Assembly: GCA_020832905.1 (NCBI GenBank)
Contig: JAJHRG010000003.1
Location: forward strand, 1 to 64,000
Length of the DNA stretch: 64,000 nt
Source of the DNA: Thermoproteota archaeon
GTDB taxonomy: Archaea; Thermoproteota; Methanomethylicia; Methanomethylicales; Methanomethylicaceae
Reading direction: 5' to 3'
Below the pieces are notes generated by a model that saw nothing but the letters and a program-made list of their open reading frames with translations, was not told the origin of the DNA and did no database searches. Both the position numbers and the translations under genes were made by a program. Within the stretch, counting starts at the first letter, position 1, and every line of letters starts with the position of its first letter. Shown piece after piece: positions 1-64,000 of this stretch.

Positions 1-633
1 TATTGATTTATTTTCAATTTTAAAAATTTTTATTAATATTAATGGTAATATAATGAGATTAATAATTGTTGGTATTGTTAGCTTTATAAAGAATTGTATA
101 AAAGGTGCAGGAATACCACTTTGTATGGCTATTAATACATTTTGTGGATTTCCTATAGGAGTCATAACAGAGCCTATAGTAAGAGAATATGCTAAAAGTA
201 AAAACATAAACTTAGGATCAATATCAATAGCCTTTGAAATTATATATGCTATAGGAGGGCCCATAAGAGCTACTGTATCATTTACTGCAAATGCAGATAA
301 AATTCCAAAAAGAAATGAAGAAGCATAAATTATTGAATATCTACTTTTGAATTTACTTATATACCATGAAGAAATTGCAAAAAGAAGACCAGTATATTCA
401 CAAAAACCAACTAAACTAAACATACCAATTAAAAATAAAATAACATCAATATCTATAATAAAGCCTATTTCATCAAATTTTACTAATCCTGTAATTACTG
501 TTATAAAAGCTGAAAAAGCCATAATGCTCCATACTGGTATATATGTTCTCTTACTTCTTATTATTAATGAAATGATTAAATATAAAATTATTAATAAGCC
601 TAGAATTTCCTTGGTATATTCTTCAATCCACAT
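1..633 (-). CDS. ArsB/NhaD/CitM-type ion permease, 3' part cut by window edge
   Basis: The minus strand reads open from an ATG at 633-631 to the window edge, giving 211 residues of a hydrophobic protein. A stretch containing NDTVALMGPP, followed by a GSVMTPIGNPQN segment, matches the re-entrant loop signature of the ArsB/NhaD/SLC13-like ion transporter superfamily, so this is an anion or Na+/H+ type permease of the inner membrane. At least five membrane segments are visible before the cut. The substrate cannot be told from this half. No clear Shine-Dalgarno site precedes the ATG. The C-terminal half lies outside the window. Plus-strand ORFs over the same bases are antisense shadows. Confidence 0.8.
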   Translation of the reverse strand, partial: MWIEEYTKEILGLLIILYLIISLIIRSKRTYIPVWSIMAFSAFITVITGLVKFDEIGFIIDIDVILFLIGMFSLVGFCEYTGLLFAISSWYISKFKSRYSIIYASSFLFGILSAFAVNDTVALMGPPIAYIISKAIDIDPKFMFLLLAYSLTIGSVMTPIGNPQNVLIAIQSGIPAPFIQFFIKLTIPTIINLIILPLILIKIFKIENKSI

Positions 634-1067
634 AATGATAGAAAAACTTTGAAATTAAATTAATATTTTGCTATTATTTAATTTTTTCAAGTTTATATAA
701 TGTTTTAATGACTATGTTTTATTAATTTTTCTTAATTTTTACATTTTTCTTAATAGTAAGTACTTAGATGAAATCTAATTATCAGAATAGTAGGAATTAA
801 TATTTTTCCTTTTTATGATTTAATTGCAATTCTTTTTTTCGGTACTAGAATATTTTTCTTAAATTAAGAAGAACTACAAATAACAAAAATTTATGTAAAT
901 CAGAATAAATTTTCCTAATTTCCTTTGATGTTAAGAAATTTATGAATTTTAAAAATAATTTAACTTTTAGAATGACTATTTTAATTAAAAAAATTGTAAA
1001 TTTGCTTAATTTTATGTAAAAATATTTCATAAATATATGTTAAAAATTTAAAAAAGTAAAAAAGTTA
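634..1067. other. AT-rich intergenic stretch
   Basis: These 434 bases separate the permease start from the end of the MFS-CBS gene. They are very AT-rich and hold a short hairpin-forming sequence around 856-870, which resembles one upstream of the MFS-CBS gene. A 61-codon minus-strand ORF (845-1030) reads through it but has no ribosome binding site and a low-complexity Leu/Ile/Lys/Phe product, so I do not call it. No C/D box motif, tRNA or terminal repeat is evident. Confidence 0.6.
841..909. repeat. Imperfect direct repeat, copy A
   Basis: This sequence begins GGTACTAGAA, has a short palindrome TTCTTA-AA(T)-TAAGAA, and ends TTATGTAAAT. A second sequence in the same orientation at 3441-3508 has the same elements in the same order (AGTACTAAAA, TTCTTA-TGAAT-TAAGAA, TTATGTAAAA). 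By eye about three quarters of positions agree when small gaps are allowed. The AT-rich background raises the chance of coincidence, so this is a candidate only. The two copies bracket the MFS-CBS gene. Confidence 0.35.
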
Positions 1068-3140
1068 TTATCCAATAGCCTTTATAATATCTTTTACAGA
1101 AACTACTGCTACAACTCTTCCATTTTCTACTATTGGTAAATGTCTTATGTTATTCTTAACCATAAGCTCTGCAGCTTCTCTTAAAGTAGCTGTTTTTTCA
1201 ATTGTAATAGGAGATTTATTCATAACTGTTGATACTGGTATATTAAAATCTATTAAACCTTTTGCAATTAGCATCATTACATCACTTTCAGATAATATAC
1301 CAACTAATTTGTCTTTCTCTATTATAGGTAAAAAGCCAATATCATTTTTTGCCATAATGTCTATAGCCTCTTTTAATGTTACATTTGGCATAATTGTAAT
1401 AAGTTCTTTTGGACTTACATCTTCTACAGATATACGAAGTGTTATCTTTTTCTTTAATGCATCTCTAAGTCTAAGTGCTTCATTTATTAACTCTCTAGCT
1501 TCTATAATACCTATTATCTGTCCATCTTTACATACAGGTACAGCTCTTACATTGTATTGATTGAGTATTGTAAATACCTCTGTTACTGAGTGATCTGCTT
1601 TAACACATGGAACTTTTATTGCATATTTTCCAGCATATTCTTCTAGTTTAGCACCAGAAGCTAATGCTCTAATTAATGTACGTGTTCCAAAAATTCCTAT
1701 ACTATCTCTAATTAATACAACATGTTTTAAACCATTATTAACTAATACAGAAACAACTTCTCTAATTGGTGTTGTAACTGGTAATATTATGGTTTTCTTA
1801 GCGAATTTCTCTGTAGCAAATTCTGCCCAAATCCTAATACCTAAAGTTTCTGGTCCTTTTAGTAAATACCATAAGGCCATTATCATAGGTACTATAGTAG
1901 CATATAATAATGTAGATAAGTATATGTTATGAGTTATAGAGTAAATCCATGTGATTATAGATGGTGTTAAACCACCTGTAACACCATAGCCTAAATTATA
2001 TGTTAAAGCAACGGCAGAAAGTCTAATTCTTGCTGGAAATAATTCAAGTAAGAAAGCAGACATAGCTCCACTATAACCTATACCATTAAAGAGAGTCATT
2101 GAGTAAAAGAGTAACCACATAGTCATTAAATCACCACGAGGACCAACTTGATCAATAAGCCAAAATACTACTGGGAACCATAAGGCATTACCATAAATTC
2201 CTAAAAGTAATATTGGCTTTCTACCTATTTTATCTGATATATATCCAAAGAGTGGATACATCCATAATGCTGCATATGTAGCTGTAGAGAGTAAGAAACC
2301 AGCAGTTGCTGTATTTACATAATTTTGGAAGTTAGGTCCTACATAGTAAGTATTAAATAGCTGATTTGTATACCAAATAGGACCATGTGCTCCTACTACA
2401 CCTATCCAAGCCATAAGTACAATTGGAAGATATTTTTTAGAGAATACTTCTTTTATAGGTGCAGAAGTAATTCTTCTTATAGTTTTTAACATTGAAAATA
2501 CAGGTGTTTCTTTATAGAAAAGATGCATTATTAATGTAACTATGAATACAAGAACAGCAGCAAATATAAAGTTAAAACGCCAACCCCATGTATTATAAGC
2601 TTCTATGCCTAAAATACTTGAGAATAACCACATTAAAATTCCTACTGTAGCCATGCCTATTGGAGCTGTAGTAAATAAGAAGCCAGTAAAGAAACCTCTT
2701 CTATGTTCAGGTACAAACTCTCCTAGATATGTTATAGCTGCACCAAATCCACCACCAAGTGCAAAACCTTGTATAATTCTCAATAAGAAGACTCCAATAG
2801 ATGCAAGAATACCTATTTCCATATAACTTGGTAATAATCCTATACCAAGTGTTCCAACTAACATTAATGTCATTGCTAATATAAAAGCAATCTTTCGTCC
2901 AAATTGATCTCCAATTTTTCCAAAGATAATAGCACCTAATGGTCTGAAGATAAAGCCTATAGCTAATGCAGAAAATGCTACAAGAAGTGATGCTGTTGGA
3001 TCTACAGAGGGGAAGAAAATCTTAGCAATAATTCCTGCTAAAAGTGCATATGTATAAAAATCTAGCCACTCAAGAAAAGCTCCACTCCATGAAACTATTG
3101 CAACAGATACTACTTGTCTAAAACTTATAGCAATTGCCAT
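1068..3140 (-). CDS. MFS metabolite transporter fused to four CBS domains
   Basis: The 690-residue protein joins two modules. Residues 1 to about 440 are a 12-segment major facilitator with the family's loop motif in both halves (GKIGDQFGRK and GYISDKIGRK). The layout resembles the metabolite:H+ symporter (ProP/ShiA-like) branch. Residues about 455-690 form four consecutive CBS repeats, that is two Bateman modules, ending at the stop. CBS pairs usually bind adenine nucleotides, so transport may be gated by energy charge; that is inference. The substrate is unknown. The ATG is preceded by AAGGTGA at good spacing. The gene stands alone between two long AT-rich gaps. Confidence 0.88.
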   Translation of the reverse strand: MAIAISFRQVVSVAIVSWSGAFLEWLDFYTYALLAGIIAKIFFPSVDPTASLLVAFSALAIGFIFRPLGAIIFGKIGDQFGRKIAFILAMTLMLVGTLGIGLLPSYMEIGILASIGVFLLRIIQGFALGGGFGAAITYLGEFVPEHRRGFFTGFLFTTAPIGMATVGILMWLFSSILGIEAYNTWGWRFNFIFAAVLVFIVTLIMHLFYKETPVFSMLKTIRRITSAPIKEVFSKKYLPIVLMAWIGVVGAHGPIWYTNQLFNTYYVGPNFQNYVNTATAGFLLSTATYAALWMYPLFGYISDKIGRKPILLLGIYGNALWFPVVFWLIDQVGPRGDLMTMWLLFYSMTLFNGIGYSGAMSAFLLELFPARIRLSAVALTYNLGYGVTGGLTPSIITWIYSITHNIYLSTLLYATIVPMIMALWYLLKGPETLGIRIWAEFATEKFAKKTIILPVTTPIREVVSVLVNNGLKHVVLIRDSIGIFGTRTLIRALASGAKLEEYAGKYAIKVPCVKADHSVTEVFTILNQYNVRAVPVCKDGQIIGIIEARELINEALRLRDALKKKITLRISVEDVSPKELITIMPNVTLKEAIDIMAKNDIGFLPIIEKDKLVGILSESDVMMLIAKGLIDFNIPVSTVMNKSPITIEKTATLREAAELMVKNNIRHLPIVENGRVVAVVSVKDIIKAIG

Positions 3141-3579
3141 ATTTCTTCACCTTAAGCTCTTTTTTGTTTGTAATAAGTATATATCTCCTTTAGCAATACT
3201 ATATAAAAGTTTCTGTTAATTATAAATAATTATTTTACATAGTACTAATTTAGAATATATGAAAGTAAAAATGAGAGAATATTTAGAAATATTATAGCTA
3301 TGAAGAAGTAACAAGAGTTATAAAGTTCTTGAACCTATAATAATAAACTGATAAGAATACTGAAGGAATATAATAAATCTATGGAAATAAAAATGACTTT
3401 ATTTCAACTACTTAAACAAAGATTTAAAGTTTTTTCCTTTCAGTACTAAAACATTATTTCTTATGAATTAAGAAGAGCCAAAGGATTACAGAAGAAAATT
3501 ATGTAAAAATTTTACTATTTTAATGATAGTTAATGTAGAAGTAAAGTAGGAATCTCTTCAAGAGAATTGAAGTACATAT
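3141..3579. other. AT-rich intergenic stretch upstream of MFS-CBS gene
   Basis: The part next to 3140 holds the GGTGA ribosome binding site of the MFS-CBS gene and AT-rich promoter-like sequence (TATATAAAAG near 3200-3210 and a TATATA run near 3178). The middle has no ORF above about a dozen codons. The part at 3441-3508 is the second copy of the repeat also found near 841. I see no structured RNA gene. Confidence 0.5.
3441..3508. repeat. Imperfect direct repeat, copy B
   Basis: This is the partner of the sequence at 841-909, in the same orientation, with the shared GTACTA block, the TTCTTA/TAAGAA hairpin and the TTATGTAAA block. The hairpin arms are kept while the loop differs in length (5 versus 3 nt), which would fit selection on a stem or a shared ancestry of a small element. 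Chance similarity in AT-rich DNA is the alternative. Confidence 0.35.
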
Positions 3580-3978
3580 CTAAGGTAGAACTTTAGCACC
3601 TAGCTCTAATGCAACATTCTTCTGTTTTTCATCAAGAGTTAATAGCGACATATTCTTACTTATTGCAAGAGCAATATATAGTGCATCGTAGATTGATATA
3701 CCTTTTTCCAATGCTATGTTAAATGCCTTATCAATGTATTTTGTCTCAGGTTCTATTATGATATTTTTCTCTAAATATATATTAAATAACTTAATGACAT
3801 TATATGCAGACTTATGATCTAATATTTTTAATAAATAAGTTGCTTTCCAAACAGCATTATAGAACTCTTTAATAATATGATCTATTGATATTGTTTCTTT
3901 CATATATGGTTTTAAACTTTCCCAACACTTTTCTTTAAGAAAGAAAGCTATTACAGCTGAAGCATCAACTACTATCAC
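3580..3978 (-). CDS. vapC: VapC-type PIN-domain toxin
   Basis: This 132-residue protein has the PIN-domain layout of VapC ribonucleases: an N-terminal VVDASAVIAFF strand with the first acidic residue (Asp5), a mid-protein acidic helix, and ISIYDALYIALA followed by LLTLDEKQ carrying the C-terminal acids. VapC toxins cut tRNA or rRNA when freed from their antitoxin. The gene overlaps the end of the antitoxin gene by 14 bases and starts inside it, as in most VapBC operons. Length is typical. The specific RNA target cannot be read from the sequence. The pair sits in an accessory-looking stretch. Confidence 0.9.
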   Translation of the reverse strand: MIVVDASAVIAFFLKEKCWESLKPYMKETISIDHIIKEFYNAVWKATYLLKILDHKSAYNVIKLFNIYLEKNIIIEPETKYIDKAFNIALEKGISIYDALYIALAISKNMSLLTLDEKQKNVALELGAKVLP

Positions 3979-4204
3979 GATCTTCCCTCACAGATTTAAC
4001 TGAAAAGCCCTCTGGAATACTCCAATTAGCTTTTTTCAACTCCTCAAGAATTCTTTCAAAATTCTTCTCAGCTTCTAATTCTTTTATTTTCAATTCTATA
4101 AATTTTCGAACTTCCTCAGACCAATTAATTTTATCCTTATACTTTTCCATTTTTTCCTTTAATTCTTTTTTTATTTTTACACTAAAAACACTCATTTTTA
4201 CCAT
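3965..4204 (-). CDS. vapB: VapB-type antitoxin
   Basis: This small, charged 79-residue protein lies directly upstream of, and overlaps, the VapC gene. The N-terminal strand (VFSVKIKKEL) followed by helices and a WSEEVRKFIE segment fits the ribbon-helix-helix antitoxins paired with archaeal VapC. The tail rich in Glu/Lys and ending in an acidic stretch would wrap the toxin. Antitoxins of this kind repress their own operon by binding the promoter as dimers. Two start codons are possible (residue 1 or Met4); the first is kept. The family name rests mainly on context and size. Confidence 0.78.
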   Translation of the reverse strand: MVKMSVFSVKIKKELKEKMEKYKDKINWSEEVRKFIELKIKELEAEKNFERILEELKKANWSIPEGFSVKSVREDRDSS

Positions 4205-4370
4205 ATATATGAATAAAGTCTACTATCTAATAAACCCTAGGTCTACCTAAATGTTAGTAACAATATATTTTTAAGAGAAGAGAATAAACTTTAAATTCTC
4301 CTTTTCTTTATTTACTTTTAGATTTATAGTATATAGTAGAGTGTATTAATTAATATAGAGGTGAATATAA

Positions 4371-4694
4371 ATGCCAGTTATTGGAAAAGTTGAATTAAAA
4401 GCAGATAAAGATGTTACTGCTGGTACTGAAACAAGTATTTCAGATCTATTTCCATATTCAGAAAGAAGAAAGGAATTTACTCTTGAATCAGATGTTGAAA
4501 GAGATAAAACAAAAATTAAAGTTACAATAACAAAACTTGGAAGTTTTGAAACAGTTGCTGATACTACAAAAAAGAAAGGTGAGAAAACAGATTTATGGAT
4601 GATACTTAAGGCAACAGATTTCTCAAGAAAAATTAAAGCAACTGAAGCCATTAAGAAAGGAGATGTACTAACTGTAACAATAGAAAGCATATAA
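4371..4694 (+). CDS. Small beta-rich protein, function unknown
   Basis: I do not recognise this 107-residue protein. It has no membrane segment, no cysteines and a high share of Lys, Glu and Thr in alternating patterns that suggest beta strands (for example TKIKVTITKLGSF and the C-terminal VLTVTIES). A good GAGGTGA ribosome binding site (4358-4364) precedes the ATG, and a TATA-like run lies near 4322-4335, so it looks like a real, separately transcribed gene. It lies between a VapBC pair and an ATPase fragment. A T-rich stretch follows its stop. A minus-strand ORF of 114 codons over the same bases is a shadow. Confidence 0.75.
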   Translation: MPVIGKVELKADKDVTAGTETSISDLFPYSERRKEFTLESDVERDKTKIKVTITKLGSFETVADTTKKKGEKTDLWMILKATDFSRKIKATEAIKKGDVLTVTIESI

Positions 4695-4712
4695 TTTTTT
4701 CTTTTTTTATTT
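4695..4712 (+). terminator. T-rich terminator after the 4371-4694 gene
   Basis: Starting at the stop codon the plus strand has two runs of T separated by a C, then TATTTT. Archaeal RNA polymerase terminates at such runs without a hairpin. It also covers the stop codon of the convergent ATPase fragment. Confidence 0.5.
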
Positions 4713-5015
4713 TACAAATTCACTAAGTTTATTTGTAATATTATTAATAACTTTATTTAGTTTTTCTTTTGTAATTTCTTCAATTTTCTTGCAAATTTCA
4801 TTTAAATCTCCATGTTTAAGTTCTTTAATATTTTCATCATATTTATATTCACGATCTAAAACTCTAAATCTATTAATATAACCCATTAATGCTAAAGCAT
4901 CAAGAATATTAGATTTACCTGAAGCAGGTGGTCCTATAAGTATGGTTAAATCACTTAAATCTAATTTTAATTTTTGTATACTTTTAAAATTTTCAATTTC
5001 AAGTTTAATAGACAA
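4707..5015 (-). pseudogene. Truncated RecF/OLD-like AAA ATPase, N-terminal fragment
   Basis: The 102-residue product starts like an SMC/RecF/OLD-type ATPase (IENFKSIQKLKLDL, then LTILIGPPASGKSN with the Walker A at about residues 32-39 and the usual N1 helix). It then continues for only about 60 residues of Lys/Glu/Asn-rich helix and stops. There is no Q-loop region, signature motif, Walker B or H-loop, so it cannot be a working ABC-type ATPase by itself. Full-length relatives have 350 or more residues and often belong to defence islands. The loss of the 3' part abuts the small gene at 4371, which suggests a deletion. A stand-alone regulator is the less likely alternative. Confidence 0.65.
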
Positions 5016-5150
5016 TTAATTCCACCATTAAAAAATAATCTAATAATTTTTCTTTAATCATTAGACTACAAAAAAGTTTTGAAATAGTATTATCATTTAA
5101 TTTCATAAATATTTTAATTAATAACTAAGAAATTAAATTAGTGATATAAA

Positions 5151-6128
5151 ATGAGTAAATTAGAAAGTATTAAGTGTTCTTTTTGTGAAGAATCTGCAAT
5201 TACTATTATAAATTATGCTAAGCTTAGATTATGTAAAAAACATTTTATAGAATTTATTCAGAAAAGAGTTCTCAATACTATTGAAAGATATGATCTTATA
5301 AAGAATAATTGGAAGGTTTTAGTAGCAATTTCTGGAGGTAAAGATAGTGCTGTTATGCTTCATATACTTTCTAATTTATCAAAACAATTAAATTTTAAAA
5401 TAATTGCTTTACATATAAATCTTGGTATAGGAAAATATTCTGAAAATGCTAAATATAATGCTGAAAAACTATGTAATGATTTATCAATTCCATTAATTTT
5501 ATTAGATATTAAAAATATTATTGGTATGAACTTATTAGAAATTAAAAGAAAAAATAAAAGACCTATATGTAGTATATGTGGATTATTAAAAAGATATTTT
5601 ATAAATACTATTGCAATTGAAACTAAAGCTAATGTAGTAGCAATTGGACATCATATGGATGATCTTTTATCATATGTAATAAAAAATTTTATTTTACAAA
5701 ATATTAATGAAATAAGTAAATTAGGACCAAAAACTGAAACAAAAGAATTATTTATTGGAAGAATTAGGCCTCTTTATGAAATATCAGAAAAAGAAACAAG
5801 TCTTTATGCATTTATTCAAAATTTACCTAGAGTTGAAGAATCATGTCCTTATGTAGATGAAAGTAGTATGGAATTTGAAATTAAAAGATTTTTAAATAAT
5901 ATGGAATTAAGAAATCCAAATTTTAAAATAGCTTTTGCAAGAGCATTAGCTAAAAATATTAATTTCTATAAAAAAGAAGAGGAAGAAATAAAAAAATGTA
6001 TTAAATGTGGAATGCCAACATCAAGAGATATTTGTGCTTTTTGTAGATTAATAGAAAAAACAATAGGTAAATCAATTAATGTAAAAAATGAATTAAAAGA
6101 AATTATAGAAAAGTTAAAGGTAGTTTAA
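5151..6128 (+). CDS. ttuA: TtuA/Ncs6-family tRNA 2-thiolation enzyme
   Basis: This 325-residue PP-loop ATPase carries SGGKDS at residues 61-66. An N-terminal zinc finger (Cys9, Cys12, Cys28, His31) and a C-terminal one (Cys283, Cys286, Cys295, Cys298) frame the catalytic core. Cys140, Cys143 and Cys232 sit where TtuA-type enzymes bind their Fe-S cluster. The family thiolates tRNA uridine (U54 for TtuA, wobble U34 for Ncs6) using sulfur from a ubiquitin-like carrier; which position is used here is not decidable. GTGAT lies seven bases before the ATG. The JAMM protease gene begins on the base after this stop codon, so the two are co-transcribed. Confidence 0.88.
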   Translation: MSKLESIKCSFCEESAITIINYAKLRLCKKHFIEFIQKRVLNTIERYDLIKNNWKVLVAISGGKDSAVMLHILSNLSKQLNFKIIALHINLGIGKYSENAKYNAEKLCNDLSIPLILLDIKNIIGMNLLEIKRKNKRPICSICGLLKRYFINTIAIETKANVVAIGHHMDDLLSYVIKNFILQNINEISKLGPKTETKELFIGRIRPLYEISEKETSLYAFIQNLPRVEESCPYVDESSMEFEIKRFLNNMELRNPNFKIAFARALAKNINFYKKEEEEIKKCIKCGMPTSRDICAFCRLIEKTIGKSINVKNELKEIIEKLKVV

Positions 6129-6527
6129 ATGATTATTATAGATAAAAATAAATTTGAAAAAATTATTAATGAATGTAAAGAAGTAAATATTGAAAAAATA
6201 TATATTGCTATAGGAATTTTTAAAGAAAATTTAATAAAAATTATTGAAATAATTGAATGTAAAAATATTGCAAAAAATCCAATAATTGAATTTAAAGCAG
6301 ATCCACAATGCTTATATAAAATAATTAAATATGCTGAAGAAAAGAAATTAGAAATAGTAGCATTAATACATAGTCATCCAGTATTACCATATCCAAGTAC
6401 TATTGATATTAAATGTATGAAATTATGGAGAATTCCATGGATTATAATAGATTATAAAAGTGGAAATACAAAAGCTTGGATTCTTAAAAATGAAGAAATT
6501 ATAGAAATACCTATAAAACTAGAATAA
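6129..6527 (+). CDS. JAMM/MPN+ metalloprotease, probable Ubl-processing enzyme
   Basis: The 132-residue protein has the JAMM zinc site: His81-Ser-His83, then Ser90 and Asp93, with Glu22 at the position of the catalytic glutamate. JAMM enzymes cut the bond after the C-terminal Gly-Gly of ubiquitin-like proteins. In the usual motif the second histidine and the aspartate are 11 positions apart, while here they are 10, so the loop is one residue shorter. The gene starts directly after the ttuA-like stop codon. A role in maturing or recycling the ubiquitin-like sulfur carrier of the thiolase is inferred from this coupling. Confidence 0.82.
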   Translation: MIIIDKNKFEKIINECKEVNIEKIYIAIGIFKENLIKIIEIIECKNIAKNPIIEFKADPQCLYKIIKYAEEKKLEIVALIHSHPVLPYPSTIDIKCMKLWRIPWIIIDYKSGNTKAWILKNEEIIEIPIKLE

Positions 6528-6560
6528 AATTAAAAAGTAAAAATTACATAATAGTAATTA

Positions 6561-6617
6561 GATTGATGAAGAGTTACTCCCCTGATTTAGAGATGATGAT
6601 AACATACCCTACTGAAT
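6561..6617 (+). ncRNA. C/D box sRNA with two 12-nt guides
   Basis: A complete C-D'-C'-D series is present: C core TGATGA (6564-6569), guide 6570-6581, D' CTGA (6582-6585), six-nucleotide spacer, C' ATGATGA (6593-6599), guide 6600-6611, D CTGA (6612-6615). Both guides are exactly 12 nt, the spacing set by archaeal L7Ae-Nop5-fibrillarin complexes. The reverse complement of the first guide starts GGGAGTAACT, which matches from memory the conserved archaeal/eukaryotic helix 69 sequence of 23S rRNA. The fifth-nucleotide rule then puts 2'-O-methylation on the G equivalent to E. coli G1910. I could not assign the second guide. It lies between convergent genes. Confidence 0.85.
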
Positions 6618-6701
6618 AAAAAAAAATTAATAGTTTTTATCCTATATGAATTAATGTTTTTATTATTTTTACATCATCTCTTTTGTTTTAATTCTTATGG
6701 A

Positions 6702-7778
6702 TTATTGTAAATTCTCTAATACTAATTGAGATAATGTTATTATTCTTGGTTCTTTAGATATACCAATCATATGATGCATACAAAATACACAACCAACAGC
6801 AATTTCAGAATTTTTTATTTTTGCTTCATTAATTAGCATTTCAGCTAATTTATTTGCAATTTCAGGATATAATGGTTTTACTCCTGCAGGTGCTCCACAA
6901 CATAATGCATCCCATTTATTTTTATCATATTCAACTAATTCTGCAATTCTTTTTATAATATTTCTTGGTTCTTCAATAATATTATTTCTTCTAACAAGAG
7001 GACATGGATCTTTGTATATTATTCTTTTACTAGTTTTTTTAATATTTAATTTATTTAAATTTTCATTTATTATTTGTGAAATATGAATTACTTCATATGA
7101 TGGTTTTCTAAATAATTTTGGATATACATTTTTTAATACATCATGACATGAAGGACATTCTGTAATAACATATTCTGCTCCAATAGATTCAAAAACTAAT
7201 GTATTTTTTTCTGCTAATTTTTTTGCTTCTTCTAATAATCCAGTATCTATAAGAAATAATCCACAACACCATTCCTTTCCATTTAATGTAGTAAAATCAA
7301 TTCCTATTTTCATTAATAATTTAATTGATGCCATAGCAGTTTCAGGATATTTTATTGCAGACCAACAACCAGGGAAATAAACATATTTTGCTTTTTCTTT
7401 TGGTTTAAATTCTTTGGGAATATATTCTAACCATTTTTCTCTTGAAGCTCCCATTGGTGAGCCTAAATTTATTATTGCTTGAGTAATAGTATTATATTTT
7501 TCAGGAACTTTTTTCATTTTTCTTAGTTTTGCTCTTGCTTCTTGAATAATAGTAGAAATAGGAATTTCTAATGGACAATATTTATGACATTGATCACATC
7601 TTGTACATAGAAATATTGTTTTTAATTCTTCTTCATTTAATTCTTCATTTTTAAAAAGTTTTTGTGCTGCTTTTATTTTTTCCATTGTTCCATATTTTAT
7701 ATTACCTGTTGCTATAAAGAATGGACAGATTTCAGAACAATTTCCACATAAATTACATTGAAAAGCAATTTCACTCAT
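6702..7778 (-). CDS. HdrD/GlpC-like Fe-S protein with two CCG domains
   Basis: The protein (358 residues from the chosen start) opens with two ferredoxin-type four-cysteine clusters (CNLCGNCSEICP and CTRCDQCHKYCP). It continues with two cysteine-rich CCG domains (EWCCG with CPSC, and LCCGAPAG with CVFC). This is the plan of heterodisulfide reductase subunit D and related electron-transfer subunits such as GlpC and LutA. No HdrE-like cytochrome, dehydrogenase or HdrA gene is adjacent, so the redox partner is unknown. A longer reading frame adds 16 residues (start at 7826) and would overlap the MazG gene; I prefer the ATG at 7778, just before the first cluster. Confidence 0.85.
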   Translation of the reverse strand: MSEIAFQCNLCGNCSEICPFFIATGNIKYGTMEKIKAAQKLFKNEELNEEELKTIFLCTRCDQCHKYCPLEIPISTIIQEARAKLRKMKKVPEKYNTITQAIINLGSPMGASREKWLEYIPKEFKPKEKAKYVYFPGCWSAIKYPETAMASIKLLMKIGIDFTTLNGKEWCCGLFLIDTGLLEEAKKLAEKNTLVFESIGAEYVITECPSCHDVLKNVYPKLFRKPSYEVIHISQIINENLNKLNIKKTSKRIIYKDPCPLVRRNNIIEEPRNIIKRIAELVEYDKNKWDALCCGAPAGVKPLYPEIANKLAEMLINEAKIKNSEIAVGCVFCMHHMIGISKEPRIITLSQLVLENLQ

Positions 7779-7797
7779 AAATATATGATAAAAAAAT

Positions 7798-8109
7798 TTA
7801 ATATTTATATCTATGACCTTCTCCATACTGATATGGTCTTTTTTTATTTATTTCAAGTTTCTTTAAGAACATTTCATCAAGATTTATTGAAGGACATGCT
7901 AATCTACTAACATCAAGAATATAAAATATTGTATCAATTAGTTCTTCAGCAATTCTTTCTTCACTTTCTCCTTTTTTCCATGCATCACTTGCTTCTGCAA
8001 GTTCTATAAATGCAAATAAAAATTTTTTTGGTATATCTTCTTTTCTATTGTAAAATCCTTTTTCAATTACAAGTTTTTCAACTTCTTTTTTCATATCTTC
8101 TAAATTCAT
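7798..8109 (-). CDS. MazG-like nucleotide pyrophosphohydrolase
   Basis: This 103-residue all-alpha protein has the EExxD-type metal motifs of the MazG/dUTPase-2 superfamily: an FIELAEASDAW helix followed by an EELIDTIFYILD helix. Members hydrolyse (d)NTPs to monophosphates and pyrophosphate, often as house-cleaning enzymes. The substrate is not evident. The gene lies ten bases downstream of the RuvBL-like gene on the same strand and is followed by the HdrD-like gene, so the three probably share a transcript. Confidence 0.82.
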   Translation of the reverse strand: MNLEDMKKEVEKLVIEKGFYNRKEDIPKKFLFAFIELAEASDAWKKGESEERIAEELIDTIFYILDVSRLACPSINLDEMFLKKLEINKKRPYQYGEGHRYKY

Positions 8110-8119
8110 TTTCTTTACC

Positions 8120-9487
8120 TCAGTGTTTCATCATTAATCCTTCATATTTCTTTAAGTGTTCTACTGCTTCACTTACATCCATGAACAATCCATCAACTCT
8201 TTCTACATCTTTTACTATAACTTTTTTTCTTCCTTCAATTTTTGCATTTTCAGCTGCAATACTTAATAATTGAACTGCATATCTTAAACTTCTTTCATGA
8301 CCAATTTTTGTTAATTTTTCTAATGCATCATTTTCAATTTCAATACCTTCTTCATTTGCTCTAATTTTTAATATTTCTCTTATACTTTCTTCATCATAAG
8401 TATCTGTACCTATTATTATTCCTCTATCTAAAAGATCTGGAGGAAATCCTAAAGGTGCTTCTATATCAGTTCCTCTTATTCTTGCAAATCCTCTATTTGT
8501 TGCTAATATAACAATTGGAGATAATTCTCCTTCAATTGCTCTACTTAAAAAACTAAAACATTCTAAATCAAGTAAATGAGCATCATCAATAAATAATACA
8601 CCAGGATGAAGAAATGCTTTTTTCTCATCTATCATTTCCTTTACTTGTCTATCTACTTCACTTCTTATTTCTGGACTTATTTCTTTTTCTTCAGTTCCTC
8701 CAAAGAATAATGAAAATATTCCTCCTCTTCTTCTTGCTGCCATTCTATCTAAATCAGCTAATGTTACATAATATACAAATTCTTTTTGTTTTTTTACTTT
8801 TCCTTCAGGTCTTGGAACTTTTGCTTTTGTATCTAATTCATATTGTTTTGCTAAATTACTTTCTTGAGATATTCCTATTAAAGAAACTCTTCCACTTTCT
8901 GCATCTATTTGAATTACACTTCCTTCTCTTACTCCTTGTTGTATAAGCTGAGCTGCAATATCTTCTCCAACTTCAATAGTTCTTTCTTCTTCTTTTGTTT
9001 TTAATGTAATTGTTGCACTTTCTACTATTCTTTGATATGGATTATATGGATGTGGTGCAGTTCTAATGTTTATTTTTGTTACTTCACCTTCATAGACTTC
9101 TCTCATTTCATGAATTTCTACACCAATACATTTTCTCATTGCTTCTATCAGTACTTCAGTTTTCTTTCTTTCTGTACTATAAACTTCAGCTCCACTCATT
9201 TCAATAAATGGAACATTTAATCCTAATTCTCTAGCAATAGCAACTGCAATTGCTGTTTTTCCTGTACCAGGAGGACCTGCTAATATTACTAATCTACCAG
9301 CAAGTTTTCCTTCTTTTATCATTCTAACAACTAATCCTGCAGCTTCTCTTGCTCTTTCTTGTCCAACCATTCCATCTTTTATTTTTACTGCTTTTCCATT
9401 TTCATCTAATCCTAATCCTTTAATATGTGTATGAGAACCGATTCTTTCAATTCTTCTAGATACTGATAGCTCTTTAAGTTCTGACAA
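8120..9487 (-). CDS. RuvBL/TIP49-family AAA+ ATPase
   Basis: The archaeal homologue of pontin/reptin. The N-terminal SVSRRIERIGSHTHIKGLGL block is diagnostic. Walker A is AGPPGTGKTA, then comes the family's inserted OB-like domain II, a Walker B LFIDDAHLL, and sensor ATNRG. Eukaryotic partners work in chromatin remodelling and snoRNP assembly; archaeal function is unsettled, though a link to C/D RNP assembly is plausible with an sRNA gene 2 kb away. There is no ATG. I choose TTG at 9487 because GGTGAT lies four bases before it; upstream GTG and TTG codons (9496, 9499) would add up to four residues. Confidence 0.9.
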   Translation of the reverse strand: MSELKELSVSRRIERIGSHTHIKGLGLDENGKAVKIKDGMVGQERAREAAGLVVRMIKEGKLAGRLVILAGPPGTGKTAIAVAIARELGLNVPFIEMSGAEVYSTERKKTEVLIEAMRKCIGVEIHEMREVYEGEVTKINIRTAPHPYNPYQRIVESATITLKTKEEERTIEVGEDIAAQLIQQGVREGSVIQIDAESGRVSLIGISQESNLAKQYELDTKAKVPRPEGKVKKQKEFVYYVTLADLDRMAARRRGGIFSLFFGGTEEKEISPEIRSEVDRQVKEMIDEKKAFLHPGVLFIDDAHLLDLECFSFLSRAIEGELSPIVILATNRGFARIRGTDIEAPLGFPPDLLDRGIIIGTDTYDEESIREILKIRANEEGIEIENDALEKLTKIGHERSLRYAVQLLSIAAENAKIEGRKKVIVKDVERVDGLFMDVSEAVEHLKKYEGLMMKH

Positions 9488-9530
9488 AACTATCACCAAA
9501 ATAGAAAAGAAAAATAAAAAATTTAAAAAA

Positions 9531-10085
9531 TTATTCTATCTTTATTGGTCTTCCTTCTTCTTTTTCTTTTCTAGGTAATATAACTTCTAAAACACCATTT
9601 CTATATGAAGATTTTGCTTTTTCTATATCTACTTCTACTGGTAATTCAATTTCTTTATAGTATTTACGCATATCTCCTTCTGCAGATATAATAAGTTTTC
9701 TTGGTGTTCCAGTTAACTTAATTTTTTCTTTTTCTACACCAGGAATTTCAGCATATACTTTTACTTCATTTTCTGTTGTCATTACATCAATTAATGGTTC
9801 TCTTTCTTCTTTTATACTTGGTCTTATTCCTGGCTTTACATTACCAAATTCTCTTATTATTGGCTTTCCATCAGGTCCTATAGTTATACTATAGCCATAT
9901 ATAAATGGTCCATATTCTCTTATTTTACCTCCAGGAAATTCTTCTTCTCTAATTAGTCCTCTTCTTGCCATTCTGCTAAATTCTTCTTCCATTTCTCTCA
10001 TCATATCTTCAAGATCTCTAAATAGCTCATCAAATATTCTCCATCTTCTTCTAAACCATCTTGAAAAGAATTCATCTTCAGACAT
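9531..10085 (-). CDS. Small heat-shock protein, Hsp20/alpha-crystallin family
   Basis: The 184-residue protein has a basic/aromatic N-terminal arm (RWFRRRWRIFDELF, then a Met/Glu-rich helix), an alpha-crystallin domain from about residue 95, with EIPGVEKEKIKL and GVLEVILPRK, and a C-terminal PIKIE that supplies the I-x-I motif for oligomer assembly. It is an ATP-independent holdase chaperone. AGGTGA precedes the ATG. Its promoter region is shared with the divergent metallo-hydrolase gene and contains a symmetric TATATATA. Heat induction is expected for the family but no operator is visible. Confidence 0.92.
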   Translation of the reverse strand: MSEDEFFSRWFRRRWRIFDELFRDLEDMMREMEEEFSRMARRGLIREEEFPGGKIREYGPFIYGYSITIGPDGKPIIREFGNVKPGIRPSIKEEREPLIDVMTTENEVKVYAEIPGVEKEKIKLTGTPRKLIISAEGDMRKYYKEIELPVEVDIEKAKSSYRNGVLEVILPRKEKEEGRPIKIE

Positions 10086-10117
10086 TTTTTCACCTATTTA
10101 TACTTACTAAAAACTAA

Positions 10118-10128
10118 TTTATATATAT
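10118..10128. promoter_or_regulatory. Palindromic TATA element between hsp20 and MBL gene
   Basis: TTTATATATAT is the only strong TATA-like element in the 63-base divergent spacer. Its centre is about 26 bases before the ATG at 10149, which would make the MBL mRNA leaderless. On the other strand, 26 bases would start the hsp20 mRNA near 10098, leaving a 12-base leader that contains the hsp20 GGTGA site. Confidence 0.5.
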
Positions 10129-10148
10129 GTTTCAACATAAATAATACT

Positions 10149-11003
10149 ATGATAAGTAAAGTAGATTACTTAGAGATCTATATACTAGCAGATAATTCTG
10201 TAGCACATGGAACAAGAAATATATTAGGAGAACATGGATTTTCTACATTAATAATAAGTAATAAAGGAGGATTAATATTTGATACAGGTCAAACTGGAAT
10301 TTTAGTAAATAATTTAGAAGTTTTAAGAAAAGAATTAATAATAAGGGATATAGTAATAAGTCATGGGCATTATGATCATACAGGTGGATTATTAAAAACA
10401 TTAATGAAAATGAAGTATTCATGTCAAATTTATGCTCATCCATTTATATTTAATAAGAGATATAAAAGAATAAAAAATGAAATGAAAGATATTAGTAATC
10501 CTTTTTCAATAAATGAATTAGAAAGTATAGGAGCAAAATTTAATTTTTCATCTGAACCTAAATCTATAGGACAATGGGCTTTATTAACAGGAACAATAGA
10601 AAGAAAAATAGATTTTGAAAAATCATATGAAACAGATTTCTTTATAAAAATAAATAATGAAATAAAACCAGATGAATTTATTGATGATCAAGCAATAATA
10701 TTTAATGTAAAAGATAAAGGAGTTATTGTAATAACTGGATGTGCACATGCAGGATTAATAAATACATTAGAATATACAAGAAAAATAATGGATGTAAAGG
10801 AAATATATGGAGTAATAGGAGGATTTCATTTAAGTGAAGCATCAAAAGATAGAATTGAAAAAACTATAGAGTATTTAAAATCATATAATTTAAAATTAAT
10901 TATTCCATGTCATTGTACAGGAAAAGATGCTATGTTTTTATTAAAAAAAGAATTTGGTGATATAGTAAAGTATGGAGAAGCAGGTCTTTTTATAAAAATT
11001 TAA
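10149..11003 (+). CDS. Metallo-beta-lactamase-fold hydrolase (COG1237 type)
   Basis: This 284-residue protein has the metallo-beta-lactamase metal site SHGHYDHTGG (His72, His74, Asp76, His77). GCAHAG and a late PCHCTG segment supply further ligands. The N-terminal VAHGTRNILGEHGFS block is typical of the COG1237 branch, which includes the archaeal RFA-P synthase-like proteins of methanopterin synthesis, but most members have no proven reaction. The gene is probably leaderless, with TATA about 26 bases upstream. Its last 14 bases overlap the convergent apgM gene. Confidence 0.82.
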   Translation: MISKVDYLEIYILADNSVAHGTRNILGEHGFSTLIISNKGGLIFDTGQTGILVNNLEVLRKELIIRDIVISHGHYDHTGGLLKTLMKMKYSCQIYAHPFIFNKRYKRIKNEMKDISNPFSINELESIGAKFNFSSEPKSIGQWALLTGTIERKIDFEKSYETDFFIKINNEIKPDEFIDDQAIIFNVKDKGVIVITGCAHAGLINTLEYTRKIMDVKEIYGVIGGFHLSEASKDRIEKTIEYLKSYNLKLIIPCHCTGKDAMFLLKKEFGDIVKYGEAGLFIKI

Positions 11004-12228
11004 TTGCTATTTTTAATACATCTTGACCATTTAATATTCCAAGAGAGCCTTTATAACAATAACTTTCTCCAAAAGCTTCTGTTCCATCTTTTCCATTACC
11101 TGAGATTACAATAGGAACAGGATCATCTGAATGTGCTTTTAAACTACATGGTGTAGCATGATCTGCTGTTATTACAATAATATTATTATCTATATTTAAA
11201 TTTCCAAAGAAATCTTCATCTATTTTTTCAATAATTTTAATTTTTCTTTCATAATCTCCATCATGTGATGGCTCATCTGGTCCTTTTATATGTACATATA
11301 AAACATCATAATTCTCTATTATTTTATTAGAAATTTCTGCTAATTTTTTATAATTAAATTGATCTTTAAATTCAAATACTTTCATTCCACATAATAATGC
11401 AATTCCTTTTTCTACTGGCATTTCAACTATACTTGCAAAATTTTTACCATATTTTTCATTTATATTTTGAAATCTTGGAATTTTTGAACCTGCATCTCTT
11501 AATAATATAGCATTAGCTACTAGTTTTCCTTCATTTTTTCTTTTAATATTTACTGGATGATCTTTTAGTAATTTATAAACTTTTATTGTAAATTCGTTAA
11601 CTAAATCTGCACTTCTTTTAGCTTCTTCAGAATTATCTAATGGCTCACATAAAGCTATTTTATTTTCTGATGGTAATACTGCTATTCCTAATCCATGAAC
11701 TTTTTTATATGCAGGATCAGTATTTGTTATATTATCTGAAAGTGGTCCTTCTTTTGATCTTATTAATAATACACCTCTATGACCTATAGTACTTTTAAAT
11801 TCAAATTCAGCTTTATGAGATTCTAAAACAATATTTTTATTTATTGCTTCTTCTAAAATCTTAACTTCTTCATTTGTTAAAGATCTTCCACATCTTCTAT
11901 CAATTATTCTCATATTTTCATCTACTGTAGCAAAATTACATCTTAATGCTAAATCTCCATCATTCATTTTCATTTCTGCACCAAAAGCTTCTAATGGTCC
12001 TCTTCCTGTATATACTTTAAATGGATCATAACCAAGCATACTTATTACAGCTATATCTGATTCAGGTGCAATTCCCTTTCCTACAGTATAAACCATTCCT
12101 GAAATTCCATTTTTTGCAAGATAATCCATATTTGGATGATATGCATATTCTAAAGGAGTTTTATTTCCTAATTCTTTTATTGGTCTATCTCCTACTCCAT
12201 CTATTAGTATATAAAATAAATGTCTCAT
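10990..12228 (-). CDS. apgM: Cofactor-independent phosphoglycerate mutase, archaeal type
   Basis: Of 412 residues, close to the family length. The N-terminal [10 protein letters not shown] holds the first metal aspartate (Asp10) and APESDIA holds the catalytic Ser57. The C-terminal [20 protein letters not shown] carries the second metal cluster. ApgM interconverts 3- and 2-phosphoglycerate in glycolysis and gluconeogenesis through a phosphoserine. It is the last gene of a minus-strand run after the HprK-like kinase (gap of four bases) and a thioesterase. The 3' end interlocks with the MBL gene. Confidence 0.93.
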
Positions 12229-12232
12229 ATTT

Positions 12233-13168
12233 TCACCATATTCTTTTAACTATTTCATTTTGAACTATTTCAGGTGCTTCTACTGTATTAACCATATACG
12301 TTTCTGTTATTTTTAAGAGCTTCTCAAAGAATTCTTTTCTTATATTTGTTTTTCTTTCATCTTTTACAAGTTGATGTGGATTACAAAAATCATTTTTTAA
12401 TAAATATGATAATGCTTCATCTTTACTTATTTCTCTTACTATACTAGAATCACTTTTATCTCTTTTTAATATGAATATTTTCTTTATTTTAGTTAGAGGA
12501 ATAACTCCATCAATTCCTATTATCCATCTTACATTTACAACAGCTCTTCCTCTTTTATCTAATACTACTTTTTCTAAAATTTCTCTATAGTTAGGCCATA
12601 TTTTTCCAATATTTGCATCTATATAACAATTTTTTTCAGAACCATAAGCTATAGCATTTCTTTCATATAATCTTACAAAAAACCAATCATCTGCTACAAG
12701 TCTTACACCAGGATTTCTAAGCATTCCCCAACTATGAGTTGTTTTTCCAGTACCACTTGGAGCTATTAAAGCAATACCAGAACCATCAACATCAAGTGCA
12801 GCTCCATGAATAGAATATATTTCATGAGCATCTTCAAATATATCTCCAACTATTGCTAATGCTAAGCTTTTTATCCATCCATAATAATCAATATTATAAG
12901 CAAAAGCAGTTTTTGTTAATGGATCATATTTAACATGAAGTGATTGTTTTTCATCATTTATTGCTATTATTCTTCCATGAGATTTTATATTTTCATCTGC
13001 AGTATAAAAATTATCAGCCCATATATCAGCAAAATATTTATTATCAGTCATGAATTTTATACAACATCCATAGATATTTGCTTTTCTTACATAAAGTGGT
13101 AGCTTAATTAATTCTGAATATAATTTTCTTTTTTCATCAGTTGATATAATTTCAATAGGATATGGCAT
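12233..13168 (-). CDS. HprK/PEPCK-fold P-loop kinase, substrate unknown
   Basis: The protein has a central P-loop APSGTGKTT at about residues 136-144, preceded by IHGAALDVDG and followed by LVADDWFFV. This order is shared by HPr kinase/phosphorylase and PEP carboxykinase-like kinases. The roughly 110-residue N-terminal domain is not one I recognise. Archaea mostly lack the HPr phosphotransferase system, so a different phosphoacceptor is likely. The ATG at 13168 has GTGAG just upstream; the longer frame (13192) would overlap the thioesterase gene. Four bases separate it from apgM, which suggests a link to central carbon metabolism. Confidence 0.75.
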   Translation of the reverse strand: MPYPIEIISTDEKRKLYSELIKLPLYVRKANIYGCCIKFMTDNKYFADIWADNFYTADENIKSHGRIIAINDEKQSLHVKYDPLTKTAFAYNIDYYGWIKSLALAIVGDIFEDAHEIYSIHGAALDVDGSGIALIAPSGTGKTTHSWGMLRNPGVRLVADDWFFVRLYERNAIAYGSEKNCYIDANIGKIWPNYREILEKVVLDKRGRAVVNVRWIIGIDGVIPLTKIKKIFILKRDKSDSSIVREISKDEALSYLLKNDFCNPHQLVKDERKTNIRKEFFEKLLKITETYMVNTVEAPEIVQNEIVKRIW

Positions 13169-13172
13169 AATC

Positions 13173-13577
13173 TCACTGTGAGAAATATGCAAGTCCTATT
13201 GCTAATGCTATTATTTTTCCTTCTTCATCAATTACTTTAATACTATATAAACCTGTTGTTCTTCCTCTACTTACTTCTTCAGCTTCAGCAATTATCTTTT
13301 TTCCATTAGTTACAGGTCTTCTATAATTTATATTCATAGAAAGAGCAATTGCTTTTACTCCATGAGAATTACATGCAATAGCAAAACTAACATCTGCAAG
13401 TGCATATATAGCAGCACCATGAGCAATATTATATGCATTTAAAAAATCTTCTTTTATAATCATTGATGTTTTTGCATATCCTTCTCTATATTCTTCAAGT
13501 TTTATTCCAAATATTTTAGCAATTTTATCATTATTTATTAATTCATTCATATCAGTATATGGTTCTTCTCTAAACAT
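13173..13577 (-). CDS. PaaI-like hotdog thioesterase
   Basis: This 134-residue single hotdog domain contains FLNAYNIAHGAAIYALADVSFAIA, the helix and loop typical of PaaI/ACOT13-type acyl-CoA thioesterases (the usual HGG is HGA here). ALSMNINYRRP follows, the strand that lines the CoA site. It hydrolyses acyl-CoA esters; the acyl group is unknown. Met1 and Met10 are both possible starts. It opens the run thioesterase-kinase-apgM. Only 35 bases separate it from the divergent tldD, so both genes probably have very short or no leaders. Confidence 0.83.
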   Translation of the reverse strand: MFREEPYTDMNELINNDKIAKIFGIKLEEYREGYAKTSMIIKEDFLNAYNIAHGAAIYALADVSFAIACNSHGVKAIALSMNINYRRPVTNGKKIIAEAEEVSRGRTTGLYSIKVIDEEGKIIALAIGLAYFSQ

Positions 13578-13612
13578 AATATTTTTAATCTCTTCTTTGT
13601 TTTTAAATTATT

Positions 13613-15001
13613 ATGAAAGAAATCATAGACTTATTAATAAAAGAAAAAGCAGAATATGCTGAATTAAGACATCATAAAACTATTGGATTTTCATTTACAA
13701 TGTGTAATAGTATTCTTGAGTCTTCAAAATATTTTGAAGATAGTGGAATTGGTATAAGAGTATTAAAAAATGGTGCTTTAGCATTTGCATCAACAAATTC
13801 TATTGATTTAGCTAAGGAAATTGGATTATTAGCATTAAAAACTGCAAAAAGTAATAAGAAAATAAAATTATCAAAAGAAAAAATTGTAAAAAGAAATTGG
13901 AAAGCAAATTATAAAATTCTTCCTACTGATGTAGATTCTTCATTAATAATTGAATTATTAAAAGATATAGATAATTCAATAAAAGAAATTAATATTAAAA
14001 CAAATAGATTAATAGTAATTGAAGGTAGTATAGAGGAAAAGTATTATATTAATAGTGAAGGAACAGAAATTTCTTCTTTAGTACCAAGAGTTGGAGGATA
14101 TATTGTAATAACAGCATATGATGGAGAATGTATTCAAAGAACAATTCAATTTGGAGAATCTGGTGGATGGGAAAGAATAAAAGAAATGAATATTATAGAA
14201 AAAGCAAAAGAAGAAACTATAGCATTAAAAAGAATTTTAAATGAAGGAAAATTAGTAACTCCAGGATATTATGATGTAGTTATAGGAAGCGAAATTGCAG
14301 GAATAATAGCACATGAGGGATGTGGTCATCCTCAAGAAGCAGATAGAATATTAGGAAGAGAAGCTGCACAAGCAGGAGAATCTTATGTAAAGAAAAATAT
14401 GATTGGAAGAAAAATAGGAAGTTCATTATTAAATATATCAGATGATCCAACTATAGAAAATTCTTATGGATTTTATTTATATGATGATGAAGGAGTAGAA
14501 GCAAGAAAAAAGAAATTAATTTATGAAGGAAGAATAAATGAATTTTTACATAATAGAGAAACTGCATATGAATTTGGAATAAATAGTAATGCTTCTGCTA
14601 GAGCTTCTTCATATTCAAGAGAACCTATTATTAGAATGTCAAATACATTTATAGAACCTGGAGATTATTCTTTTGAAGAATTAATAGAAGATATAAAAAA
14701 TGGAATATATATTAAAAGCTATGAAGAATGGAATATTGATGATATAAGATGGAATCATAGATATGTTGGATTAGAAGCATATTTAATAGAAAATGGAGAA
14801 TTAAAATATCCAATAAGAGAACCAGTAATAGAAGCAACTACTGAATTATTATTTTCAAGTATTGATGCTATAGGTAAAAATTTAGAATTTCAAGCAGCTA
14901 TTTGTGGAAAAGGAGAACCAGATCAAGGAATAGAAGTATGGACAGGAGGACCATGTTTAAGATTAAGGAATATATTTATTAAGAGAAGATATGAAAAATA
15001 A
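13613..15001 (+). CDS. tldD: TldD, metalloprotease subunit
   Basis: This 462-residue TldD/PmbA family protein has the metal motif HEGCGH (His234, Glu235, His239), which marks the catalytic TldD subunit. The partner TldE gene is at 62.5 kb. Together they form a heterodimeric protease that in bacteria trims microcin B17 precursor and acts on small unfolded peptides. Archaeal substrates are unknown. The C-terminal GKGEPDQG and TGGPCLR blocks are typical. The start ATG has no Shine-Dalgarno site, which fits a leaderless transcript. Confidence 0.92.
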   Translation: MKEIIDLLIKEKAEYAELRHHKTIGFSFTMCNSILESSKYFEDSGIGIRVLKNGALAFASTNSIDLAKEIGLLALKTAKSNKKIKLSKEKIVKRNWKANYKILPTDVDSSLIIELLKDIDNSIKEINIKTNRLIVIEGSIEEKYYINSEGTEISSLVPRVGGYIVITAYDGECIQRTIQFGESGGWERIKEMNIIEKAKEETIALKRILNEGKLVTPGYYDVVIGSEIAGIIAHEGCGHPQEADRILGREAAQAGESYVKKNMIGRKIGSSLLNISDDPTIENSYGFYLYDDEGVEARKKKLIYEGRINEFLHNRETAYEFGINSNASARASSYSREPIIRMSNTFIEPGDYSFEELIEDIKNGIYIKSYEEWNIDDIRWNHRYVGLEAYLIENGELKYPIREPVIEATTELLFSSIDAIGKNLEFQAAICGKGEPDQGIEVWTGGPCLRLRNIFIKRRYEK

Positions 15002-15069
15002 TAAAGAAAATATTACTAGCAGTAATACTTGGTAAAGCTTTAATATAAGGTTTTATATCTTTTTATTGC

Positions 15070-16215
15070 ATGATTATGAAGAAGGGAATTTCAACATATT
15101 CAATACATGGAGGAGAAGAAGAATATAATAGAATAGTTAAATGTACTGATATAATTCCTCCTATTCATAGAACTGCTATTTATAAACATCCTTCTGATAT
15201 TCAAATAAGAGGAAGAGAATTAAAATATTCAAGAGAAGATAATCCTACTGTTTTCTTATTAGAAAAAAGAATGGCTTTACTTGAAGGAAGTAAAGATAGT
15301 TTAGCATTTTCATCTGGTATGGCAGCTATATCTACATTAGTACTTTCTCTTTTATCTAAAGGAGATACAATATTAACATCTAAAGAAGTTTATGGTGCAA
15401 CACTTCAATTATTTAAATATTTAGAAAAATTTGGAATAAATGTAATATCAGTAGTAAATGAAAAAGTAATAGATCATATAAAAAATGGAATTAAAATGGT
15501 ATTTGTTGAAACAATTACAAATCCATTATTAAAAGTATCTGATATTCCAAGCTTAGTAGATATATGTAAAGAAAAAAATGTAATTTTAGTTATTGATAAT
15601 ACTTTTGCTACTCCTATACTTGTTAAACCATTAGAATTAGGTGCAGATTATGTAGTAGAAAGTGCAACAAAATATCTTGGAGGACATAATGATGTTATTG
15701 CTGGTATTTTAGCTGGAGATAAAGAAATTGATAATATATGGGAATGGAGAAAAGTCTTAGGTACATATTTAGATCCATTTGCTGCATATTTAGTATTAAG
15801 AGGATTAAAAACACTAAAATTAAGAGTATTAGAATCATGTAAAAATGCAGAAAAAATTGTAGAATTCTTATTAAATCATAAAAAAGTAAAAAGAGTATAC
15901 TATCCAACACTTTATGAAAATTATGAAAATGTAAAGAAATTTATGAAAGGATTTGGAGGAGTAGTTTCTTTTGAAGTTGATAGTAGAGAAACAGCATTAA
16001 AATTATTAAATTCTTTAAAGATAATAAAAACATCACCAAGTCTTGGGGGAGTAGAAAGTATTATTTCTTATCCAATAATCTCTTCTCATAAGAATTTAAC
16101 TCATGAAGAAAGATTAGAAATTGGAATAAATGATAGATTATTAAGATTATCTGTTGGACTTGAGGATATAGAAGATTTAATTCAAGATTTAGATCAAGCT
16201 CTTAATAGTACATAA
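15070..16215 (+). CDS. Cys/Met metabolism PLP enzyme (cystathionine gamma-synthase/lyase family)
   Basis: The 381-residue product has the complete fold-type I pattern: YSREDNPT near the N-terminus, SSGMAAISTL binding the phosphate, VIDNTFATP with Asp176, and SATKYLGGH with the PLP lysine Lys201. Family members catalyse cystathionine gamma-synthase, gamma-lyase, methionine gamma-lyase or O-acetylhomoserine sulfhydrylase reactions. These are not separable by eye. With the DUF39/UPF0280 homocysteine genes at 60-62 kb, a role in transsulfuration is reasonable. Met3 (15076) is an equally good start. Confidence 0.88.
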   Translation: MIMKKGISTYSIHGGEEEYNRIVKCTDIIPPIHRTAIYKHPSDIQIRGRELKYSREDNPTVFLLEKRMALLEGSKDSLAFSSGMAAISTLVLSLLSKGDTILTSKEVYGATLQLFKYLEKFGINVISVVNEKVIDHIKNGIKMVFVETITNPLLKVSDIPSLVDICKEKNVILVIDNTFATPILVKPLELGADYVVESATKYLGGHNDVIAGILAGDKEIDNIWEWRKVLGTYLDPFAAYLVLRGLKTLKLRVLESCKNAEKIVEFLLNHKKVKRVYYPTLYENYENVKKFMKGFGGVVSFEVDSRETALKLLNSLKIIKTSPSLGGVESIISYPIISSHKNLTHEERLEIGINDRLLRLSVGLEDIEDLIQDLDQALNST

Positions 16216-16331
16216 TTAAAAAATTTGATTTTAATATTGAAAATAATCTTCTTTATTTTATCAATTTTTTTAAATAAAAATATCGAAAAGTTTTAAATTT
16301 TTCTTTTTTCTAGGAAAAATGTGTGAAAAAT

Positions 16332-18491
16332 ATGAGTAAGACCATATTAAATAAAACTCCTCCAGTAAGAAGAAGCGATGGTATAATAGAAGAATTTGAT
16401 AAGGAGAGAATAGTAAAGAGTTTAGTAAAAGAAACAAAATTAGCTGAGATTTTATTTGGAATTCCACCAATAAAAGAAGAAGAAGCAAGAAAAATTGCTA
16501 ATGAAGTTGAAGAAGATATTAAGAAAATGAATCTTAAATTTTTAAGTGGACCTTTAATAAGAGAACTTGTATGTGTAAAATTATTAGAAAAAGGATATCA
16601 TATATATAGAAATGTTTATACAAGAGTTGGAATGCCATTATATGATGTTTATTTAATTGATTTATCAGAAGGTTATGAAGCAAGAGAAAATGCAAATCTT
16701 CAACCAAATCCTGAAACATTTCATAAGAAAAAAGCAGATTTTCTAAGTAAGGAATCTTACTTATTAATGATGCCACCAAAAATTGCAGATGCTCACTTAA
16801 AAGGAGATATACATATACATGATTTAGAATATTGGGGAACAAGACCTTTCTGTCAAGATCATGATTTAAGATATTTCTTTTACTATGGATTAATGCCAGA
16901 TGGAACTGGTACTCATACATCAGTTGCAGGTCCAGCACAACATCCAGAAGTTGCTATACTACATGCTGCAAAAGTTCTTGGAGCTGCACAAACAAATTTT
17001 GCAGGAGGTCAAGGATTCTTTAATTTTACAGTATTTATAGCACCATATTTAAGAGGATTAGATGATAAGAAAATTCGTCAATTAGCTCAAATGTTTTTAT
17101 ATGAAATGACTCAACTTTATGTAGCAAGAGGAGGTCAACCAGTATTTTCATCAATACAAATAGAAGCAGGTGTTCCAAAAATATGGCAAGATGCTCCTGT
17201 AGTATATAAAGGAAAGATATGGAAGGATAGATATGGAGATTATGAAGATGAAGTACATAAATTTGCTCTTGCACTTTTAGATGAATATATTAAAGGAGAT
17301 GCTATGGGTAAAATGTTTAATTTTCCAAAACCTGAAGTTGTACAAAGAGTAAGATATTGGAAAGAAAAAGAAGATGTAATGTTAAAAGCAGCACAACTTT
17401 CAGCAAAATTTGGTTCTACATATTATGATAATTTAATACCTAGTTATAGAGGAGGAGAAGATGGCGTATCATGTTTTCAATGTTGTGCATATTCATTCTC
17501 TGAAGATGGAAAATCTGAAGAATTTAAGAAAAAACTATACTTTGAAGATGGAGCACATTTCTCTATGGGTGGAATGCAAGTAATTACTATTAATCTTCCA
17601 AGAATTGCATATAAATCTAAAGATGAAGATCAAATGTATGAAATATTAAGAGAAACAATGGATATTGCAAAAGAAGCTCTTTTATTAAAATATAATATAA
17701 TGGTAAGACAATATGAAAGAGGATTAATTCCTTTTGCATCTCAAAGACCAAAAGGAGCACCTCCTGCAGTTAATATAAGAGAACTTGTATTAATCATAGG
17801 ATTTGTAGGTATGAATGAAATGATGCAACATATGACTGGATATGAACTTCATGAACATCGTGAAGCTCAAAAACTTGCATTAAAAGTATTAATAGAAATG
17901 GATAGAATAAAAGATGAGTATATAGAAGAAACAGGATTAAAATTTGCTATAGCAAGAACTCCTGCAGAATCATGTGCTCAACGTTTTGCAGTTGCTGATT
18001 TAATACATTATCCAGAATATGCAAAGAAATATGTAAAAGGAGATTTAGAAAAAGCATTATCACTATATAGAGAGACAACTGATCTTCCAATTTATTATAC
18101 AAATGGTTCTCATGTAAATGTTTCTGCAAGAATTCCATTATATGAAAGAATGAAAATAGAAGAAAAATTCTTCCCAATATTAAAAGGAGGAAATATATTC
18201 CATATATGGCTTGGAGAAGCAAATCCAGATCCTGAAGCTATATTAAAACTTAATAAGAAAATTGCAATGGAATCATGGATTGGATATTGGAGTCATACAA
18301 AAGATATTACTTTATGTCAATTATGTGGATTTATTGGTGGAGGAATACATGATAGTTGTCCAATATGTCATAATAAAGATGTTAAAATATACTCAAGAAT
18401 AACAGGATATTATCAAGAAGTAAGCTCATGGAATGCTGCTAAAAAACAAGAACTAAAAGATAGATATAGAATAAAATTAAGTGAACATTAA
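16332..18491 (+). CDS. nrdD: Anaerobic ribonucleoside-triphosphate reductase
   Basis: Class III reductase of about 719 residues. An ATP-cone regulatory domain covers the first ~100 residues (VRRSDGIIEEFD). The ten-stranded barrel contains the substrate-site region GVSCFQCC. The C-terminal zinc site is formed by CQLCG and CPICH, and the glycyl radical lies in RITGYYQEV about 28 residues from the end. It reduces NTPs to dNTPs under anoxia. The activase gene follows within one base. I place the start at ATG 16332 with GTGA just upstream; a GTG at 16323 would add three residues. Confidence 0.95.
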   Translation: MSKTILNKTPPVRRSDGIIEEFDKERIVKSLVKETKLAEILFGIPPIKEEEARKIANEVEEDIKKMNLKFLSGPLIRELVCVKLLEKGYHIYRNVYTRVGMPLYDVYLIDLSEGYEARENANLQPNPETFHKKKADFLSKESYLLMMPPKIADAHLKGDIHIHDLEYWGTRPFCQDHDLRYFFYYGLMPDGTGTHTSVAGPAQHPEVAILHAAKVLGAAQTNFAGGQGFFNFTVFIAPYLRGLDDKKIRQLAQMFLYEMTQLYVARGGQPVFSSIQIEAGVPKIWQDAPVVYKGKIWKDRYGDYEDEVHKFALALLDEYIKGDAMGKMFNFPKPEVVQRVRYWKEKEDVMLKAAQLSAKFGSTYYDNLIPSYRGGEDGVSCFQCCAYSFSEDGKSEEFKKKLYFEDGAHFSMGGMQVITINLPRIAYKSKDEDQMYEILRETMDIAKEALLLKYNIMVRQYERGLIPFASQRPKGAPPAVNIRELVLIIGFVGMNEMMQHMTGYELHEHREAQKLALKVLIEMDRIKDEYIEETGLKFAIARTPAESCAQRFAVADLIHYPEYAKKYVKGDLEKALSLYRETTDLPIYYTNGSHVNVSARIPLYERMKIEEKFFPILKGGNIFHIWLGEANPDPEAILKLNKKIAMESWIGYWSHTKDITLCQLCGFIGGGIHDSCPICHNKDVKIYSRITGYYQEVSSWNAAKKQELKDRYRIKLSEH

Positions 18492-18492
18492 A

Positions 18493-19236
18493 ATGATATT
18501 ATATGTTGCTGAAATAATTCCAATATCTTTTTCAGATTATCCAAAAGAGCCATGTTGTGTAATTTTTTTAGCTGGTTGTAATTTTAATTGTGGTTATTGT
18601 CAAAATTGGAAATTAAAGAAAATTTCAAAAGAATATGAAACTAATATAGAAAAAATAAAAGAAATAATTTCAAAAAATAATTTAATAACTGCATGTAAAA
18701 TATCAGGAGGAGAACCATTACTTCAATATGAAGCAGTTATAGAAATTGGAAAATTTGTAAAATCACTAGGATTAAAATTTGGAATAGATACTAATGGATC
18801 TTTACCAAATACATTAAAAAAAGTAATTCCTTTAGTAGATTTAATATCAATAGATATAAAAGCTGCACTTAATAAAAATGCTTATTTAAAAATTATTGGA
18901 ATAGATCCTCCTTTATCTTCTATAATAGAATCTCTTGAAATTACTTTAAAATCAAATGCTTATGTAGATATAAGAATACCAATAATACCTGGATATAATG
19001 ATAACTTAGAAACTATAAAATCAATAGAAAAAACATTAATAGAATTAGGATATGAAGAAAAAGCAGAAAGAAATATGGCAAGTATTACACTATTAGAATT
19101 TGTTCCTGAAAATGCACATTTTGAAGAATTTAAAAAATTAAGAAATCCATCAGTAGAAGAACTTATGAAATTAAAATCATATTTTAAAATAAAAAATGTA
19201 AAAATTTCTCATAGATTATACTCCAATTATAGCTAA
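18493..19236 (+). CDS. nrdG: Radical SAM activating enzyme for NrdD
   Basis: The 248-residue radical SAM protein has the cluster motif CNFNCGYC near residue 30 and a KISGGEPLL glycine-rich SAM motif. It generates the glycyl radical on NrdD, and the gene starts one base after the nrdD stop. It is longer than bacterial NrdG (about 150-175 residues) and closer to the archaeal anaerobic activase type. The ATG at 18493 has AGTGA upstream; a GTG at 18481 would overlap nrdD. Its last 21 bases overlap the convergent small membrane protein gene. Confidence 0.9.
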   Translation: MILYVAEIIPISFSDYPKEPCCVIFLAGCNFNCGYCQNWKLKKISKEYETNIEKIKEIISKNNLITACKISGGEPLLQYEAVIEIGKFVKSLGLKFGIDTNGSLPNTLKKVIPLVDLISIDIKAALNKNAYLKIIGIDPPLSSIIESLEITLKSNAYVDIRIPIIPGYNDNLETIKSIEKTLIELGYEEKAERNMASITLLEFVPENAHFEEFKKLRNPSVEELMKLKSYFKIKNVKISHRLYSNYS

Positions 19237-19485
19237 TATTATACTTATTATAAGTAAAATCCAGCCAATAGCAATTATTATTCCTATTGCTTTTCTTGTT
19301 GCTGATATGAATACTATTAGTACATATATTGCAGTTAATGTTACCATAATAGTAATTGCTGATGAAAAAGAATTTGCAAGTTCAGGTCTTCCTTTTAGTA
19401 TTGTTTGTTCTATTATATATTGTATAAAGGATTTTACTAAATTAAATAAGTAATAAACTACATTAAATAATTGAGATATCTCCAT
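19216..19485 (-). CDS. Small membrane protein, two C-terminal TM segments, unknown
   Basis: I do not recognise this 89-residue protein. It has a moderately hydrophobic N-terminal helix (residues 5-30), a short polar linker, then two strong membrane segments at about 42-62 and 66-88, running to the stop. No conserved charged motif is visible. It overlaps nrdG by 21 bases at the 3' end and begins about 21 bases downstream of the macro-domain gene on the same strand, so it may be co-transcribed with that gene. Confidence 0.55.
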   Translation of the reverse strand: MEISQLFNVVYYLFNLVKSFIQYIIEQTILKGRPELANSFSSAITIMVTLTAIYVLIVFISATRKAIGIIIAIGWILLIISIILAIIGV

Positions 19486-19506
19486 GAATTTAAAAAATTA
19501 ATTAAA

Positions 19507-20061
19507 TTATTTAAGAATTTTTTCTGCTACTTCTTTATAAATTTCATAATCTCTATCTTTGTATAATACTATAAATACTTTTTCAATAAAATCTTCTTTT
19601 TCTAAAAATTCTTTTATTGCTTTTAATGCAATTATAGAAGCTTCTTCTATAGGATATCCATATGCACCTGTACTAATAGATGGAAATGCTATAGTTTTAA
19701 TTCCTTTTGAAATTGCAAGTTTTAAAGAATTATAATATGCTTGATATAATAGCTTGGCTTCCTCATATTTTCCTCCTCTCCAAATAGGTCCAACAGTATG
19801 AATAACATATTTTGCTTTTAAATTTCCACCTGTTGTAATAACTGCATGACCTACTGGAAGTCCATTTGGATACTCTTTTTCTCTTATTTTTTTACATTCT
19901 TCAAGAATTTTTGGTCCTCCTTTTCTATGAATTGCACCATCAACTCCTCCTCCACCCATTAATGAAGGATTTGCAGAATTAACTATTGCATCAGTATTCA
20001 TTTCAGTAATATCTCCTTTTAAAATAATTATTTTTGAATTTCCAATTTGAAATTCCTTCAT
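19507..20061 (-). CDS. MacroD-type macro domain protein, ADP-ribose hydrolase
   Basis: This single-domain protein of 184 residues has the MacroD signatures GDITEMNTDAIVNSAN, the loop GGGGVDGAIHRKGG, and the phosphate loop SISTGAYGYP. Such enzymes remove ADP-ribose from proteins or nucleic acids or deacetylate O-acetyl-ADP-ribose. The O-acetyl product is formed by sirtuins; no sirtuin gene is in view, although an HDAC-family deacetylase lies at 31 kb. Length and motif order are normal. Confidence 0.92.
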   Translation of the reverse strand: MKEFQIGNSKIIILKGDITEMNTDAIVNSANPSLMGGGGVDGAIHRKGGPKILEECKKIREKEYPNGLPVGHAVITTGGNLKAKYVIHTVGPIWRGGKYEEAKLLYQAYYNSLKLAISKGIKTIAFPSISTGAYGYPIEEASIIALKAIKEFLEKEDFIEKVFIVLYKDRDYEIYKEVAEKILK

Positions 20062-20128
20062 ATTATTACATTAATAATTTCTTCTTTATAAATTAAATTT
20101 TTTAAGATACTTAAAAATTAGAATTCTT

Positions 20129-20614
20129 ATGTATAAAATTACATGTTCATGTTGTGGAGAAGAAAGTCTTGAAGTAAAAGAAGTTCAAACTGATATTCCT
20201 AAATTTGGAAAATTAGTCATAATATCTATGCTTTGTAGTAAATGTGGATATAGATTTAATGATATTATTCCCTTAGAGTATAAAGGTCCATCTAAAATAG
20301 AATATAAAGTAAAAGAATTAAAAGATTTATCAGCTAAAGTTATAAGATCAAAAACTTCAAAAATAACTATACCTGAGCTTGGTCTTGAATTATTACCAGG
20401 TCCTAGAGCAGAAGCATTTATAACAAATATAGAAGGTGTTCTTGATAGATTTCTTAGTATTGCAGAATATCTATATGATACATCAAGAGGAATTATAAAG
20501 AAAAGAGCACTTGAAGCTATAAATAAAATTAAATTAGCAATGGATGGTAAGATTGAATTTACATTAATAATAGAAGATAAATATGGAAATAGTGCTATAA
20601 TACCTCCTGATTAA
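20129..20614 (+). CDS. ZPR1-type zinc finger protein
   Basis: A single ZPR1 module of 161 residues. The C4 zinc finger is CSCCGEES...CSKCGYRF, followed by the ZPR1 beta-helical domain with SKTSKITIPELGLELLPG and AFITNIEGVLDR. Eukaryotic ZPR1 has two such modules and acts with translation factor eEF1A; archaeal versions have one and are uncharacterised. The start has no Shine-Dalgarno, with an AT-rich promoter-like run 25-35 bases upstream. It is not linked to the following his operon by any overlap. Confidence 0.88.
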   Translation: MYKITCSCCGEESLEVKEVQTDIPKFGKLVIISMLCSKCGYRFNDIIPLEYKGPSKIEYKVKELKDLSAKVIRSKTSKITIPELGLELLPGPRAEAFITNIEGVLDRFLSIAEYLYDTSRGIIKKRALEAINKIKLAMDGKIEFTLIIEDKYGNSAIIPPD

Positions 20615-20666
20615 AATATTTATTCTTTTTTAATTTCATAGTAAGTAATGGGGGGGAAATTTGATT

Positions 20667-20673
20667 AGGAGGA
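20667..20673 (+). promoter_or_regulatory. AGGAGGA ribosome binding site before hisZ
   Basis: A strong Shine-Dalgarno sequence lies before an open frame that has no ATG, GTG or TTG. The in-frame TAG at 20677-20679 blocks any start further upstream. The first sense codons after it are TTC and ATA, the latter ten bases after the site. A run of seven G (20650-20656), unusual for this DNA, lies just upstream. Confidence 0.6.
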
Positions 20674-20682
20674 ATTTAGTTC

Positions 20683-21822
20683 ATACCAAATGGATTTAAA
20701 GATATTCCTCCAGAGGAATTAGAAAAATATAAATTTGTAGAAGAAAAATTTAGAGAAACTTTTGAGCTTTGGGGTTATAAAGAAGTTAGAACTAGTACTA
20801 TTGAATTTTTTGATATATTTAGATGGAGTGCAGGAGAATCTTTTGCAAATTCTATATTTAAATTTCAAGATTATGATGGTAAAATATTATCATTAAGAGG
20901 TGAAATTACTACACAAATAGCAAGAATGATTGCTTTAAAATTATGTAATGAAAAAAGATTATACTACATAGAGAATTGTATAAGATATTTACCTCAAAAA
21001 GCTATATCACAAAGAGAATTTTGGCAAGCTGGAGTTGAGCTTATTGGAGAATATGGACCTGAAGCTGATGCTGAAGTAATATGTTTAGCATTAGAAAGCT
21101 TAGATAAAATAGGTCTTAAGGCAAATATAGATATAGGAAGTATTTCAGTATTTAAGAAAATTGCTAATTATTTTAATATAGAAGATTTAGATAAATTAAA
21201 AAATGCTATAGCAAGTAAATCTATTAGTGAAATTAGAGAAATAGTTAATAATGAAGATGTATTAAAGATATTTTCATATATTATTGAAAAAAGAGGAAGA
21301 ATTGAAATTTTAAAAGATTTAGCAAAAAATATTCATGAGCTAAATGAAGATATTAACTACATAGAGAAATTATTTGATATTATAAAAGCTTATGGATATT
21401 ATGATAGAGTAGTAATTGATTTAAGTACATTAAGAGAGATGAAGTACTATAATGGTATTGTATTTGATATATTTGTAGAAGGATTAGGAATTCCTATAGG
21501 TGGAGGAGGAAGATATGATGAAATGATGAAAGAATTTGGTCTTGATTTAAAAGCAACAGGATTTGCTATTAATATTGATCTTATAGTAAAATTAATTGAA
21601 AAAATTCCTATAAAAAAAGAAAGAATAGTAAATGTTTATTATAAGGAAGGCTATATAGAAAAAGCAATTAATATTATTAAAGCAATGAGAAATAAAGGAA
21701 TAAAATGCTCTTTATCCTTATATAGAGGAGAAAAAGATGGTATTCTAGTTAGTGATAATATTATTGATTTGAAAACTGGTGAGAAAATAAATGAAAGGAA
21801 TTATATTAGCAATTCCAAGTAA
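20683..21822 (+). CDS. hisZ: ATP phosphoribosyltransferase regulatory subunit, non-standard start
   Basis: The frame encodes about 379 residues of a catalytically dead HisRS-like protein. It opens with IPNGFKDIPPEELEKY, the usual first strand of the fold, then LRGEITTQIAR (motif 2), YNGIVFDIFV and GGGGRYDEM. HisZ makes the short form of HisG active and histidine-sensitive, and the gene downstream is that short form. No ATG, GTG or TTG exists between the in-frame TAG at 20677 and ATG 20926. Starting at 20926 would remove about 80 residues of core fold. I place the start at ATA 20683, where the family begins, behind an AGGAGGA site. A sequencing error is the alternative. Confidence 0.8.
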   Translation: MPNGFKDIPPEELEKYKFVEEKFRETFELWGYKEVRTSTIEFFDIFRWSAGESFANSIFKFQDYDGKILSLRGEITTQIARMIALKLCNEKRLYYIENCIRYLPQKAISQREFWQAGVELIGEYGPEADAEVICLALESLDKIGLKANIDIGSISVFKKIANYFNIEDLDKLKNAIASKSISEIREIVNNEDVLKIFSYIIEKRGRIEILKDLAKNIHELNEDINYIEKLFDIIKAYGYYDRVVIDLSTLREMKYYNGIVFDIFVEGLGIPIGGGGRYDEMMKEFGLDLKATGFAINIDLIVKLIEKIPIKKERIVNVYYKEGYIEKAINIIKAMRNKGIKCSLSLYRGEKDGILVSDNIIDLKTGEKINERNYISNSK

Positions 21823-22438
21823 AGGAAGATTAAGAAAGCCAGTTATGGATATTTTAGAAAAAGCTAATATAAAAGTTATTGATGATGATAGTAGAGTATA
21901 TTTAACAAATACAACAGTAAAAGGTTTACAAATATTATCTGTAAGAGCTATAGATATTCCTACATATGTTTATTATGGAATTGCTGATATGGGAATAACT
22001 GGAAAGGATATAATAGAAGAATGTGGACTTGATATATATGAAATTGCTGATATGAAATTTGGAAATTGTAATCTTGTAGTTGCTGTAAGAGAAGATAGTC
22101 CATATTATGATGTAAATCAACTTCCTCATGGAATAAGAGTAGCAACTGAATTTCCAAATTTAACAAGAAAATTTTTTAGTAATTTAGGTATTCATGTAGA
22201 AATTATTACATTAAGAGGAGCTGTAGAAATTGCTCCAATATTAGGTCTTTCAGATTGTATTGTAGATTTATCAAGTACAGGAGAAACATTAAGAAAAAAT
22301 AGACTAAGAGTAATAGCAACTATATTAAAATCTTCTGCAAGACTTATTTGTAATAAAGTTTCATATAAGACAAAATATGAAGATATTAAGAAAATTATAG
22401 AATTATTGGTGAAAAGTTGTGAAAATATTAACTTATAA
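21791..22438 (+). CDS. hisG: ATP phosphoribosyltransferase, short form
   Basis: First enzyme of histidine synthesis, joining ATP and PRPP. At 215 residues it is the short HisG type, lacking the C-terminal regulatory domain of the long form, so it needs HisZ. Motifs: AIPSKGRL at the N-terminus, ADMGITGKD, and the PRPP loop DLSSTGETLRKN. It starts inside the end of hisZ (32-base overlap) with GGTGA eight bases before the ATG, and overlaps hisD by 20 bases. Translational coupling along the operon is therefore likely. Confidence 0.94.
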   Translation: MKGIILAIPSKGRLRKPVMDILEKANIKVIDDDSRVYLTNTTVKGLQILSVRAIDIPTYVYYGIADMGITGKDIIEECGLDIYEIADMKFGNCNLVVAVREDSPYYDVNQLPHGIRVATEFPNLTRKFFSNLGIHVEIITLRGAVEIAPILGLSDCIVDLSSTGETLRKNRLRVIATILKSSARLICNKVSYKTKYEDIKKIIELLVKSCENINL

Positions 22439-23636
22439 AGAGTATAAAAGTGAAATTTTTAAGGAAATTCCTAATGAGATTTTTGAAGTTGTAAATAAAA
22501 TAATAAAAGATGTTAAGGAAAAAGGAGATAAAGCAATTATAGAATATACAGAAAAATTTGATGGAATATCTCTTACAAAAGATGAAATTAAAGTTAGTAT
22601 TGAAGAAGCAAAAAATGCTTATGAATCTATGTCAGATGAACTAAAAATTAGCTTAAAAAATTCTATAGAAAGAATAAAAAAATTTCAAGAAGCTCAATTA
22701 CCAAAATCATTTTCTATGGAAATTACAAAAGGAGTAATAATTGGTGTAAAATATACACCAATATCATCTGTTGGAATTTATGTACCAGGTGGTCGTAAAG
22801 CATACATTTCTACAGTACTAATGGCTTCTATACCAGCAAAAGTAGCAGGAGTTAAAAGATGTATAATATCTACTCCTCCAAGATTTTCAAGAGATATTGC
22901 TGCTATAGCATATATGTTAGGAATAAATGAAGTTTATAGAGTAGGTGGAGCTCAAGCAATTGCTGCAATGGCTTATGGAACTGAAACTATTAAAAAAGTA
23001 GAAAAAATAGTTGGACCTGGAAATATCTATGTAACAGTAGCAAAAATCTTAGTAAGTAAAGATGTTGCTGTAGATATGCCAGCAGGTCCAAGTGAAATAT
23101 TAATTTATGCTGATTATATTAAAAATCATAAATGGATTGCTATGGATATATTAGCTCAAGCAGAACATGATCCAAAAGCAAAATTAATTTTAGTAACAAA
23201 AGATAAAGAAGGAGCTCTAAAAGTAAAAGAATATCTTAAAGATTATAATCTTGAAAATGCATTTATAATACTTGTAGATAAAAAAGAAGAAGCTATAAAT
23301 TTAATAAATGAAATTGCTCCAGAGCATTTAGAAATTATTAGTAATGAAGAAATTGAAATTGAAAATGCAGGAGCAATATTTATTGGAGAATATTCACCTG
23401 TAGCTATAGGAGATTATACTGTAGGGACAAATCATATATTACCAACAATGGGATGGGCTAAACGTTCTTCACCATTATCAGTAAGAGATTTTATAAAATC
23501 TATAGAATTTGTAAAATGTACAAAAGAAGGATTATATTCTATAGGAAAAGATGGAATTATAATGGCTAAAGCAGAAGGAATGGAATATCATGCAAAATCC
23601 ATAGAGATAAGAATAGAAGAAAATAATTCATCATAA
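22419..23636 (+). CDS. hisD: Histidinol dehydrogenase
   Basis: 405 residues, a little shorter than the usual 425-430. The protein shows PGGRKAYIST, the long signature around VGGAQAIAAMAYGTETI, VGPGNIYVTVAK and DMPAGPSEIL, then AEHDPKA and the C-terminal EGMEYHAKSIEIR. It oxidises histidinol to histidine in two NAD-dependent steps using a zinc site. The start is GTG at 22419 with GGTGA upstream, inside hisG. The next gene begins 17 bases after the stop. Confidence 0.95.
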   Translation: MKILTYKEYKSEIFKEIPNEIFEVVNKIIKDVKEKGDKAIIEYTEKFDGISLTKDEIKVSIEEAKNAYESMSDELKISLKNSIERIKKFQEAQLPKSFSMEITKGVIIGVKYTPISSVGIYVPGGRKAYISTVLMASIPAKVAGVKRCIISTPPRFSRDIAAIAYMLGINEVYRVGGAQAIAAMAYGTETIKKVEKIVGPGNIYVTVAKILVSKDVAVDMPAGPSEILIYADYIKNHKWIAMDILAQAEHDPKAKLILVTKDKEGALKVKEYLKDYNLENAFIILVDKKEEAINLINEIAPEHLEIISNEEIEIENAGAIFIGEYSPVAIGDYTVGTNHILPTMGWAKRSSPLSVRDFIKSIEFVKCTKEGLYSIGKDGIIMAKAEGMEYHAKSIEIRIEENNSS

Positions 23637-23653
23637 ATATTAAAGGTGATTAA

Positions 23654-24724
23654 ATGAAAATAGAAATTAATGAAGAAATTAAAGATTTATTAAGTAAAAA
23701 ATCATTTTATGAATATATACCTGATTCTATAATAAGAATGGGATTAAATGAGAATTTATTAATTGATAAATATTTTTCCTATGTATTATTAATGGAGGCA
23801 ATTAAAAATATAGATATAAGATTATATCCACCAGCAAAAGGATATAGTGCATTAAAAGCAATATCAGAAGAATATGGATTATATGAAGATGAAGTAATAG
23901 TTGGAAATGGATCTGATGAAATTATTGATCTTATAGCAAAAGTTTTTGTAAGAAAAAATGAAGCTATAATTATAGAACCAACATTTGAAATGTATAGTTT
24001 TTATGTAAAATTAATAGGTGGTAAAATCAAATCTGTTTTAACAAATGAAGATTTTGATATTAATGTAGATGAAATACTTTCTCAAGTAAGTAAAAATACA
24101 AAAGTAATTTTCATATGTTCACCAAATAATCCAACAGGAAAACAATATGAAAAAGAAAAAATTTTAAAAATTGTAAAAGAATTTCAAGGTATTGTTGTAT
24201 TAGATGAAGCATATGCAGATTTTGCATCATATAGTATTTTCATGGAAGCACCAAAATATGATAATTTAATTGTTTTAAGAAGTTTTTCTAAATCACATGG
24301 TCTTGCAGGATTAAGAATTGGATATGGAGTAGGAAATAGTGAAATTATAAGATATTTAAAATCAGTACAAAGTCCATATTCTGTAAATTCTATTGCTCAA
24401 GAAGTATGTAAGTTTGTATTAAGAAATAAACATGTATATGATCATTTTATAAATTTAGTAAAAAATGAAAGAGAATACTTAATAGCAGAATTAAGTACTA
24501 TAAAAGAAATAAAAGTATTTCCATCTAGTGCAAATTTCATTTTAATAAAATTATTAACATGTTCATCATCATATATATGTGAGAAATTAAGAGAAAAAGG
24601 AATATTAGTAAGAGATAGAGGTAATTTACCATTATTAGAAAATTGTATAAGAGTAACAGTTGGAAGAAGAGAAGATAATATTAAGTTTATTAATACATTA
24701 AGGAAAGTATTAGAAGAAAAATAG
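23654..24724 (+). CDS. hisC: Histidinol-phosphate aminotransferase
   Basis: 356 residues of the fold-type I HisC family: MGLNEN, GNGSDEIIDL, SPNNPTGKQ, VLDEAYADF and the PLP lysine in RSFSKSHGLAGLRIGY, with a C-terminal RVTVGRREDN carrying the arginine for the substrate carboxylate. It converts imidazole acetol phosphate to histidinol phosphate with glutamate. GGTGAT lies just before the ATG. Its place between hisD and hisB fits this assignment over aspartate or tyrosine aminotransferase. Confidence 0.94.
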   Translation: MKIEINEEIKDLLSKKSFYEYIPDSIIRMGLNENLLIDKYFSYVLLMEAIKNIDIRLYPPAKGYSALKAISEEYGLYEDEVIVGNGSDEIIDLIAKVFVRKNEAIIIEPTFEMYSFYVKLIGGKIKSVLTNEDFDINVDEILSQVSKNTKVIFICSPNNPTGKQYEKEKILKIVKEFQGIVVLDEAYADFASYSIFMEAPKYDNLIVLRSFSKSHGLAGLRIGYGVGNSEIIRYLKSVQSPYSVNSIAQEVCKFVLRNKHVYDHFINLVKNEREYLIAELSTIKEIKVFPSSANFILIKLLTCSSSYICEKLREKGILVRDRGNLPLLENCIRVTVGRREDNIKFINTLRKVLEEK

Positions 24725-24733
24725 GGGAATAAA

Positions 24734-25312
24734 ATGGAAAGTGAATTTATTGAATATACAAGAGAAACAAAAGAAGTAAAAATAAAAATAAGCTTAAGAT
24801 TAAATGGAAAAGGAGTTTTTGAAGGATCATGTGGAACATTATTTATGGATCATATGATAAAAACATTAGCAAAACATGGAAAATTAGATATTATTGTTAA
24901 TGCTAAAGGAGATTTAAAACATCATATAATTGAAGATTTAGCAATATGTATAGGAAAAGCTATAAGTATTGCATTAAAGAATAGAGAAGGAATTGCAAGA
25001 TTTGGATTTGCTTATGTTCCAATGGATGATGCTCTTGCAAGAGCAGTAGTAGATTTAGGAGGAAGAGCTTATTGTAAATTAGAACTAAATGTAAAAGATA
25101 ATGTAATTGAAGATACAAAAGTTGAAGATATTATACATTTTATAGAAACTCTTTCTCAATCCTTAGAAGCTAATATTCATATAAGTGTACTTTATGGATT
25201 TAATGATCATCATAAAATTGAAGCATCAATAAAAGCTTTAGCAATAGCATTAAGAGAAGCAATGAAGAAAATTGGAAATGATATACCAAGTACAAAAGGT
25301 GTAATAGGATGA
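24734..25312 (+). CDS. hisB: Imidazoleglycerol-phosphate dehydratase
   Basis: 192 residues, dehydratase domain only; the phosphatase domain of the enterobacterial fusion is absent. Metal-binding motifs are FMDHMIKTLAKHG, HHIIEDLAICIGKA near residue 60 and the repeat-like FNDHHKIEASIKALA near the end. It forms imidazole acetol phosphate in a manganese-dependent dehydration. The stop overlaps the hisH start by four bases (ATGA). No histidinol-phosphate phosphatase gene is found in this operon. Confidence 0.94.
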   Translation: MESEFIEYTRETKEVKIKISLRLNGKGVFEGSCGTLFMDHMIKTLAKHGKLDIIVNAKGDLKHHIIEDLAICIGKAISIALKNREGIARFGFAYVPMDDALARAVVDLGGRAYCKLELNVKDNVIEDTKVEDIIHFIETLSQSLEANIHISVLYGFNDHHKIEASIKALAIALREAMKKIGNDIPSTKGVIG

Positions 25313-25911
25313 AAGTAGCAATTCTTGATTTAAGTGTAGGAAATTTATTTAGTATTAAGAGAAGTTTTGAAAGAATTGGAGAAGAAGTATTTCTTGCTAA
25401 TAATAGTAAAGATTTAGATTTAGCTGATGTAGTAGTAATTCCTGGTGTTGGAGGATTTAAAAGTGGAATTACCACATTAAAAAATAATTTTAAGGATTTA
25501 CTTCATATTTTACTTCATAAACCTATACTTGGAATTTGTTTAGGAATGCAACTTTTACTTGAAAAAAGTTATGAAGGAGGAGTAAATGAAGGATTAGGAA
25601 TTATAAAAGGAGAAGTTATTAGATTACCATCATTTGTAAAAATTCCTCATATTGGATGGAATGGTATAGAAATTGTAAAAAATTCTTTATTACTTGAAGA
25701 TTTAAAAAATGGAGATTACTTTTATTTTGTACATTCTTATTATTGTAATGTAAAAGAAGATATTATTATTGCATATACAGATTATGGAATAAAATTTCCT
25801 TCAATTATAGAAAAGAAAAATATTGTAGGAACTCAATTTCATCCAGAGAAAAGTGGAAAAAATGGTTTAATATTTTTAAAGAATTTTATAAAATGGTGTA
25901 AAACTTGCTAA
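25309..25911 (+). CDS. hisH: Imidazole glycerol phosphate synthase, glutaminase subunit
   Basis: 200 residues of class I glutamine amidotransferase. VVIPGVGGF gives the oxyanion region, LGICLGMQLL the nucleophile cysteine, and GTQFHPEKSG the catalytic His-Glu pair. It feeds ammonia to HisF through that protein's barrel. The start ATG overlaps the hisB stop and the 3' end overlaps hisA by seven bases. Confidence 0.95.
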   Translation: MKVAILDLSVGNLFSIKRSFERIGEEVFLANNSKDLDLADVVVIPGVGGFKSGITTLKNNFKDLLHILLHKPILGICLGMQLLLEKSYEGGVNEGLGIIKGEVIRLPSFVKIPHIGWNGIEIVKNSLLLEDLKNGDYFYFVHSYYCNVKEDIIIAYTDYGIKFPSIIEKKNIVGTQFHPEKSGKNGLIFLKNFIKWCKTC

Positions 25912-26621
25912 TAATACCTGCTGTAGATATTTCAAAAGGAAAATGTGTAAGATTATATATGGGGAAAATAGAAGAGTGTAAAGTATATTATGATAATCCT
26001 TTAGATGCTATAAGAAGATGGGAAGAAGAAGGTGCTGAATTAATACACTTAGTAGATTTAGATGCTGCAATTGGTATTGGAAATAATAGAGAAATTATAA
26101 AGAAAATATTAAAAGAATCAAAAGTACCAATTCAAGTAGGTGGAGGAATAAGAAATATAGAAATTGCTAAAGATTATTTAGAATCAGGAGCTTATAGAAT
26201 AATTTTTGGAACAGCTGCTTTAGAATTAAGAACTATAAAAGAAGCTATTAATAAGTTTGGAAGTGAAAAAATAATGGTAGCAATTGATCATGCTATGGGA
26301 AGAGTTGCAATAAAAGGCTGGAAAGAAATATTAGAATTAGATGCTGAAATATTATGTAGAAATTTATTTTCTTTAGGTATTAAAAGATTCTTAATGACAT
26401 CAATTGATAGAGATGGTACATTAAAAGGTCCAAATATTTCATATTCTTTAATGGTTGCATCTAAAATTCCAGCAGAATTCTATTTAGCAGGAGGTTTTTC
26501 AAGAATAGAAGAAATAATACCATTAAAAGGAAGAGTAGCAGGTGTAATTATAGGAAGAGCATTATATGAAGGTAAAATTGATTTTAAAAAAGCAAAAGAG
26601 GTATTAAAATATGTTAACTAA
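25905..26621 (+). CDS. hisA: ProFAR isomerase
   Basis: 238 residues, (beta-alpha)8 barrel. The N-terminal [12 protein letters not shown] carries the first catalytic aspartate, GGGIRN the first phosphate site and [16 protein letters not shown] the second catalytic aspartate. It isomerises ProFAR to PRFAR. In some organisms HisA also serves tryptophan synthesis (PriA), but the hisF-adjacent position suggests ordinary HisA. The start is a TTG at 25905 inside hisH, with GGTG a few bases upstream. It overlaps hisF by 11 bases. Confidence 0.93.
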
Positions 26622-27366
26622 AAGAATAATTCCATGTCTTGATGTTGATAAAGGAAGAGTTGTAAAAGGAATTCAATTTATAAATCTTAGAGATATTGGA
26701 GATCCAGTAGAACATGCATTAATTTATGAAGAACAAGGAGCAGATGAATTAGTATTTTTAGATATTACTGCTTCTTATGAAAAAAGAGATATAATGATTG
26801 ATGTTGTTAAAAGAATTGCAAAAGAATTATCTATTCCTTTTACAGTAGGTGGAGGAATAAGAAAATATGAAGATGTAAGAAATATTCTCATGGCAGGAGC
26901 AGATAAAGTTTCTTTAAATACTGCAGCAGTATTAAATCCTAATATATTAAAAGAATGTTCTGATATATTTGGTAGTCAATGTATTGTATGTGCTATAGAT
27001 GCAAAAAGAAAAGGAAATTCTTGGGAAGTTTATATTTATGGAGGAAGAAAACCAACAGGAATAGATGCTATAGAATGGGCAAAAAAAGTTGAAGAACTAG
27101 GTGCTGGTGAAATATTATTAACAAGTATAGATTATGATGGATCAAAATTAGGATATGATTTAGAATTAACAAGAAGAGTTTCAGAATCAGTTAATATACC
27201 AGTAATAGCATCAGGAGGAGCAGGTAATCCTGAACATATATATTTAGCATTTAAAGAAGGAAAAGCAGATGCTGCACTTGCAGCTTCTATATTTCACTAT
27301 GGAGAATATTCTATTAAAGATGTAAAAATTTACTTAAAAAATAAAGGAATTCCTGTAAGGTTGTGA
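26611..27366 (+). CDS. hisF: Imidazole glycerol phosphate synthase, cyclase subunit
   Basis: 251 residues, (beta-alpha)8 barrel with [15 protein letters not shown] (Asp11 at the active site), VGGGIRK, and [15 protein letters not shown] with the second catalytic aspartate, then [10 protein letters not shown]. It uses HisH-derived ammonia to make imidazole glycerol phosphate and AICAR. The length matches the family. It starts within the last codons of hisA and is followed after four bases by hisIE. Confidence 0.96.
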
Positions 27367-27370
27367 TATA

Positions 27371-27991
27371 GTGAATATTAATGAAATAATAAATAAATTA
27401 AATTTTGAAAAAATGAATGGAATAATACCTGTAATTACTGTTGATGAAAATGATAAGATATTAATGCTTGCCTTTATGAATAAAGAAGCATTAGAAAAAA
27501 CATTAAAAACAGGATTAATGCATTATTGGTCTAGAACAAGAAATAAAATTTGGATGAAAGGTGAAGAATCAGGACATTATCAATATGTATTAGGAATATA
27601 TACTGATTGTGATATGGATTCTCTTTTATTTAAAGTAAAACAAATTGGAAAAGTTTGTCATAAAGGAGAAGATACATGTTTTCATATTCCAATAAAACCA
27701 TATGAAAGTAGTCATTTAATAATTAATAAATTAGAAGAAATAATTGATAATAGAATTAAAAATCCAAAGGAAAATTCTTATACATCAAGTATTGTAAGAA
27801 AGGGAATTGAAGAAGTTGCAAAAAAAGTAATAGAAGAAGCTTCTGAAGTTGCAATTGCTTCATTAAGAGAAAGTAATGAAAGAATTATAGAAGAAATAGC
27901 TGATTTAATATATCATTTAATAGTATTAATGAGAATGAAAGGAATAAATATAAATGATATTTATAAAGAGCTTTGGAAGAGAAGAAAATAA
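27371..27991 (+). CDS. hisIE: Bifunctional phosphoribosyl-AMP cyclohydrolase/phosphoribosyl-ATP pyrophosphatase
   Basis: 206 residues with two domains. Residues 1 to about 115 are the cyclohydrolase (MHYWSRTRNKIWMKGEESGH, TDCDMD, GKVCHKGEDTCF with zinc cysteines). Residues about 120-206 are the MazG-like pyrophosphatase (EEVAKKVIEEASEVAIA, EIADLIYHLIVLM). They perform steps 2 and 3 of the pathway. Most archaea keep these as separate genes, while the fused form is common in bacteria. The start is a GTG. The LysE-type gene begins on the next base after the stop. Confidence 0.94.
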   Translation: MNINEIINKLNFEKMNGIIPVITVDENDKILMLAFMNKEALEKTLKTGLMHYWSRTRNKIWMKGEESGHYQYVLGIYTDCDMDSLLFKVKQIGKVCHKGEDTCFHIPIKPYESSHLIINKLEEIIDNRIKNPKENSYTSSIVRKGIEEVAKKVIEEASEVAIASLRESNERIIEEIADLIYHLIVLMRMKGININDIYKELWKRRK

Positions 27992-28585
27992 ATGAATTTA
28001 ATTGAATTATTTATTATTGTTTTTATAATAAGTATATCTGGAGTATTTTCACCTGGTCCTCTTACTTTTGTAGCATTAGCTATAGGTAGTAAAACAAATT
28101 GGAAAGGTGGAATTTTAATAAGTATTGGACATTTAATAGTTGAATTTCCATTAGCTTTATCTATTGCTTTTGGTATTACTTTTATTACATCTTCTATATC
28201 AAATTTATTATCAATTTTTGGGGGAATTTTTATGATTATTTTTGGATTTTTAATAATAAAAAGTGCAAAAAATTATGAAATTAAAAGTTTTTCACATAGT
28301 CCATTAATATTAGGAATAAGTCTTTCTATTTTAAATCCTTATTTCATATTATGGTGGATAACTATAGGAGCATCTTTAATTAATTTAGCTATAGAATTAG
28401 CAGGATTATTTGGAGTTATATTTATGTATATATCACATATTTGGATTGATTTTTTATGGTTAATAATACTTACTATATTAGGATATCAAGGAAGAAAACT
28501 TGGAAAATATTATTCATATTTTGTTATGATACTAGGATTTATTTTAATAATATTTGGAATAAATTTTATAATAAAGATATTTTAA
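27992..28585 (+). CDS. LysE/RhtB-family exporter
   Basis: 197 residues with six predicted membrane segments. The N-terminal SGVFSPGPLTFVALAIGSKTN is the family signature, with its conserved SPGP motif, and LGISLSILNPYFILWW is the mid-protein block. The family exports amino acids or similar small cations in exchange for protons. It directly follows hisIE without a gap, so it is part of the his transcript. Histidine or an intermediate is a natural guess for its cargo but not shown. It shares a four-base stop overlap with the convergent GHMP kinase. Confidence 0.85.
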   Translation: MNLIELFIIVFIISISGVFSPGPLTFVALAIGSKTNWKGGILISIGHLIVEFPLALSIAFGITFITSSISNLLSIFGGIFMIIFGFLIIKSAKNYEIKSFSHSPLILGISLSILNPYFILWWITIGASLINLAIELAGLFGVIFMYISHIWIDFLWLIILTILGYQGRKLGKYYSYFVMILGFILIIFGINFIIKIF

Positions 28586-29688
28586 TGAATTTTAAAACCA
28601 TTATCTACTTCTACTAACCATCCATTATACTTTTTTAATATATTAATAGCTTTATTATAATTATCAAATAATGCTATTACTACTCCTCCTAATCCTGCAC
28701 CTGAAATTTTTGCTCCTAATGCTCCATTACGAATTAAATCTATTACAATATTATCTATTAATGGTAAACTTACTTCATATAGATTACTTAATAAAAAGTG
28801 CTGATAATTCATAATTTCTCCTATAATTGATAATTTTCCTTTTTCAAAAATTTCTTTAGCTTTATTATAATCTATTTCTAATACATTCATAATATCTTCA
28901 ATAGAATATTTTTCATTTTTTATTAATTTTAAAGCAAATAAAGTAGATTTATGAGCTTTTATAGTATAAAGTATTCTATTTTTTAATTTTCCATTAAGTT
29001 TTTCAATATATAAAGGTACTTTTTCCCATTCTGAAATTCCCATTATTTTTAAACATTCATTTATTTCTTCTTGTCTTATTTTGAGTATATCATTTGCTTT
29101 TCTTCTTATTTTACTATCAATAACAACAAAGTATCCTCCAAATGGTTTTAAAATTTCTACATCATATGGTGGTTTTGTATTTATGTATAAAATATTACCA
29201 AAAGCTGAAGTATATTGATCAAGTCTACCACATGAAATATTCATAATATCATGTTCTGCAATATAAGAAAGTTCTGCAATTTCTTTTAAATTAAGACCTA
29301 AATTAAAGAAATCATTTAATCCTCCAATAATTGAAACTAATAATGCTCCACTACTTCCTAGTCCAGCTCCTATAGGAATTTGACTATTAATCCATATTCT
29401 TACTCCTTTAATATTATATCCAATTTTCTTTAGTGTAATTAAAGCTGCACGAATATAATTTCCAAACCATTCTTTTTTATTAATAAGCTCTATATTATTT
29501 ATATTAATTTCATCTTTTTCTTTAATATTTTCTGAAAATACAATAATTTTATCATCATTAGTAGTTTTTATTTTTATGAAAGTTCTAAGATTAATTGCTA
29601 TTCCAACTACAGGTAATCCCTTATAATCTTGATGTGTATTTAAGAAATCTAATCTACCAGGAGCTGAATATATCTTCTCAGATTTCAA
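28582..29688 (-). CDS. Galactokinase-like GHMP kinase, substrate unknown
   Basis: This 368-residue GHMP kinase has SAPGRLDFLNTHQDYKGLPV in place of the galactokinase signature, the ATP loop PIGAGLGSSGALLV, and the C-terminal KISGAGLGGVVIAL. The first block has the arrangement of galactokinase-type enzymes but with Asn-Thr-His-Gln instead of Gly-Glu-His-Thr, so the sugar may differ. The gene follows a nucleobase-type permease after nine bases, on the same strand. A sugar or nucleoside delivered by that transporter is a possible substrate, as inference. Confidence 0.78.
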   Translation of the reverse strand: MKSEKIYSAPGRLDFLNTHQDYKGLPVVGIAINLRTFIKIKTTNDDKIIVFSENIKEKDEININNIELINKKEWFGNYIRAALITLKKIGYNIKGVRIWINSQIPIGAGLGSSGALLVSIIGGLNDFFNLGLNLKEIAELSYIAEHDIMNISCGRLDQYTSAFGNILYINTKPPYDVEILKPFGGYFVVIDSKIRRKANDILKIRQEEINECLKIMGISEWEKVPLYIEKLNGKLKNRILYTIKAHKSTLFALKLIKNEKYSIEDIMNVLEIDYNKAKEIFEKGKLSIIGEIMNYQHFLLSNLYEVSLPLIDNIVIDLIRNGALGAKISGAGLGGVVIALFDNYNKAINILKKYNGWLVEVDNGFKIH

Positions 29689-29697
29689 GTTTAATCC

Positions 29698-31071
29698 CTA
29701 TTTTTTCTTTATTATACTTAAAAGATAATATGAAATAGATGAAATTATAAGTCCATAATACCATACTAATTCAAGTCCAGGTAATGGAAAGATATATACA
29801 TAGTATAGCTTTCCTTGATATATAGCTAATATATACTCAGCAATAATTCCTATTATTAATGAAATTATTCCAATATATGATGAATTAAATGGATTTTTAT
29901 GATAAATTTCATTAATTAGAATTATTCTTTTTCTTACAATCCAATAATCAGTTATCATTATTCCAACTATAGGACCTAAAAACATACTATAATACCACAT
30001 TATGTCTATTAATTTATAGGCGACTTCTAAAGATTCTTTAACATACCATGGAGCTATGAAGAAGGATAGTATACTTGTTATAATTATTGTTTTTCTCCAA
30101 CTTAATTTAAATACTTTAGCAAATACATTAACAATTCCTGGAAGATATCCTGTTAACATAGTTGTTGCTGTAGCTAAAAAAGCAAATAGTAATCCAAATA
30201 TTCCTATTATTGGAATTGGTGAGTATATAGCAATAATATCAATAGGACTTAAATTTCCTCCTGTAATATATGTTGCAATATATCCAATTATTGTTCCAAT
30301 AACTTGAGGTATAACAAGACCAATAGTATGACCAAATATAAGTGATTTTGTGCTTTTTGTAAATCTACAAATATCTACTATATTTGGTACAATCATGCCC
30401 CACCATGCAGTTTGAACTGCAATATTTAATAAAAATTCAGAACTTAACCAAGAAGACCTTCCTTCCCATATTGGTATGCTTATATGTGAAAATTGTGGCA
30501 TATTCATCATATATAAAGTAAACCATCCAAAGAATAGAAGAATTAAAGGTCCAGATAGTATATCAAGCCATTTTATTGATTTTATTTTTCCTGCACCAAT
30601 TACTCCAGTTATAATTAGGAATAATATTAGAACAAAGGGAACATAGTATAATCCTCTTGTAGGCATATCAATACCAGCATATCCTAATATTAAAAGAAAC
30701 ATTTCAGTTATAGCCCAAGTTGCTATAAAAGCATCAATTGCATACCATATTATATCAATAAAAACAACCATTATCATAGGTATTATTGTAGTATTTTTTC
30801 CAAATGATAATCTTAAATAAATTGGATAGGGTATTCCATATTTTACACCTGCATGTCCATTTAGACATAATAAAATTGCAACTATTCCACTACCTATTAA
30901 AGAACTAACAATAGTTTGAATTAATGATAAGCCAAGAACATTAGAAATCCATCCTAAGAAAAATATAGAAGTAGCTATAGTAAGAGAAATCATTATTATT
31001 GTATAACCAATTGTTCCAATAATTCTTTCTTCAGGTTTTGTAGGAAGCAAATTCGAATCAGATTCACTCAT
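29698..31071 (-). CDS. NCS1-family nucleobase/cation permease
   Basis: 457 residues with about twelve membrane segments. The N-terminal RIIGTIGYTIIMISLTIATSI, NGHAGVKYGIPYPIYLRLSFG and IMITDYWIVRKR blocks are typical of the cytosine/uracil/allantoin/hydantoin (NCS1) transporters. These import purines, pyrimidines or hydantoins with Na+ or H+. It forms a two-gene unit with the GHMP kinase. Divergent from the HDAC-like gene over 84 AT-rich bases. Confidence 0.83.
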   Translation of the reverse strand: MSESDSNLLPTKPEERIIGTIGYTIIMISLTIATSIFFLGWISNVLGLSLIQTIVSSLIGSGIVAILLCLNGHAGVKYGIPYPIYLRLSFGKNTTIIPMIMVVFIDIIWYAIDAFIATWAITEMFLLILGYAGIDMPTRGLYYVPFVLILFLIITGVIGAGKIKSIKWLDILSGPLILLFFGWFTLYMMNMPQFSHISIPIWEGRSSWLSSEFLLNIAVQTAWWGMIVPNIVDICRFTKSTKSLIFGHTIGLVIPQVIGTIIGYIATYITGGNLSPIDIIAIYSPIPIIGIFGLLFAFLATATTMLTGYLPGIVNVFAKVFKLSWRKTIIITSILSFFIAPWYVKESLEVAYKLIDIMWYYSMFLGPIVGIMITDYWIVRKRIILINEIYHKNPFNSSYIGIISLIIGIIAEYILAIYQGKLYYVYIFPLPGLELVWYYGLIISSISYYLLSIIKKK

Positions 31072-31155
31072 ACTTTATGAATTTTTAATTAATAATTTAC
31101 TTATTAATTTTACTTCTTAGTTAATTATAAATTCCAAATTGAACTATAATTATTT

Positions 31156-31980
31156 ATGAAAATTGTATTTTCTAAAAAATGTCTTGAATATGGTTATGGA
31201 CATATTGAAAGTCCAGAAAGAATAATAAAAGCTTATGAAATTTTAAAGGAAAATGGATATGAATTTATAGAACCAGAACCTGCAAGAGAAGAAGATATAT
31301 TAAAAGTTCATGATATTTCATATATTAAATTATTAAAAGAAGGATTAATAGAAGATGAAGATACTCCAGCATATCCTAATATTTATGAATATGCAAGATT
31401 AGCTGCTGGTGGAGCTATACTTGCTGCAAAAATAAATGGATTTTCACTTATGAGACCTCCTGGTCATCATGCTGGAAGAAAAGGAATTGCATTAGGTGCT
31501 CCTACAAGAGGTTTTTGTTATTTAAATAATATTGCTATTGCAGTTAAGTATTTAAATAAATCAACATTAATTCTTGATCTAGATGGTCATCATGGAAATG
31601 GTACACAAGAAATTTTCTTTGGAGATCCTAATGTAATTTATATATCATTACATAAGCATCCATTATATCCAGGTACAGGATTATATTCTGAAGCAAATTG
31701 TTATAATTATCCATTAGATTATGGAGAAGAAAAATATATTAAAACCTTGAAAAAAGCTTTAGAAAAAATTGATATGAATAAAATAGAGGTTATAGCAGTT
31801 TCAATTGGATTTGATACTTTTATTGGAGATATTGCTTCACTTGGATTAAATGAAAAAAGTTTTGAAGAAATTGGAAAAATTCTTTCTTCTTTAAATAAAC
31901 CAATATTTTTTGTTCTTGAAGGAGGATATATTGGAGAAAATATTGGTAAAGGAATTATTGCATTACTTAAGTATTTCTAA
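31156..31980 (+). CDS. Histone deacetylase-superfamily amidohydrolase
   Basis: 274 residues with the HDAC active site. RPPGHHAG holds the two catalytic histidines, GFCYLNNIAIA follows, LILDLDGHHGNGTQ supplies zinc aspartate and histidine, and SIGFDTF the next zinc ligand, with a late EGGY. The family deacetylates lysines in proteins, acetylpolyamines or small acids. Archaeal targets may be chromatin proteins or acetylpolyamines. It is shorter than bacterial acetylpolyamine enzymes. The last four bases overlap the convergent mgtE. Confidence 0.9.
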   Translation: MKIVFSKKCLEYGYGHIESPERIIKAYEILKENGYEFIEPEPAREEDILKVHDISYIKLLKEGLIEDEDTPAYPNIYEYARLAAGGAILAAKINGFSLMRPPGHHAGRKGIALGAPTRGFCYLNNIAIAVKYLNKSTLILDLDGHHGNGTQEIFFGDPNVIYISLHKHPLYPGTGLYSEANCYNYPLDYGEEKYIKTLKKALEKIDMNKIEVIAVSIGFDTFIGDIASLGLNEKSFEEIGKILSSLNKPIFFVLEGGYIGENIGKGIIALLKYF

Positions 31981-33392
31981 TACAATCCTAATAAAATTAA
32001 TGCTATGGAAAAGTATGAAAATGCTGTTACAATATCTGCTATTGTAGTAACTAATGGTGATGATACAATTGCAGGATCAAGTTTAATTTTAGCAAGTATT
32101 ATTGGTAAAAGAGAACCAACTATATCTGCAATATATAATGATATTACTAATGCTATTGAAACCACAATAGCAATTCTTATTGCTAAATTAATATCACCCA
32201 TAGCTATTATTGTTATTATAAATGAAATTAAAAAAGAAAAAGGAGCTAATATAAAGTTCATTAATGTTGATACACTCATTTCTTTTGATAAAACTTTCAT
32301 AAAATCACTAAATGAAACTCTTATTTCTCCTAGTATCATGCTTTTTAATGTTAATGAAGAAGATTGTGAAGCAATATTACCTGAATTATCAGCTAACATA
32401 GGAAGAAAAGCAGCTAATATTGCTACTCTTGCTATTACATTTTCAAATGATGCAACTATACTACCTGTAATTGCATCCATAATGTATAATAATATTATCA
32501 TGGGAGATCTTTTTAGTGCCAATTTAAATGGATCTGCAGTGATATAACTACCTTTAATGGTCTCTATAATACCACCATGCTTAAGTAAGTCCTCAGAAAA
32601 TTCTGAACTCATAATATCAAGTATATCATCTAATGTGACTATTCCAAGAAATCTTCCTTCACTATCTACTACTGGTACTTCTATTAAATCATAATCTATT
32701 GCTAATCTAACTGCTTCTTCTCTATCCTTATGAACTTCAATAACTGCACAAGGTTTTCTTACTATTTGTTTTAATAAAAGATCTTTTGGTTTAGTTAGGA
32801 ATAATCTAACTTCAATACATCCAATAAGTTTATGTTCATCATCTACAACATAAATATTATGATGTCTATCATATAATCCTAGTTTATCTTTTGTTATATA
32901 CATTGAAATTGCATCTCCTACCTTAGTATTACAATTAAAAACTGGAACTTGTACGGTCATTACTCCACCAACACTTTCTGGAGGATATTTTAATAGTTTT
33001 AAAACTTCACTTCTAACATCAGTAGGTAATAATTCTATAATTCTATTTTTTATTCTTGGTGGTAATTTAGAAATTATATCTGCTATTTCATTAAATGGTA
33101 ATTTTAAAATAGCTTTAGAGAACTCATCAACTCCTTTAACTGTAACTATTTCATATAATATATCTTCACTTACTTTTGTTAAAATTTCAGCTATTGGTTG
33201 TAGAGATACATTAGCAAATAACTTAATTCTTTCTTCATCACTTAATCTAACTAATACTTCATGTAAAATTGGTATAGGAAGTGATTCAATAAAGAATGAT
33301 AATGTTACATATTCTTCTTTTTCTAGTAATTCTCTTATTTCTCTTATATATTCATCAACTTTCCAAGGTCTATATATACCTAATCCTTCCAT
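31977..33392 (-). CDS. mgtE: MgtE magnesium transporter
   Basis: 471 residues with the full MgtE plan. An alpha-helical N domain (residues ~10-140, including SLPIPILHEVLVRL and PESVGGVMTVQVP) precedes two CBS domains (~145-270) and five membrane segments to the C-terminus. The membrane part has AFLPMLADNSGNIASQSSSL, the pore-lining signature, and DIVGSLLPI. The channel-like protein imports Mg2+ and is closed by Mg2+ binding at the N/CBS interface. No riboswitch is visible upstream; control is probably post-translational. Confidence 0.93.
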   Translation of the reverse strand: MEGLGIYRPWKVDEYIREIRELLEKEEYVTLSFFIESLPIPILHEVLVRLSDEERIKLFANVSLQPIAEILTKVSEDILYEIVTVKGVDEFSKAILKLPFNEIADIISKLPPRIKNRIIELLPTDVRSEVLKLLKYPPESVGGVMTVQVPVFNCNTKVGDAISMYITKDKLGLYDRHHNIYVVDDEHKLIGCIEVRLFLTKPKDLLLKQIVRKPCAVIEVHKDREEAVRLAIDYDLIEVPVVDSEGRFLGIVTLDDILDIMSSEFSEDLLKHGGIIETIKGSYITADPFKLALKRSPMIILLYIMDAITGSIVASFENVIARVAILAAFLPMLADNSGNIASQSSSLTLKSMILGEIRVSFSDFMKVLSKEMSVSTLMNFILAPFSFLISFIITIIAMGDINLAIRIAIVVSIALVISLYIADIVGSLLPIILAKIKLDPAIVSSPLVTTIADIVTAFSYFSIALILLGLY

Positions 33393-33467
33393 TATTACAT
33401 CTCCAAGGTTTAGAAATATTCTTAAAATAAATATTAAAAAAATAATTTAAATATTTTCTAAGATAGT

Positions 33468-33941
33468 TTACTTAAGTATTTTAATTTTATAAAGACTTTC
33501 TAATACTATAAAACCTAATATATTTATAGAAGTAAATGAGCCAATAAATAATCCAAGAAGACTAATTTCAATTGATACATTAAATATAAAAGAAAGATAA
33601 CTTCCAACAATTATTGTTATAATTATTGTTTCTAATAAGCATCCAAGAAATCTCTTTACTCTACTATCTCTACCAATTATATATGCTATTATACAAGCTA
33701 AAAAATTAGCAATTGAACCTCCAATTATATCAATAGGTCCAAGTCCACCATAAAAATTTGCAATTATACATCCAAAACATGTTCCAAAAGCTACAGGTAA
33801 TCCATATATCATTACTAAAGGCAATAATGCATCTGCTATTCTTATTTGAAATATTCCAAAGCTTATAGGAGCTAATAATATTACTCCTAAAGCATATAAT
33901 GTAGTAAACATTGCTGTTACTACTATATCTCTACTTTTCAT
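33468..33941 (-). CDS. QueT-family precursor transporter
   Basis: 157 residues with five or six membrane segments. [21 protein letters not shown] and [20 protein letters not shown] match the QueT/ECF S-component family thought to bring in deazaguanine precursors of queuosine. In an archaeon the precursor would feed archaeosine or queuosine-like tRNA modification. No energy-coupling genes are adjacent. It is divergent from guaA over 64 bases. Confidence 0.8.
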
Positions 33942-34005
33942 ATTCTTTCCTAAAGAATATTATTATTTAAATATTTCTAAAATTGAATTTTATAAGGGAC
34001 ATAGA

Positions 34006-35514
34006 ATGGATAAAATAATCATAGTAGATTTTGGAGGACAATATACTCATTTAATAGGAAGAAAAGTAAGAGAAAAAGGAGTATATTCTGAAATAGTATC
34101 ATATGATATAAAAATAGAGGAAATTGATAGTAATGTAAAAGGAATAATACTATCAGGTGGACCATATCATGTTTCTGAAAATTCTCCAAAAATAGATTCT
34201 AGAATATTTGATTTAGGAATTCCTATACTTGGTATATGTTATGGTCATCAATTAATAGCTTATATGTCTGGAGGAAAAGTAGGTCCTTCAAAAAAAGGAG
34301 AATATGGAATTACTTATGTTAATATTATAAATAATAATGATATATTAAAAGGATTAAGTAAAAAAGAAAAAGTATGGATGAGTCATAGTGATTCTGTATT
34401 CTCCTTACCTGATGAATATGAAGTTTTAGCATATACTAAAAACTGTCCAATTGCTGCTTTTAAACATAAATATAAACCAATATATGGTGTACAATGGCAT
34501 CCAGAAGTTTATCATACTGAAAATGGTGATACTATTTTTGAAAATTTTATTTCTATTTGTAATTGTAAAAGAGATTGGAAAGTAGAAAATCTCTTAGATA
34601 AAATGATAGAAGAAGTAAGAAGTGAAGTTAAAGATGGTAAGGCAATTATAGCATTAAGTGGTGGTATAGATTCTAGTACTGCAGCAATGATTGCAGCAAA
34701 AGCAATAGGAAATAGATTAGTAGCAGTATTTGTAGATCATGGATTTATGAGAGAAGGAGAAGTAGAATCAATTAAAAATACATTTAAGGAATTAAATTTA
34801 ATTGTTATTGATGCAAAAGATAGATTTTTAGAAAAAATTAAAGGAGTAAAAGATCCTGAATTAAAGAGAAAATTAATTGGAGAAGAATTTATAAGAGTAT
34901 TTGAAGAAATTGCTGAAAAAGTAGGAGCAGAATATTTAATTCAAGGAACTATTTATCCTGATAGAATTGAATCAGGATTAAGACATTCTGATAAAATAAA
35001 AAGTCATCATAATGTTGCAGGAATTCCATCAAAAATAAAATTTAAGAAAATTATTGAGCCATTAAGAGATTTATATAAAGATGAAGTAAGAAAAATTGCA
35101 TTAAAACTTGGTTTACCAAAAGAAATTGTATATAGACAACCATTTCCAGGTCCAGGTCTTGCTGTAAGAATTATTGGAGAAGTTACAAAAGAAAAGCTTG
35201 AAATTATAAGAAAAGCTGATAAGATTGTAAGAGAAGAAATTGAAAAAAGTAAAATAAGAGAAAAATTATGGCAATATTTTGCTGTATTAACAGATACTAA
35301 AACAACAGGAGTAAAAGGAGATGAAAGAGCTTATGGTTATGTTATTGCTATAAGATGTGTAGAAAGTAGAGAAGCTATGACTGCAAAATTTGCTAATCTT
35401 CCATATAAATTATTAGAAAAAATATCAACAAGAATAACAAATGAAATACCTGAAGTTGTAAGAGTTGTTTATGATATTACTCATAAACCACCAGCAACTA
35501 TAGAATGGGAGTAA
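34006..35514 (+). CDS. guaA: GMP synthase, fused glutaminase and synthetase
   Basis: 502 residues. The N-terminal class I glutaminase has GICYGHQL (Cys78) and VQWHPEVYH (His165, Glu167). The C-terminal ATP pyrophosphatase starts with LSGGIDSST at 218-225, has the [15 protein letters not shown] block, and ends in a dimerisation domain with PPATIEWE. It converts XMP to GMP. Many euryarchaea encode the two halves separately; this one is a single chain. The length is standard. Confidence 0.95.
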
Positions 35515-35550
35515 ATAGATTTTTATAAAAAGGAAATTAAATATTTTAGT

Positions 35551-36699
35551 ATGCTTTCTAAAAGAGTATTAAACTTAAAGGAATCTGGAACATTAAAAGC
35601 AATGATTAAAGCTAAAGAGCTTCAAGCAAAAGGTATGAAAGTTATACAACTTGATGTTGGTGAACCAGATTTTCCTACACCAATTAATATTATAAAAGCT
35701 GCTGAAAAAGCCATGGAAGAAGGTTTTACTCACTATACTCCAAGCTTAGGAATTCCAGAATTAAGAGAAGCTATTGCAAATAAGCTTAGAGAAGAAAATA
35801 AAATTGATGTTAGTAAGGATAATATTATTGTTACACCTGGTTCAAAACAAGCTATATTTTATGCAGTTATGGCATTAATTGATGAAGGAGATGAAGTTAT
35901 TATTCCTACTCCTGCATGGTCATCATACATGGAAATTGTTACATTAGCAGGAGGAAAAGTAAAAGAAGTTCCTACAAATAATGATTTTTCACTAAATATT
36001 GAGAAAATTAAAGAAGCAATAACTAAAAGAACAAAATTAATTATAATAAATTCTCCAAATAATCCAACAGGTCATGTAATGGATATTAAAGAAATAAAAG
36101 CATTATGTGATATAGTTTTAGATTCAAATCTATTTGTATTATCAGATGAAATTTATGAGAAATTAGTATATGAAGGTAAGCATATAAGTATTGCTTCTCT
36201 TCCAAATATGGAAGAAAGAACAATTACAATTAATGGATTTTCTAAGACATATGCTATGACTGGATGGAGATTAGGATATGCAGTAGCTCCAAAAAATATA
36301 ATTTCAGCAATGAATAAAATTCAGCAACATACAGCAACTTGTGTTACATCTTTTGCTCAAATAGCTGCTATTGAAGCTTTAAAACCTCATACTCCAATAG
36401 CACCAATGATTGAAGAATTTAAAAGAAGAAGAGATTATATATGTAAAGCTTTAGAAAAATTATCTTTTAAGTTTGTAAAGCCAAAAGGAGCATTTTATGT
36501 ATTTCCTGAAATTCCTATTGATAATATGAATTCTAATGAGTTTTGTGATATATTATTAGAAAAATATGGAGTAAGTGTAACACCAGGAACTGCATTTGGT
36601 AATTATGATAAGCACATAAGAATTTCATATGCTAATTCAATAGAAAATATTGAAGAAGCTATGAAAAGAATTGAAATGTTTATAAATGAAAAAAGATAA
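35551..36699 (+). CDS. Class I aminotransferase, aspartate aminotransferase-like
   Basis: 382 residues, fold-type I PLP enzyme. LDVGEPDFPTP, YTPSLGIPELREAIA, TPGSKQAI, NSPNNPTG, SDEIYEKLVYEG and the PLP lysine in NGFSKTYAMTGWRLGY are all present; a C-terminal RISYANS carries the carboxylate-binding arginine. The motifs match the archaeal/thermophile AspAT-I gamma group. Aspartate is the best guess; broad amino acid range is usual for the family. Confidence 0.88.
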   Translation: MLSKRVLNLKESGTLKAMIKAKELQAKGMKVIQLDVGEPDFPTPINIIKAAEKAMEEGFTHYTPSLGIPELREAIANKLREENKIDVSKDNIIVTPGSKQAIFYAVMALIDEGDEVIIPTPAWSSYMEIVTLAGGKVKEVPTNNDFSLNIEKIKEAITKRTKLIIINSPNNPTGHVMDIKEIKALCDIVLDSNLFVLSDEIYEKLVYEGKHISIASLPNMEERTITINGFSKTYAMTGWRLGYAVAPKNIISAMNKIQQHTATCVTSFAQIAAIEALKPHTPIAPMIEEFKRRRDYICKALEKLSFKFVKPKGAFYVFPEIPIDNMNSNEFCDILLEKYGVSVTPGTAFGNYDKHIRISYANSIENIEEAMKRIEMFINEKR

Positions 36700-36755
36700 A
36701 ATTTTTACTCTATTATTGTTTTCTCTTTTTATTAAATATTTATGAGATGATATAG

Positions 36756-38090
36756 ATGAAATATGATGTTTCAGTTATAGGCTCTGGACCTGCAGGTTAT
36801 GTATGTGCTATAAGATTATCTCAACTTGGAAAAAAAGTAATTTTAATTGAAGAAAAAGAAATTGGAGGAACATGCTTAAATAGAGGATGTATTCCAACAA
36901 AAGCATTAATTCACTTAGCTACATTATTTAAAAGTATTAAAGAAGGAGAGAAGATTGGAATAAATGTTTCTGGAATTTCTATTGATTTTAATAAAGCAAA
37001 AAATTGGATAAATCAAATAGTATTAAAGTTAAGATCTAATCTTGAGTATTTATTAAAATCATATAAAATTGATATTATAAAGGGAAAGGCAATTATAAAT
37101 GAAAAAAATGAATTAATTGTAAATAATAAAAAAATTGAAAGTGAAAATATTGTTATAGCAAGTGGCTCAGAACCATTGTTTATACCACCTATTATTCCTG
37201 ATCATAATAAAATTATTACATCTGATGATATTTTTAATATAAATAATATTCCTAATGATTTAATTATAATAGGAGGAGGAGTAATAGGCATAGAAATGGC
37301 AACTATTTTTTCTTATCTTGGATCAAATGTAACAATTATTGAAATAATGGATCAAATATTACCTGGTTTTCCAAGAGATGTTATTATTCCTGTAGAGAGA
37401 AATCTTAAGAAATCAGGTGTTAACATAAAGTTGAAAGTAAAAACTGAAAAATGTGAATATAATGAAAATAAAATAAAAGTAAAATTAGAAAATGGAGAAA
37501 TTCTTAGTGGAGATTATGTTTTAATAGCAATTGGTAGAAGACCAAATACTAAGAATTTTAGTAATATAAAAGTTGATGAAAAAGGATTTATAAAAGTAAA
37601 TAATAAAATGGAAGTAAATTCTGGTATATATGCTATAGGAGATGTAATAGGTCCTCCTTTACTTGCACATAAAGCTATGGAAGAAGGTTATTATTTAGCA
37701 GAAATAATAGCTGGAATAAGAGAAACAATGCCAAAACTTAATATTCCTTATGTTGTATATTCAGATCCTGAAATTGCTATTATAGGAGAAAAAGAAGGAG
37801 ATATTATTGGAAAATTTCCATTTATTTCATGTGGTAGAGCATGGACTATAGATAAAACTGAAGGATTTTTAAAAATAATTGGAGATAAAAATGGTAAAGT
37901 AATTGGCGCTCAAATAGTTGGAGCTAATGCTTCTGAAATTATTAGTGAAATATCTCTTGCAATTTCTTCATCATTAAAAATTGAAGATATTTGTCATACA
38001 GTTCATCCTCATCCAACATTAAGTGAAGTAGTATTAGAAGCTTCAAGAATCTCATTAAGAAAATCAGTTCATTATAAAAGCTTATATTAA
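36756..38090 (+). CDS. lpdA: Dihydrolipoamide dehydrogenase-like flavoprotein
   Basis: 444 residues. GSGPAGYVCAIRL binds FAD, GGTCLNRGCIPTKAL has the redox disulfide Cys40-Cys45, IIGGGVIGIEMATIF binds NAD, and VHPHPTLSEVV supplies the catalytic His-Glu pair. Those features fit dihydrolipoamide dehydrogenase. No 2-oxoacid dehydrogenase E1/E2, glycine cleavage or lipoylation gene is in the window, so the lipoyl partner is unknown. A Rieske-type protein gene follows after 14 bases and may be a partner. Confidence 0.87.
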   Translation: MKYDVSVIGSGPAGYVCAIRLSQLGKKVILIEEKEIGGTCLNRGCIPTKALIHLATLFKSIKEGEKIGINVSGISIDFNKAKNWINQIVLKLRSNLEYLLKSYKIDIIKGKAIINEKNELIVNNKKIESENIVIASGSEPLFIPPIIPDHNKIITSDDIFNINNIPNDLIIIGGGVIGIEMATIFSYLGSNVTIIEIMDQILPGFPRDVIIPVERNLKKSGVNIKLKVKTEKCEYNENKIKVKLENGEILSGDYVLIAIGRRPNTKNFSNIKVDEKGFIKVNNKMEVNSGIYAIGDVIGPPLLAHKAMEEGYYLAEIIAGIRETMPKLNIPYVVYSDPEIAIIGEKEGDIIGKFPFISCGRAWTIDKTEGFLKIIGDKNGKVIGAQIVGANASEIISEISLAISSSLKIEDICHTVHPHPTLSEVVLEASRISLRKSVHYKSLY

Positions 38091-38104
38091 ATATTTTCAA
38101 TAAT

Positions 38105-38407
38105 ATGAATATGATAAAAATTCCATTAAGTGAAATAAAAGATAAAAAGAAATTAAAATTAAATGATAATGAAATTTTAATTTTAAAAGTAAATAATAAT
38201 TTTTATGTCATAGAAAATAAATGTCCACATGCAGGATGTAGATTATCATATTATGGAAAGATTTTAAGCGAAAGGAAAATAATGTGCACATGTCATGGAG
38301 CAATATTTAGTTTAGAAGATGGAAAAGTAATAGATGGTCCTACTAATAAATCATTAAAAATTTATAAGGTAAAAATAGTTAATGAAGAGCTATTAATAGA
38401 AATTTAG
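38105..38407 (+). CDS. Rieske [2Fe-2S] ferredoxin
   Basis: A 100-residue soluble Rieske domain. Cluster ligands are Cys40-Pro-His42 and Cys61-Thr-Cys-His64, with an 18-residue gap, in CPHAGC and CTCHGAIF. Extra cysteines at 45 and 63 occupy the positions of the Rieske disulfide. It has no membrane anchor or oxygenase domain, so it is a small electron carrier. It follows the dihydrolipoamide dehydrogenase-like gene. ATG 38105 and 38111 are both usable starts. Its stop overlaps the convergent decarboxylase beta-subunit gene by four bases. Confidence 0.88.
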   Translation: MNMIKIPLSEIKDKKKLKLNDNEILILKVNNNFYVIENKCPHAGCRLSYYGKILSERKIMCTCHGAIFSLEDGKVIDGPTNKSLKIYKVKIVNEELLIEI

Positions 38408-39468
38408 GTCATGGAAATAATTATTCCTGCTACAATTGCTGAACCTATTATTCCTGCTACATTTGGTCCCATAGCATACATAAGTAAAAAGTTTTCAGGA
38501 TCTTCTTTTGAAGCTATTTTTTGTACAACTCTAGCAGACATAGGAACTGCAGATACTCCTGCTGCTCCAATAATTGGATTAAATTTTCCCTTTGTCAGTA
38601 TATAGAAAATTTTTCCCATTAATACTCCTCCCATTGTAGCAGTAGTAAAAGCAAAAGCTCCAATTGATATTATCATTATTGTATTTAAATTAAGAAAAGA
38701 TTCAGCTCTCATTGTACTTCCAACACCAAGTCCTAAAAGAATTGTACTAACATCAATTAATTCATTTTGAGCTGCTCTTGATAATCTTTCAGTTACTCCA
38801 CTTTCTCTTATTAAATTTCCAAACATTAATGCACCTACTAATGGTACTGCACTTGGAACTATTATGCCTGATAATATTGTAATTATTATTGGAAATATTA
38901 TTTTTTCATTTTTTGAAACTTCTCTTGTAATTGGAGGCATTTTAACAAGTCTTTCTTTTTTTGTTGTTAATAATTTTATAATTGGAGGTTGTATTAATGG
39001 TACTAGTGCCATATATGAATATGCTGCTACTGCTACAGGTCCTAATAGATGAGGGGCAAGTTTAGAAGCAGTATATATTGTTGTTGGACCATCTGCACTT
39101 CCAATAATTCCAATTGCTCCTGCTTCTTTTATATTAAATCCAATAAGAGTTGCTAAAATCATTGATATAAATATACCTAATTGTGCAGCACCTCCTAATA
39201 AAAAAGATTTTGGATTAGAAATTAAAGGACCAAAATCTGTCATAGCCCCAATACCTATAAAGATTAATATTGGAATAATTCCAGTTTCTAATAAATACTT
39301 ATGTATATAATAGAGAAAACCTCCTATATCTGCAATATTACTCATAGGAATATTTACAAGTATAGCACCAAAGCCAATAGGAATTAAAAGTAGGGGTTCA
39401 TATTCTTTAAATATACCTAAATAAATAAGAATTAAACCAATAATTATCATTATAATATTTTCAATCAT
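38404..39468 (-). CDS. Na+-pump decarboxylase beta subunit
   Basis: About 354 residues, strongly hydrophobic with around ten membrane segments. GFGAILVNIP, GAMTDFGPLISNP, IGIIGSADGPTTIYTASK (with the Na+-site aspartate) and a late GPNVAGIIGSA are signatures of OadB/GcdB/MmdB, the channel that couples decarboxylation of carboxybiotin to Na+ export. The start is the ATG at 39468, right after the biotin-carrier stop; GGTGAA in that gene's last codons is the ribosome binding site. It is the last gene of a gamma-biotin-beta operon. Confidence 0.93.
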   Translation of the reverse strand: MIENIIMIIIGLILIYLGIFKEYEPLLLIPIGFGAILVNIPMSNIADIGGFLYYIHKYLLETGIIPILIFIGIGAMTDFGPLISNPKSFLLGGAAQLGIFISMILATLIGFNIKEAGAIGIIGSADGPTTIYTASKLAPHLLGPVAVAAYSYMALVPLIQPPIIKLLTTKKERLVKMPPITREVSKNEKIIFPIIITILSGIIVPSAVPLVGALMFGNLIRESGVTERLSRAAQNELIDVSTILLGLGVGSTMRAESFLNLNTIMIISIGAFAFTTATMGGVLMGKIFYILTKGKFNPIIGAAGVSAVPMSARVVQKIASKEDPENFLLMYAMGPNVAGIIGSAIVAGIIISMT

Positions 39469-39469
39469 T

Positions 39470-39874
39470 TTATTCACCAATTTTCATTTTTACTAATAAA
39501 TCTCCAATATTAACAAAATCTCCTTCTTTTTTCAATATCTCTTTTATTATTCCATTTTTTGGTGCAACTATTTCATTAAGCATTTTCATAGATTCTATAT
39601 ACAGAATAACATCACCTTTCTTAACAACATCCCCTTCCTTTACAAGAACTGAAGAAATTACTCCTGGAAGTGGTGAATTTATATTAATAATTTCTTCTTT
39701 TAATTCAATATCTTCTACTTCATAATATGCTTCTATTTCCATTTTTGGTTCTTCTAAACCTTCTACTTTTACTTCATATTCCTTTCCATTTACTTTAACT
39801 TTTAATAAATTATTATTAACTTCCTGAACTTCAACTTCTTTTTTTCTATTCTTTATAGTAATTTGAAATTTCAT
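39470..39874 (-). CDS. Biotin carboxyl carrier subunit of Na+-pump decarboxylase
   Basis: 134 residues. A charged N-terminal region of about 60 residues leads to a biotinyl domain beginning NSPLPGVISSV and ending at the C-terminus, with biotin attached to Lys97 in ESMKM and the mirror GDLLVKM repeat. It carries the carboxyl group from the transferase to the beta subunit. The gamma-subunit stop overlaps its start (AAATGA). Confidence 0.93.
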   Translation of the reverse strand: MKFQITIKNRKKEVEVQEVNNNLLKVKVNGKEYEVKVEGLEEPKMEIEAYYEVEDIELKEEIININSPLPGVISSVLVKEGDVVKKGDVILYIESMKMLNEIVAPKNGIIKEILKKEGDFVNIGDLLVKMKIGE

Positions 39875-40044
39875 TTCCTTCTCCTCCTATAGTATAAATA
39901 AATTGCAGTTGCTATGTATGGTAAATCATCTTCTTTACTTAGAAATTTTCCAATAAAATGAAATATTATAGCATATAATGATAATAATGACATTGTTATT
40001 ATCATGCCAATTATAGCAATTGAAATAACATTGAAAACTTCCAT
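39871..40044 (-). CDS. Small gamma subunit of Na+-pump decarboxylase (OadG-like)
   Basis: A 57-codon gene, below common ORF cut-offs. It begins with one membrane segment (ISIAIIGMIITMSLLSLYAIIF), then a short acidic-basic linker, and ends YLYYRRRRK. This is the form of OadG/MmdD subunits, which hold the beta subunit and biotin subunit together. The ATG is at 40044-40042. The TGA overlaps the ATG of the biotin-carrier gene by three bases, and the order gamma-biotin-beta supports the call. Confidence 0.83.
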   Translation of the reverse strand: MEVFNVISIAIIGMIITMSLLSLYAIIFHFIGKFLSKEDDLPYIATAIYLYYRRRRK

Positions 40045-40075
40045 AATATGATTTTATTCATTATGTTATTTAAAT

Positions 40076-42097
40076 TTATATGGGTGCATAGATTTTTGAT
40101 TTTCCATTTTCTTTTCTTACTCTAAATATATAATCTGCAAAACCTTCAAGTTCTCTTTCATGAGAAACAATTATTACTTGATCTAATTTTAATTCTCTTA
40201 TTAAATCACCCATTTTTGCTATTTGCTCTTTACTAAATCCATCAGTTGGCTCATCAAGTATCAAAAGTCCTCCTTCTATTCCTGTTCTTTTTTGAACAAT
40301 TTTATTTAATGCTAATCTAAATGCTAATGCTAAAGCTGTTCTTTCTCCACCACTTAAATTAGATACTTCTTGTTCATATGATTCTTGCATTACAATTGGT
40401 GTAAAATCTTCATCAACCATTACAGTTTTTGTAGGATCATCTACTAAATATGAAAAGAATCTTGAAAATTCATCATTAAATTCTCTATTGGCATTTTTAA
40501 ATATTGTTAATTCTATTTTTTCAAGAGCAGGTATAAAGCATTCCTCAATCCATGTAATATATTCCATTAATCTTTTTCCTTTGTTTACTTTTTCCTTTAT
40601 TTTATTTATTTCTTGTTGAATACTAGATATTTCAAAATCATATTTTTCTATATTTGCTATTGTTTTTGATTTTTCTAATTCCAAATTTCTTCTTTTTTCT
40701 ATTAATTTCTTATATTCACTTTCAATTTTTTCATATTCTTTTTTCTTTATATTATATTCTTCTGCAGCTTTTCTTGATAATTCAATTTTCTCCTTTAACT
40801 CTTCTACTTTTTTTAATAATTCTTTTAATTCTTCTTCATAATTTTTATTTTGCTCATTAATAATTGATAACTGATAGTTTATTTTTTCTAATTCCTTAAT
40901 GTTATCTTCATAGATTTTTGCTTCTTTTCTCATTTCTTTTAATCTTTTTATTTCATCTTCAATTACTATTTTTTTATTTTCAATTTCTTTTACTTCTTTT
41001 TTTAATGCTTCTACTTTTGATAAGAATATAGGATTATCTACACTTTGATTACATGTTGGACAAATTTTTTTCTGAATTAAAATTAAGTAATTTTGTAATA
41101 ATTGTTGCTTTCTTGTATATTCCTCATATATTTTATCTCTTTCTTTTTCTATTTTTTCTAAAATTTCATCAATTTCTTCTAATAATTTTTCTGGCTTTTT
41201 TAAAACTATATTATTTTTCTGTTTTTCTAGTCTTTCTTTTTCTATTTTATTTCTTGATAATTGTAAATTTAGAAAGTTTATTCTCTTATTATATTCATCA
41301 AAACTTTTTCTAAGTTCTTCTTCCTTCTTTAATTCTCCCATTAATCTTTCTAATTCTTCTATTAATTTCTTTAATTCTACTTCGTACTTAGTAATTTCAT
41401 TATTAATATCAATAAGAACTTTTTCAATTTCCTTTAATTTATTTAATTCTTCATTTTTCTTTTTCTCATTTTCCTTTATTTTTTCCTCAAGTTTTGGTAA
41501 ATTTACTTCTTCTTTAAGATAGATATTTGCATATGTTCTTAATTCCTTTGCTACTAAACTTGCATTATCTCTTGCAATTTTATATTCTTCAAGTCTTAAT
41601 GCTTTTCTTATTGTTTGAAGTCTTTCCTCACTAGGCTTATTTAGAATTTCTTTCATTTCTTCCTGAGGTGTATATATAGCATATCTAAATATGATACTTT
41701 TTGCTTTTGGATCAATAGGCTCATTATATCCAAGAATTTCTAATATTTTTTCTTTCATTTCCTTTGGTGATAATAAATATCTTTTTCCATTAATTTCTAT
41801 CCAACAATTTTCTTGTCTTATATTCTTTTTTGTTACTCTTACTAAAGATCTATGAACTTTTACTTTATTTCCTCTTACTTCAAATTCAAGCTCAACTTCT
41901 CCTTCATTTTTTCCAAGAGATAATAAGCTAGTAGCTTTTTCATTACCAAGACCAAAAAGTGCAAATTCAGTAGCAAGTAATATAGTAGATTTTCCAGAAC
42001 CAATATCTCCTTCAAATAGTATTACTCCATTTGGAAAATAAATTTCTCCTTGATCATAACTTCTTATATTTCTTAATTTTAATCTTCTTAAAATCAT
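40076..42097 (-). CDS. rad50: Rad50 ATPase of the Mre11-Rad50 complex
   Basis: 673 residues, an SMC-like ATPase with Walker A GDIGSGKST at 30-38, a zinc hook CPTC at 346-349, signature LSGGERTALALAF and Walker B LLILDEPTDGF near the end. The coiled-coil arms on each side of the hook are about 160-180 residues, shorter than in Pyrococcus-type Rad50 (about 880 residues in all). It bridges DNA ends and controls Mre11. The start follows the mre11 stop by two bases, with GAGGGAT as ribosome binding site. It closes the nurA-herA-mre11-rad50 operon. Confidence 0.95.
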   Translation of the reverse strand: MILRRLKLRNIRSYDQGEIYFPNGVILFEGDIGSGKSTILLATEFALFGLGNEKATSLLSLGKNEGEVELEFEVRGNKVKVHRSLVRVTKKNIRQENCWIEINGKRYLLSPKEMKEKILEILGYNEPIDPKAKSIIFRYAIYTPQEEMKEILNKPSEERLQTIRKALRLEEYKIARDNASLVAKELRTYANIYLKEEVNLPKLEEKIKENEKKKNEELNKLKEIEKVLIDINNEITKYEVELKKLIEELERLMGELKKEEELRKSFDEYNKRINFLNLQLSRNKIEKERLEKQKNNIVLKKPEKLLEEIDEILEKIEKERDKIYEEYTRKQQLLQNYLILIQKKICPTCNQSVDNPIFLSKVEALKKEVKEIENKKIVIEDEIKRLKEMRKEAKIYEDNIKELEKINYQLSIINEQNKNYEEELKELLKKVEELKEKIELSRKAAEEYNIKKKEYEKIESEYKKLIEKRRNLELEKSKTIANIEKYDFEISSIQQEINKIKEKVNKGKRLMEYITWIEECFIPALEKIELTIFKNANREFNDEFSRFFSYLVDDPTKTVMVDEDFTPIVMQESYEQEVSNLSGGERTALALAFRLALNKIVQKRTGIEGGLLILDEPTDGFSKEQIAKMGDLIRELKLDQVIIVSHERELEGFADYIFRVRKENGKSKIYAPI

Positions 42098-42099
42098 TT

Positions 42100-43317
42100 T
42101 TATCCCTCAATTAGATCTTTAATTCCTAAAACTTCTATTGCAGCTTCTTTTATTCTCTTTTCATAACTTGATGATACTTCTCCTTCTTTCTTTTGAACTT
42201 TTAATTGATTAAATAATGCTTTTGGTAATTCTAATGATAGAAGTTTTTTCTCATTAAATTTCTTTCCTTTTAATACTTCCATAAAGATTTCTTCTTCTAC
42301 TTTTTCTGAATTACTATCTTTTGAAATTATTATTTCAAATTCTTTAGATCTTAATTGACTTCTATTTAAATGTAAGTAAATTGCTCCTCTTTTCATTATT
42401 TCACTTTTTATATATGAAAAATCAATATCACTTGTTTTTCCTCTTATAAGCTCACCATAGACTTTTAATACAATAACTTTATTCTTCACATCAGTTTTTT
42501 CAATAAACTCTTTAAGTAAATTATTAACTTCAAATGCTGATCTTCCTGTTACATTTATTTCTTTATATATACCTTCAAATGGTGTTAAATCAATAAACTT
42601 AGGCTTTCCATTTTCAACTATATAAAATCCTCTTCTTTCTCCTTTTACTGTATTTTCTAGATCTACTCCCCATCCAGTAAAAAGAGGACCAGGATAGAAT
42701 ATTTTTCCATATTCTATTCTTCTATGCATATGTCCTCCTGCATAATAATCAAATCCACTTGGTAAATCTGTAGAAGATATTCCTTCATAATGTTCTCCTT
42801 TTCTTTTTAATTCATCTATTGCTGTATGAAACATAAATATTTTATATCCTTTTAATGATGATAAGTATTCTCTATCTAAAATTTTGAATACTTCTCTTTC
42901 TAATGATAATTTTCTTGCAGATATTCCTGTTATTACAGCATTACTTCTCTCATCAACTATTACTTCAGGTCTAAATAATCCTCCTTCAATTTTTCCTCTT
43001 CCTACTCTTGTAATTATACCAACTTCCTCAAGTATATCTACTATTGATACAGCATTAGGAGAATAATCATGACTTCCATAAACTACATAAATTTTTATTT
43101 TATTTTCAATTACTTTTTTCATTATTCTTACTACTTCTTTTACTAGAGAAAGATCTGGAATATTTACATGAAATAAATCTCCAGAAATTAGTATAAAATC
43201 AACATTTTCTTTAATACATATTTCAAAAGCTTTTCTTAAGGTATTAATTTCTAATTCTCTAAGTTTTGGATCTGAAGTAGCTCCTAAATGTATATCCGCC
43301 ATATGAGCAAACTTCAT
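42100..43317 (-). CDS. mre11: Mre11 nuclease
   Basis: 405 residues. Phosphoesterase motifs are HMADIHLGA (Asp8, His10), ISGDLFH, VYGSHDYS and AGGHMHRR for the two-manganese site. The second half holds the capping domain and Rad50-binding helices. It is a 3'-5' exonuclease and endonuclease on DNA ends, working with Rad50, HerA and NurA in resection. Ten bases separate it from herA. Confidence 0.95.
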   Translation of the reverse strand: MKFAHMADIHLGATSDPKLRELEINTLRKAFEICIKENVDFILISGDLFHVNIPDLSLVKEVVRIMKKVIENKIKIYVVYGSHDYSPNAVSIVDILEEVGIITRVGRGKIEGGLFRPEVIVDERSNAVITGISARKLSLEREVFKILDREYLSSLKGYKIFMFHTAIDELKRKGEHYEGISSTDLPSGFDYYAGGHMHRRIEYGKIFYPGPLFTGWGVDLENTVKGERRGFYIVENGKPKFIDLTPFEGIYKEINVTGRSAFEVNNLLKEFIEKTDVKNKVIVLKVYGELIRGKTSDIDFSYIKSEIMKRGAIYLHLNRSQLRSKEFEIIISKDSNSEKVEEEIFMEVLKGKKFNEKKLLSLELPKALFNQLKVQKKEGEVSSSYEKRIKEAAIEVLGIKDLIEG

Positions 43318-43326
43318 CTTCTCAAC

Positions 43327-44850
43327 CTAGAATATAACAATTTCAGATTTTTCTTTTTCACTTTTTGCAATATCATCAAATAAAGGTGTATAAATTGGAA
43401 CTGGGAATTTTGTAAATATTGAGCTTACAATACTTTCTCCTTTTTCTAATCCTGCAATTATATAATCATAATCAGATAAATCTTGAGGAGAATTTTCTAT
43501 TAATTTTGATCTTTCTTTCTTCATTTCATTTCCCATTATTATTTTAGTTCCAATATTTGCTAAAATCTCATCAGGTATTACAGATACCATTTGTGTTACT
43601 GCTATTAGTCCAATCTTAAATTTTCTTCCTTCTCTTGCAATTCTTCCAAATATATTTTTATCATAGAGTTCTCCTAATATTCTTGGAGCTTCCTCAAGAA
43701 CTACACCAATTTGTACTTTATCTTTTAATATTCCTTGATCTTTATAGTTTTCATATCTTTTGAAAACTTCTCTCATTACTGCACTCATTATTATTAGTCC
43801 AGTTTCATCTGGAATTGATGATCCATCAATTATAACAATTTTTCCATTTTCAAGAGCATTTGCAATATCAATTATTGTTCTTTCTCCAATTTTTTCAAAA
43901 TTAAAAATTTCATCTTCACAATATGGTTCTCCAGTATCTGATATTCTTATTCTAAATAAATTTCCAATTTTTCTTCTTAATGATCTTAAAGTAGATTGTG
44001 CTATATTACTAATATCTCTACGCATAAGCTCTCTTATCCAATTTTCTTTGAAATTTCTTTTATAGATACTAATAGCTTCTTTTTGAGCTTCTGAAAGTTC
44101 AATTATTCCAAAGAGATCTTCAGGATCAATAGCAGTTAGACTTACTTTTAGTTTTTTATGACCTGGAGGAGGATTTTTAGAGTAATAAACTAAGTACTTA
44201 TCTGCATTTGGATGATCTTTAAGACCTTTATTACTTCCTACACCAAAGTATTCATTATGAATATCAAGTAGTAAAATTCCAAATTTTCCATGATTCATTA
44301 TTTCCCAAAGCATTACTTTAACTAAATTTGATTTTCCTCTTCCAGTTTGAGCAGCTATTATAGTATGATGAGAAATCATTTCTTCTCCATTCATATAGTA
44401 ATTAAAATCTAATACTCTTCCTCCACTTCTTATTTTTCCTAAAAATATTTTTGTTTCAGGTTCTTTTATAAATGATAAATCTTCTTTTTCTATTTTTCTT
44501 ACAGTAGAGAATAGCTTTGGTATAGATTTTGGACTTCTATATTTTCCATTATAAATTTCTATTAGTGGTTTTAAGTAAATTTTACGAAATATTCTCAAAT
44601 CATCATTAGGAAATTCTAATTTTGGATTTGTTCCTTCAATAATTGTTCCTGCACTTGTATATAATCTTCCATGTTCTAAAAGAACTCCATATTCAATATT
44701 ATAAACCATACATATATATTTTCTTTTTTCATCATCTACAACTACAAGTTCTCCTAATTCTAAATCTGCACTTTTTCTTTCTCTCATTATTAAGTATTTA
44801 CTATTTCCTTCAACAATTGAACCAACTATTGTCATATCAACCCAACTCAT
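43327..44850 (-). CDS. herA: HerA hexameric DNA translocase
   Basis: 507 residues. An N-terminal HAS-barrel (residues ~5-140) precedes an FtsK/VirB4-like ATPase with Walker A AAQTGRGKSN and Walker B GVVLEEAPRIL. A sensor VTQMVSVIPDEIL and an arginine-rich C-terminus follow. HerA pumps DNA into NurA during end resection. It overlaps the end of nurA by 14 bases. An ATG at 44835 (Met6), just after the nurA stop, is an alternative start. Confidence 0.94.
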   Translation of the reverse strand: MSWVDMTIVGSIVEGNSKYLIMRERKSADLELGELVVVDDEKRKYICMVYNIEYGVLLEHGRLYTSAGTIIEGTNPKLEFPNDDLRIFRKIYLKPLIEIYNGKYRSPKSIPKLFSTVRKIEKEDLSFIKEPETKIFLGKIRSGGRVLDFNYYMNGEEMISHHTIIAAQTGRGKSNLVKVMLWEIMNHGKFGILLLDIHNEYFGVGSNKGLKDHPNADKYLVYYSKNPPPGHKKLKVSLTAIDPEDLFGIIELSEAQKEAISIYKRNFKENWIRELMRRDISNIAQSTLRSLRRKIGNLFRIRISDTGEPYCEDEIFNFEKIGERTIIDIANALENGKIVIIDGSSIPDETGLIIMSAVMREVFKRYENYKDQGILKDKVQIGVVLEEAPRILGELYDKNIFGRIAREGRKFKIGLIAVTQMVSVIPDEILANIGTKIIMGNEMKKERSKLIENSPQDLSDYDYIIAGLEKGESIVSSIFTKFPVPIYTPLFDDIAKSEKEKSEIVIF

Positions 44851-45868
44851 CTAATATTTTATGAGCAATTTGTTCAGATTCCTCTAATTTCCTAATATCT
44901 TCTATATCTAATAAATCAAAAATTAAGTTTCTTATGTATAGTGCTTCATCTCTTCCAACTCTAGCAAGATTATGAGCATCTATTAAAGCATATGGATATC
45001 CTGGATAAGCAAAGTATTTTGAATTTAAAGCTAAAGATGATAATAATTTTTCAATATCTTCTTCATTTGCTTTTTCATATACATCAAGTCTATAACATCT
45101 ATCTGAATTCTCATGTAGTTTTACAAAATATATAATTGCTCTACTTGCCCATTCTTCAGATTTGCCTATTTTTACTGCCCATTTTAAAAGTCCTTTTTTT
45201 CTTCCTAAATATTCTAAAAATCCAGAAATTGGAAGACCATTTTCTGTAAAAATTGTTGAAGTTTTTGATAAACCTGCTATTATTGAATTATTCTTTTCAA
45301 TTTCATCATAAATATTTCTTACAAATTCACTTTCACCAGGAAATGATGTTTGAAGAGAACCATCCATTAGTATAATTTTTGCTCCAGATTTTAAGGCATT
45401 TCTTACAAATTCCCATTCTCCAAATCTTCTAGCCATGGATATAACTCTTGATATATCTCCTCTATTTTTTCCAATTCTCATTTCTTCTGAATAAGAATCT
45501 ACTATAGGGAATTTAATATTTAATTTACCTTCAATAAAATGAAGAATTTTTGTCTCATAAAGTATTTTTCCATTATCATTTATCATTCTTGTTAATGAAA
45601 TAAATGTACATCTATCAAAGTAATCTAATTTTTTCATTCCAATAAAACAATTACAATAGATTCTATTTAATACAATAGAAAATGTTGGTAATCTTATTAT
45701 TTCACTTGTACCTCCATCTATAGCAGAGATTTTTTCTTCATAAGATTCATTAATTTCTTTTATTGAATTAATATCTATTATTTCATTAAATCCATAGGCT
45801 TTTGTAGATTCAGGAAATGATAGTAATTCTTTTATTAATTTTGTAGTTGAATATAAAAACTCCTTCAA
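44837..45868 (-). CDS. nurA: NurA nuclease
   Basis: 343 residues. The NurA motif SAIDGGTSEIIRLP (about residue 50) carries the first metal aspartate and LMDGSLQT the second; AYPGYPYALIDAHNLARVG near the C-terminus is the last conserved block. It is a DNA exonuclease of the RNase H-like fold, active inside a HerA hexamer. It is the first gene of the resection operon, divergent from a PfkB kinase gene over 45 bases. Confidence 0.93.
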   Translation of the reverse strand: MKEFLYSTTKLIKELLSFPESTKAYGFNEIIDINSIKEINESYEEKISAIDGGTSEIIRLPTFSIVLNRIYCNCFIGMKKLDYFDRCTFISLTRMINDNGKILYETKILHFIEGKLNIKFPIVDSYSEEMRIGKNRGDISRVISMARRFGEWEFVRNALKSGAKIILMDGSLQTSFPGESEFVRNIYDEIEKNNSIIAGLSKTSTIFTENGLPISGFLEYLGRKKGLLKWAVKIGKSEEWASRAIIYFVKLHENSDRCYRLDVYEKANEEDIEKLLSSLALNSKYFAYPGYPYALIDAHNLARVGRDEALYIRNLIFDLLDIEDIRKLEESEQIAHKILDELG

Positions 45869-45883
45869 TTAGACCCCCAATCT

Positions 45884-45891
45884 CTTATATA
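45884..45891 (+). promoter_or_regulatory. TATA box of the PfkB kinase gene
   Basis: CTTATATA is centred about 26 bases before the GTG start at 45914. That is the spacing from an archaeal TATA box to the transcript start, so the mRNA should begin at the start codon. There is no Shine-Dalgarno sequence, in agreement with a leaderless message. Confidence 0.55.
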
Positions 45892-45913
45892 CTCAAAACT
45901 TTATGAGTAAAAC

Positions 45914-46840
45914 GTGACAGAAATTCTTTTCGTTGGTCATGTCTCCATAGATAAAATAAGAAATATTCATGGAGAAGTAGTACAGCCAGGAGGAGCAGCA
46001 CTATATGCTGCTATGGGAGCTAGAACTATTTATAAAAATATTGCTATTTTCTCTGCTATAGGAGAGGATTATAAATTTAAAGATGTTTTTGATTTTGAAT
46101 ATCCTATAATAAAAAGAGTAAAAGGAGAAAGTACAAAATTCTTTATAGTTTACGATAAGAATTGGAATCCAAAATATAAAGAAGTAATAATTGGTGCAGG
46201 ATCAAAAATAACAACAAATGAATTGATTAAGATTATTAGAAGAAATACAAAAGCAATACATATTGCACCAATGAATCCTCCTAAAGTAGAAAAAATGATA
46301 AAAGAAATTAGAAAGCATTATCCTGATATAATTATATCACTTAATTCATCTATTCATTATCTTAATAAATCTACAAATAGAAATTATATTCTTAATGCTG
46401 CTAATTTATCAGATATATTCATATTAAATGAAAAAGAGCTTCGTGCTCTAATAGGAATAGAGACAGTAGCTGAAGCTTTAAAGAAGATTAAATCAAAAAT
46501 AATAGTTTTAACTTTAGGAGAAATTGGAACAATAATAAGCTCAGAAAAAGGAATAGAATTTATTCCAGCTATGACTGCAATTACAAAAAATCTATTAATT
46601 GATGTTACAGGTGCAGGAGATACATGGGCTGGAAGTTTTCTTGCATCATATATAAGATATGGAGATTGGAGTAAAGCTGTAGGTTATGCATCATTTATTT
46701 CTGCTATAAAATGTACTGGTTGGAATTTTGAAAAAATAAAAAATCTTAGATTTAATAGTATTGAAGAAGCTTATGAAATTATAATTTCATTAAAAGAAAA
46801 AGGAAGACAATTAAAACTTACTGATTTAAATCTCTCTTAA
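45914..46840 (+). CDS. PfkB-family carbohydrate/nucleoside kinase
   Basis: 308 residues of ribokinase fold: VGHVSIDKI and VQPGGAALYAAMGA at the N-terminus, LNEKELRALIG in the middle and the catalytic DVTGAGDTWAGSFLASY near residue 235. Substrate loops are not close enough to a known branch to name the sugar or nucleoside. The start is GTG, with a TATA box at leaderless spacing. It is not in an operon. The gene after it is convergent, 112 bases away. Confidence 0.85.
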   Translation: MTEILFVGHVSIDKIRNIHGEVVQPGGAALYAAMGARTIYKNIAIFSAIGEDYKFKDVFDFEYPIIKRVKGESTKFFIVYDKNWNPKYKEVIIGAGSKITTNELIKIIRRNTKAIHIAPMNPPKVEKMIKEIRKHYPDIIISLNSSIHYLNKSTNRNYILNAANLSDIFILNEKELRALIGIETVAEALKKIKSKIIVLTLGEIGTIISSEKGIEFIPAMTAITKNLLIDVTGAGDTWAGSFLASYIRYGDWSKAVGYASFISAIKCTGWNFEKIKNLRFNSIEEAYEIIISLKEKGRQLKLTDLNLS

Positions 46841-46952
46841 TCTTAAAGAAAAAGAATTACTTAGGATAGTTTAATTTCTTAATAGACAATTATAATTTTA
46901 ATTTCACTTATTTATCTTAAAAGATAAGATTTTTGTTGTAATTAATAAATAG

Positions 46953-47237
46953 CTAGTATAATCCATAAAGTATTCTGAAATCTTGAAATTCTCCTTTATA
47001 ATCTTCATATATTACTTTAACATCCTTTACTTTTGCTCCTGGTGGTCCAATCCAGCATAATCTTATCATATCTTCTACAGCTTCTTTTTCACCTTCAAAA
47101 ATAGCTTCTACTCTACCATCTGCTAAATTTCTAACCCATCCGCATATTCCTCTTTTTAATGCTTCTTCTTCAGTCCATGCTCTAAAGAATACTCCTTGTA
47201 CTTTTCCACTTATGAATACATGTGCTCTTATTTTCAT
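46953..47237 (-). CDS. acyP: Acylphosphatase
   Basis: 94 residues, one acylphosphatase domain. AHVFISGKVQGVFFRAWTEE has the phosphate loop with the catalytic arginine (Arg18), and GWVRNLADGRVEAIFEG carries the catalytic asparagine. It hydrolyses acyl phosphates such as carbamoyl or acetyl phosphate. It stands alone between convergent and divergent neighbours. Confidence 0.94.
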   Translation of the reverse strand: MKIRAHVFISGKVQGVFFRAWTEEEALKRGICGWVRNLADGRVEAIFEGEKEAVEDMIRLCWIGPPGAKVKDVKVIYEDYKGEFQDFRILYGLY

Positions 47238-47279
47238 TTTCTCTTAAAAAATAAATATAATTAATATTAATAAAATTTT

Positions 47280-47978
47280 ATGAAATTTCCTAAGGAATTA
47301 ATAAAGGAACTTGAAAAAAGATATTATAAATATTTGTGGAAAGATAATGAGGAATTAAATTATAAAGAAATTTCTTCAGATCTTTTTAAACACTTAATTT
47401 TTACAATTTTATCACAAAATACATCAAGTATCAATACAAGAAGAGCTTATATTTCACTTAAAAAACACTATTCTATTGATCCTTTTACCTTAAGTAAATT
47501 AGATCCTAAGGAATTAAGTGAAATAATAAAGCCAGGAGGTCTTCATAATATAAAAGCTAATAGAATAATAAAAGTTTCTAAATTCATAGTTGAAAATTAT
47601 GGAGGAGATTTAAGAAAAATTTTATCATATCCAAAAGAAGAAATAAGAAAGAAACTTTTAGAAATAGATGGAATTGGAGAAAAAACTGCAGATGTAATAA
47701 TGAGTAGTTTATTTGGTCAAAAAGAATACTTTGTTGTAGATACTCATATGAAGAGAATAGCAAAAAGATTAGGATTAGTTAGTGAAAAAGCAAACTATAG
47801 TGAAATTCAAAAAGCATTAAAAGAATTCTTACCATTAGAAGAAGATGATGAAAAAATTTGGTTATTATTTTGGTTTTTAGCAAAATATACTTGTAATGCA
47901 AAAAAACCAAAATGTAAAGAATGTATTTTAAATAATATGTGTAAATACTATAAGGGAAAAACAATTGTTCCTTCTTGA
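47280..47978 (+). CDS. nth: Endonuclease III-like DNA glycosylase
   Basis: 232 residues. The helix-hairpin-helix LLEIDGIGEKTADVIMS carries the catalytic lysine (GIGEKTA), followed by FVVDTHMKRIAKRLG with the catalytic aspartate. The C-terminal CNAKKPKCKECILNNMC binds the [4Fe-4S] cluster with 6-2-5 spacing. It removes oxidised pyrimidines and cuts abasic sites. Its final 31 bases, including the last cluster-side codons, overlap the convergent DUF429 gene, the largest 3' overlap in the window. Confidence 0.92.
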   Translation: MKFPKELIKELEKRYYKYLWKDNEELNYKEISSDLFKHLIFTILSQNTSSINTRRAYISLKKHYSIDPFTLSKLDPKELSEIIKPGGLHNIKANRIIKVSKFIVENYGGDLRKILSYPKEEIRKKLLEIDGIGEKTADVIMSSLFGQKEYFVVDTHMKRIAKRLGLVSEKANYSEIQKALKEFLPLEEDDEKIWLLFWFLAKYTCNAKKPKCKECILNNMCKYYKGKTIVPS

Positions 47979-48508
47979 TCTCCTAGAATTATTACTTCTT
48001 TCTTATAATATTTATATGCAGTATAAGCTGATATGATTGCATCTAATTCATGAATTGTTTTAACATTACTAAACTTTAAACCTATTTTCTTTAATCCTTC
48101 AATTGCTTTTTTGAAATCTCTTTTTGGTGAAGGAATATTTAATGATTTAAAAGCACCTGCTGGAAATACTTCTATTACTTCAAATCCCATTTTACTTAAT
48201 TCTTCTTTAATTCTTATTCCTCTTAAGGTTAATAATTTCATACTTGGTATATTTAATGGTAAAACCATAAATCCTCTTCTTCTTGCTTCTATATCACATA
48301 ATCTAAATGCTTTTCCATTTTTAGAAAAAGATAATGGTGAATCTATTGAAATAACTATTGGCTTATTTTCATAAGCTAATTTAATTATTTCATTATCCTT
48401 TTTAATAACTCCAGTTTTACATAGTAATTCATTATTTATCTTTTCTAAAATACAATAACCAGAAGGTCTTTTTTCTAATGCTGCTAAATCAATTCCAAGA
48501 AAAATCAT
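47948..48508 (-). CDS. DUF429/COG2410 predicted RNase H-fold nuclease
   Basis: 186 residues. FLGIDLAALEKRPSGYCIL is the first strand with an acidic residue, ISIDSPLSF the second, and HELDAIISAYTAYKYY the late acidic helix. That is the pattern of the DUF429 family, predicted from its fold to be a nuclease, with no proven role. It overlaps the preceding B12-like gene by four bases and so is at the end of a minus-strand operon with a primase-like gene. Confidence 0.8.
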   Translation of the reverse strand: MIFLGIDLAALEKRPSGYCILEKINNELLCKTGVIKKDNEIIKLAYENKPIVISIDSPLSFSKNGKAFRLCDIEARRRGFMVLPLNIPSMKLLTLRGIRIKEELSKMGFEVIEVFPAGAFKSLNIPSPKRDFKKAIEGLKKIGLKFSNVKTIHELDAIISAYTAYKYYKKEVIILGDQEGTIVFPL

Positions 48509-49086
48509 TTTAATAAGATATTTTTTAATTCTAATAAATCAGATACAACATAATCTGCTCCTATTCTATCTGCTATTCTTCCTCCTGCAATTATTTTTAA
48601 ATCTGATCTTATTGATCTTATTTTTTCTATAATTTCTTTTAGCTCTTTTTCTGTATCATCTTGAGTACATGATAATACTAAGAATTTTACTAATGGATTT
48701 TTTAAATCATCAATATTTATACCTTTTGAAGAAATAACATTAAATCCTAATGATTTAATATAAGTAGTTACTATTTCCTTCATTAATAAATGTCCTTCAC
48801 TTTTAGCAGTTGCTATAATGACTATTTCTTCTCCTGGCTTTGTATGAGATTCTATAACTTTTAATGCTTTTTTAGTAGCTAAATATGAAATATCCCAAAT
48901 TTTAAATGCTTCAATAGGATTTTTCTCATAAATTTTACTAAATTCTTTCCATGCTTCTAAAATTCCCTTATTTATTATATCTTCAATAGAATAATATTTC
49001 ATTGCTTTTTCTATAATCTCAATTATTTTTTTACTATCTCCAGATAATATTAAAGATTTTATTTCTTTTAGTAAATCTTCACTCAT
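48505..49086 (-). CDS. B12-binding-like protein with altered cobalamin motif
   Basis: 193 residues. Residues 1-85 resemble the helical cap of corrinoid methyltransferase subunits, and the rest a Rossmann-like B12 domain. The cobalamin loop reads SEGHLLMKEIV where DxHxxG would be expected: the histidine is kept, Asp is Glu, and the last Gly is Met. A later AGGRIADRIGADYVV corresponds to the family's GG...GAD segment. It may bind cobalamin weakly, or be a sensor that has lost it. No methyltransferase is adjacent. It overlaps the DUF429 gene. Confidence 0.68.
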   Translation of the reverse strand: MSEDLLKEIKSLILSGDSKKIIEIIEKAMKYYSIEDIINKGILEAWKEFSKIYEKNPIEAFKIWDISYLATKKALKVIESHTKPGEEIVIIATAKSEGHLLMKEIVTTYIKSLGFNVISSKGINIDDLKNPLVKFLVLSCTQDDTEKELKEIIEKIRSIRSDLKIIAGGRIADRIGADYVVSDLLELKNILLK

Positions 49087-49111
49087 AAAATATTTTTTAT
49101 TATTCTATTTC

Positions 49112-49645
49112 TTATTCTTTATCAAAACCAATCAATATGGTTCCTTTTCCTTCTCCATTTTTATTCATTATTTTTTTAATATAAAGATCTGTAGGAGGTG
49201 AAGGGCTACCAATTACTACATTTTTTGCATAAGGAATTTCTTTTATCCATGGAAGTTCTAAAGAAGAAACAATAAGTTTAGCTTTTCTTAGATTTTTTTC
49301 ATCATATAATACAAATACATCTCCAATAATTTTCTTACCTTCTTTTTTTAATTTTTCAAGTTCTTTTCCTCTTACATCTTCTCCTATTATTTTTCCTTCA
49401 AAAACAAATTTTACTGTTCCTTTTTCTGGCCATTCAAAATCATTATTTGTTATTGCAGCAAGTGTAAATTTTCTAGAAATAGCTTCTCTAACACCTTGAT
49501 TTATTCCTGGCATAAGACCCATTAACATAGATTTTTCAGCTTTTTCTTCAATTTTCATTATTTCATTTTTCTGTTCTTCTGTTAATAAAATAACATCTTC
49601 AATACCTTTTATTTTACTAATAAATTCTATTATTTTTTCAATCAT
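49112..49645 (-). CDS. Conserved-looking protein, function unknown
   Basis: I do not recognise this 177-residue protein. It is soluble, with a helical first third, a charged centre with GEDVRGKELEKLKKEGKKI, a strand-rich part that ends at NVVIGSPSPPTDLYIKKIM, and a short acidic tail. There are no cysteines or membrane segments. It lies two bases after the primase-like gene and 25 before the B12-like gene, so it belongs to the same transcript. Codon use matches its neighbours. Confidence 0.6.
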   Translation of the reverse strand: MIEKIIEFISKIKGIEDVILLTEEQKNEIMKIEEKAEKSMLMGLMPGINQGVREAISRKFTLAAITNNDFEWPEKGTVKFVFEGKIIGEDVRGKELEKLKKEGKKIIGDVFVLYDEKNLRKAKLIVSSLELPWIKEIPYAKNVVIGSPSPPTDLYIKKIMNKNGEGKGTILIGFDKE

Positions 49646-49647
49646 AA

Positions 49648-50760
49648 TTAAATTATATTTAAAGTATTTAATAATTTTAATGGATTTGATTTTTCTATTT
49701 CAAAATATTTTGATATTTTATTTATGTTATTTAAAACATTATCTGGTTTTGCATATTCTATTTGAAAATCCATTACTTTATTTGGATCAATTGGACATGA
49801 AATTAATCCTGTTTTATAATGTATACTATAAGGAGCTCTTACATCTCCATATGGCTTCATAGAACTCCAATCCAATAAGACTTTATACTTTCTTTCTTCT
49901 TTTTTTGCTACTATAGAAGTTGTTAATCCTTTTTTAATAAAAGGTAAAAGTTCCTTTGGTGCTTGAGATTTTGAAATTCTTTCTTCAATTTTATTTTGTA
50001 TTTTTTGAATTATTAATCTATAAGTAGCAAATAAATCAGATCCTGGAATTTTTGAATTATCAAAAGAAGCCCATATTTGTATTCCTCTTGATCCACTAAA
50101 CTTCAAATATGATTTTACTTCATTTTCTAATAAAAATTGATATATTTCATTAGCAATAAATTTTATAGCAAGTAGTCCTTCTTTTATAAGTCCTTCACCT
50201 GCATCTAGATCAATTATAAACCAATCTGGTTCTTTCATATCAAATTTATGAACATATGGTATGAAATCTATGGCATGATCATTAACATAATTTATTAAGT
50301 CATCTTTATTATTTATTGAAATAAAAATTGGTTTTGGTTTATAACGTGCATATCTTACAAATAATGGTTTTATTTTTCCTATAGGATCTTCATCATCACT
50401 AAATACTTTTATAACACTTACAGGTCTATTTATTAAAAAGGGAATTATATAATTGTATATTTTAGGATAATATTGCTTTGCTAATAAGACTAATCTATAT
50501 GATAAATTAAGTTGATCTCCTACAATAGGAAGTCTTTCCATTAATTTTTTCATTCCTTTTTCAGTAATTGCATAACCATTATGATATAATATTAAACCTT
50601 CATTTATCATAGAATTTATTTCATTAACTATTTCTTCCTTTGAAATTTTTCTTTTTTCATCTCTTGAAACTTTTTCAAATATATGCTCAAAATCAATATA
50701 CTTTCCTTCTTCTTTTATTGAAAGTAATAATAAAATTCTATCTCTAATATTTGCTTTCAC
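49648..50760 (-). CDS. Archaeo-eukaryotic primase-superfamily protein with N-terminal winged helix
   Basis: 370 residues. Residues 1-80 look like a winged helix (EIVNEINSMINEGLILYHNGYAITEKG). The rest has the primase/LigD-polymerase core: WFIIDLDAGEG with Asp184 and Asp186, FSGSRGIQIW (221-230) as nucleotide-binding motif, Asp297 in VLLDW, and DVRAPYSIHYKTGL as last motif. The core recalls both the PriS primase and the stand-alone LigD-like PolDom of NHEJ. No Ku, ligase or PriL gene is adjacent. It heads a run with unknown, B12-like and DUF429 genes. I take it as a repair or accessory polymerase/primase, not the replicative PriS, with moderate certainty. Confidence 0.75.
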   Translation of the reverse strand: MKANIRDRILLLLSIKEEGKYIDFEHIFEKVSRDEKRKISKEEIVNEINSMINEGLILYHNGYAITEKGMKKLMERLPIVGDQLNLSYRLVLLAKQYYPKIYNYIIPFLINRPVSVIKVFSDDEDPIGKIKPLFVRYARYKPKPIFISINNKDDLINYVNDHAIDFIPYVHKFDMKEPDWFIIDLDAGEGLIKEGLLAIKFIANEIYQFLLENEVKSYLKFSGSRGIQIWASFDNSKIPGSDLFATYRLIIQKIQNKIEERISKSQAPKELLPFIKKGLTTSIVAKKEERKYKVLLDWSSMKPYGDVRAPYSIHYKTGLISCPIDPNKVMDFQIEYAKPDNVLNNINKISKYFEIEKSNPLKLLNTLNII

Positions 50761-50768
50761 AAATTATT

Positions 50769-51959
50769 TTATGTTTTATAACTTTCTTTTATTTTTAATG
50801 CAGGAATTATAGTAATTAACATTAATATAGAAGCAATTATGAAATAATTTTGATATGATGAAAAACTTCTTTCTGATATTATTATACCCATTACATATTG
50901 GAAAAATCCAGCTCCTATAAAATTAAATAAATTAAGTGAAGCAACACTTGTTCCACTAATATCTGAAGTAAATATTTCTTTTGAAATAACCATATAAACA
51001 TTAAAAAATCCATATGAAAATCCAAGTAAAAATAATAATATAGCAATTGATAAGATATTTAATTTATTTCCAAAAATTGATAATATTATCCAAAATATTG
51101 CATTTATAGCTACTCCAAATATTAGATTTGGTTTTCTTTTTCTAATTTTATCTGAAATATAACCTGATAATGGACTTGAAATTATAAATCCAATACTTAT
51201 AAATAATAACAATATTCCTACAGTAGATTTATCCATATTATAAACATCAGCTAAAAATGGTCCTCCCCAAAGTCCTTGAAAACTTAAAGTAAGACCATAA
51301 GCAAAAAATGGTATAATTGAAAGTAAAATAAATTCCTTATGTGAAAAAACTATCTTTAAATCTGAAATAATACTTCTTTTTGAATAGAATTCCTTAGATT
51401 TATATTCCTCAATAGAAATCCATGCTAATATTGTTAATATTATCATAATAATAGTTATTAATAAAAAAGAATACCTCCATCCTATATATAATGTTATTAT
51501 AGCTAATGGAAAAGTAGCAAATATAGCACCTAAATTCCCCAAGGATGTAAATGTTCCTGTAAGTGTAGCAAATTTTCTTTGATTAAACCATATAGAAATA
51601 GCTTTATATCCTGAAACATAGTATCCACCTACACCAAATCCTATCATTGCTCTTCCTAAAGAAACTAATTCTAATGATGGAGATAAGGAAAATATAAGAC
51701 TTCCAATACATGCAATAGAAGATAAAATTACAATAGTTTTTCTTACACCAATTCTATCAAGCATTATTCCAACAGGTATTTGAGATATTGCATATGGGAA
51801 AAAATACATGGATGACATTAATCCAATAAGTGAAGCATTAGCAGAAAATTCTTTCATCATATCAATTGCTATAACTGCAATTCCAACTCTATGAACTAAA
51901 GCAAAGAAATACAAAGATACAAGAGATGAAAATATTATTGATGATTTTTTCATCCTCAT
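50769..51959 (-). CDS. MFS transporter
   Basis: 396 residues, twelve membrane segments. GIMLDRIGVRKTIVIL and SGYISDKIRKRKPN are the loop motifs in each half, and GFGVGGYYVSGYKAISIWFNQRKFA resembles motif-bearing helices of the anion/organic acid branch. The substrate is unknown. The primase-like gene follows after eight bases, so the two may be on one transcript. Met3 (51953) has better ribosome binding sequence than Met1. Confidence 0.85.
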   Translation of the reverse strand: MRMKKSSIIFSSLVSLYFFALVHRVGIAVIAIDMMKEFSANASLIGLMSSMYFFPYAISQIPVGIMLDRIGVRKTIVILSSIACIGSLIFSLSPSLELVSLGRAMIGFGVGGYYVSGYKAISIWFNQRKFATLTGTFTSLGNLGAIFATFPLAIITLYIGWRYSFLLITIIMIILTILAWISIEEYKSKEFYSKRSIISDLKIVFSHKEFILLSIIPFFAYGLTLSFQGLWGGPFLADVYNMDKSTVGILLLFISIGFIISSPLSGYISDKIRKRKPNLIFGVAINAIFWIILSIFGNKLNILSIAILLFLLGFSYGFFNVYMVISKEIFTSDISGTSVASLNLFNFIGAGFFQYVMGIIISERSFSSYQNYFIIASILMLITIIPALKIKESYKT

Positions 51960-52050
51960 CCTCTCAATTATTGTGAATAATTTTCTTTGTCTTTAATATA
52001 AAATTTATATAAGATTCAGTCTATACATAAATATTATCCTAGTGAATCAT

Positions 52051-52215
52051 ATGAATAAAATCTATGTTATCACATTCATAATATTTATGTTATTATTCTA
52101 TATAATACCATACACTATATTAATTAATACCAAATGGTATCTTTTATTTACTTATTGGACAATAATGACACTTATTTGGATAATAATAACAATGATTTAT
52201 ATAAGGGGAAAATAA
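52051..52215 (+). CDS. Small two-TM accessory protein of the SSS symporter (DUF3311-like)
   Basis: A 54-codon gene missed by usual length limits. It has two membrane segments (VITFIIFMLLFYIIPY and TYWTIMTLIWIIITMIY) split by a short polar loop containing NTKWYLLF, and ends IRGK. Two-segment proteins of this size and layout (DUF3311, or DUF997/YhdT) commonly sit directly upstream of SSS symporters. The SSS gene starts two bases after its stop, and that gene's AGGGGA ribosome binding site lies in its last codons. The match to DUF3311 is by pattern, not alignment. Confidence 0.68.
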   Translation: MNKIYVITFIIFMLLFYIIPYTILINTKWYLLFTYWTIMTLIWIIITMIYIRGK

Positions 52216-52216
52216 T

Positions 52217-53641
52217 ATGCTCTTAGAATTTTCAATTTTATTATCTCTTTATATGATAATAGGAACAATAATTGCCTTATTTTCTAAAAGATTTGGAGTA
52301 AAATCCACTAGTGAATATTTTGTAGGAAATTATAGGCTTGGAAGTTTTTTAGCATCCATGACTTATGCTGCAACAACATATAGTGCATTTATGATGGTTG
52401 GTCTTGTTGGACTTACATATACAACAGGCATAGGTGCTTTAGGATTTGAATTAGCTTATTTAGTTGCTACAATATCTATTTTAACAATATTTTCTCAAAA
52501 AATATGGAAATTAGCAAGAGAAAGAAAATGGATAAGTCCATCAGAAATGATTTCTGATTTATATGAAAGTAAAATAATTAGACATTTTATAGCTATTGTT
52601 TACTTATTAGCATTAATACCATATGTTTCTGCTCAAATAATTGGAATAGGTGTAATATTTGAAAGTATAGGTTTAAATTATGGATTTGGTATAATTATTG
52701 CTACATTTCTTACATTACTATGGACTATACTAGCTGGAATATGGAGTGTTGCAACTACAGATGCATATCAAGCAATTTTAATGATAACTGCAGCATTTTT
52801 ATTTTTAGGTTTAACTATTTGTAAAATTCCAGATTTTAGTATTATAAATGATGTGAGATTATCATCATTTTGGTCTATTAATACTTTTCTAGCATATACT
52901 ATTCCATGGATATTTTTTGCAATAACAAATCCTCAAGTAGTTCAGAGATTATATATGCCAGCAAATGAAAAAGTACTTAAAAATATGATTAAGTACTTTT
53001 CTATATATGGATTTTCTTATACATTAATTGTTGTTATTATAGGAATGATAGCAAAAGGATTAACAAATATAGGATTATTACCATATATAACTAATAGAGA
53101 TGCAGTTACTCCTACATTACTACTTACTTTTAATCCATTAATAGCATCATTTATTTTCATATCTATAGTAGCTGCTGCTATTTCTACAGCAAATTCAATA
53201 ATATTAAGTGTTACATCTTCAATTATTAGAGATTTCTTTGAAAGAAGATTAAGTAAAAATATCTTAGCTATTAGTAATATTGTAGTAATAATATTCTCAT
53301 TAATAGCTGGACTAATAGCATTTTTAAGACCTGGTTTTATTGTTGAAATGTCAGTTTTATCATCAGTAATCCTTATTCCTCTTGCTCCAGTAACAATAAT
53401 TGGATTAATAGCAAATGGTAAGAAATTAAAGTATGGAGCTTTAATAGGATTAATTTCTGGTATTGTTTTTGCACTATGTAATGCTATAATTTATGGTCCA
53501 TTAAAAACATTTTTAATAAATATTTATGGAATTCCTATTTCTTTATGGATTTTACTTATTTCAATAATACCAATAATAATAAATTACATTATAGTAAAAT
53601 ACTCAAATCATTTTGTGCTTTCTGTAAAAAATTGTAAATAA
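52217..53641 (+). CDS. Sodium:solute symporter (SSS family)
   Basis: 474 residues, about thirteen membrane segments. The N-terminal YFVGNYRLGSFLASMTYAATTYSAFMMVG has the family's unwound helix 1 region, and SIVAAAISTANSIILSVTSSIIRD is the Na+-site helix 8 block with paired serines. It imports a solute with Na+. The presence of a small upstream partner suggests the monocarboxylate (MctP-like) or pantothenate (PanF-like) branch. A Na+ gradient could come from the decarboxylase pump module at 38-40 kb. Confidence 0.9.
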   Translation: MLLEFSILLSLYMIIGTIIALFSKRFGVKSTSEYFVGNYRLGSFLASMTYAATTYSAFMMVGLVGLTYTTGIGALGFELAYLVATISILTIFSQKIWKLARERKWISPSEMISDLYESKIIRHFIAIVYLLALIPYVSAQIIGIGVIFESIGLNYGFGIIIATFLTLLWTILAGIWSVATTDAYQAILMITAAFLFLGLTICKIPDFSIINDVRLSSFWSINTFLAYTIPWIFFAITNPQVVQRLYMPANEKVLKNMIKYFSIYGFSYTLIVVIIGMIAKGLTNIGLLPYITNRDAVTPTLLLTFNPLIASFIFISIVAAAISTANSIILSVTSSIIRDFFERRLSKNILAISNIVVIIFSLIAGLIAFLRPGFIVEMSVLSSVILIPLAPVTIIGLIANGKKLKYGALIGLISGIVFALCNAIIYGPLKTFLINIYGIPISLWILLISIIPIIINYIIVKYSNHFVLSVKNCK

Positions 53642-53683
53642 TTCTAGACTTTTCTTTTTCTATAATTTTTCTTTTTTCCTTTG
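53642..53683 (+). terminator. T-rich terminator after the SSS symporter gene
   Basis: Several T runs of five to six bases follow the stop within 45 bases. The promoter of the next gene follows, so termination here separates the two transcripts. Confidence 0.5.
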
Positions 53684-53732
53684 TAAGAATAGATAAAAAC
53701 TTAAAAAAAGTATATATGTACAACTTAATTTT

Positions 53733-54494
53733 ATGAAGTGTTCTCTTTGTGGTAGTGAACAATTAATATCAGATAAAGGAGAACTTATATGTAGAAATTG
53801 TGGTTTAGTAATTGAGGATCATTCATGTGATTTCTATCGTTATCATCTTATTAAAAATAATGATGAAATAATAAAAAATAAAAAAGAAGAAAGAGTAAAA
53901 GTAATAAGATTAAAGAAATTAGCTCTTATAAGTAGAGGTTATGAAGAAAGAGTTTTAAGAACTGCTATAAATGAGCTTAATAGATTAGTTTCTAAACTAA
54001 ATATTCCTAATTTTATAAAAGATGAAGCTCTTACTATATTCAAAAAAGTAAGAAAAATAAAAAAGAGACTTCCAATAAAAGCTACAATAGTTGCATCACT
54101 TTATGTTGCATGTAAAATTAATGGAATACCAAGAACTTTAGATGAAATGATTGATTCATGTGATAAAAAAGATGTATGGAGAGTATATAAATATATCATA
54201 ATGAATAAAATAGTAAAAAATACATTAATGGAACCTGAAGCATATCTATCAAAAATATGTAGTAGTGTAGGTGCAGATGAAGAAGTATTTAAGAAAAGCT
54301 TAGAAATAATAAGAAAAACAAAAGAATATGGTTTATTAAATGGTAGAGTTCCATATAAATTTGCAGCTGCAGTAGTTTATTATGCTGCATTAATACTAGG
54401 AAGAAAATTAAGTCAAAGTAAAATTGCAAAAAGTACTCATGTATCAGAAGTCACAATAAGAAATATTGTTAGAAAGATATCATCAATTATTTAA
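53733..54494 (+). CDS. TFB-type transcription initiation factor, shortened linker
   Basis: 253 residues. The zinc ribbon uses Cys3, Cys6, Cys20 and Cys23. Two cyclin folds follow (from about 65, with LPIKATIVASLYVACKINGIPRTL, and from about 160, with GRVPYKFAAAVVYYAALILGRKLSQ and a final VSEVTIRNIVRKI helix). TFB recruits RNA polymerase to TBP-bound promoters. The segment between ribbon and core is about 40 residues, shorter than in usual TFB (~300 residues), and I do not see the conserved B-reader. It may be a specialised paralogue. The gene is probably leaderless behind an ACTTAAAAA element. Confidence 0.88.
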   Translation: MKCSLCGSEQLISDKGELICRNCGLVIEDHSCDFYRYHLIKNNDEIIKNKKEERVKVIRLKKLALISRGYEERVLRTAINELNRLVSKLNIPNFIKDEALTIFKKVRKIKKRLPIKATIVASLYVACKINGIPRTLDEMIDSCDKKDVWRVYKYIIMNKIVKNTLMEPEAYLSKICSSVGADEEVFKKSLEIIRKTKEYGLLNGRVPYKFAAAVVYYAALILGRKLSQSKIAKSTHVSEVTIRNIVRKISSII

Positions 54495-56011
54495 ACTCCA
54501 AATTTTTTTAATACTTCAGGTATTTTATTAATAATATCTCTTGCAGTATAATGATAACCAATTTCACTTGCTAATAAATCACCTATATATGAATTTAAAA
54601 AAGATGCTGCAACTGCTGCTCTAAATGGCTCTATACCTTTACTTAAGAAACCTCCAACTATTCCAGCTAATACATCTCCAGTTCCTCCAACTGTCATTCC
54701 AGGATTTCCTATAGTTTTTATTTTTACTTTCTTTCCATTAGTAATTATATCATAATGTGCTTTTAGTAATATTACTGCATTAAGCTTTTGTGCCCATTTT
54801 TTTACAATTTCTATTCTTTTTCTCCATCCTTCATCTCTTTCTTCTGGTAATTTTTCCTTAGTTAAAATATAAAATTCACCTGCATGAGGTGTTAAAATTG
54901 CTTTACTAAATGATATTTCATAATTACTTAATGCTTTTATAGCATCAGCGTCTATAACTACTGGTTTTCCTATTTCATTTAAATATTTAATAAATTCTCT
55001 TACTGTTATAATTGTAGCATCTTCAGTTCCTAATCCCATTCCAATTATAATAGCATCTACTTTTTTTGCTTCTTCTTTTAATAATTCTATAGAATCCATA
55101 TCTAAAATATATTTTGAAGGTAGTGGTTGTACAATTAAATCAGGAGAATATGATCTAATAGCATTAGCAATACAATAAGGTACTGCAATTATTGAAAGAT
55201 CAATACCAGTTCTTAAAGCAGCTAAAGCTGCTAAAGCAGGAGCACCAGAATATCTATGAGAACCTCCAACTACTAATACTCTTCCATTTTCTCCTTTATG
55301 TGAATAAATATCTCTTGGTTTATATGCAAGCTTTAAATCTCCAGGTCCTGCAAATAATTCAAGTTCAGGTGGAATACCTATACTAATAACATCTATATCT
55401 CCTACAAATGATTTTGCTTCTTCACTTAATAAACATGATTTTAATTTATGATGTGTTACAGTAAGATTAGCTTTAAATGTAAATTTTGATGGCTTTCCAG
55501 TAATAGGATCAATTCCTGTTGGAATATCTATGGCAACTTTAAATGCTTTTGATTTATTACAAAGCTCAATAGCAGTTCTTATAGGCTCTTTTGGCTCACC
55601 TCTTGCACCTGTTCCAAGCATTGCATCTATAATAATATCTGCATTTTCAAATAATTCTACTAAATTACTTAAATCATTAGTACAATAAATTTTTATGAAT
55701 TTTTCTAAAATGAAATAATTTTTTCTTGCTTCTTCAGTAGAAATATTTTCAGGCTTAGATAATAATATTACATTTACTATTGCTCCATGGTATAATAAAT
55801 GTCTTGCAGCAACAAAACCATCTCCTCCTTTATTTCCAGTATATGCAATAATCAAAACTTTTTTCCCTTTAACATTCATTCTTTTTAATATAGAATCAAC
55901 AACACCTTTTCCTGCATTTTCCATTAACTGAATTCTTGAAATTCCAAAAAATTCTGCATTTTCATCTAATGCTCTAATATCATCAATATCTATAATATTT
56001 ATTTCTTCCAT
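54491..56011 (-). CDS. nnr: Bifunctional NAD(P)H-hydrate epimerase/ADP-dependent dehydratase
   Basis: 506 residues. The N-terminal YjeF_N epimerase (1 to ~215) has AYTGNKGGDGFVAARHL and MLGTGARGEP. The C-terminal ribokinase-like dehydratase has GSHRYSGAPALAALAALRTG, TPHAGEF and the NPGMTVGGTGDVLAGIVGG active site near residue 440. It repairs hydrated NAD(P)H formed by heat or GAPDH. The fused form is common in prokaryotes. The stop overlaps the TFB gene by four bases. Confidence 0.95.
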   Translation of the reverse strand: MEEINIIDIDDIRALDENAEFFGISRIQLMENAGKGVVDSILKRMNVKGKKVLIIAYTGNKGGDGFVAARHLLYHGAIVNVILLSKPENISTEEARKNYFILEKFIKIYCTNDLSNLVELFENADIIIDAMLGTGARGEPKEPIRTAIELCNKSKAFKVAIDIPTGIDPITGKPSKFTFKANLTVTHHKLKSCLLSEEAKSFVGDIDVISIGIPPELELFAGPGDLKLAYKPRDIYSHKGENGRVLVVGGSHRYSGAPALAALAALRTGIDLSIIAVPYCIANAIRSYSPDLIVQPLPSKYILDMDSIELLKEEAKKVDAIIIGMGLGTEDATIITVREFIKYLNEIGKPVVIDADAIKALSNYEISFSKAILTPHAGEFYILTKEKLPEERDEGWRKRIEIVKKWAQKLNAVILLKAHYDIITNGKKVKIKTIGNPGMTVGGTGDVLAGIVGGFLSKGIEPFRAAVAASFLNSYIGDLLASEIGYHYTARDIINKIPEVLKKFGV

Positions 56012-56060
56012 ATATTTTAATAAGAAATTTTTTATCTAAAATTTTTTATTAAAAATAATT

Positions 56061-57404
56061 ATGCCAATTTGTCCAATAGATACTGGAAGATATGGAAGTG
56101 AAGAAATAAGAAGAATATTTGATGAAAATTATAGACTTCAAAAAATGCTTGATGTTGAAGCAACTTTAGCTGAAGTTTTAGCTGAATTTGGAGAAATTCC
56201 AAAAGAAGCAGCTGAAGAAATAAAAAGAAAAGCAAAAATTGATTTTGTTACTATAGAAAAAGTAAAACAAAAAGAAAAGAAAATACATCATGATATAATG
56301 GCAATGGTTGAAGTTTTAGCTGAAGAATGTGGAAAATATGGAAAATATGTTCATTGGGGTGCTACAAGTTATGATATTGTAGATACATCATGGGCTTTAA
56401 TAATTAAAGAAGCAATTTCAATTATTGAAAATAAATTAAGAAATTTTAGAGATAAATTATGTGATTTAGCTATAAAAAATAAAAAATTAATAATGGTTGG
56501 AAGAACACATGGACAACATGCTTTACCAATTACTCTTGGATTTAAAATAGCAGTTTATGCAGCTGAAATAGGAAGAAGTTTAGAAAGATTAAATGAAATT
56601 AAGAAAAGAGTTCTTGTTGGAAAAATGAGTGGTGCAGTTGGAACAATGGCAAGTTTTGGAGATAAAGGAATTGAAATAGAGAAAAAAGTAATGGAAAAAC
56701 TTGGATTAAGAGAAGCTGAAATTTCTACACAAATAATATGTAGAGATAGAATTGCTGAATTAATATGTTGGGCAGGAATATTAGCATCTAGTCTTGATAG
56801 AATTGCTACTGAAATAAGAAATTTACAGAGAACAGAAATTCTTGAGATTGCAGAAGGATTTGGAAAAGAACAAGTTGGAAGTAGTACAATGCCTCATAAA
56901 CAAAATCCTGTAGATTGTGAAAAAGTATGTGGATTAGCTAAAGTAATAAGAGGATTTTTAATTACTGCACTTGAAAATATACCATTATGGCATGAAAGAG
57001 ATTTAACAAATTCAAGTAGTGAAAGATTCATTATTCCATTAACTTTTATAATATTAGATGAAATGATTGAAACAATGAATAGAGTTATTGAAAATATAAG
57101 AATATTTCCTGAAAATATGAAAAGAAATTTAGAAATAACAAAAGGAGCAATATTATCAGAAGCAATTATGATGGCATTAGCAAGAAAAGGATTAGGAAGA
57201 CAAAAAGCACATGAAATTTTGAGAAAATTATCAATGAAAGCATTTAATGAAGGAAAATCACTAAAAGAAGTAATTAAAGAAGATGAATTAGTAATGAAAT
57301 ATCTTTCTGAAAAAGAAATAGATGAGCTTATGAAGCCTGAAAACTATTTAGGAAAAGTAGAAGAGCTTATTGATAGAGCTGTGAAATATGCAAAAAGTAC
57401 TTGA
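56061..57404 (+). CDS. purB: Adenylosuccinate lyase
   Basis: 447 residues of the fumarase/aspartase superfamily. VHWGATSYDIVDT and GRTHGQHALP carry the active-site residues, and the signature GSSTMPHKQNPVDCEK lies near residue 275. It acts twice in purine synthesis, on SAICAR and adenylosuccinate. The motif MPHKQNPV fits PurB better than argininosuccinate lyase. Its 3' end overlaps the next MFS gene by 17 bases. Confidence 0.95.
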   Translation: MPICPIDTGRYGSEEIRRIFDENYRLQKMLDVEATLAEVLAEFGEIPKEAAEEIKRKAKIDFVTIEKVKQKEKKIHHDIMAMVEVLAEECGKYGKYVHWGATSYDIVDTSWALIIKEAISIIENKLRNFRDKLCDLAIKNKKLIMVGRTHGQHALPITLGFKIAVYAAEIGRSLERLNEIKKRVLVGKMSGAVGTMASFGDKGIEIEKKVMEKLGLREAEISTQIICRDRIAELICWAGILASSLDRIATEIRNLQRTEILEIAEGFGKEQVGSSTMPHKQNPVDCEKVCGLAKVIRGFLITALENIPLWHERDLTNSSSERFIIPLTFIILDEMIETMNRVIENIRIFPENMKRNLEITKGAILSEAIMMALARKGLGRQKAHEILRKLSMKAFNEGKSLKEVIKEDELVMKYLSEKEIDELMKPENYLGKVEELIDRAVKYAKST

Positions 57405-58539
57405 AAGAATTGGTATTTCTTCTACTGTATTATTTCTTGGAATTGTAAGCTTCTTTACTGATATAAGTACTGAAATAGTTCTTGCAATTTTACCATTATT
57501 TTTAGTATATCAAATAGGAGTAACTGCAGATATAATTGGAGTAATAGAAGGAGCTGCAGAAAGTATATCATCTATTTTTAAAAGTATTTCAGGATATATA
57601 TCAGATAAAATAGGAAAAAGAAAAAAAATAGTAGTTATAGGCTATGGAATTTCAAATATAATAAAACCATTTTTAGGAATTTCTTATGATTGGCTTCATG
57701 TATTAATCATTAGAATTACTGATAGAATAGGAAAGGGAATTAGAACACCATCAAGAGATGCAATTATTGCTGAAAGTACAGTTGAGAATAAAATTGGAAG
57801 AGCATTTGGAATACATAGAACACTAGATCAATTAGGAGCAGTTATTGGACCACTATTAGCTTTTCCTTTATTAGCAATTTTAGGATATAGAGGAACATTC
57901 TTTTTTACAGCTATTCCTGGAATTATTGCAATATTAATATTAATAATATTTGTAAAAGAACCTAAGATTATAACTAAGACTATAGCTAAAAAAGAAAAAT
58001 TTCATTTAAATAAAAAATTTATAAAATATTTATTTTCAGTTGGTTTTTACTCTATTGGAGCAATTAGTTATGCTTTTATAATGTTAAGAGCAATAGAAAT
58101 TGGTATAGCAGAAGAAATTATTCCTTTATTATATGCAATAATTCAAATTTTTCATGTAATAACTGGAATACCTGCTGGAGAACTTTCTGATAGAATTGGT
58201 AGAAGAAAAACACTTCAATTAGGATATTTATTTCTTTTAATATCCTTTATGATAATAGCTTTTACTAATAATATACTTGGAATTTTATTAGGAGTAATAA
58301 TGTTTGGTCTTCATCAAGGAATTGTAGAAACTTCACAAAGAGCATTAATACCAAGTCTAATTAGTAATGAACATAAAGCAACTGCATATGGAATTTATAA
58401 TATGATATTAGGGATATTAACATTACCAACAAATATTATTGCTGGTATTTTATTTACTATGAAAAGCTCTTATGCATTTTACTATGGAATATTCTTTATA
58501 ACTATAGCCATTATATTATTACAATTTATAGAGAAATAG
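57388..58539 (+). CDS. MFS transporter
   Basis: 383 residues, about eleven or twelve membrane segments. SGYISDKIGKRKKIVVIGY and AGELSDRIGRRKTLQLGY are loop motifs, RITDRIGKGIRTPSRDAIIAE is the well-conserved segment of a bacterial and archaeal MFS branch of unknown substrate, and LDQLGAVIGPLLAF follows. It starts inside purB (17-base overlap), so it is translated from the purB mRNA. The 3' end overlaps the convergent Mrp gene by 14 bases. Confidence 0.86.
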   Translation: MQKVLERIGISSTVLFLGIVSFFTDISTEIVLAILPLFLVYQIGVTADIIGVIEGAAESISSIFKSISGYISDKIGKRKKIVVIGYGISNIIKPFLGISYDWLHVLIIRITDRIGKGIRTPSRDAIIAESTVENKIGRAFGIHRTLDQLGAVIGPLLAFPLLAILGYRGTFFFTAIPGIIAILILIIFVKEPKIITKTIAKKEKFHLNKKFIKYLFSVGFYSIGAISYAFIMLRAIEIGIAEEIIPLLYAIIQIFHVITGIPAGELSDRIGRRKTLQLGYLFLLISFMIIAFTNNILGILLGVIMFGLHQGIVETSQRALIPSLISNEHKATAYGIYNMILGILTLPTNIIAGILFTMKSSYAFYYGIFFITIAIILLQFIEK

Positions 58540-59566
58540 TCTCTATGATTTCTTTTAATATTGAGAAGATTTCTTTATTTTCATAATCTTCAATAATACC
58601 TTTATCACATGCAATAGTAAGCTTTGGATCTATTGGTATTGATCCAAGGAATTTAGTATTTATTTTTTCTGCAATTATTTTTCCTTTTGATTCTCCAAAA
58701 ATACTTATTTTTTCTCCACATTTAGGACAAGTAATATATGACATATTTTCAATTACTCCTAATATTGGAATACCAAGAGATATAGACATATTCATAGCTT
58801 TTGCTACTATTGTTCCTACAAGTTCTTGTGGTGATGTAACTATAATAACACCATCTAAAGGAAGAATTTGCATTACTGTTAATTGAGCATCACTTGTTCC
58901 AGGTGGTAAATCTATAAGTAAATAATCTAATTCTCCCCAATCTACATCAGTATAAAACTGTCTTATAGCACTACTTATAAGTGGTCCTCTCCATATAACT
59001 GGAGATTCTTCATCTAGAAGAATTAAATTCATTGATATAATTTTTATTCCTTTTTTTGATTTTGGTGGTATAATTTTTCCTTCAACTATAAATGGTGTTA
59101 CTTTTACTCCAAATATTTTTGAAATACTTGATCCAGTAATATCAGCATCTAGTATTCCAACTTTATATCCCATATTTGCTAATGTTACTGCTATTAATGA
59201 AGTTATAGATGATTTTCCTACACCTCCTTTTCCTGATAAAATAGCAATAATTCTTTTAATATTCATTTTTGGAAGTTTTCTTATTCTTATTTTACTTAGT
59301 AATTTTTTAGCTTCTTCTTCAGGCATTACTTCTGTTATTATTTCAATATTATTTACTCCTTGTATTTCTTTTAAATTTGATAATATATCTTCTTTAATTT
59401 TATCTAATAATGGACATGATGGTGAAGTTAAAGCTAATACTATTTTTATATTATTATTTTCATCAATAGAAATATTTCTTACCATATTTGCATCAATAAT
59501 ACTCATACCAAGTTCTGGATCCATTACTTTTTTTAGCTTATTAATGATTTCTTCTTTATTAATCAT
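58526..59566 (-). CDS. Mrp/NBP35-type Fe-S cluster carrier with MIP18 domain
   Basis: 346 residues. Residues 1 to ~75 form a DUF59/MIP18 domain (MDPELGMSIIDANMV, TSPSCPL). The P-loop ATPase follows with ILSGKGGVGKSS, a deviant Walker A, then WGELDYLLIDLPPGTSDAQLT and TCPKCGEKISIFG, whose CxxC binds the bridging cluster. It assembles and transfers [4Fe-4S] clusters, a need here given the many Fe-S enzymes. It is a single gene on its strand. Confidence 0.93.
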   Translation of the reverse strand: MINKEEIINKLKKVMDPELGMSIIDANMVRNISIDENNNIKIVLALTSPSCPLLDKIKEDILSNLKEIQGVNNIEIITEVMPEEEAKKLLSKIRIRKLPKMNIKRIIAILSGKGGVGKSSITSLIAVTLANMGYKVGILDADITGSSISKIFGVKVTPFIVEGKIIPPKSKKGIKIISMNLILLDEESPVIWRGPLISSAIRQFYTDVDWGELDYLLIDLPPGTSDAQLTVMQILPLDGVIIVTSPQELVGTIVAKAMNMSISLGIPILGVIENMSYITCPKCGEKISIFGESKGKIIAEKINTKFLGSIPIDPKLTIACDKGIIEDYENKEIFSILKEIIETISL

Positions 59567-59603
59567 AAAAAGAATTATTTAAAGAGTTATTTATATTACT
59601 TTT

Positions 59604-60563
59604 TTAGTCTTCTTCTTTTAATCCTTCTTCTGATAGTAATATTGGAATAACTTTTCCTCCTATAGATTCTATGGCATTACAAATGTTATTTTTTATACTC
59701 TCATTATTTGGACATAATGCTATTATACAACCTCCACCTCCTGCACCAGTAAGTTTTGCACCTAAAGCTCCTGCTTTTCTTGCTAAATAAACCATATCAT
59801 TTAATTCCTTATTTGATACTCCTAAAGAATCTAAAAGTCCATGATTTATATTCATTAATAATCCAATTTTTTCTATGTTTTTTTCTAATATTGCTTTTTT
59901 TCCTTCTTCTACTATTAATCCTATTGTCTCCATAATTTTTTCAATAATTTCTTTATTTTCATTCATAAGAGATTTAACTTTATTTACCATATATGCAGTA
60001 TTATATTCTCTTTTTATATATCCTAAAATAAATGGAATTTCATAATCTATCTTTATTTTCTCAATAGTAACATTAGGCTTTATATACATAGTACCTCCAA
60101 AAGTTGAAATTGTAGTATCCATTATACTTGCTATTCCTTGTACTTCTAATTCAACCTTATGACCAAGTTTTGCAATTTCACTTATACTTATATTATAATC
60201 TATTATTCTTGAATATGCTGCAATAGTTGCAATAGAAACTGCTGCTGATGTTCCAAGTCCTGCACTAATTGGCATTTCTGAGTTTATAATAATATTTACT
60301 CCTTTTTTTCTTCCAGTATATTTTGATAATATTTCAATTGCTTTAATAATATATATTAGTGATCCTTTATAGTTACTTATTTCATTAATTGAAATAAAAT
60401 CTGATGATAAATCTGATATTATTTTTATAAAATCATCATCTCTTTTCTCCATTGATACATATACTCTTTTATTAATAGCACTTACAATAGCTGGTCTTCC
60501 ATATACAATTGCATGTTCTCCAAATAAAGTAATCTTTCCAGGTGAAGAAAACTTTACCTTCAT
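59604..60563 (-). CDS. mvk: Mevalonate kinase
   Basis: 319 residues, GHMP kinase. SSPGKITLFGEHAIVYGRPAIV is the mevalonate kinase N-terminal signature, PISAGLGTSAAVSIA the ATP loop, and KLTGAGGGGCIIALCP the C-terminal motif. It phosphorylates mevalonate for archaeal isoprenoid lipids. Its start overlaps the end of the DUF39 gene by four bases, an unexpected pairing of lipid and sulfur genes on one transcript. Confidence 0.94.
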   Translation of the reverse strand: MKVKFSSPGKITLFGEHAIVYGRPAIVSAINKRVYVSMEKRDDDFIKIISDLSSDFISINEISNYKGSLIYIIKAIEILSKYTGRKKGVNIIINSEMPISAGLGTSAAVSIATIAAYSRIIDYNISISEIAKLGHKVELEVQGIASIMDTTISTFGGTMYIKPNVTIEKIKIDYEIPFILGYIKREYNTAYMVNKVKSLMNENKEIIEKIMETIGLIVEEGKKAILEKNIEKIGLLMNINHGLLDSLGVSNKELNDMVYLARKAGALGAKLTGAGGGGCIIALCPNNESIKNNICNAIESIGGKVIPILLSEEGLKEED

Positions 60564-61810
60564 ATTAAGATTTTATCTGAAGGCTCATTTAAATAAAATT
60601 CTCCTTTTTCTATAATAGATTTTAAATAATTAGCAAGAATTTCTGCTTTTTTTAAGCATGATAATCTTGATGATATAGGAATTTCTATATCTTTAAATTT
60701 TATTTTTCCTAAATTTGCTTTAAATGCTCCATTTGGACATAACCATGTACATGTTCCACATTCAAAACATAATGATTTATTAACTACTTTATTATTAAAT
60801 GCTCTAGTTGGACAAAGTAAAGAAACTGGACATGGATCTATTTTACAATTTTTACATATATCTTCATAATGTTTTATTTCTATATCAGTTCCTTGCCATA
60901 CATTTGCATAATTAGAATAATCAATTATACTTCTATCATATACATCAGCTATTGGTAAAATTATTTCTTCATCTGTTTTCTTAACATTACTTAATATTTC
61001 TTCATTTAATACTGGAATAGGAATAGCAATAGTATTATAAATTTCAGGTCCAAAAGAAGTAATAAACTGACCAATAAAATAAGATGACATTCCCTTTATA
61101 TTAGCACATAAAGATAAATTTGGTCTTTCTTTTACTGATCTTGTTCCAGTTCCTATAACATAACCAATAGCTTTATTTACTAGTATTTTACTTCCTATTC
61201 CAATAGTTTTAAATAATGGATCTTTTTCTAGCGGATTTAACTCTCCACATCCTGAAACTGTAATCATATTTTTCTTCATTGGAATTACAGAAAATATAGT
61301 TCTTATCGATTCTTCTCTTGGATTTATAAATGCCATATAATTCTTATAACAAGATCTTGTAGTAATTAATTTAGCATAAATCATTTCATCTAGCTTAATT
61401 TTACTCTCAATTTCCTTTCCCTCAATACTTTTAACATATACATCAATATATTTTCCATCTATTAAATCCTTTATTAATTCTCCTCCTCCATATTTTTCAT
61501 TATAAATACTTACACTTGGTCCATAAAGTATTACATCAATATATCCAATTCTTTCATTTGGACAAGGTCCAGGAAATACTGGAATTCCATTCATTAAGAC
61601 TTCTTTTGCTTTTATAAAAACTCCTTTTTCTGCCACTTTAAATGAAAATACCGCCATTGTTCCACTCATAATTCCACATGTTGCTGTAGTAACAACATCA
61701 ACATCCTTAATTTTTTCTCCTTTTCTTATCATATTACAAAGTTCTTTTGCTGTAAGAACAACAACTTCTCCTTTTCTTATTTTTTCATTAATTTCTTTTA
61801 TTGTCTTCAA
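60560..61810 (-). CDS. DUF39/COG1900 homocysteine biosynthesis protein with ferredoxin domain
   Basis: 416 residues. The DUF39 domain (residues 1 to ~335) includes VTTATCGIMSGTMAVFS with a conserved cysteine, and SGCGELNPLEKDPLFKTIG. The C-terminus has two [4Fe-4S] motifs (CKNCKIDPCPVSLLCP and CFECGTCTWLCP). The architecture equals the 'methanogenesis marker 16' family; the homologous system in Methanosarcina turns aspartate semialdehyde and sulfide into homocysteine. The start is TTG 61810 with GGTGAT three bases upstream; no ATG is available. It is divergent from its usual partner UPF0280. Confidence 0.87.
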   Translation of the reverse strand: MKTIKEINEKIRKGEVVVLTAKELCNMIRKGEKIKDVDVVTTATCGIMSGTMAVFSFKVAEKGVFIKAKEVLMNGIPVFPGPCPNERIGYIDVILYGPSVSIYNEKYGGGELIKDLIDGKYIDVYVKSIEGKEIESKIKLDEMIYAKLITTRSCYKNYMAFINPREESIRTIFSVIPMKKNMITVSGCGELNPLEKDPLFKTIGIGSKILVNKAIGYVIGTGTRSVKERPNLSLCANIKGMSSYFIGQFITSFGPEIYNTIAIPIPVLNEEILSNVKKTDEEIILPIADVYDRSIIDYSNYANVWQGTDIEIKHYEDICKNCKIDPCPVSLLCPTRAFNNKVVNKSLCFECGTCTWLCPNGAFKANLGKIKFKDIEIPISSRLSCLKKAEILANYLKSIIEKGEFYLNEPSDKILI

Positions 61811-61851
61811 TTAATCACCCTTAAATATCTTCTATGTTCATATATATTATA

Positions 61852-62532
61852 ATGAAGTACAGATATAAAATTGGTGAATCAAGAGGAATAATAATTTGTG
61901 ATAATTTAAAAGGTATAAAAGCAGCTATAAACTCTATTAGAGAAAATAGAAAATTACTAAAAAAGTACATAATAAAAAATCCTATTTTTGAAATTGCTTT
62001 AAATCCAATTGAAGTAGAAGAAAATGCTCCTATTGTTGTTAAAAAAATGGTAGATGTAACAAAAAAATTAGGTATAGGTCCAATGGCAGCAGTAGCAGGA
62101 GTTTTAGCTGATTTAGCTTTAGAAGCTGCTATGAATGAAAATTCAAAATATATTTTAATTGAAAATGGAGGAGAAATTGCTATTAATGGAAATCATGAAT
62201 TTAAAGTTGGAATTAAAGTAGGAAATTCAATTATTTTTAGATTAAAAATAAGACCTTGTGATATGCCTATTGGAATAGCTACAAGCTCAGGAAAATATGG
62301 TCATGCATTAAGCTTTGGAATTGCAGATTCAGTAACAATAATAGCAGATAATGCTAGTATAGCTGATGCTGTTGCTACAACTGTATGTAATTATACTAGA
62401 GGAAAAAATCCTCTAGAAAATGGATTATTAAAAGCTAAAGAAATAGCTAAGAATATAAAAGAAGTAAGAGGAGTAATAATAATGGTTAATGAGGAAATAG
62501 GAATTTATGGAAAAATTCCTGAAATTATATAA
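61852..62532 (+). CDS. UPF0280/COG2122 ApbE-like homocysteine biosynthesis partner
   Basis: About 226 residues from Met at 61852 (a longer frame begins at 61834). GPMAAVAGVLADLALEAAM, LIENGGEIAING and IATSSGKYGHALSFGIADSVTIIA are family signatures and recall the ApbE flavin transferase fold. Comparative work on anaerobes grouped this family with DUF39 proteins in homocysteine formation. The neighbouring divergent DUF39 gene agrees. There is no ribosome binding site, consistent with a leaderless message. The gene overlaps the upstream reading of tldE only if that gene used its longer start. Confidence 0.86.
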   Translation: MKYRYKIGESRGIIICDNLKGIKAAINSIRENRKLLKKYIIKNPIFEIALNPIEVEENAPIVVKKMVDVTKKLGIGPMAAVAGVLADLALEAAMNENSKYILIENGGEIAINGNHEFKVGIKVGNSIIFRLKIRPCDMPIGIATSSGKYGHALSFGIADSVTIIADNASIADAVATTVCNYTRGKNPLENGLLKAKEIAKNIKEVRGVIIMVNEEIGIYGKIPEII

Positions 62533-62545
62533 AGCTGGTGAAAAA

Positions 62546-63865
62546 ATGAGTAATAATGAATTATTTTATATTGGAGAATATGTAATGAAAAATATACTAA
62601 ATAGAGGAATGAATGATTGTATAGTTATTCCAATTCATATAAGAAAGACGATGATAAGATTTAGTAATAATGATATAGATGTTGTTCAAAATTGGTCAGA
62701 AACAGGTGTAAAATTTTTAGCAATTAAAAATGATAAAAGTGTTATTGGATATATTGGAAATGTAAGTAAAGAAAGTATTGATAGAATATTAGAAAGAACT
62801 TTAAAATTCTTATGTGAAAGATCAGCTATTATTCCAATAGGTAAAAAATTTCAAAAAAGATATTCAAAAGAAAAACTAAATGAAGAGAAAATGATAGATT
62901 ATGTTTATTCTGCTATTAATTCTTCATTAAAAGAAGGTGCAGAAAGATGTGCTGGAGTATTTACAGGTTGTTTAAAATCTATTTGTATATTAAGTAGTAA
63001 AGAAGCAGAAGGATATGATGAAAGAATTACTTATGAATTAAATATAAGAGCATTTAAAGGAGAAATGAGTGGTCAAGGATTAAGTTGTGCAAATTCTATA
63101 AGTAAAATTAATAGTGAAGAAGCTGGAAAAGAAGCTGGTATTATAGCAAGTAGTGCTAAGGAATTTCTAAAATGGAATGAAGGAAAATATAGATTATTAA
63201 TTAGTCCAATAGTAGCAGCAAATTTAATGGAGAGATTAGTAAGTGCTACTTCTGCATTTAATATCGATGCTGGTTTATCTTGTCTTGTAGGAAAAATTGG
63301 AAAAAATGTTGTATCAGAAAAATTAACAATTATTGATGATGGTGTAATAGAAGATGGATTAAATTCAAGAATATTTGATGATGAGGGAATAGATGTAAGA
63401 AGAAATATTATTATAGAAAAAGGAGTATTGAAAAGCTACTTACATAATAGTAAAACAGCAAGAAAGTTTAATACTGAAACTACAGGAAATGCAGGATGGA
63501 TTAAACCTCATCCATGGAATATAATAGTAGAATCAGAAGAAATATCATTTAAAGAAGCTATGAGTTTACTAAAGAATGGAATTTATGTTACTAGTAATTG
63601 GTATACAAGATTTCAAAATTATAGAATTGGAGATTTTTCAACATTATGTAGAGATAATGTCTTCTTAGTAGAAAATGGAGAAATAAAAGGAGCTATAAAA
63701 GGTGTTAGAATAAGTGATAATTTATTAAGAATTTTTAACTCAGTAGATTATATTTTTAAAGAAAGAAAATGGATAAGATGGTGGGAAGTTTCAATACCAA
63801 CATTTATTTCCTCTATGATTTTAAATGATGTTTATATAACAAAAGCTCAGGGTTATATTACATGA
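62546..63865 (+). CDS. tldE: TldE/PmbA, non-catalytic protease subunit
   Basis: About 439 residues of the TldD/PmbA family without the HExxxH motif, thus the TldE subunit. IDAGLSCLVGKIGKNVVSEKLTIIDDG and ETTGNAGWIKPHPWNI are recognisable family blocks. It pairs with the TldD encoded at 13.6 kb. The start ATG at 62546 has GGTGA five bases upstream and lies just after the UPF0280 stop; the longer frame from 62507 would overlap that gene. The stop overlaps the MoeA-like start (ATGA). Confidence 0.88.
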   Translation: MSNNELFYIGEYVMKNILNRGMNDCIVIPIHIRKTMIRFSNNDIDVVQNWSETGVKFLAIKNDKSVIGYIGNVSKESIDRILERTLKFLCERSAIIPIGKKFQKRYSKEKLNEEKMIDYVYSAINSSLKEGAERCAGVFTGCLKSICILSSKEAEGYDERITYELNIRAFKGEMSGQGLSCANSISKINSEEAGKEAGIIASSAKEFLKWNEGKYRLLISPIVAANLMERLVSATSAFNIDAGLSCLVGKIGKNVVSEKLTIIDDGVIEDGLNSRIFDDEGIDVRRNIIIEKGVLKSYLHNSKTARKFNTETTGNAGWIKPHPWNIIVESEEISFKEAMSLLKNGIYVTSNWYTRFQNYRIGDFSTLCRDNVFLVENGEIKGAIKGVRISDNLLRIFNSVDYIFKERKWIRWWEVSIPTFISSMILNDVYITKAQGYIT

Positions 63866-64000
63866 TGGAAAAAGGATTTAAAGAATTAAAAAATGTTGAT
63901 GAAGCATTAAGTATAGTAATGAATATTTTTGGATCAAAAAATTTTGAAAAAGAAGAAGTAAAGCTAAGTGAAGCTTTAGATAGAGTATTAGCTGAAGATA
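63862..64000 (+). CDS. MoeA-like molybdopterin molybdenumtransferase, 5' part cut by window edge
   Basis: Forty-six residues are visible before the window ends. FKELKNVDEALSIVMNIFG and VKLSEALDRVLAED match the beginning of MoeA, which inserts molybdenum or tungsten into molybdopterin. ATG 63862 overlaps the tldE stop; ATG 63865 is the alternative. The fragment is short but the EAL-RVLAED pattern is characteristic. Confidence 0.8.
   Translation, partial: MMEKGFKELKNVDEALSIVMNIFGSKNFEKEEVKLSEALDRVLAED

Follow-up and report, generated by a model that had tools for sequence, protein, structure and literature searches.

The window analysed here, a stretch of 64,000 nucleotides from a Thermoproteota archaeon, contains a 175-nt gap between two convergent genes, a JAB/JAMM ORF with its stop at 6527 and an Fe-S/CCG ORF with its stop at 6702. 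Within this gap, the + strand reads gatTGATGA-AGAGTTACTCCC-CTGA-tttagaga-TGATGA-TAACATACCCTA-CTGAat, which corresponds to the C/D box architecture TGATGA-12-CTGA-8-TGATGA-12-CTGA at 6564-6615 (Table 1). Guide 1, AGAGTTACTCCC, occupies exactly 12 nt between C and D', guide 2, TAACATACCCTA, exactly 12 nt between C' and D, and D' is separated from C' by an 8-nt spacer. Direct reading of the sequence thus upholds the initial annotation, which had called four boxes in order with two 12-nt guides. The sole deviation in the boxes is the nucleotide that precedes the first TGATGA, U rather than R (UUGAUGA vs RUGAUGA), and a terminal stem of 2 bp, A6562-T6617 and T6563-A6616, is possible. Elsewhere in the window (3580-4204, - strand), a PIN-domain protein is encoded after a small 79-aa ORF, the ends of the two overlapping, and the pair is arranged like a VapBC toxin-antitoxin module.

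Table 1 Features of the candidate C/D box sRNA gene.
Feature	Position	Strand	Basis
C/D box sRNA gene, mature ends inferred	6561..6617	+	Four ordered boxes, 12-nt guides, best Rfam match sR55 (6562-6617)
C box UGAUGA, preceded by U6563 (UUGAUGA)	6564..6569	+	Sequence; kept in G021, L023:1942
D' guide AGAGUUACUCCC	6570..6581	+	12/12 complementary to own 23S 2079-2090; C6577 opposite G2083 = E. coli G1910; positions 3-12 kept in G021
D' box CUGA	6582..6585	+	Sequence; kept in G021
C' box AUGAUGA	6593..6599	+	Sequence; kept in G021
D guide UAACAUACCCUA	6600..6611	+	Tentative target own 23S G2001 (aligns to E. coli 1813), 9 pairs including one G-U; not kept in G021
D box CUGA	6612..6615	+	Sequence; missing in G021

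With D' and C' each allowed one mismatch, both strands of the window still yielded no second four-box match. Sequences of 64 kb simulated in 60 runs of a third-order Markov model with the composition of the window contained a mean of 0 strict and 0.03 relaxed four-box matches. The best Rfam match of the region was the archaeal C/D family sR55 (RF01307, 25.2 bits), with an E-value of 1.9e-4 for the local region and 0.056 for the whole window, where it was the only Rfam match at E<=1. The score lies under the gathering score of this family, 35 bits. Archaeal C/D families in Rfam are narrow and guide-specific. The boxes and flanking stem of the element align with sR55 end to end, whereas the guides are unrelated, and the match is one of common architecture and not of the same sRNA. 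The fold of the element was no better than that of shuffled sequences (z -0.71), as is usual for C/D RNAs. The score under the gathering threshold and the fold would both fit boxes that fell into this order by chance in an AT-rich, untranscribed intergenic spacer; we consider this extremely unlikely, given that none of the 60 simulated windows yielded a strict match and that, as described below, the D' guide matches the organism's own rRNA at 12 of 12 bases and the locus is conserved in G021, another genome of the genus.

The organism's own 23S rRNA (L001, 1501-4585) reads GGGAGTAACTCT at 2079-2090, the exact Watson-Crick complement of all 12 bases of the D' guide. Counting both strands, perfect complements of the organism's rRNA make up just 50 of the ~128,000 12-mers of the window (about 4 in 10,000), and one of these 50 fills the interval from C to D'. 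With perfect complementarity so rare, its occurrence precisely where a guide should lie is not attributable to chance. Dennis et al. (2015, PMC4644070) use as their criterion at least nine consecutive Watson-Crick pairs to rRNA spanning N+5, and the D' guide forms 12 of 12. The initial annotation, too, had set nine complementary bases in this 23S as its limit. The base fifth upstream of D', C6577, lies opposite G2083 of this 23S, which in an alignment to the K-12 23S falls on E. coli G1910; the N+5 rule and the alignment thus lead to the very Gm site that had been predicted. The helix-69 sequence of the organism, GGGAGUAACUCUGAC, has C, not A, at E. coli position 1916, as does helix 69 in 11 of the 11 family genomes where it was found, and the D' guide has G opposite this C. 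The matching substitution in the rRNA and the guide therefore extends the pairing to twelve. Hence, the helix-69 target named in the initial annotation stands, while the length of the duplex, given there as ten bases on the strength of the common helix-69 sequence GGGAGUAACUAU with A at this position, is revised upwards.

G021, the only other genome of the genus that was compared, has an orthologue of the locus, likewise situated downstream of the JAMM gene. The G021 locus reads TTGATGA-AGAGTTACTCAT-CTGA-8-TGATGA, and the C box, the guide, D' and C' are all kept. The guide AGAGTTACTCAT differs at guide positions 1 and 2 only and, set against helix 69 of the window organism, would form 10 Watson-Crick pairs over positions 3-12, with the same methylation site; a search of the G021 genome did not recover its own helix 69. 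The D box and the second guide are gone from the G021 orthologue. This raises the question of whether the element is decaying or half-functional, the C/D' half alone being of importance and the D half an orphan or on its way to being lost as in G021. The intact C, guide 1, D' and C' of the G021 copy would agree with this reading, but the window genome shows no loss among the four boxes or the two 12-nt spacings, and we regard this reading as unlikely. At the same locus of G021 (L023:1934-1990), while the downstream D box and guide 2 are missing, a CTGA lies four bases upstream of the C box. CTGA occurs at 0.24% of window positions, so that one within about ten positions is expected by chance in ~2% of cases. 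If functional, the G021 copy might be a C/D sRNA gene in circular permutation, with its break within guide 2 and its integrity restored when the RNA circularizes, and the locus an evolving guide gene; this is a speculative reading to which we give little credence.

The second guide is less easily assigned. Its best rRNA site is 1998-2006 of the organism's own 23S, 82 nt upstream of the helix-69 site, where nine pairs, one of them G-U, would place N+5 at G2001. Against 16S and the recovered tRNAs, nothing above 8 pairs was found. Nine pairs with one G-U would agree only with the relaxed rule for double guides, and, given the loss of guide 2 in G021, G2001 is a tentative target. An alternative to the single-guide reading is that the element is a double-guide C/D sRNA, whose D guide also methylates G2001 and whose two contacts jointly chaperone the folding of the H68-H69 region. 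The nine contiguous pairs cover N+5 at less than 100 nt from the first site, and an equally good site within +-100 nt of the first was reached by 29 of 3000 shuffled guides (1%). About half of archaeal C/D sRNAs are described as double guides with sites within 100 nt, G-U pairs being sometimes accepted (PMC4644070). However, ~28% of shuffled guides reach an equally good site somewhere in the two rRNAs, and the absence of guide 2 and its D box from the G021 orthologue also speaks against this reading. Altogether, we hold a double guide to be somewhat less likely than not.

To return to the D' guide, when 398 genomes of the phylum were scanned for it between a C-type box and CTGA, with 0-4 nt permitted before CTGA, only G226 and G167 joined the window genome and G021, and a reversed control pattern gave no match in the 398 genomes. 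G226 and G167, which belong to one genus of another family, read TGATGA-GGAGTTACTC(AG/GG)-CTGA, with the identical 12-nt spacing and the same N+5 nucleotide. The eight guide bases common to the copies were part of the search pattern by construction, but the spacing and the upstream half were not: the distance from the guide to CTGA is exactly 2 nt in all four genomes, though the pattern permitted 0-4, and a complete C-guide-D' half lies upstream in both G226 and G167 (GTGATGA-13-CTGA-4-TGATGA), which places the helix-69 guide in the D slot. In both, this D half shares sequence with the 5' end of a possible conserved ORF, the product of which begins MRSYSA, and coding constraint may therefore contribute to the conservation of the D half there. 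One and the same helix-69 bridge site would thus have a D'-slot guide in the window organism's family and, probably, a D-slot guide in the other; if so, selection would seem to act on the site and not on the sRNA. With the patterns used, no copy was detected in the other 20 genomes of the window organism's family, and the helix-69 target is identical in those where it was found; the gene is therefore either recent, or lost or too diverged elsewhere. A scan of ~85,000 species genomes with the full 10-base guide and the boxes returned 6 matches, five in bacterial records and one in an archaeon (L007). The archaeal match falls within an ORF resembling ribosomal protein S28e and was rejected as a chance occurrence.

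The genome encodes the proteins of a C/D RNP: the genes for fibrillarin (E 3e-99) and Nop5 are neighbours at L025, and L074/L075 specify two proteins of the L7Ae family. A second C/D sRNA, again with four boxes and two guides of 12 nt, is also apparent (L024:1501-1552; G000:C18:3854-3905); its guides have 9-base matches, one with a G-U, near positions 2195 and 2778 of the organism's 23S. A strict pattern requiring a purine before the C box found this second sRNA and missed the candidate at 6561-6617. Two further observations concern the rRNAs. The match of the organism's own 16S rRNA (L002) exceeds the model length by ~200 nt; it has an AT-rich insertion close to the 530 loop (~525-650), which could be an intron. 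In another genome, G003, the 23S rRNA is interrupted directly behind helix 69 by ~750 bp (L020:805-1347; C1 about 522895-523646) carrying a LAGLIDADG endonuclease ORF, probably an rRNA intron.

Taken together, these results indicate that 6561-6617 is very probably the gene for an archaeal C/D box sRNA of ~57 nt, whose D' guide would direct 2'-O-methylation at the residue aligned to E. coli G1910. The assignment rests on the box architecture, the exact complementarity, the conservation of the guide half in the genus, the same register in another family and the presence of the protein genes; from these we infer transcription, RNP assembly and the methyl group. In the proposed mechanism, L7Ae would associate first with the C/D and C'/D' motifs, to be followed by Nop5 and fibrillarin. 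The D' guide would base-pair with helix 69 of the host 23S rRNA, and fibrillarin would then 2'-O-methylate the rRNA nucleotide that faces guide position five upstream of D'. A further contact ~82 nt upstream, made by the D guide, is a weaker possibility. The predicted methyl group would sit just before the helix-69 loop, which forms an intersubunit bridge with 16S helix 44. The analysis thereby provides, for an archaeon and from sequence alone, a base-exact and testable prediction of an rRNA modification.

By the sequence tests, the element is an archaeal C/D sRNA, and both this class of RNA and the target region are already known. Dennis et al. (2015, PMC4644070) describe helices 68, 69 and 71 as hotspots of guide-directed methylation in archaea, predicted sites being densely clustered around E. 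coli A1912. The helix-69 C/D sRNAs of that study share with the element the architecture, guides of ~12 nt, the N+5 rule and the target region, and differ in coming from other organisms. In Haloarcula marismortui, 23S helix 69 is reported to carry Gm1950, equivalent to E. coli 1909 (Grosjean et al. 2008, PMC2584109). The same report gives a C/D guide candidate for Gm1950, with homologous sequences in 25 archaeal genomes, and Pyrococcus sR41 is proposed there for the equivalent site. Likened by target position, the Haloarcula guide and sR41 resemble the element in being C/D guides aimed at the same stretch of helix 69, but their target is 1909, one nucleotide 5' of the predicted 1910.
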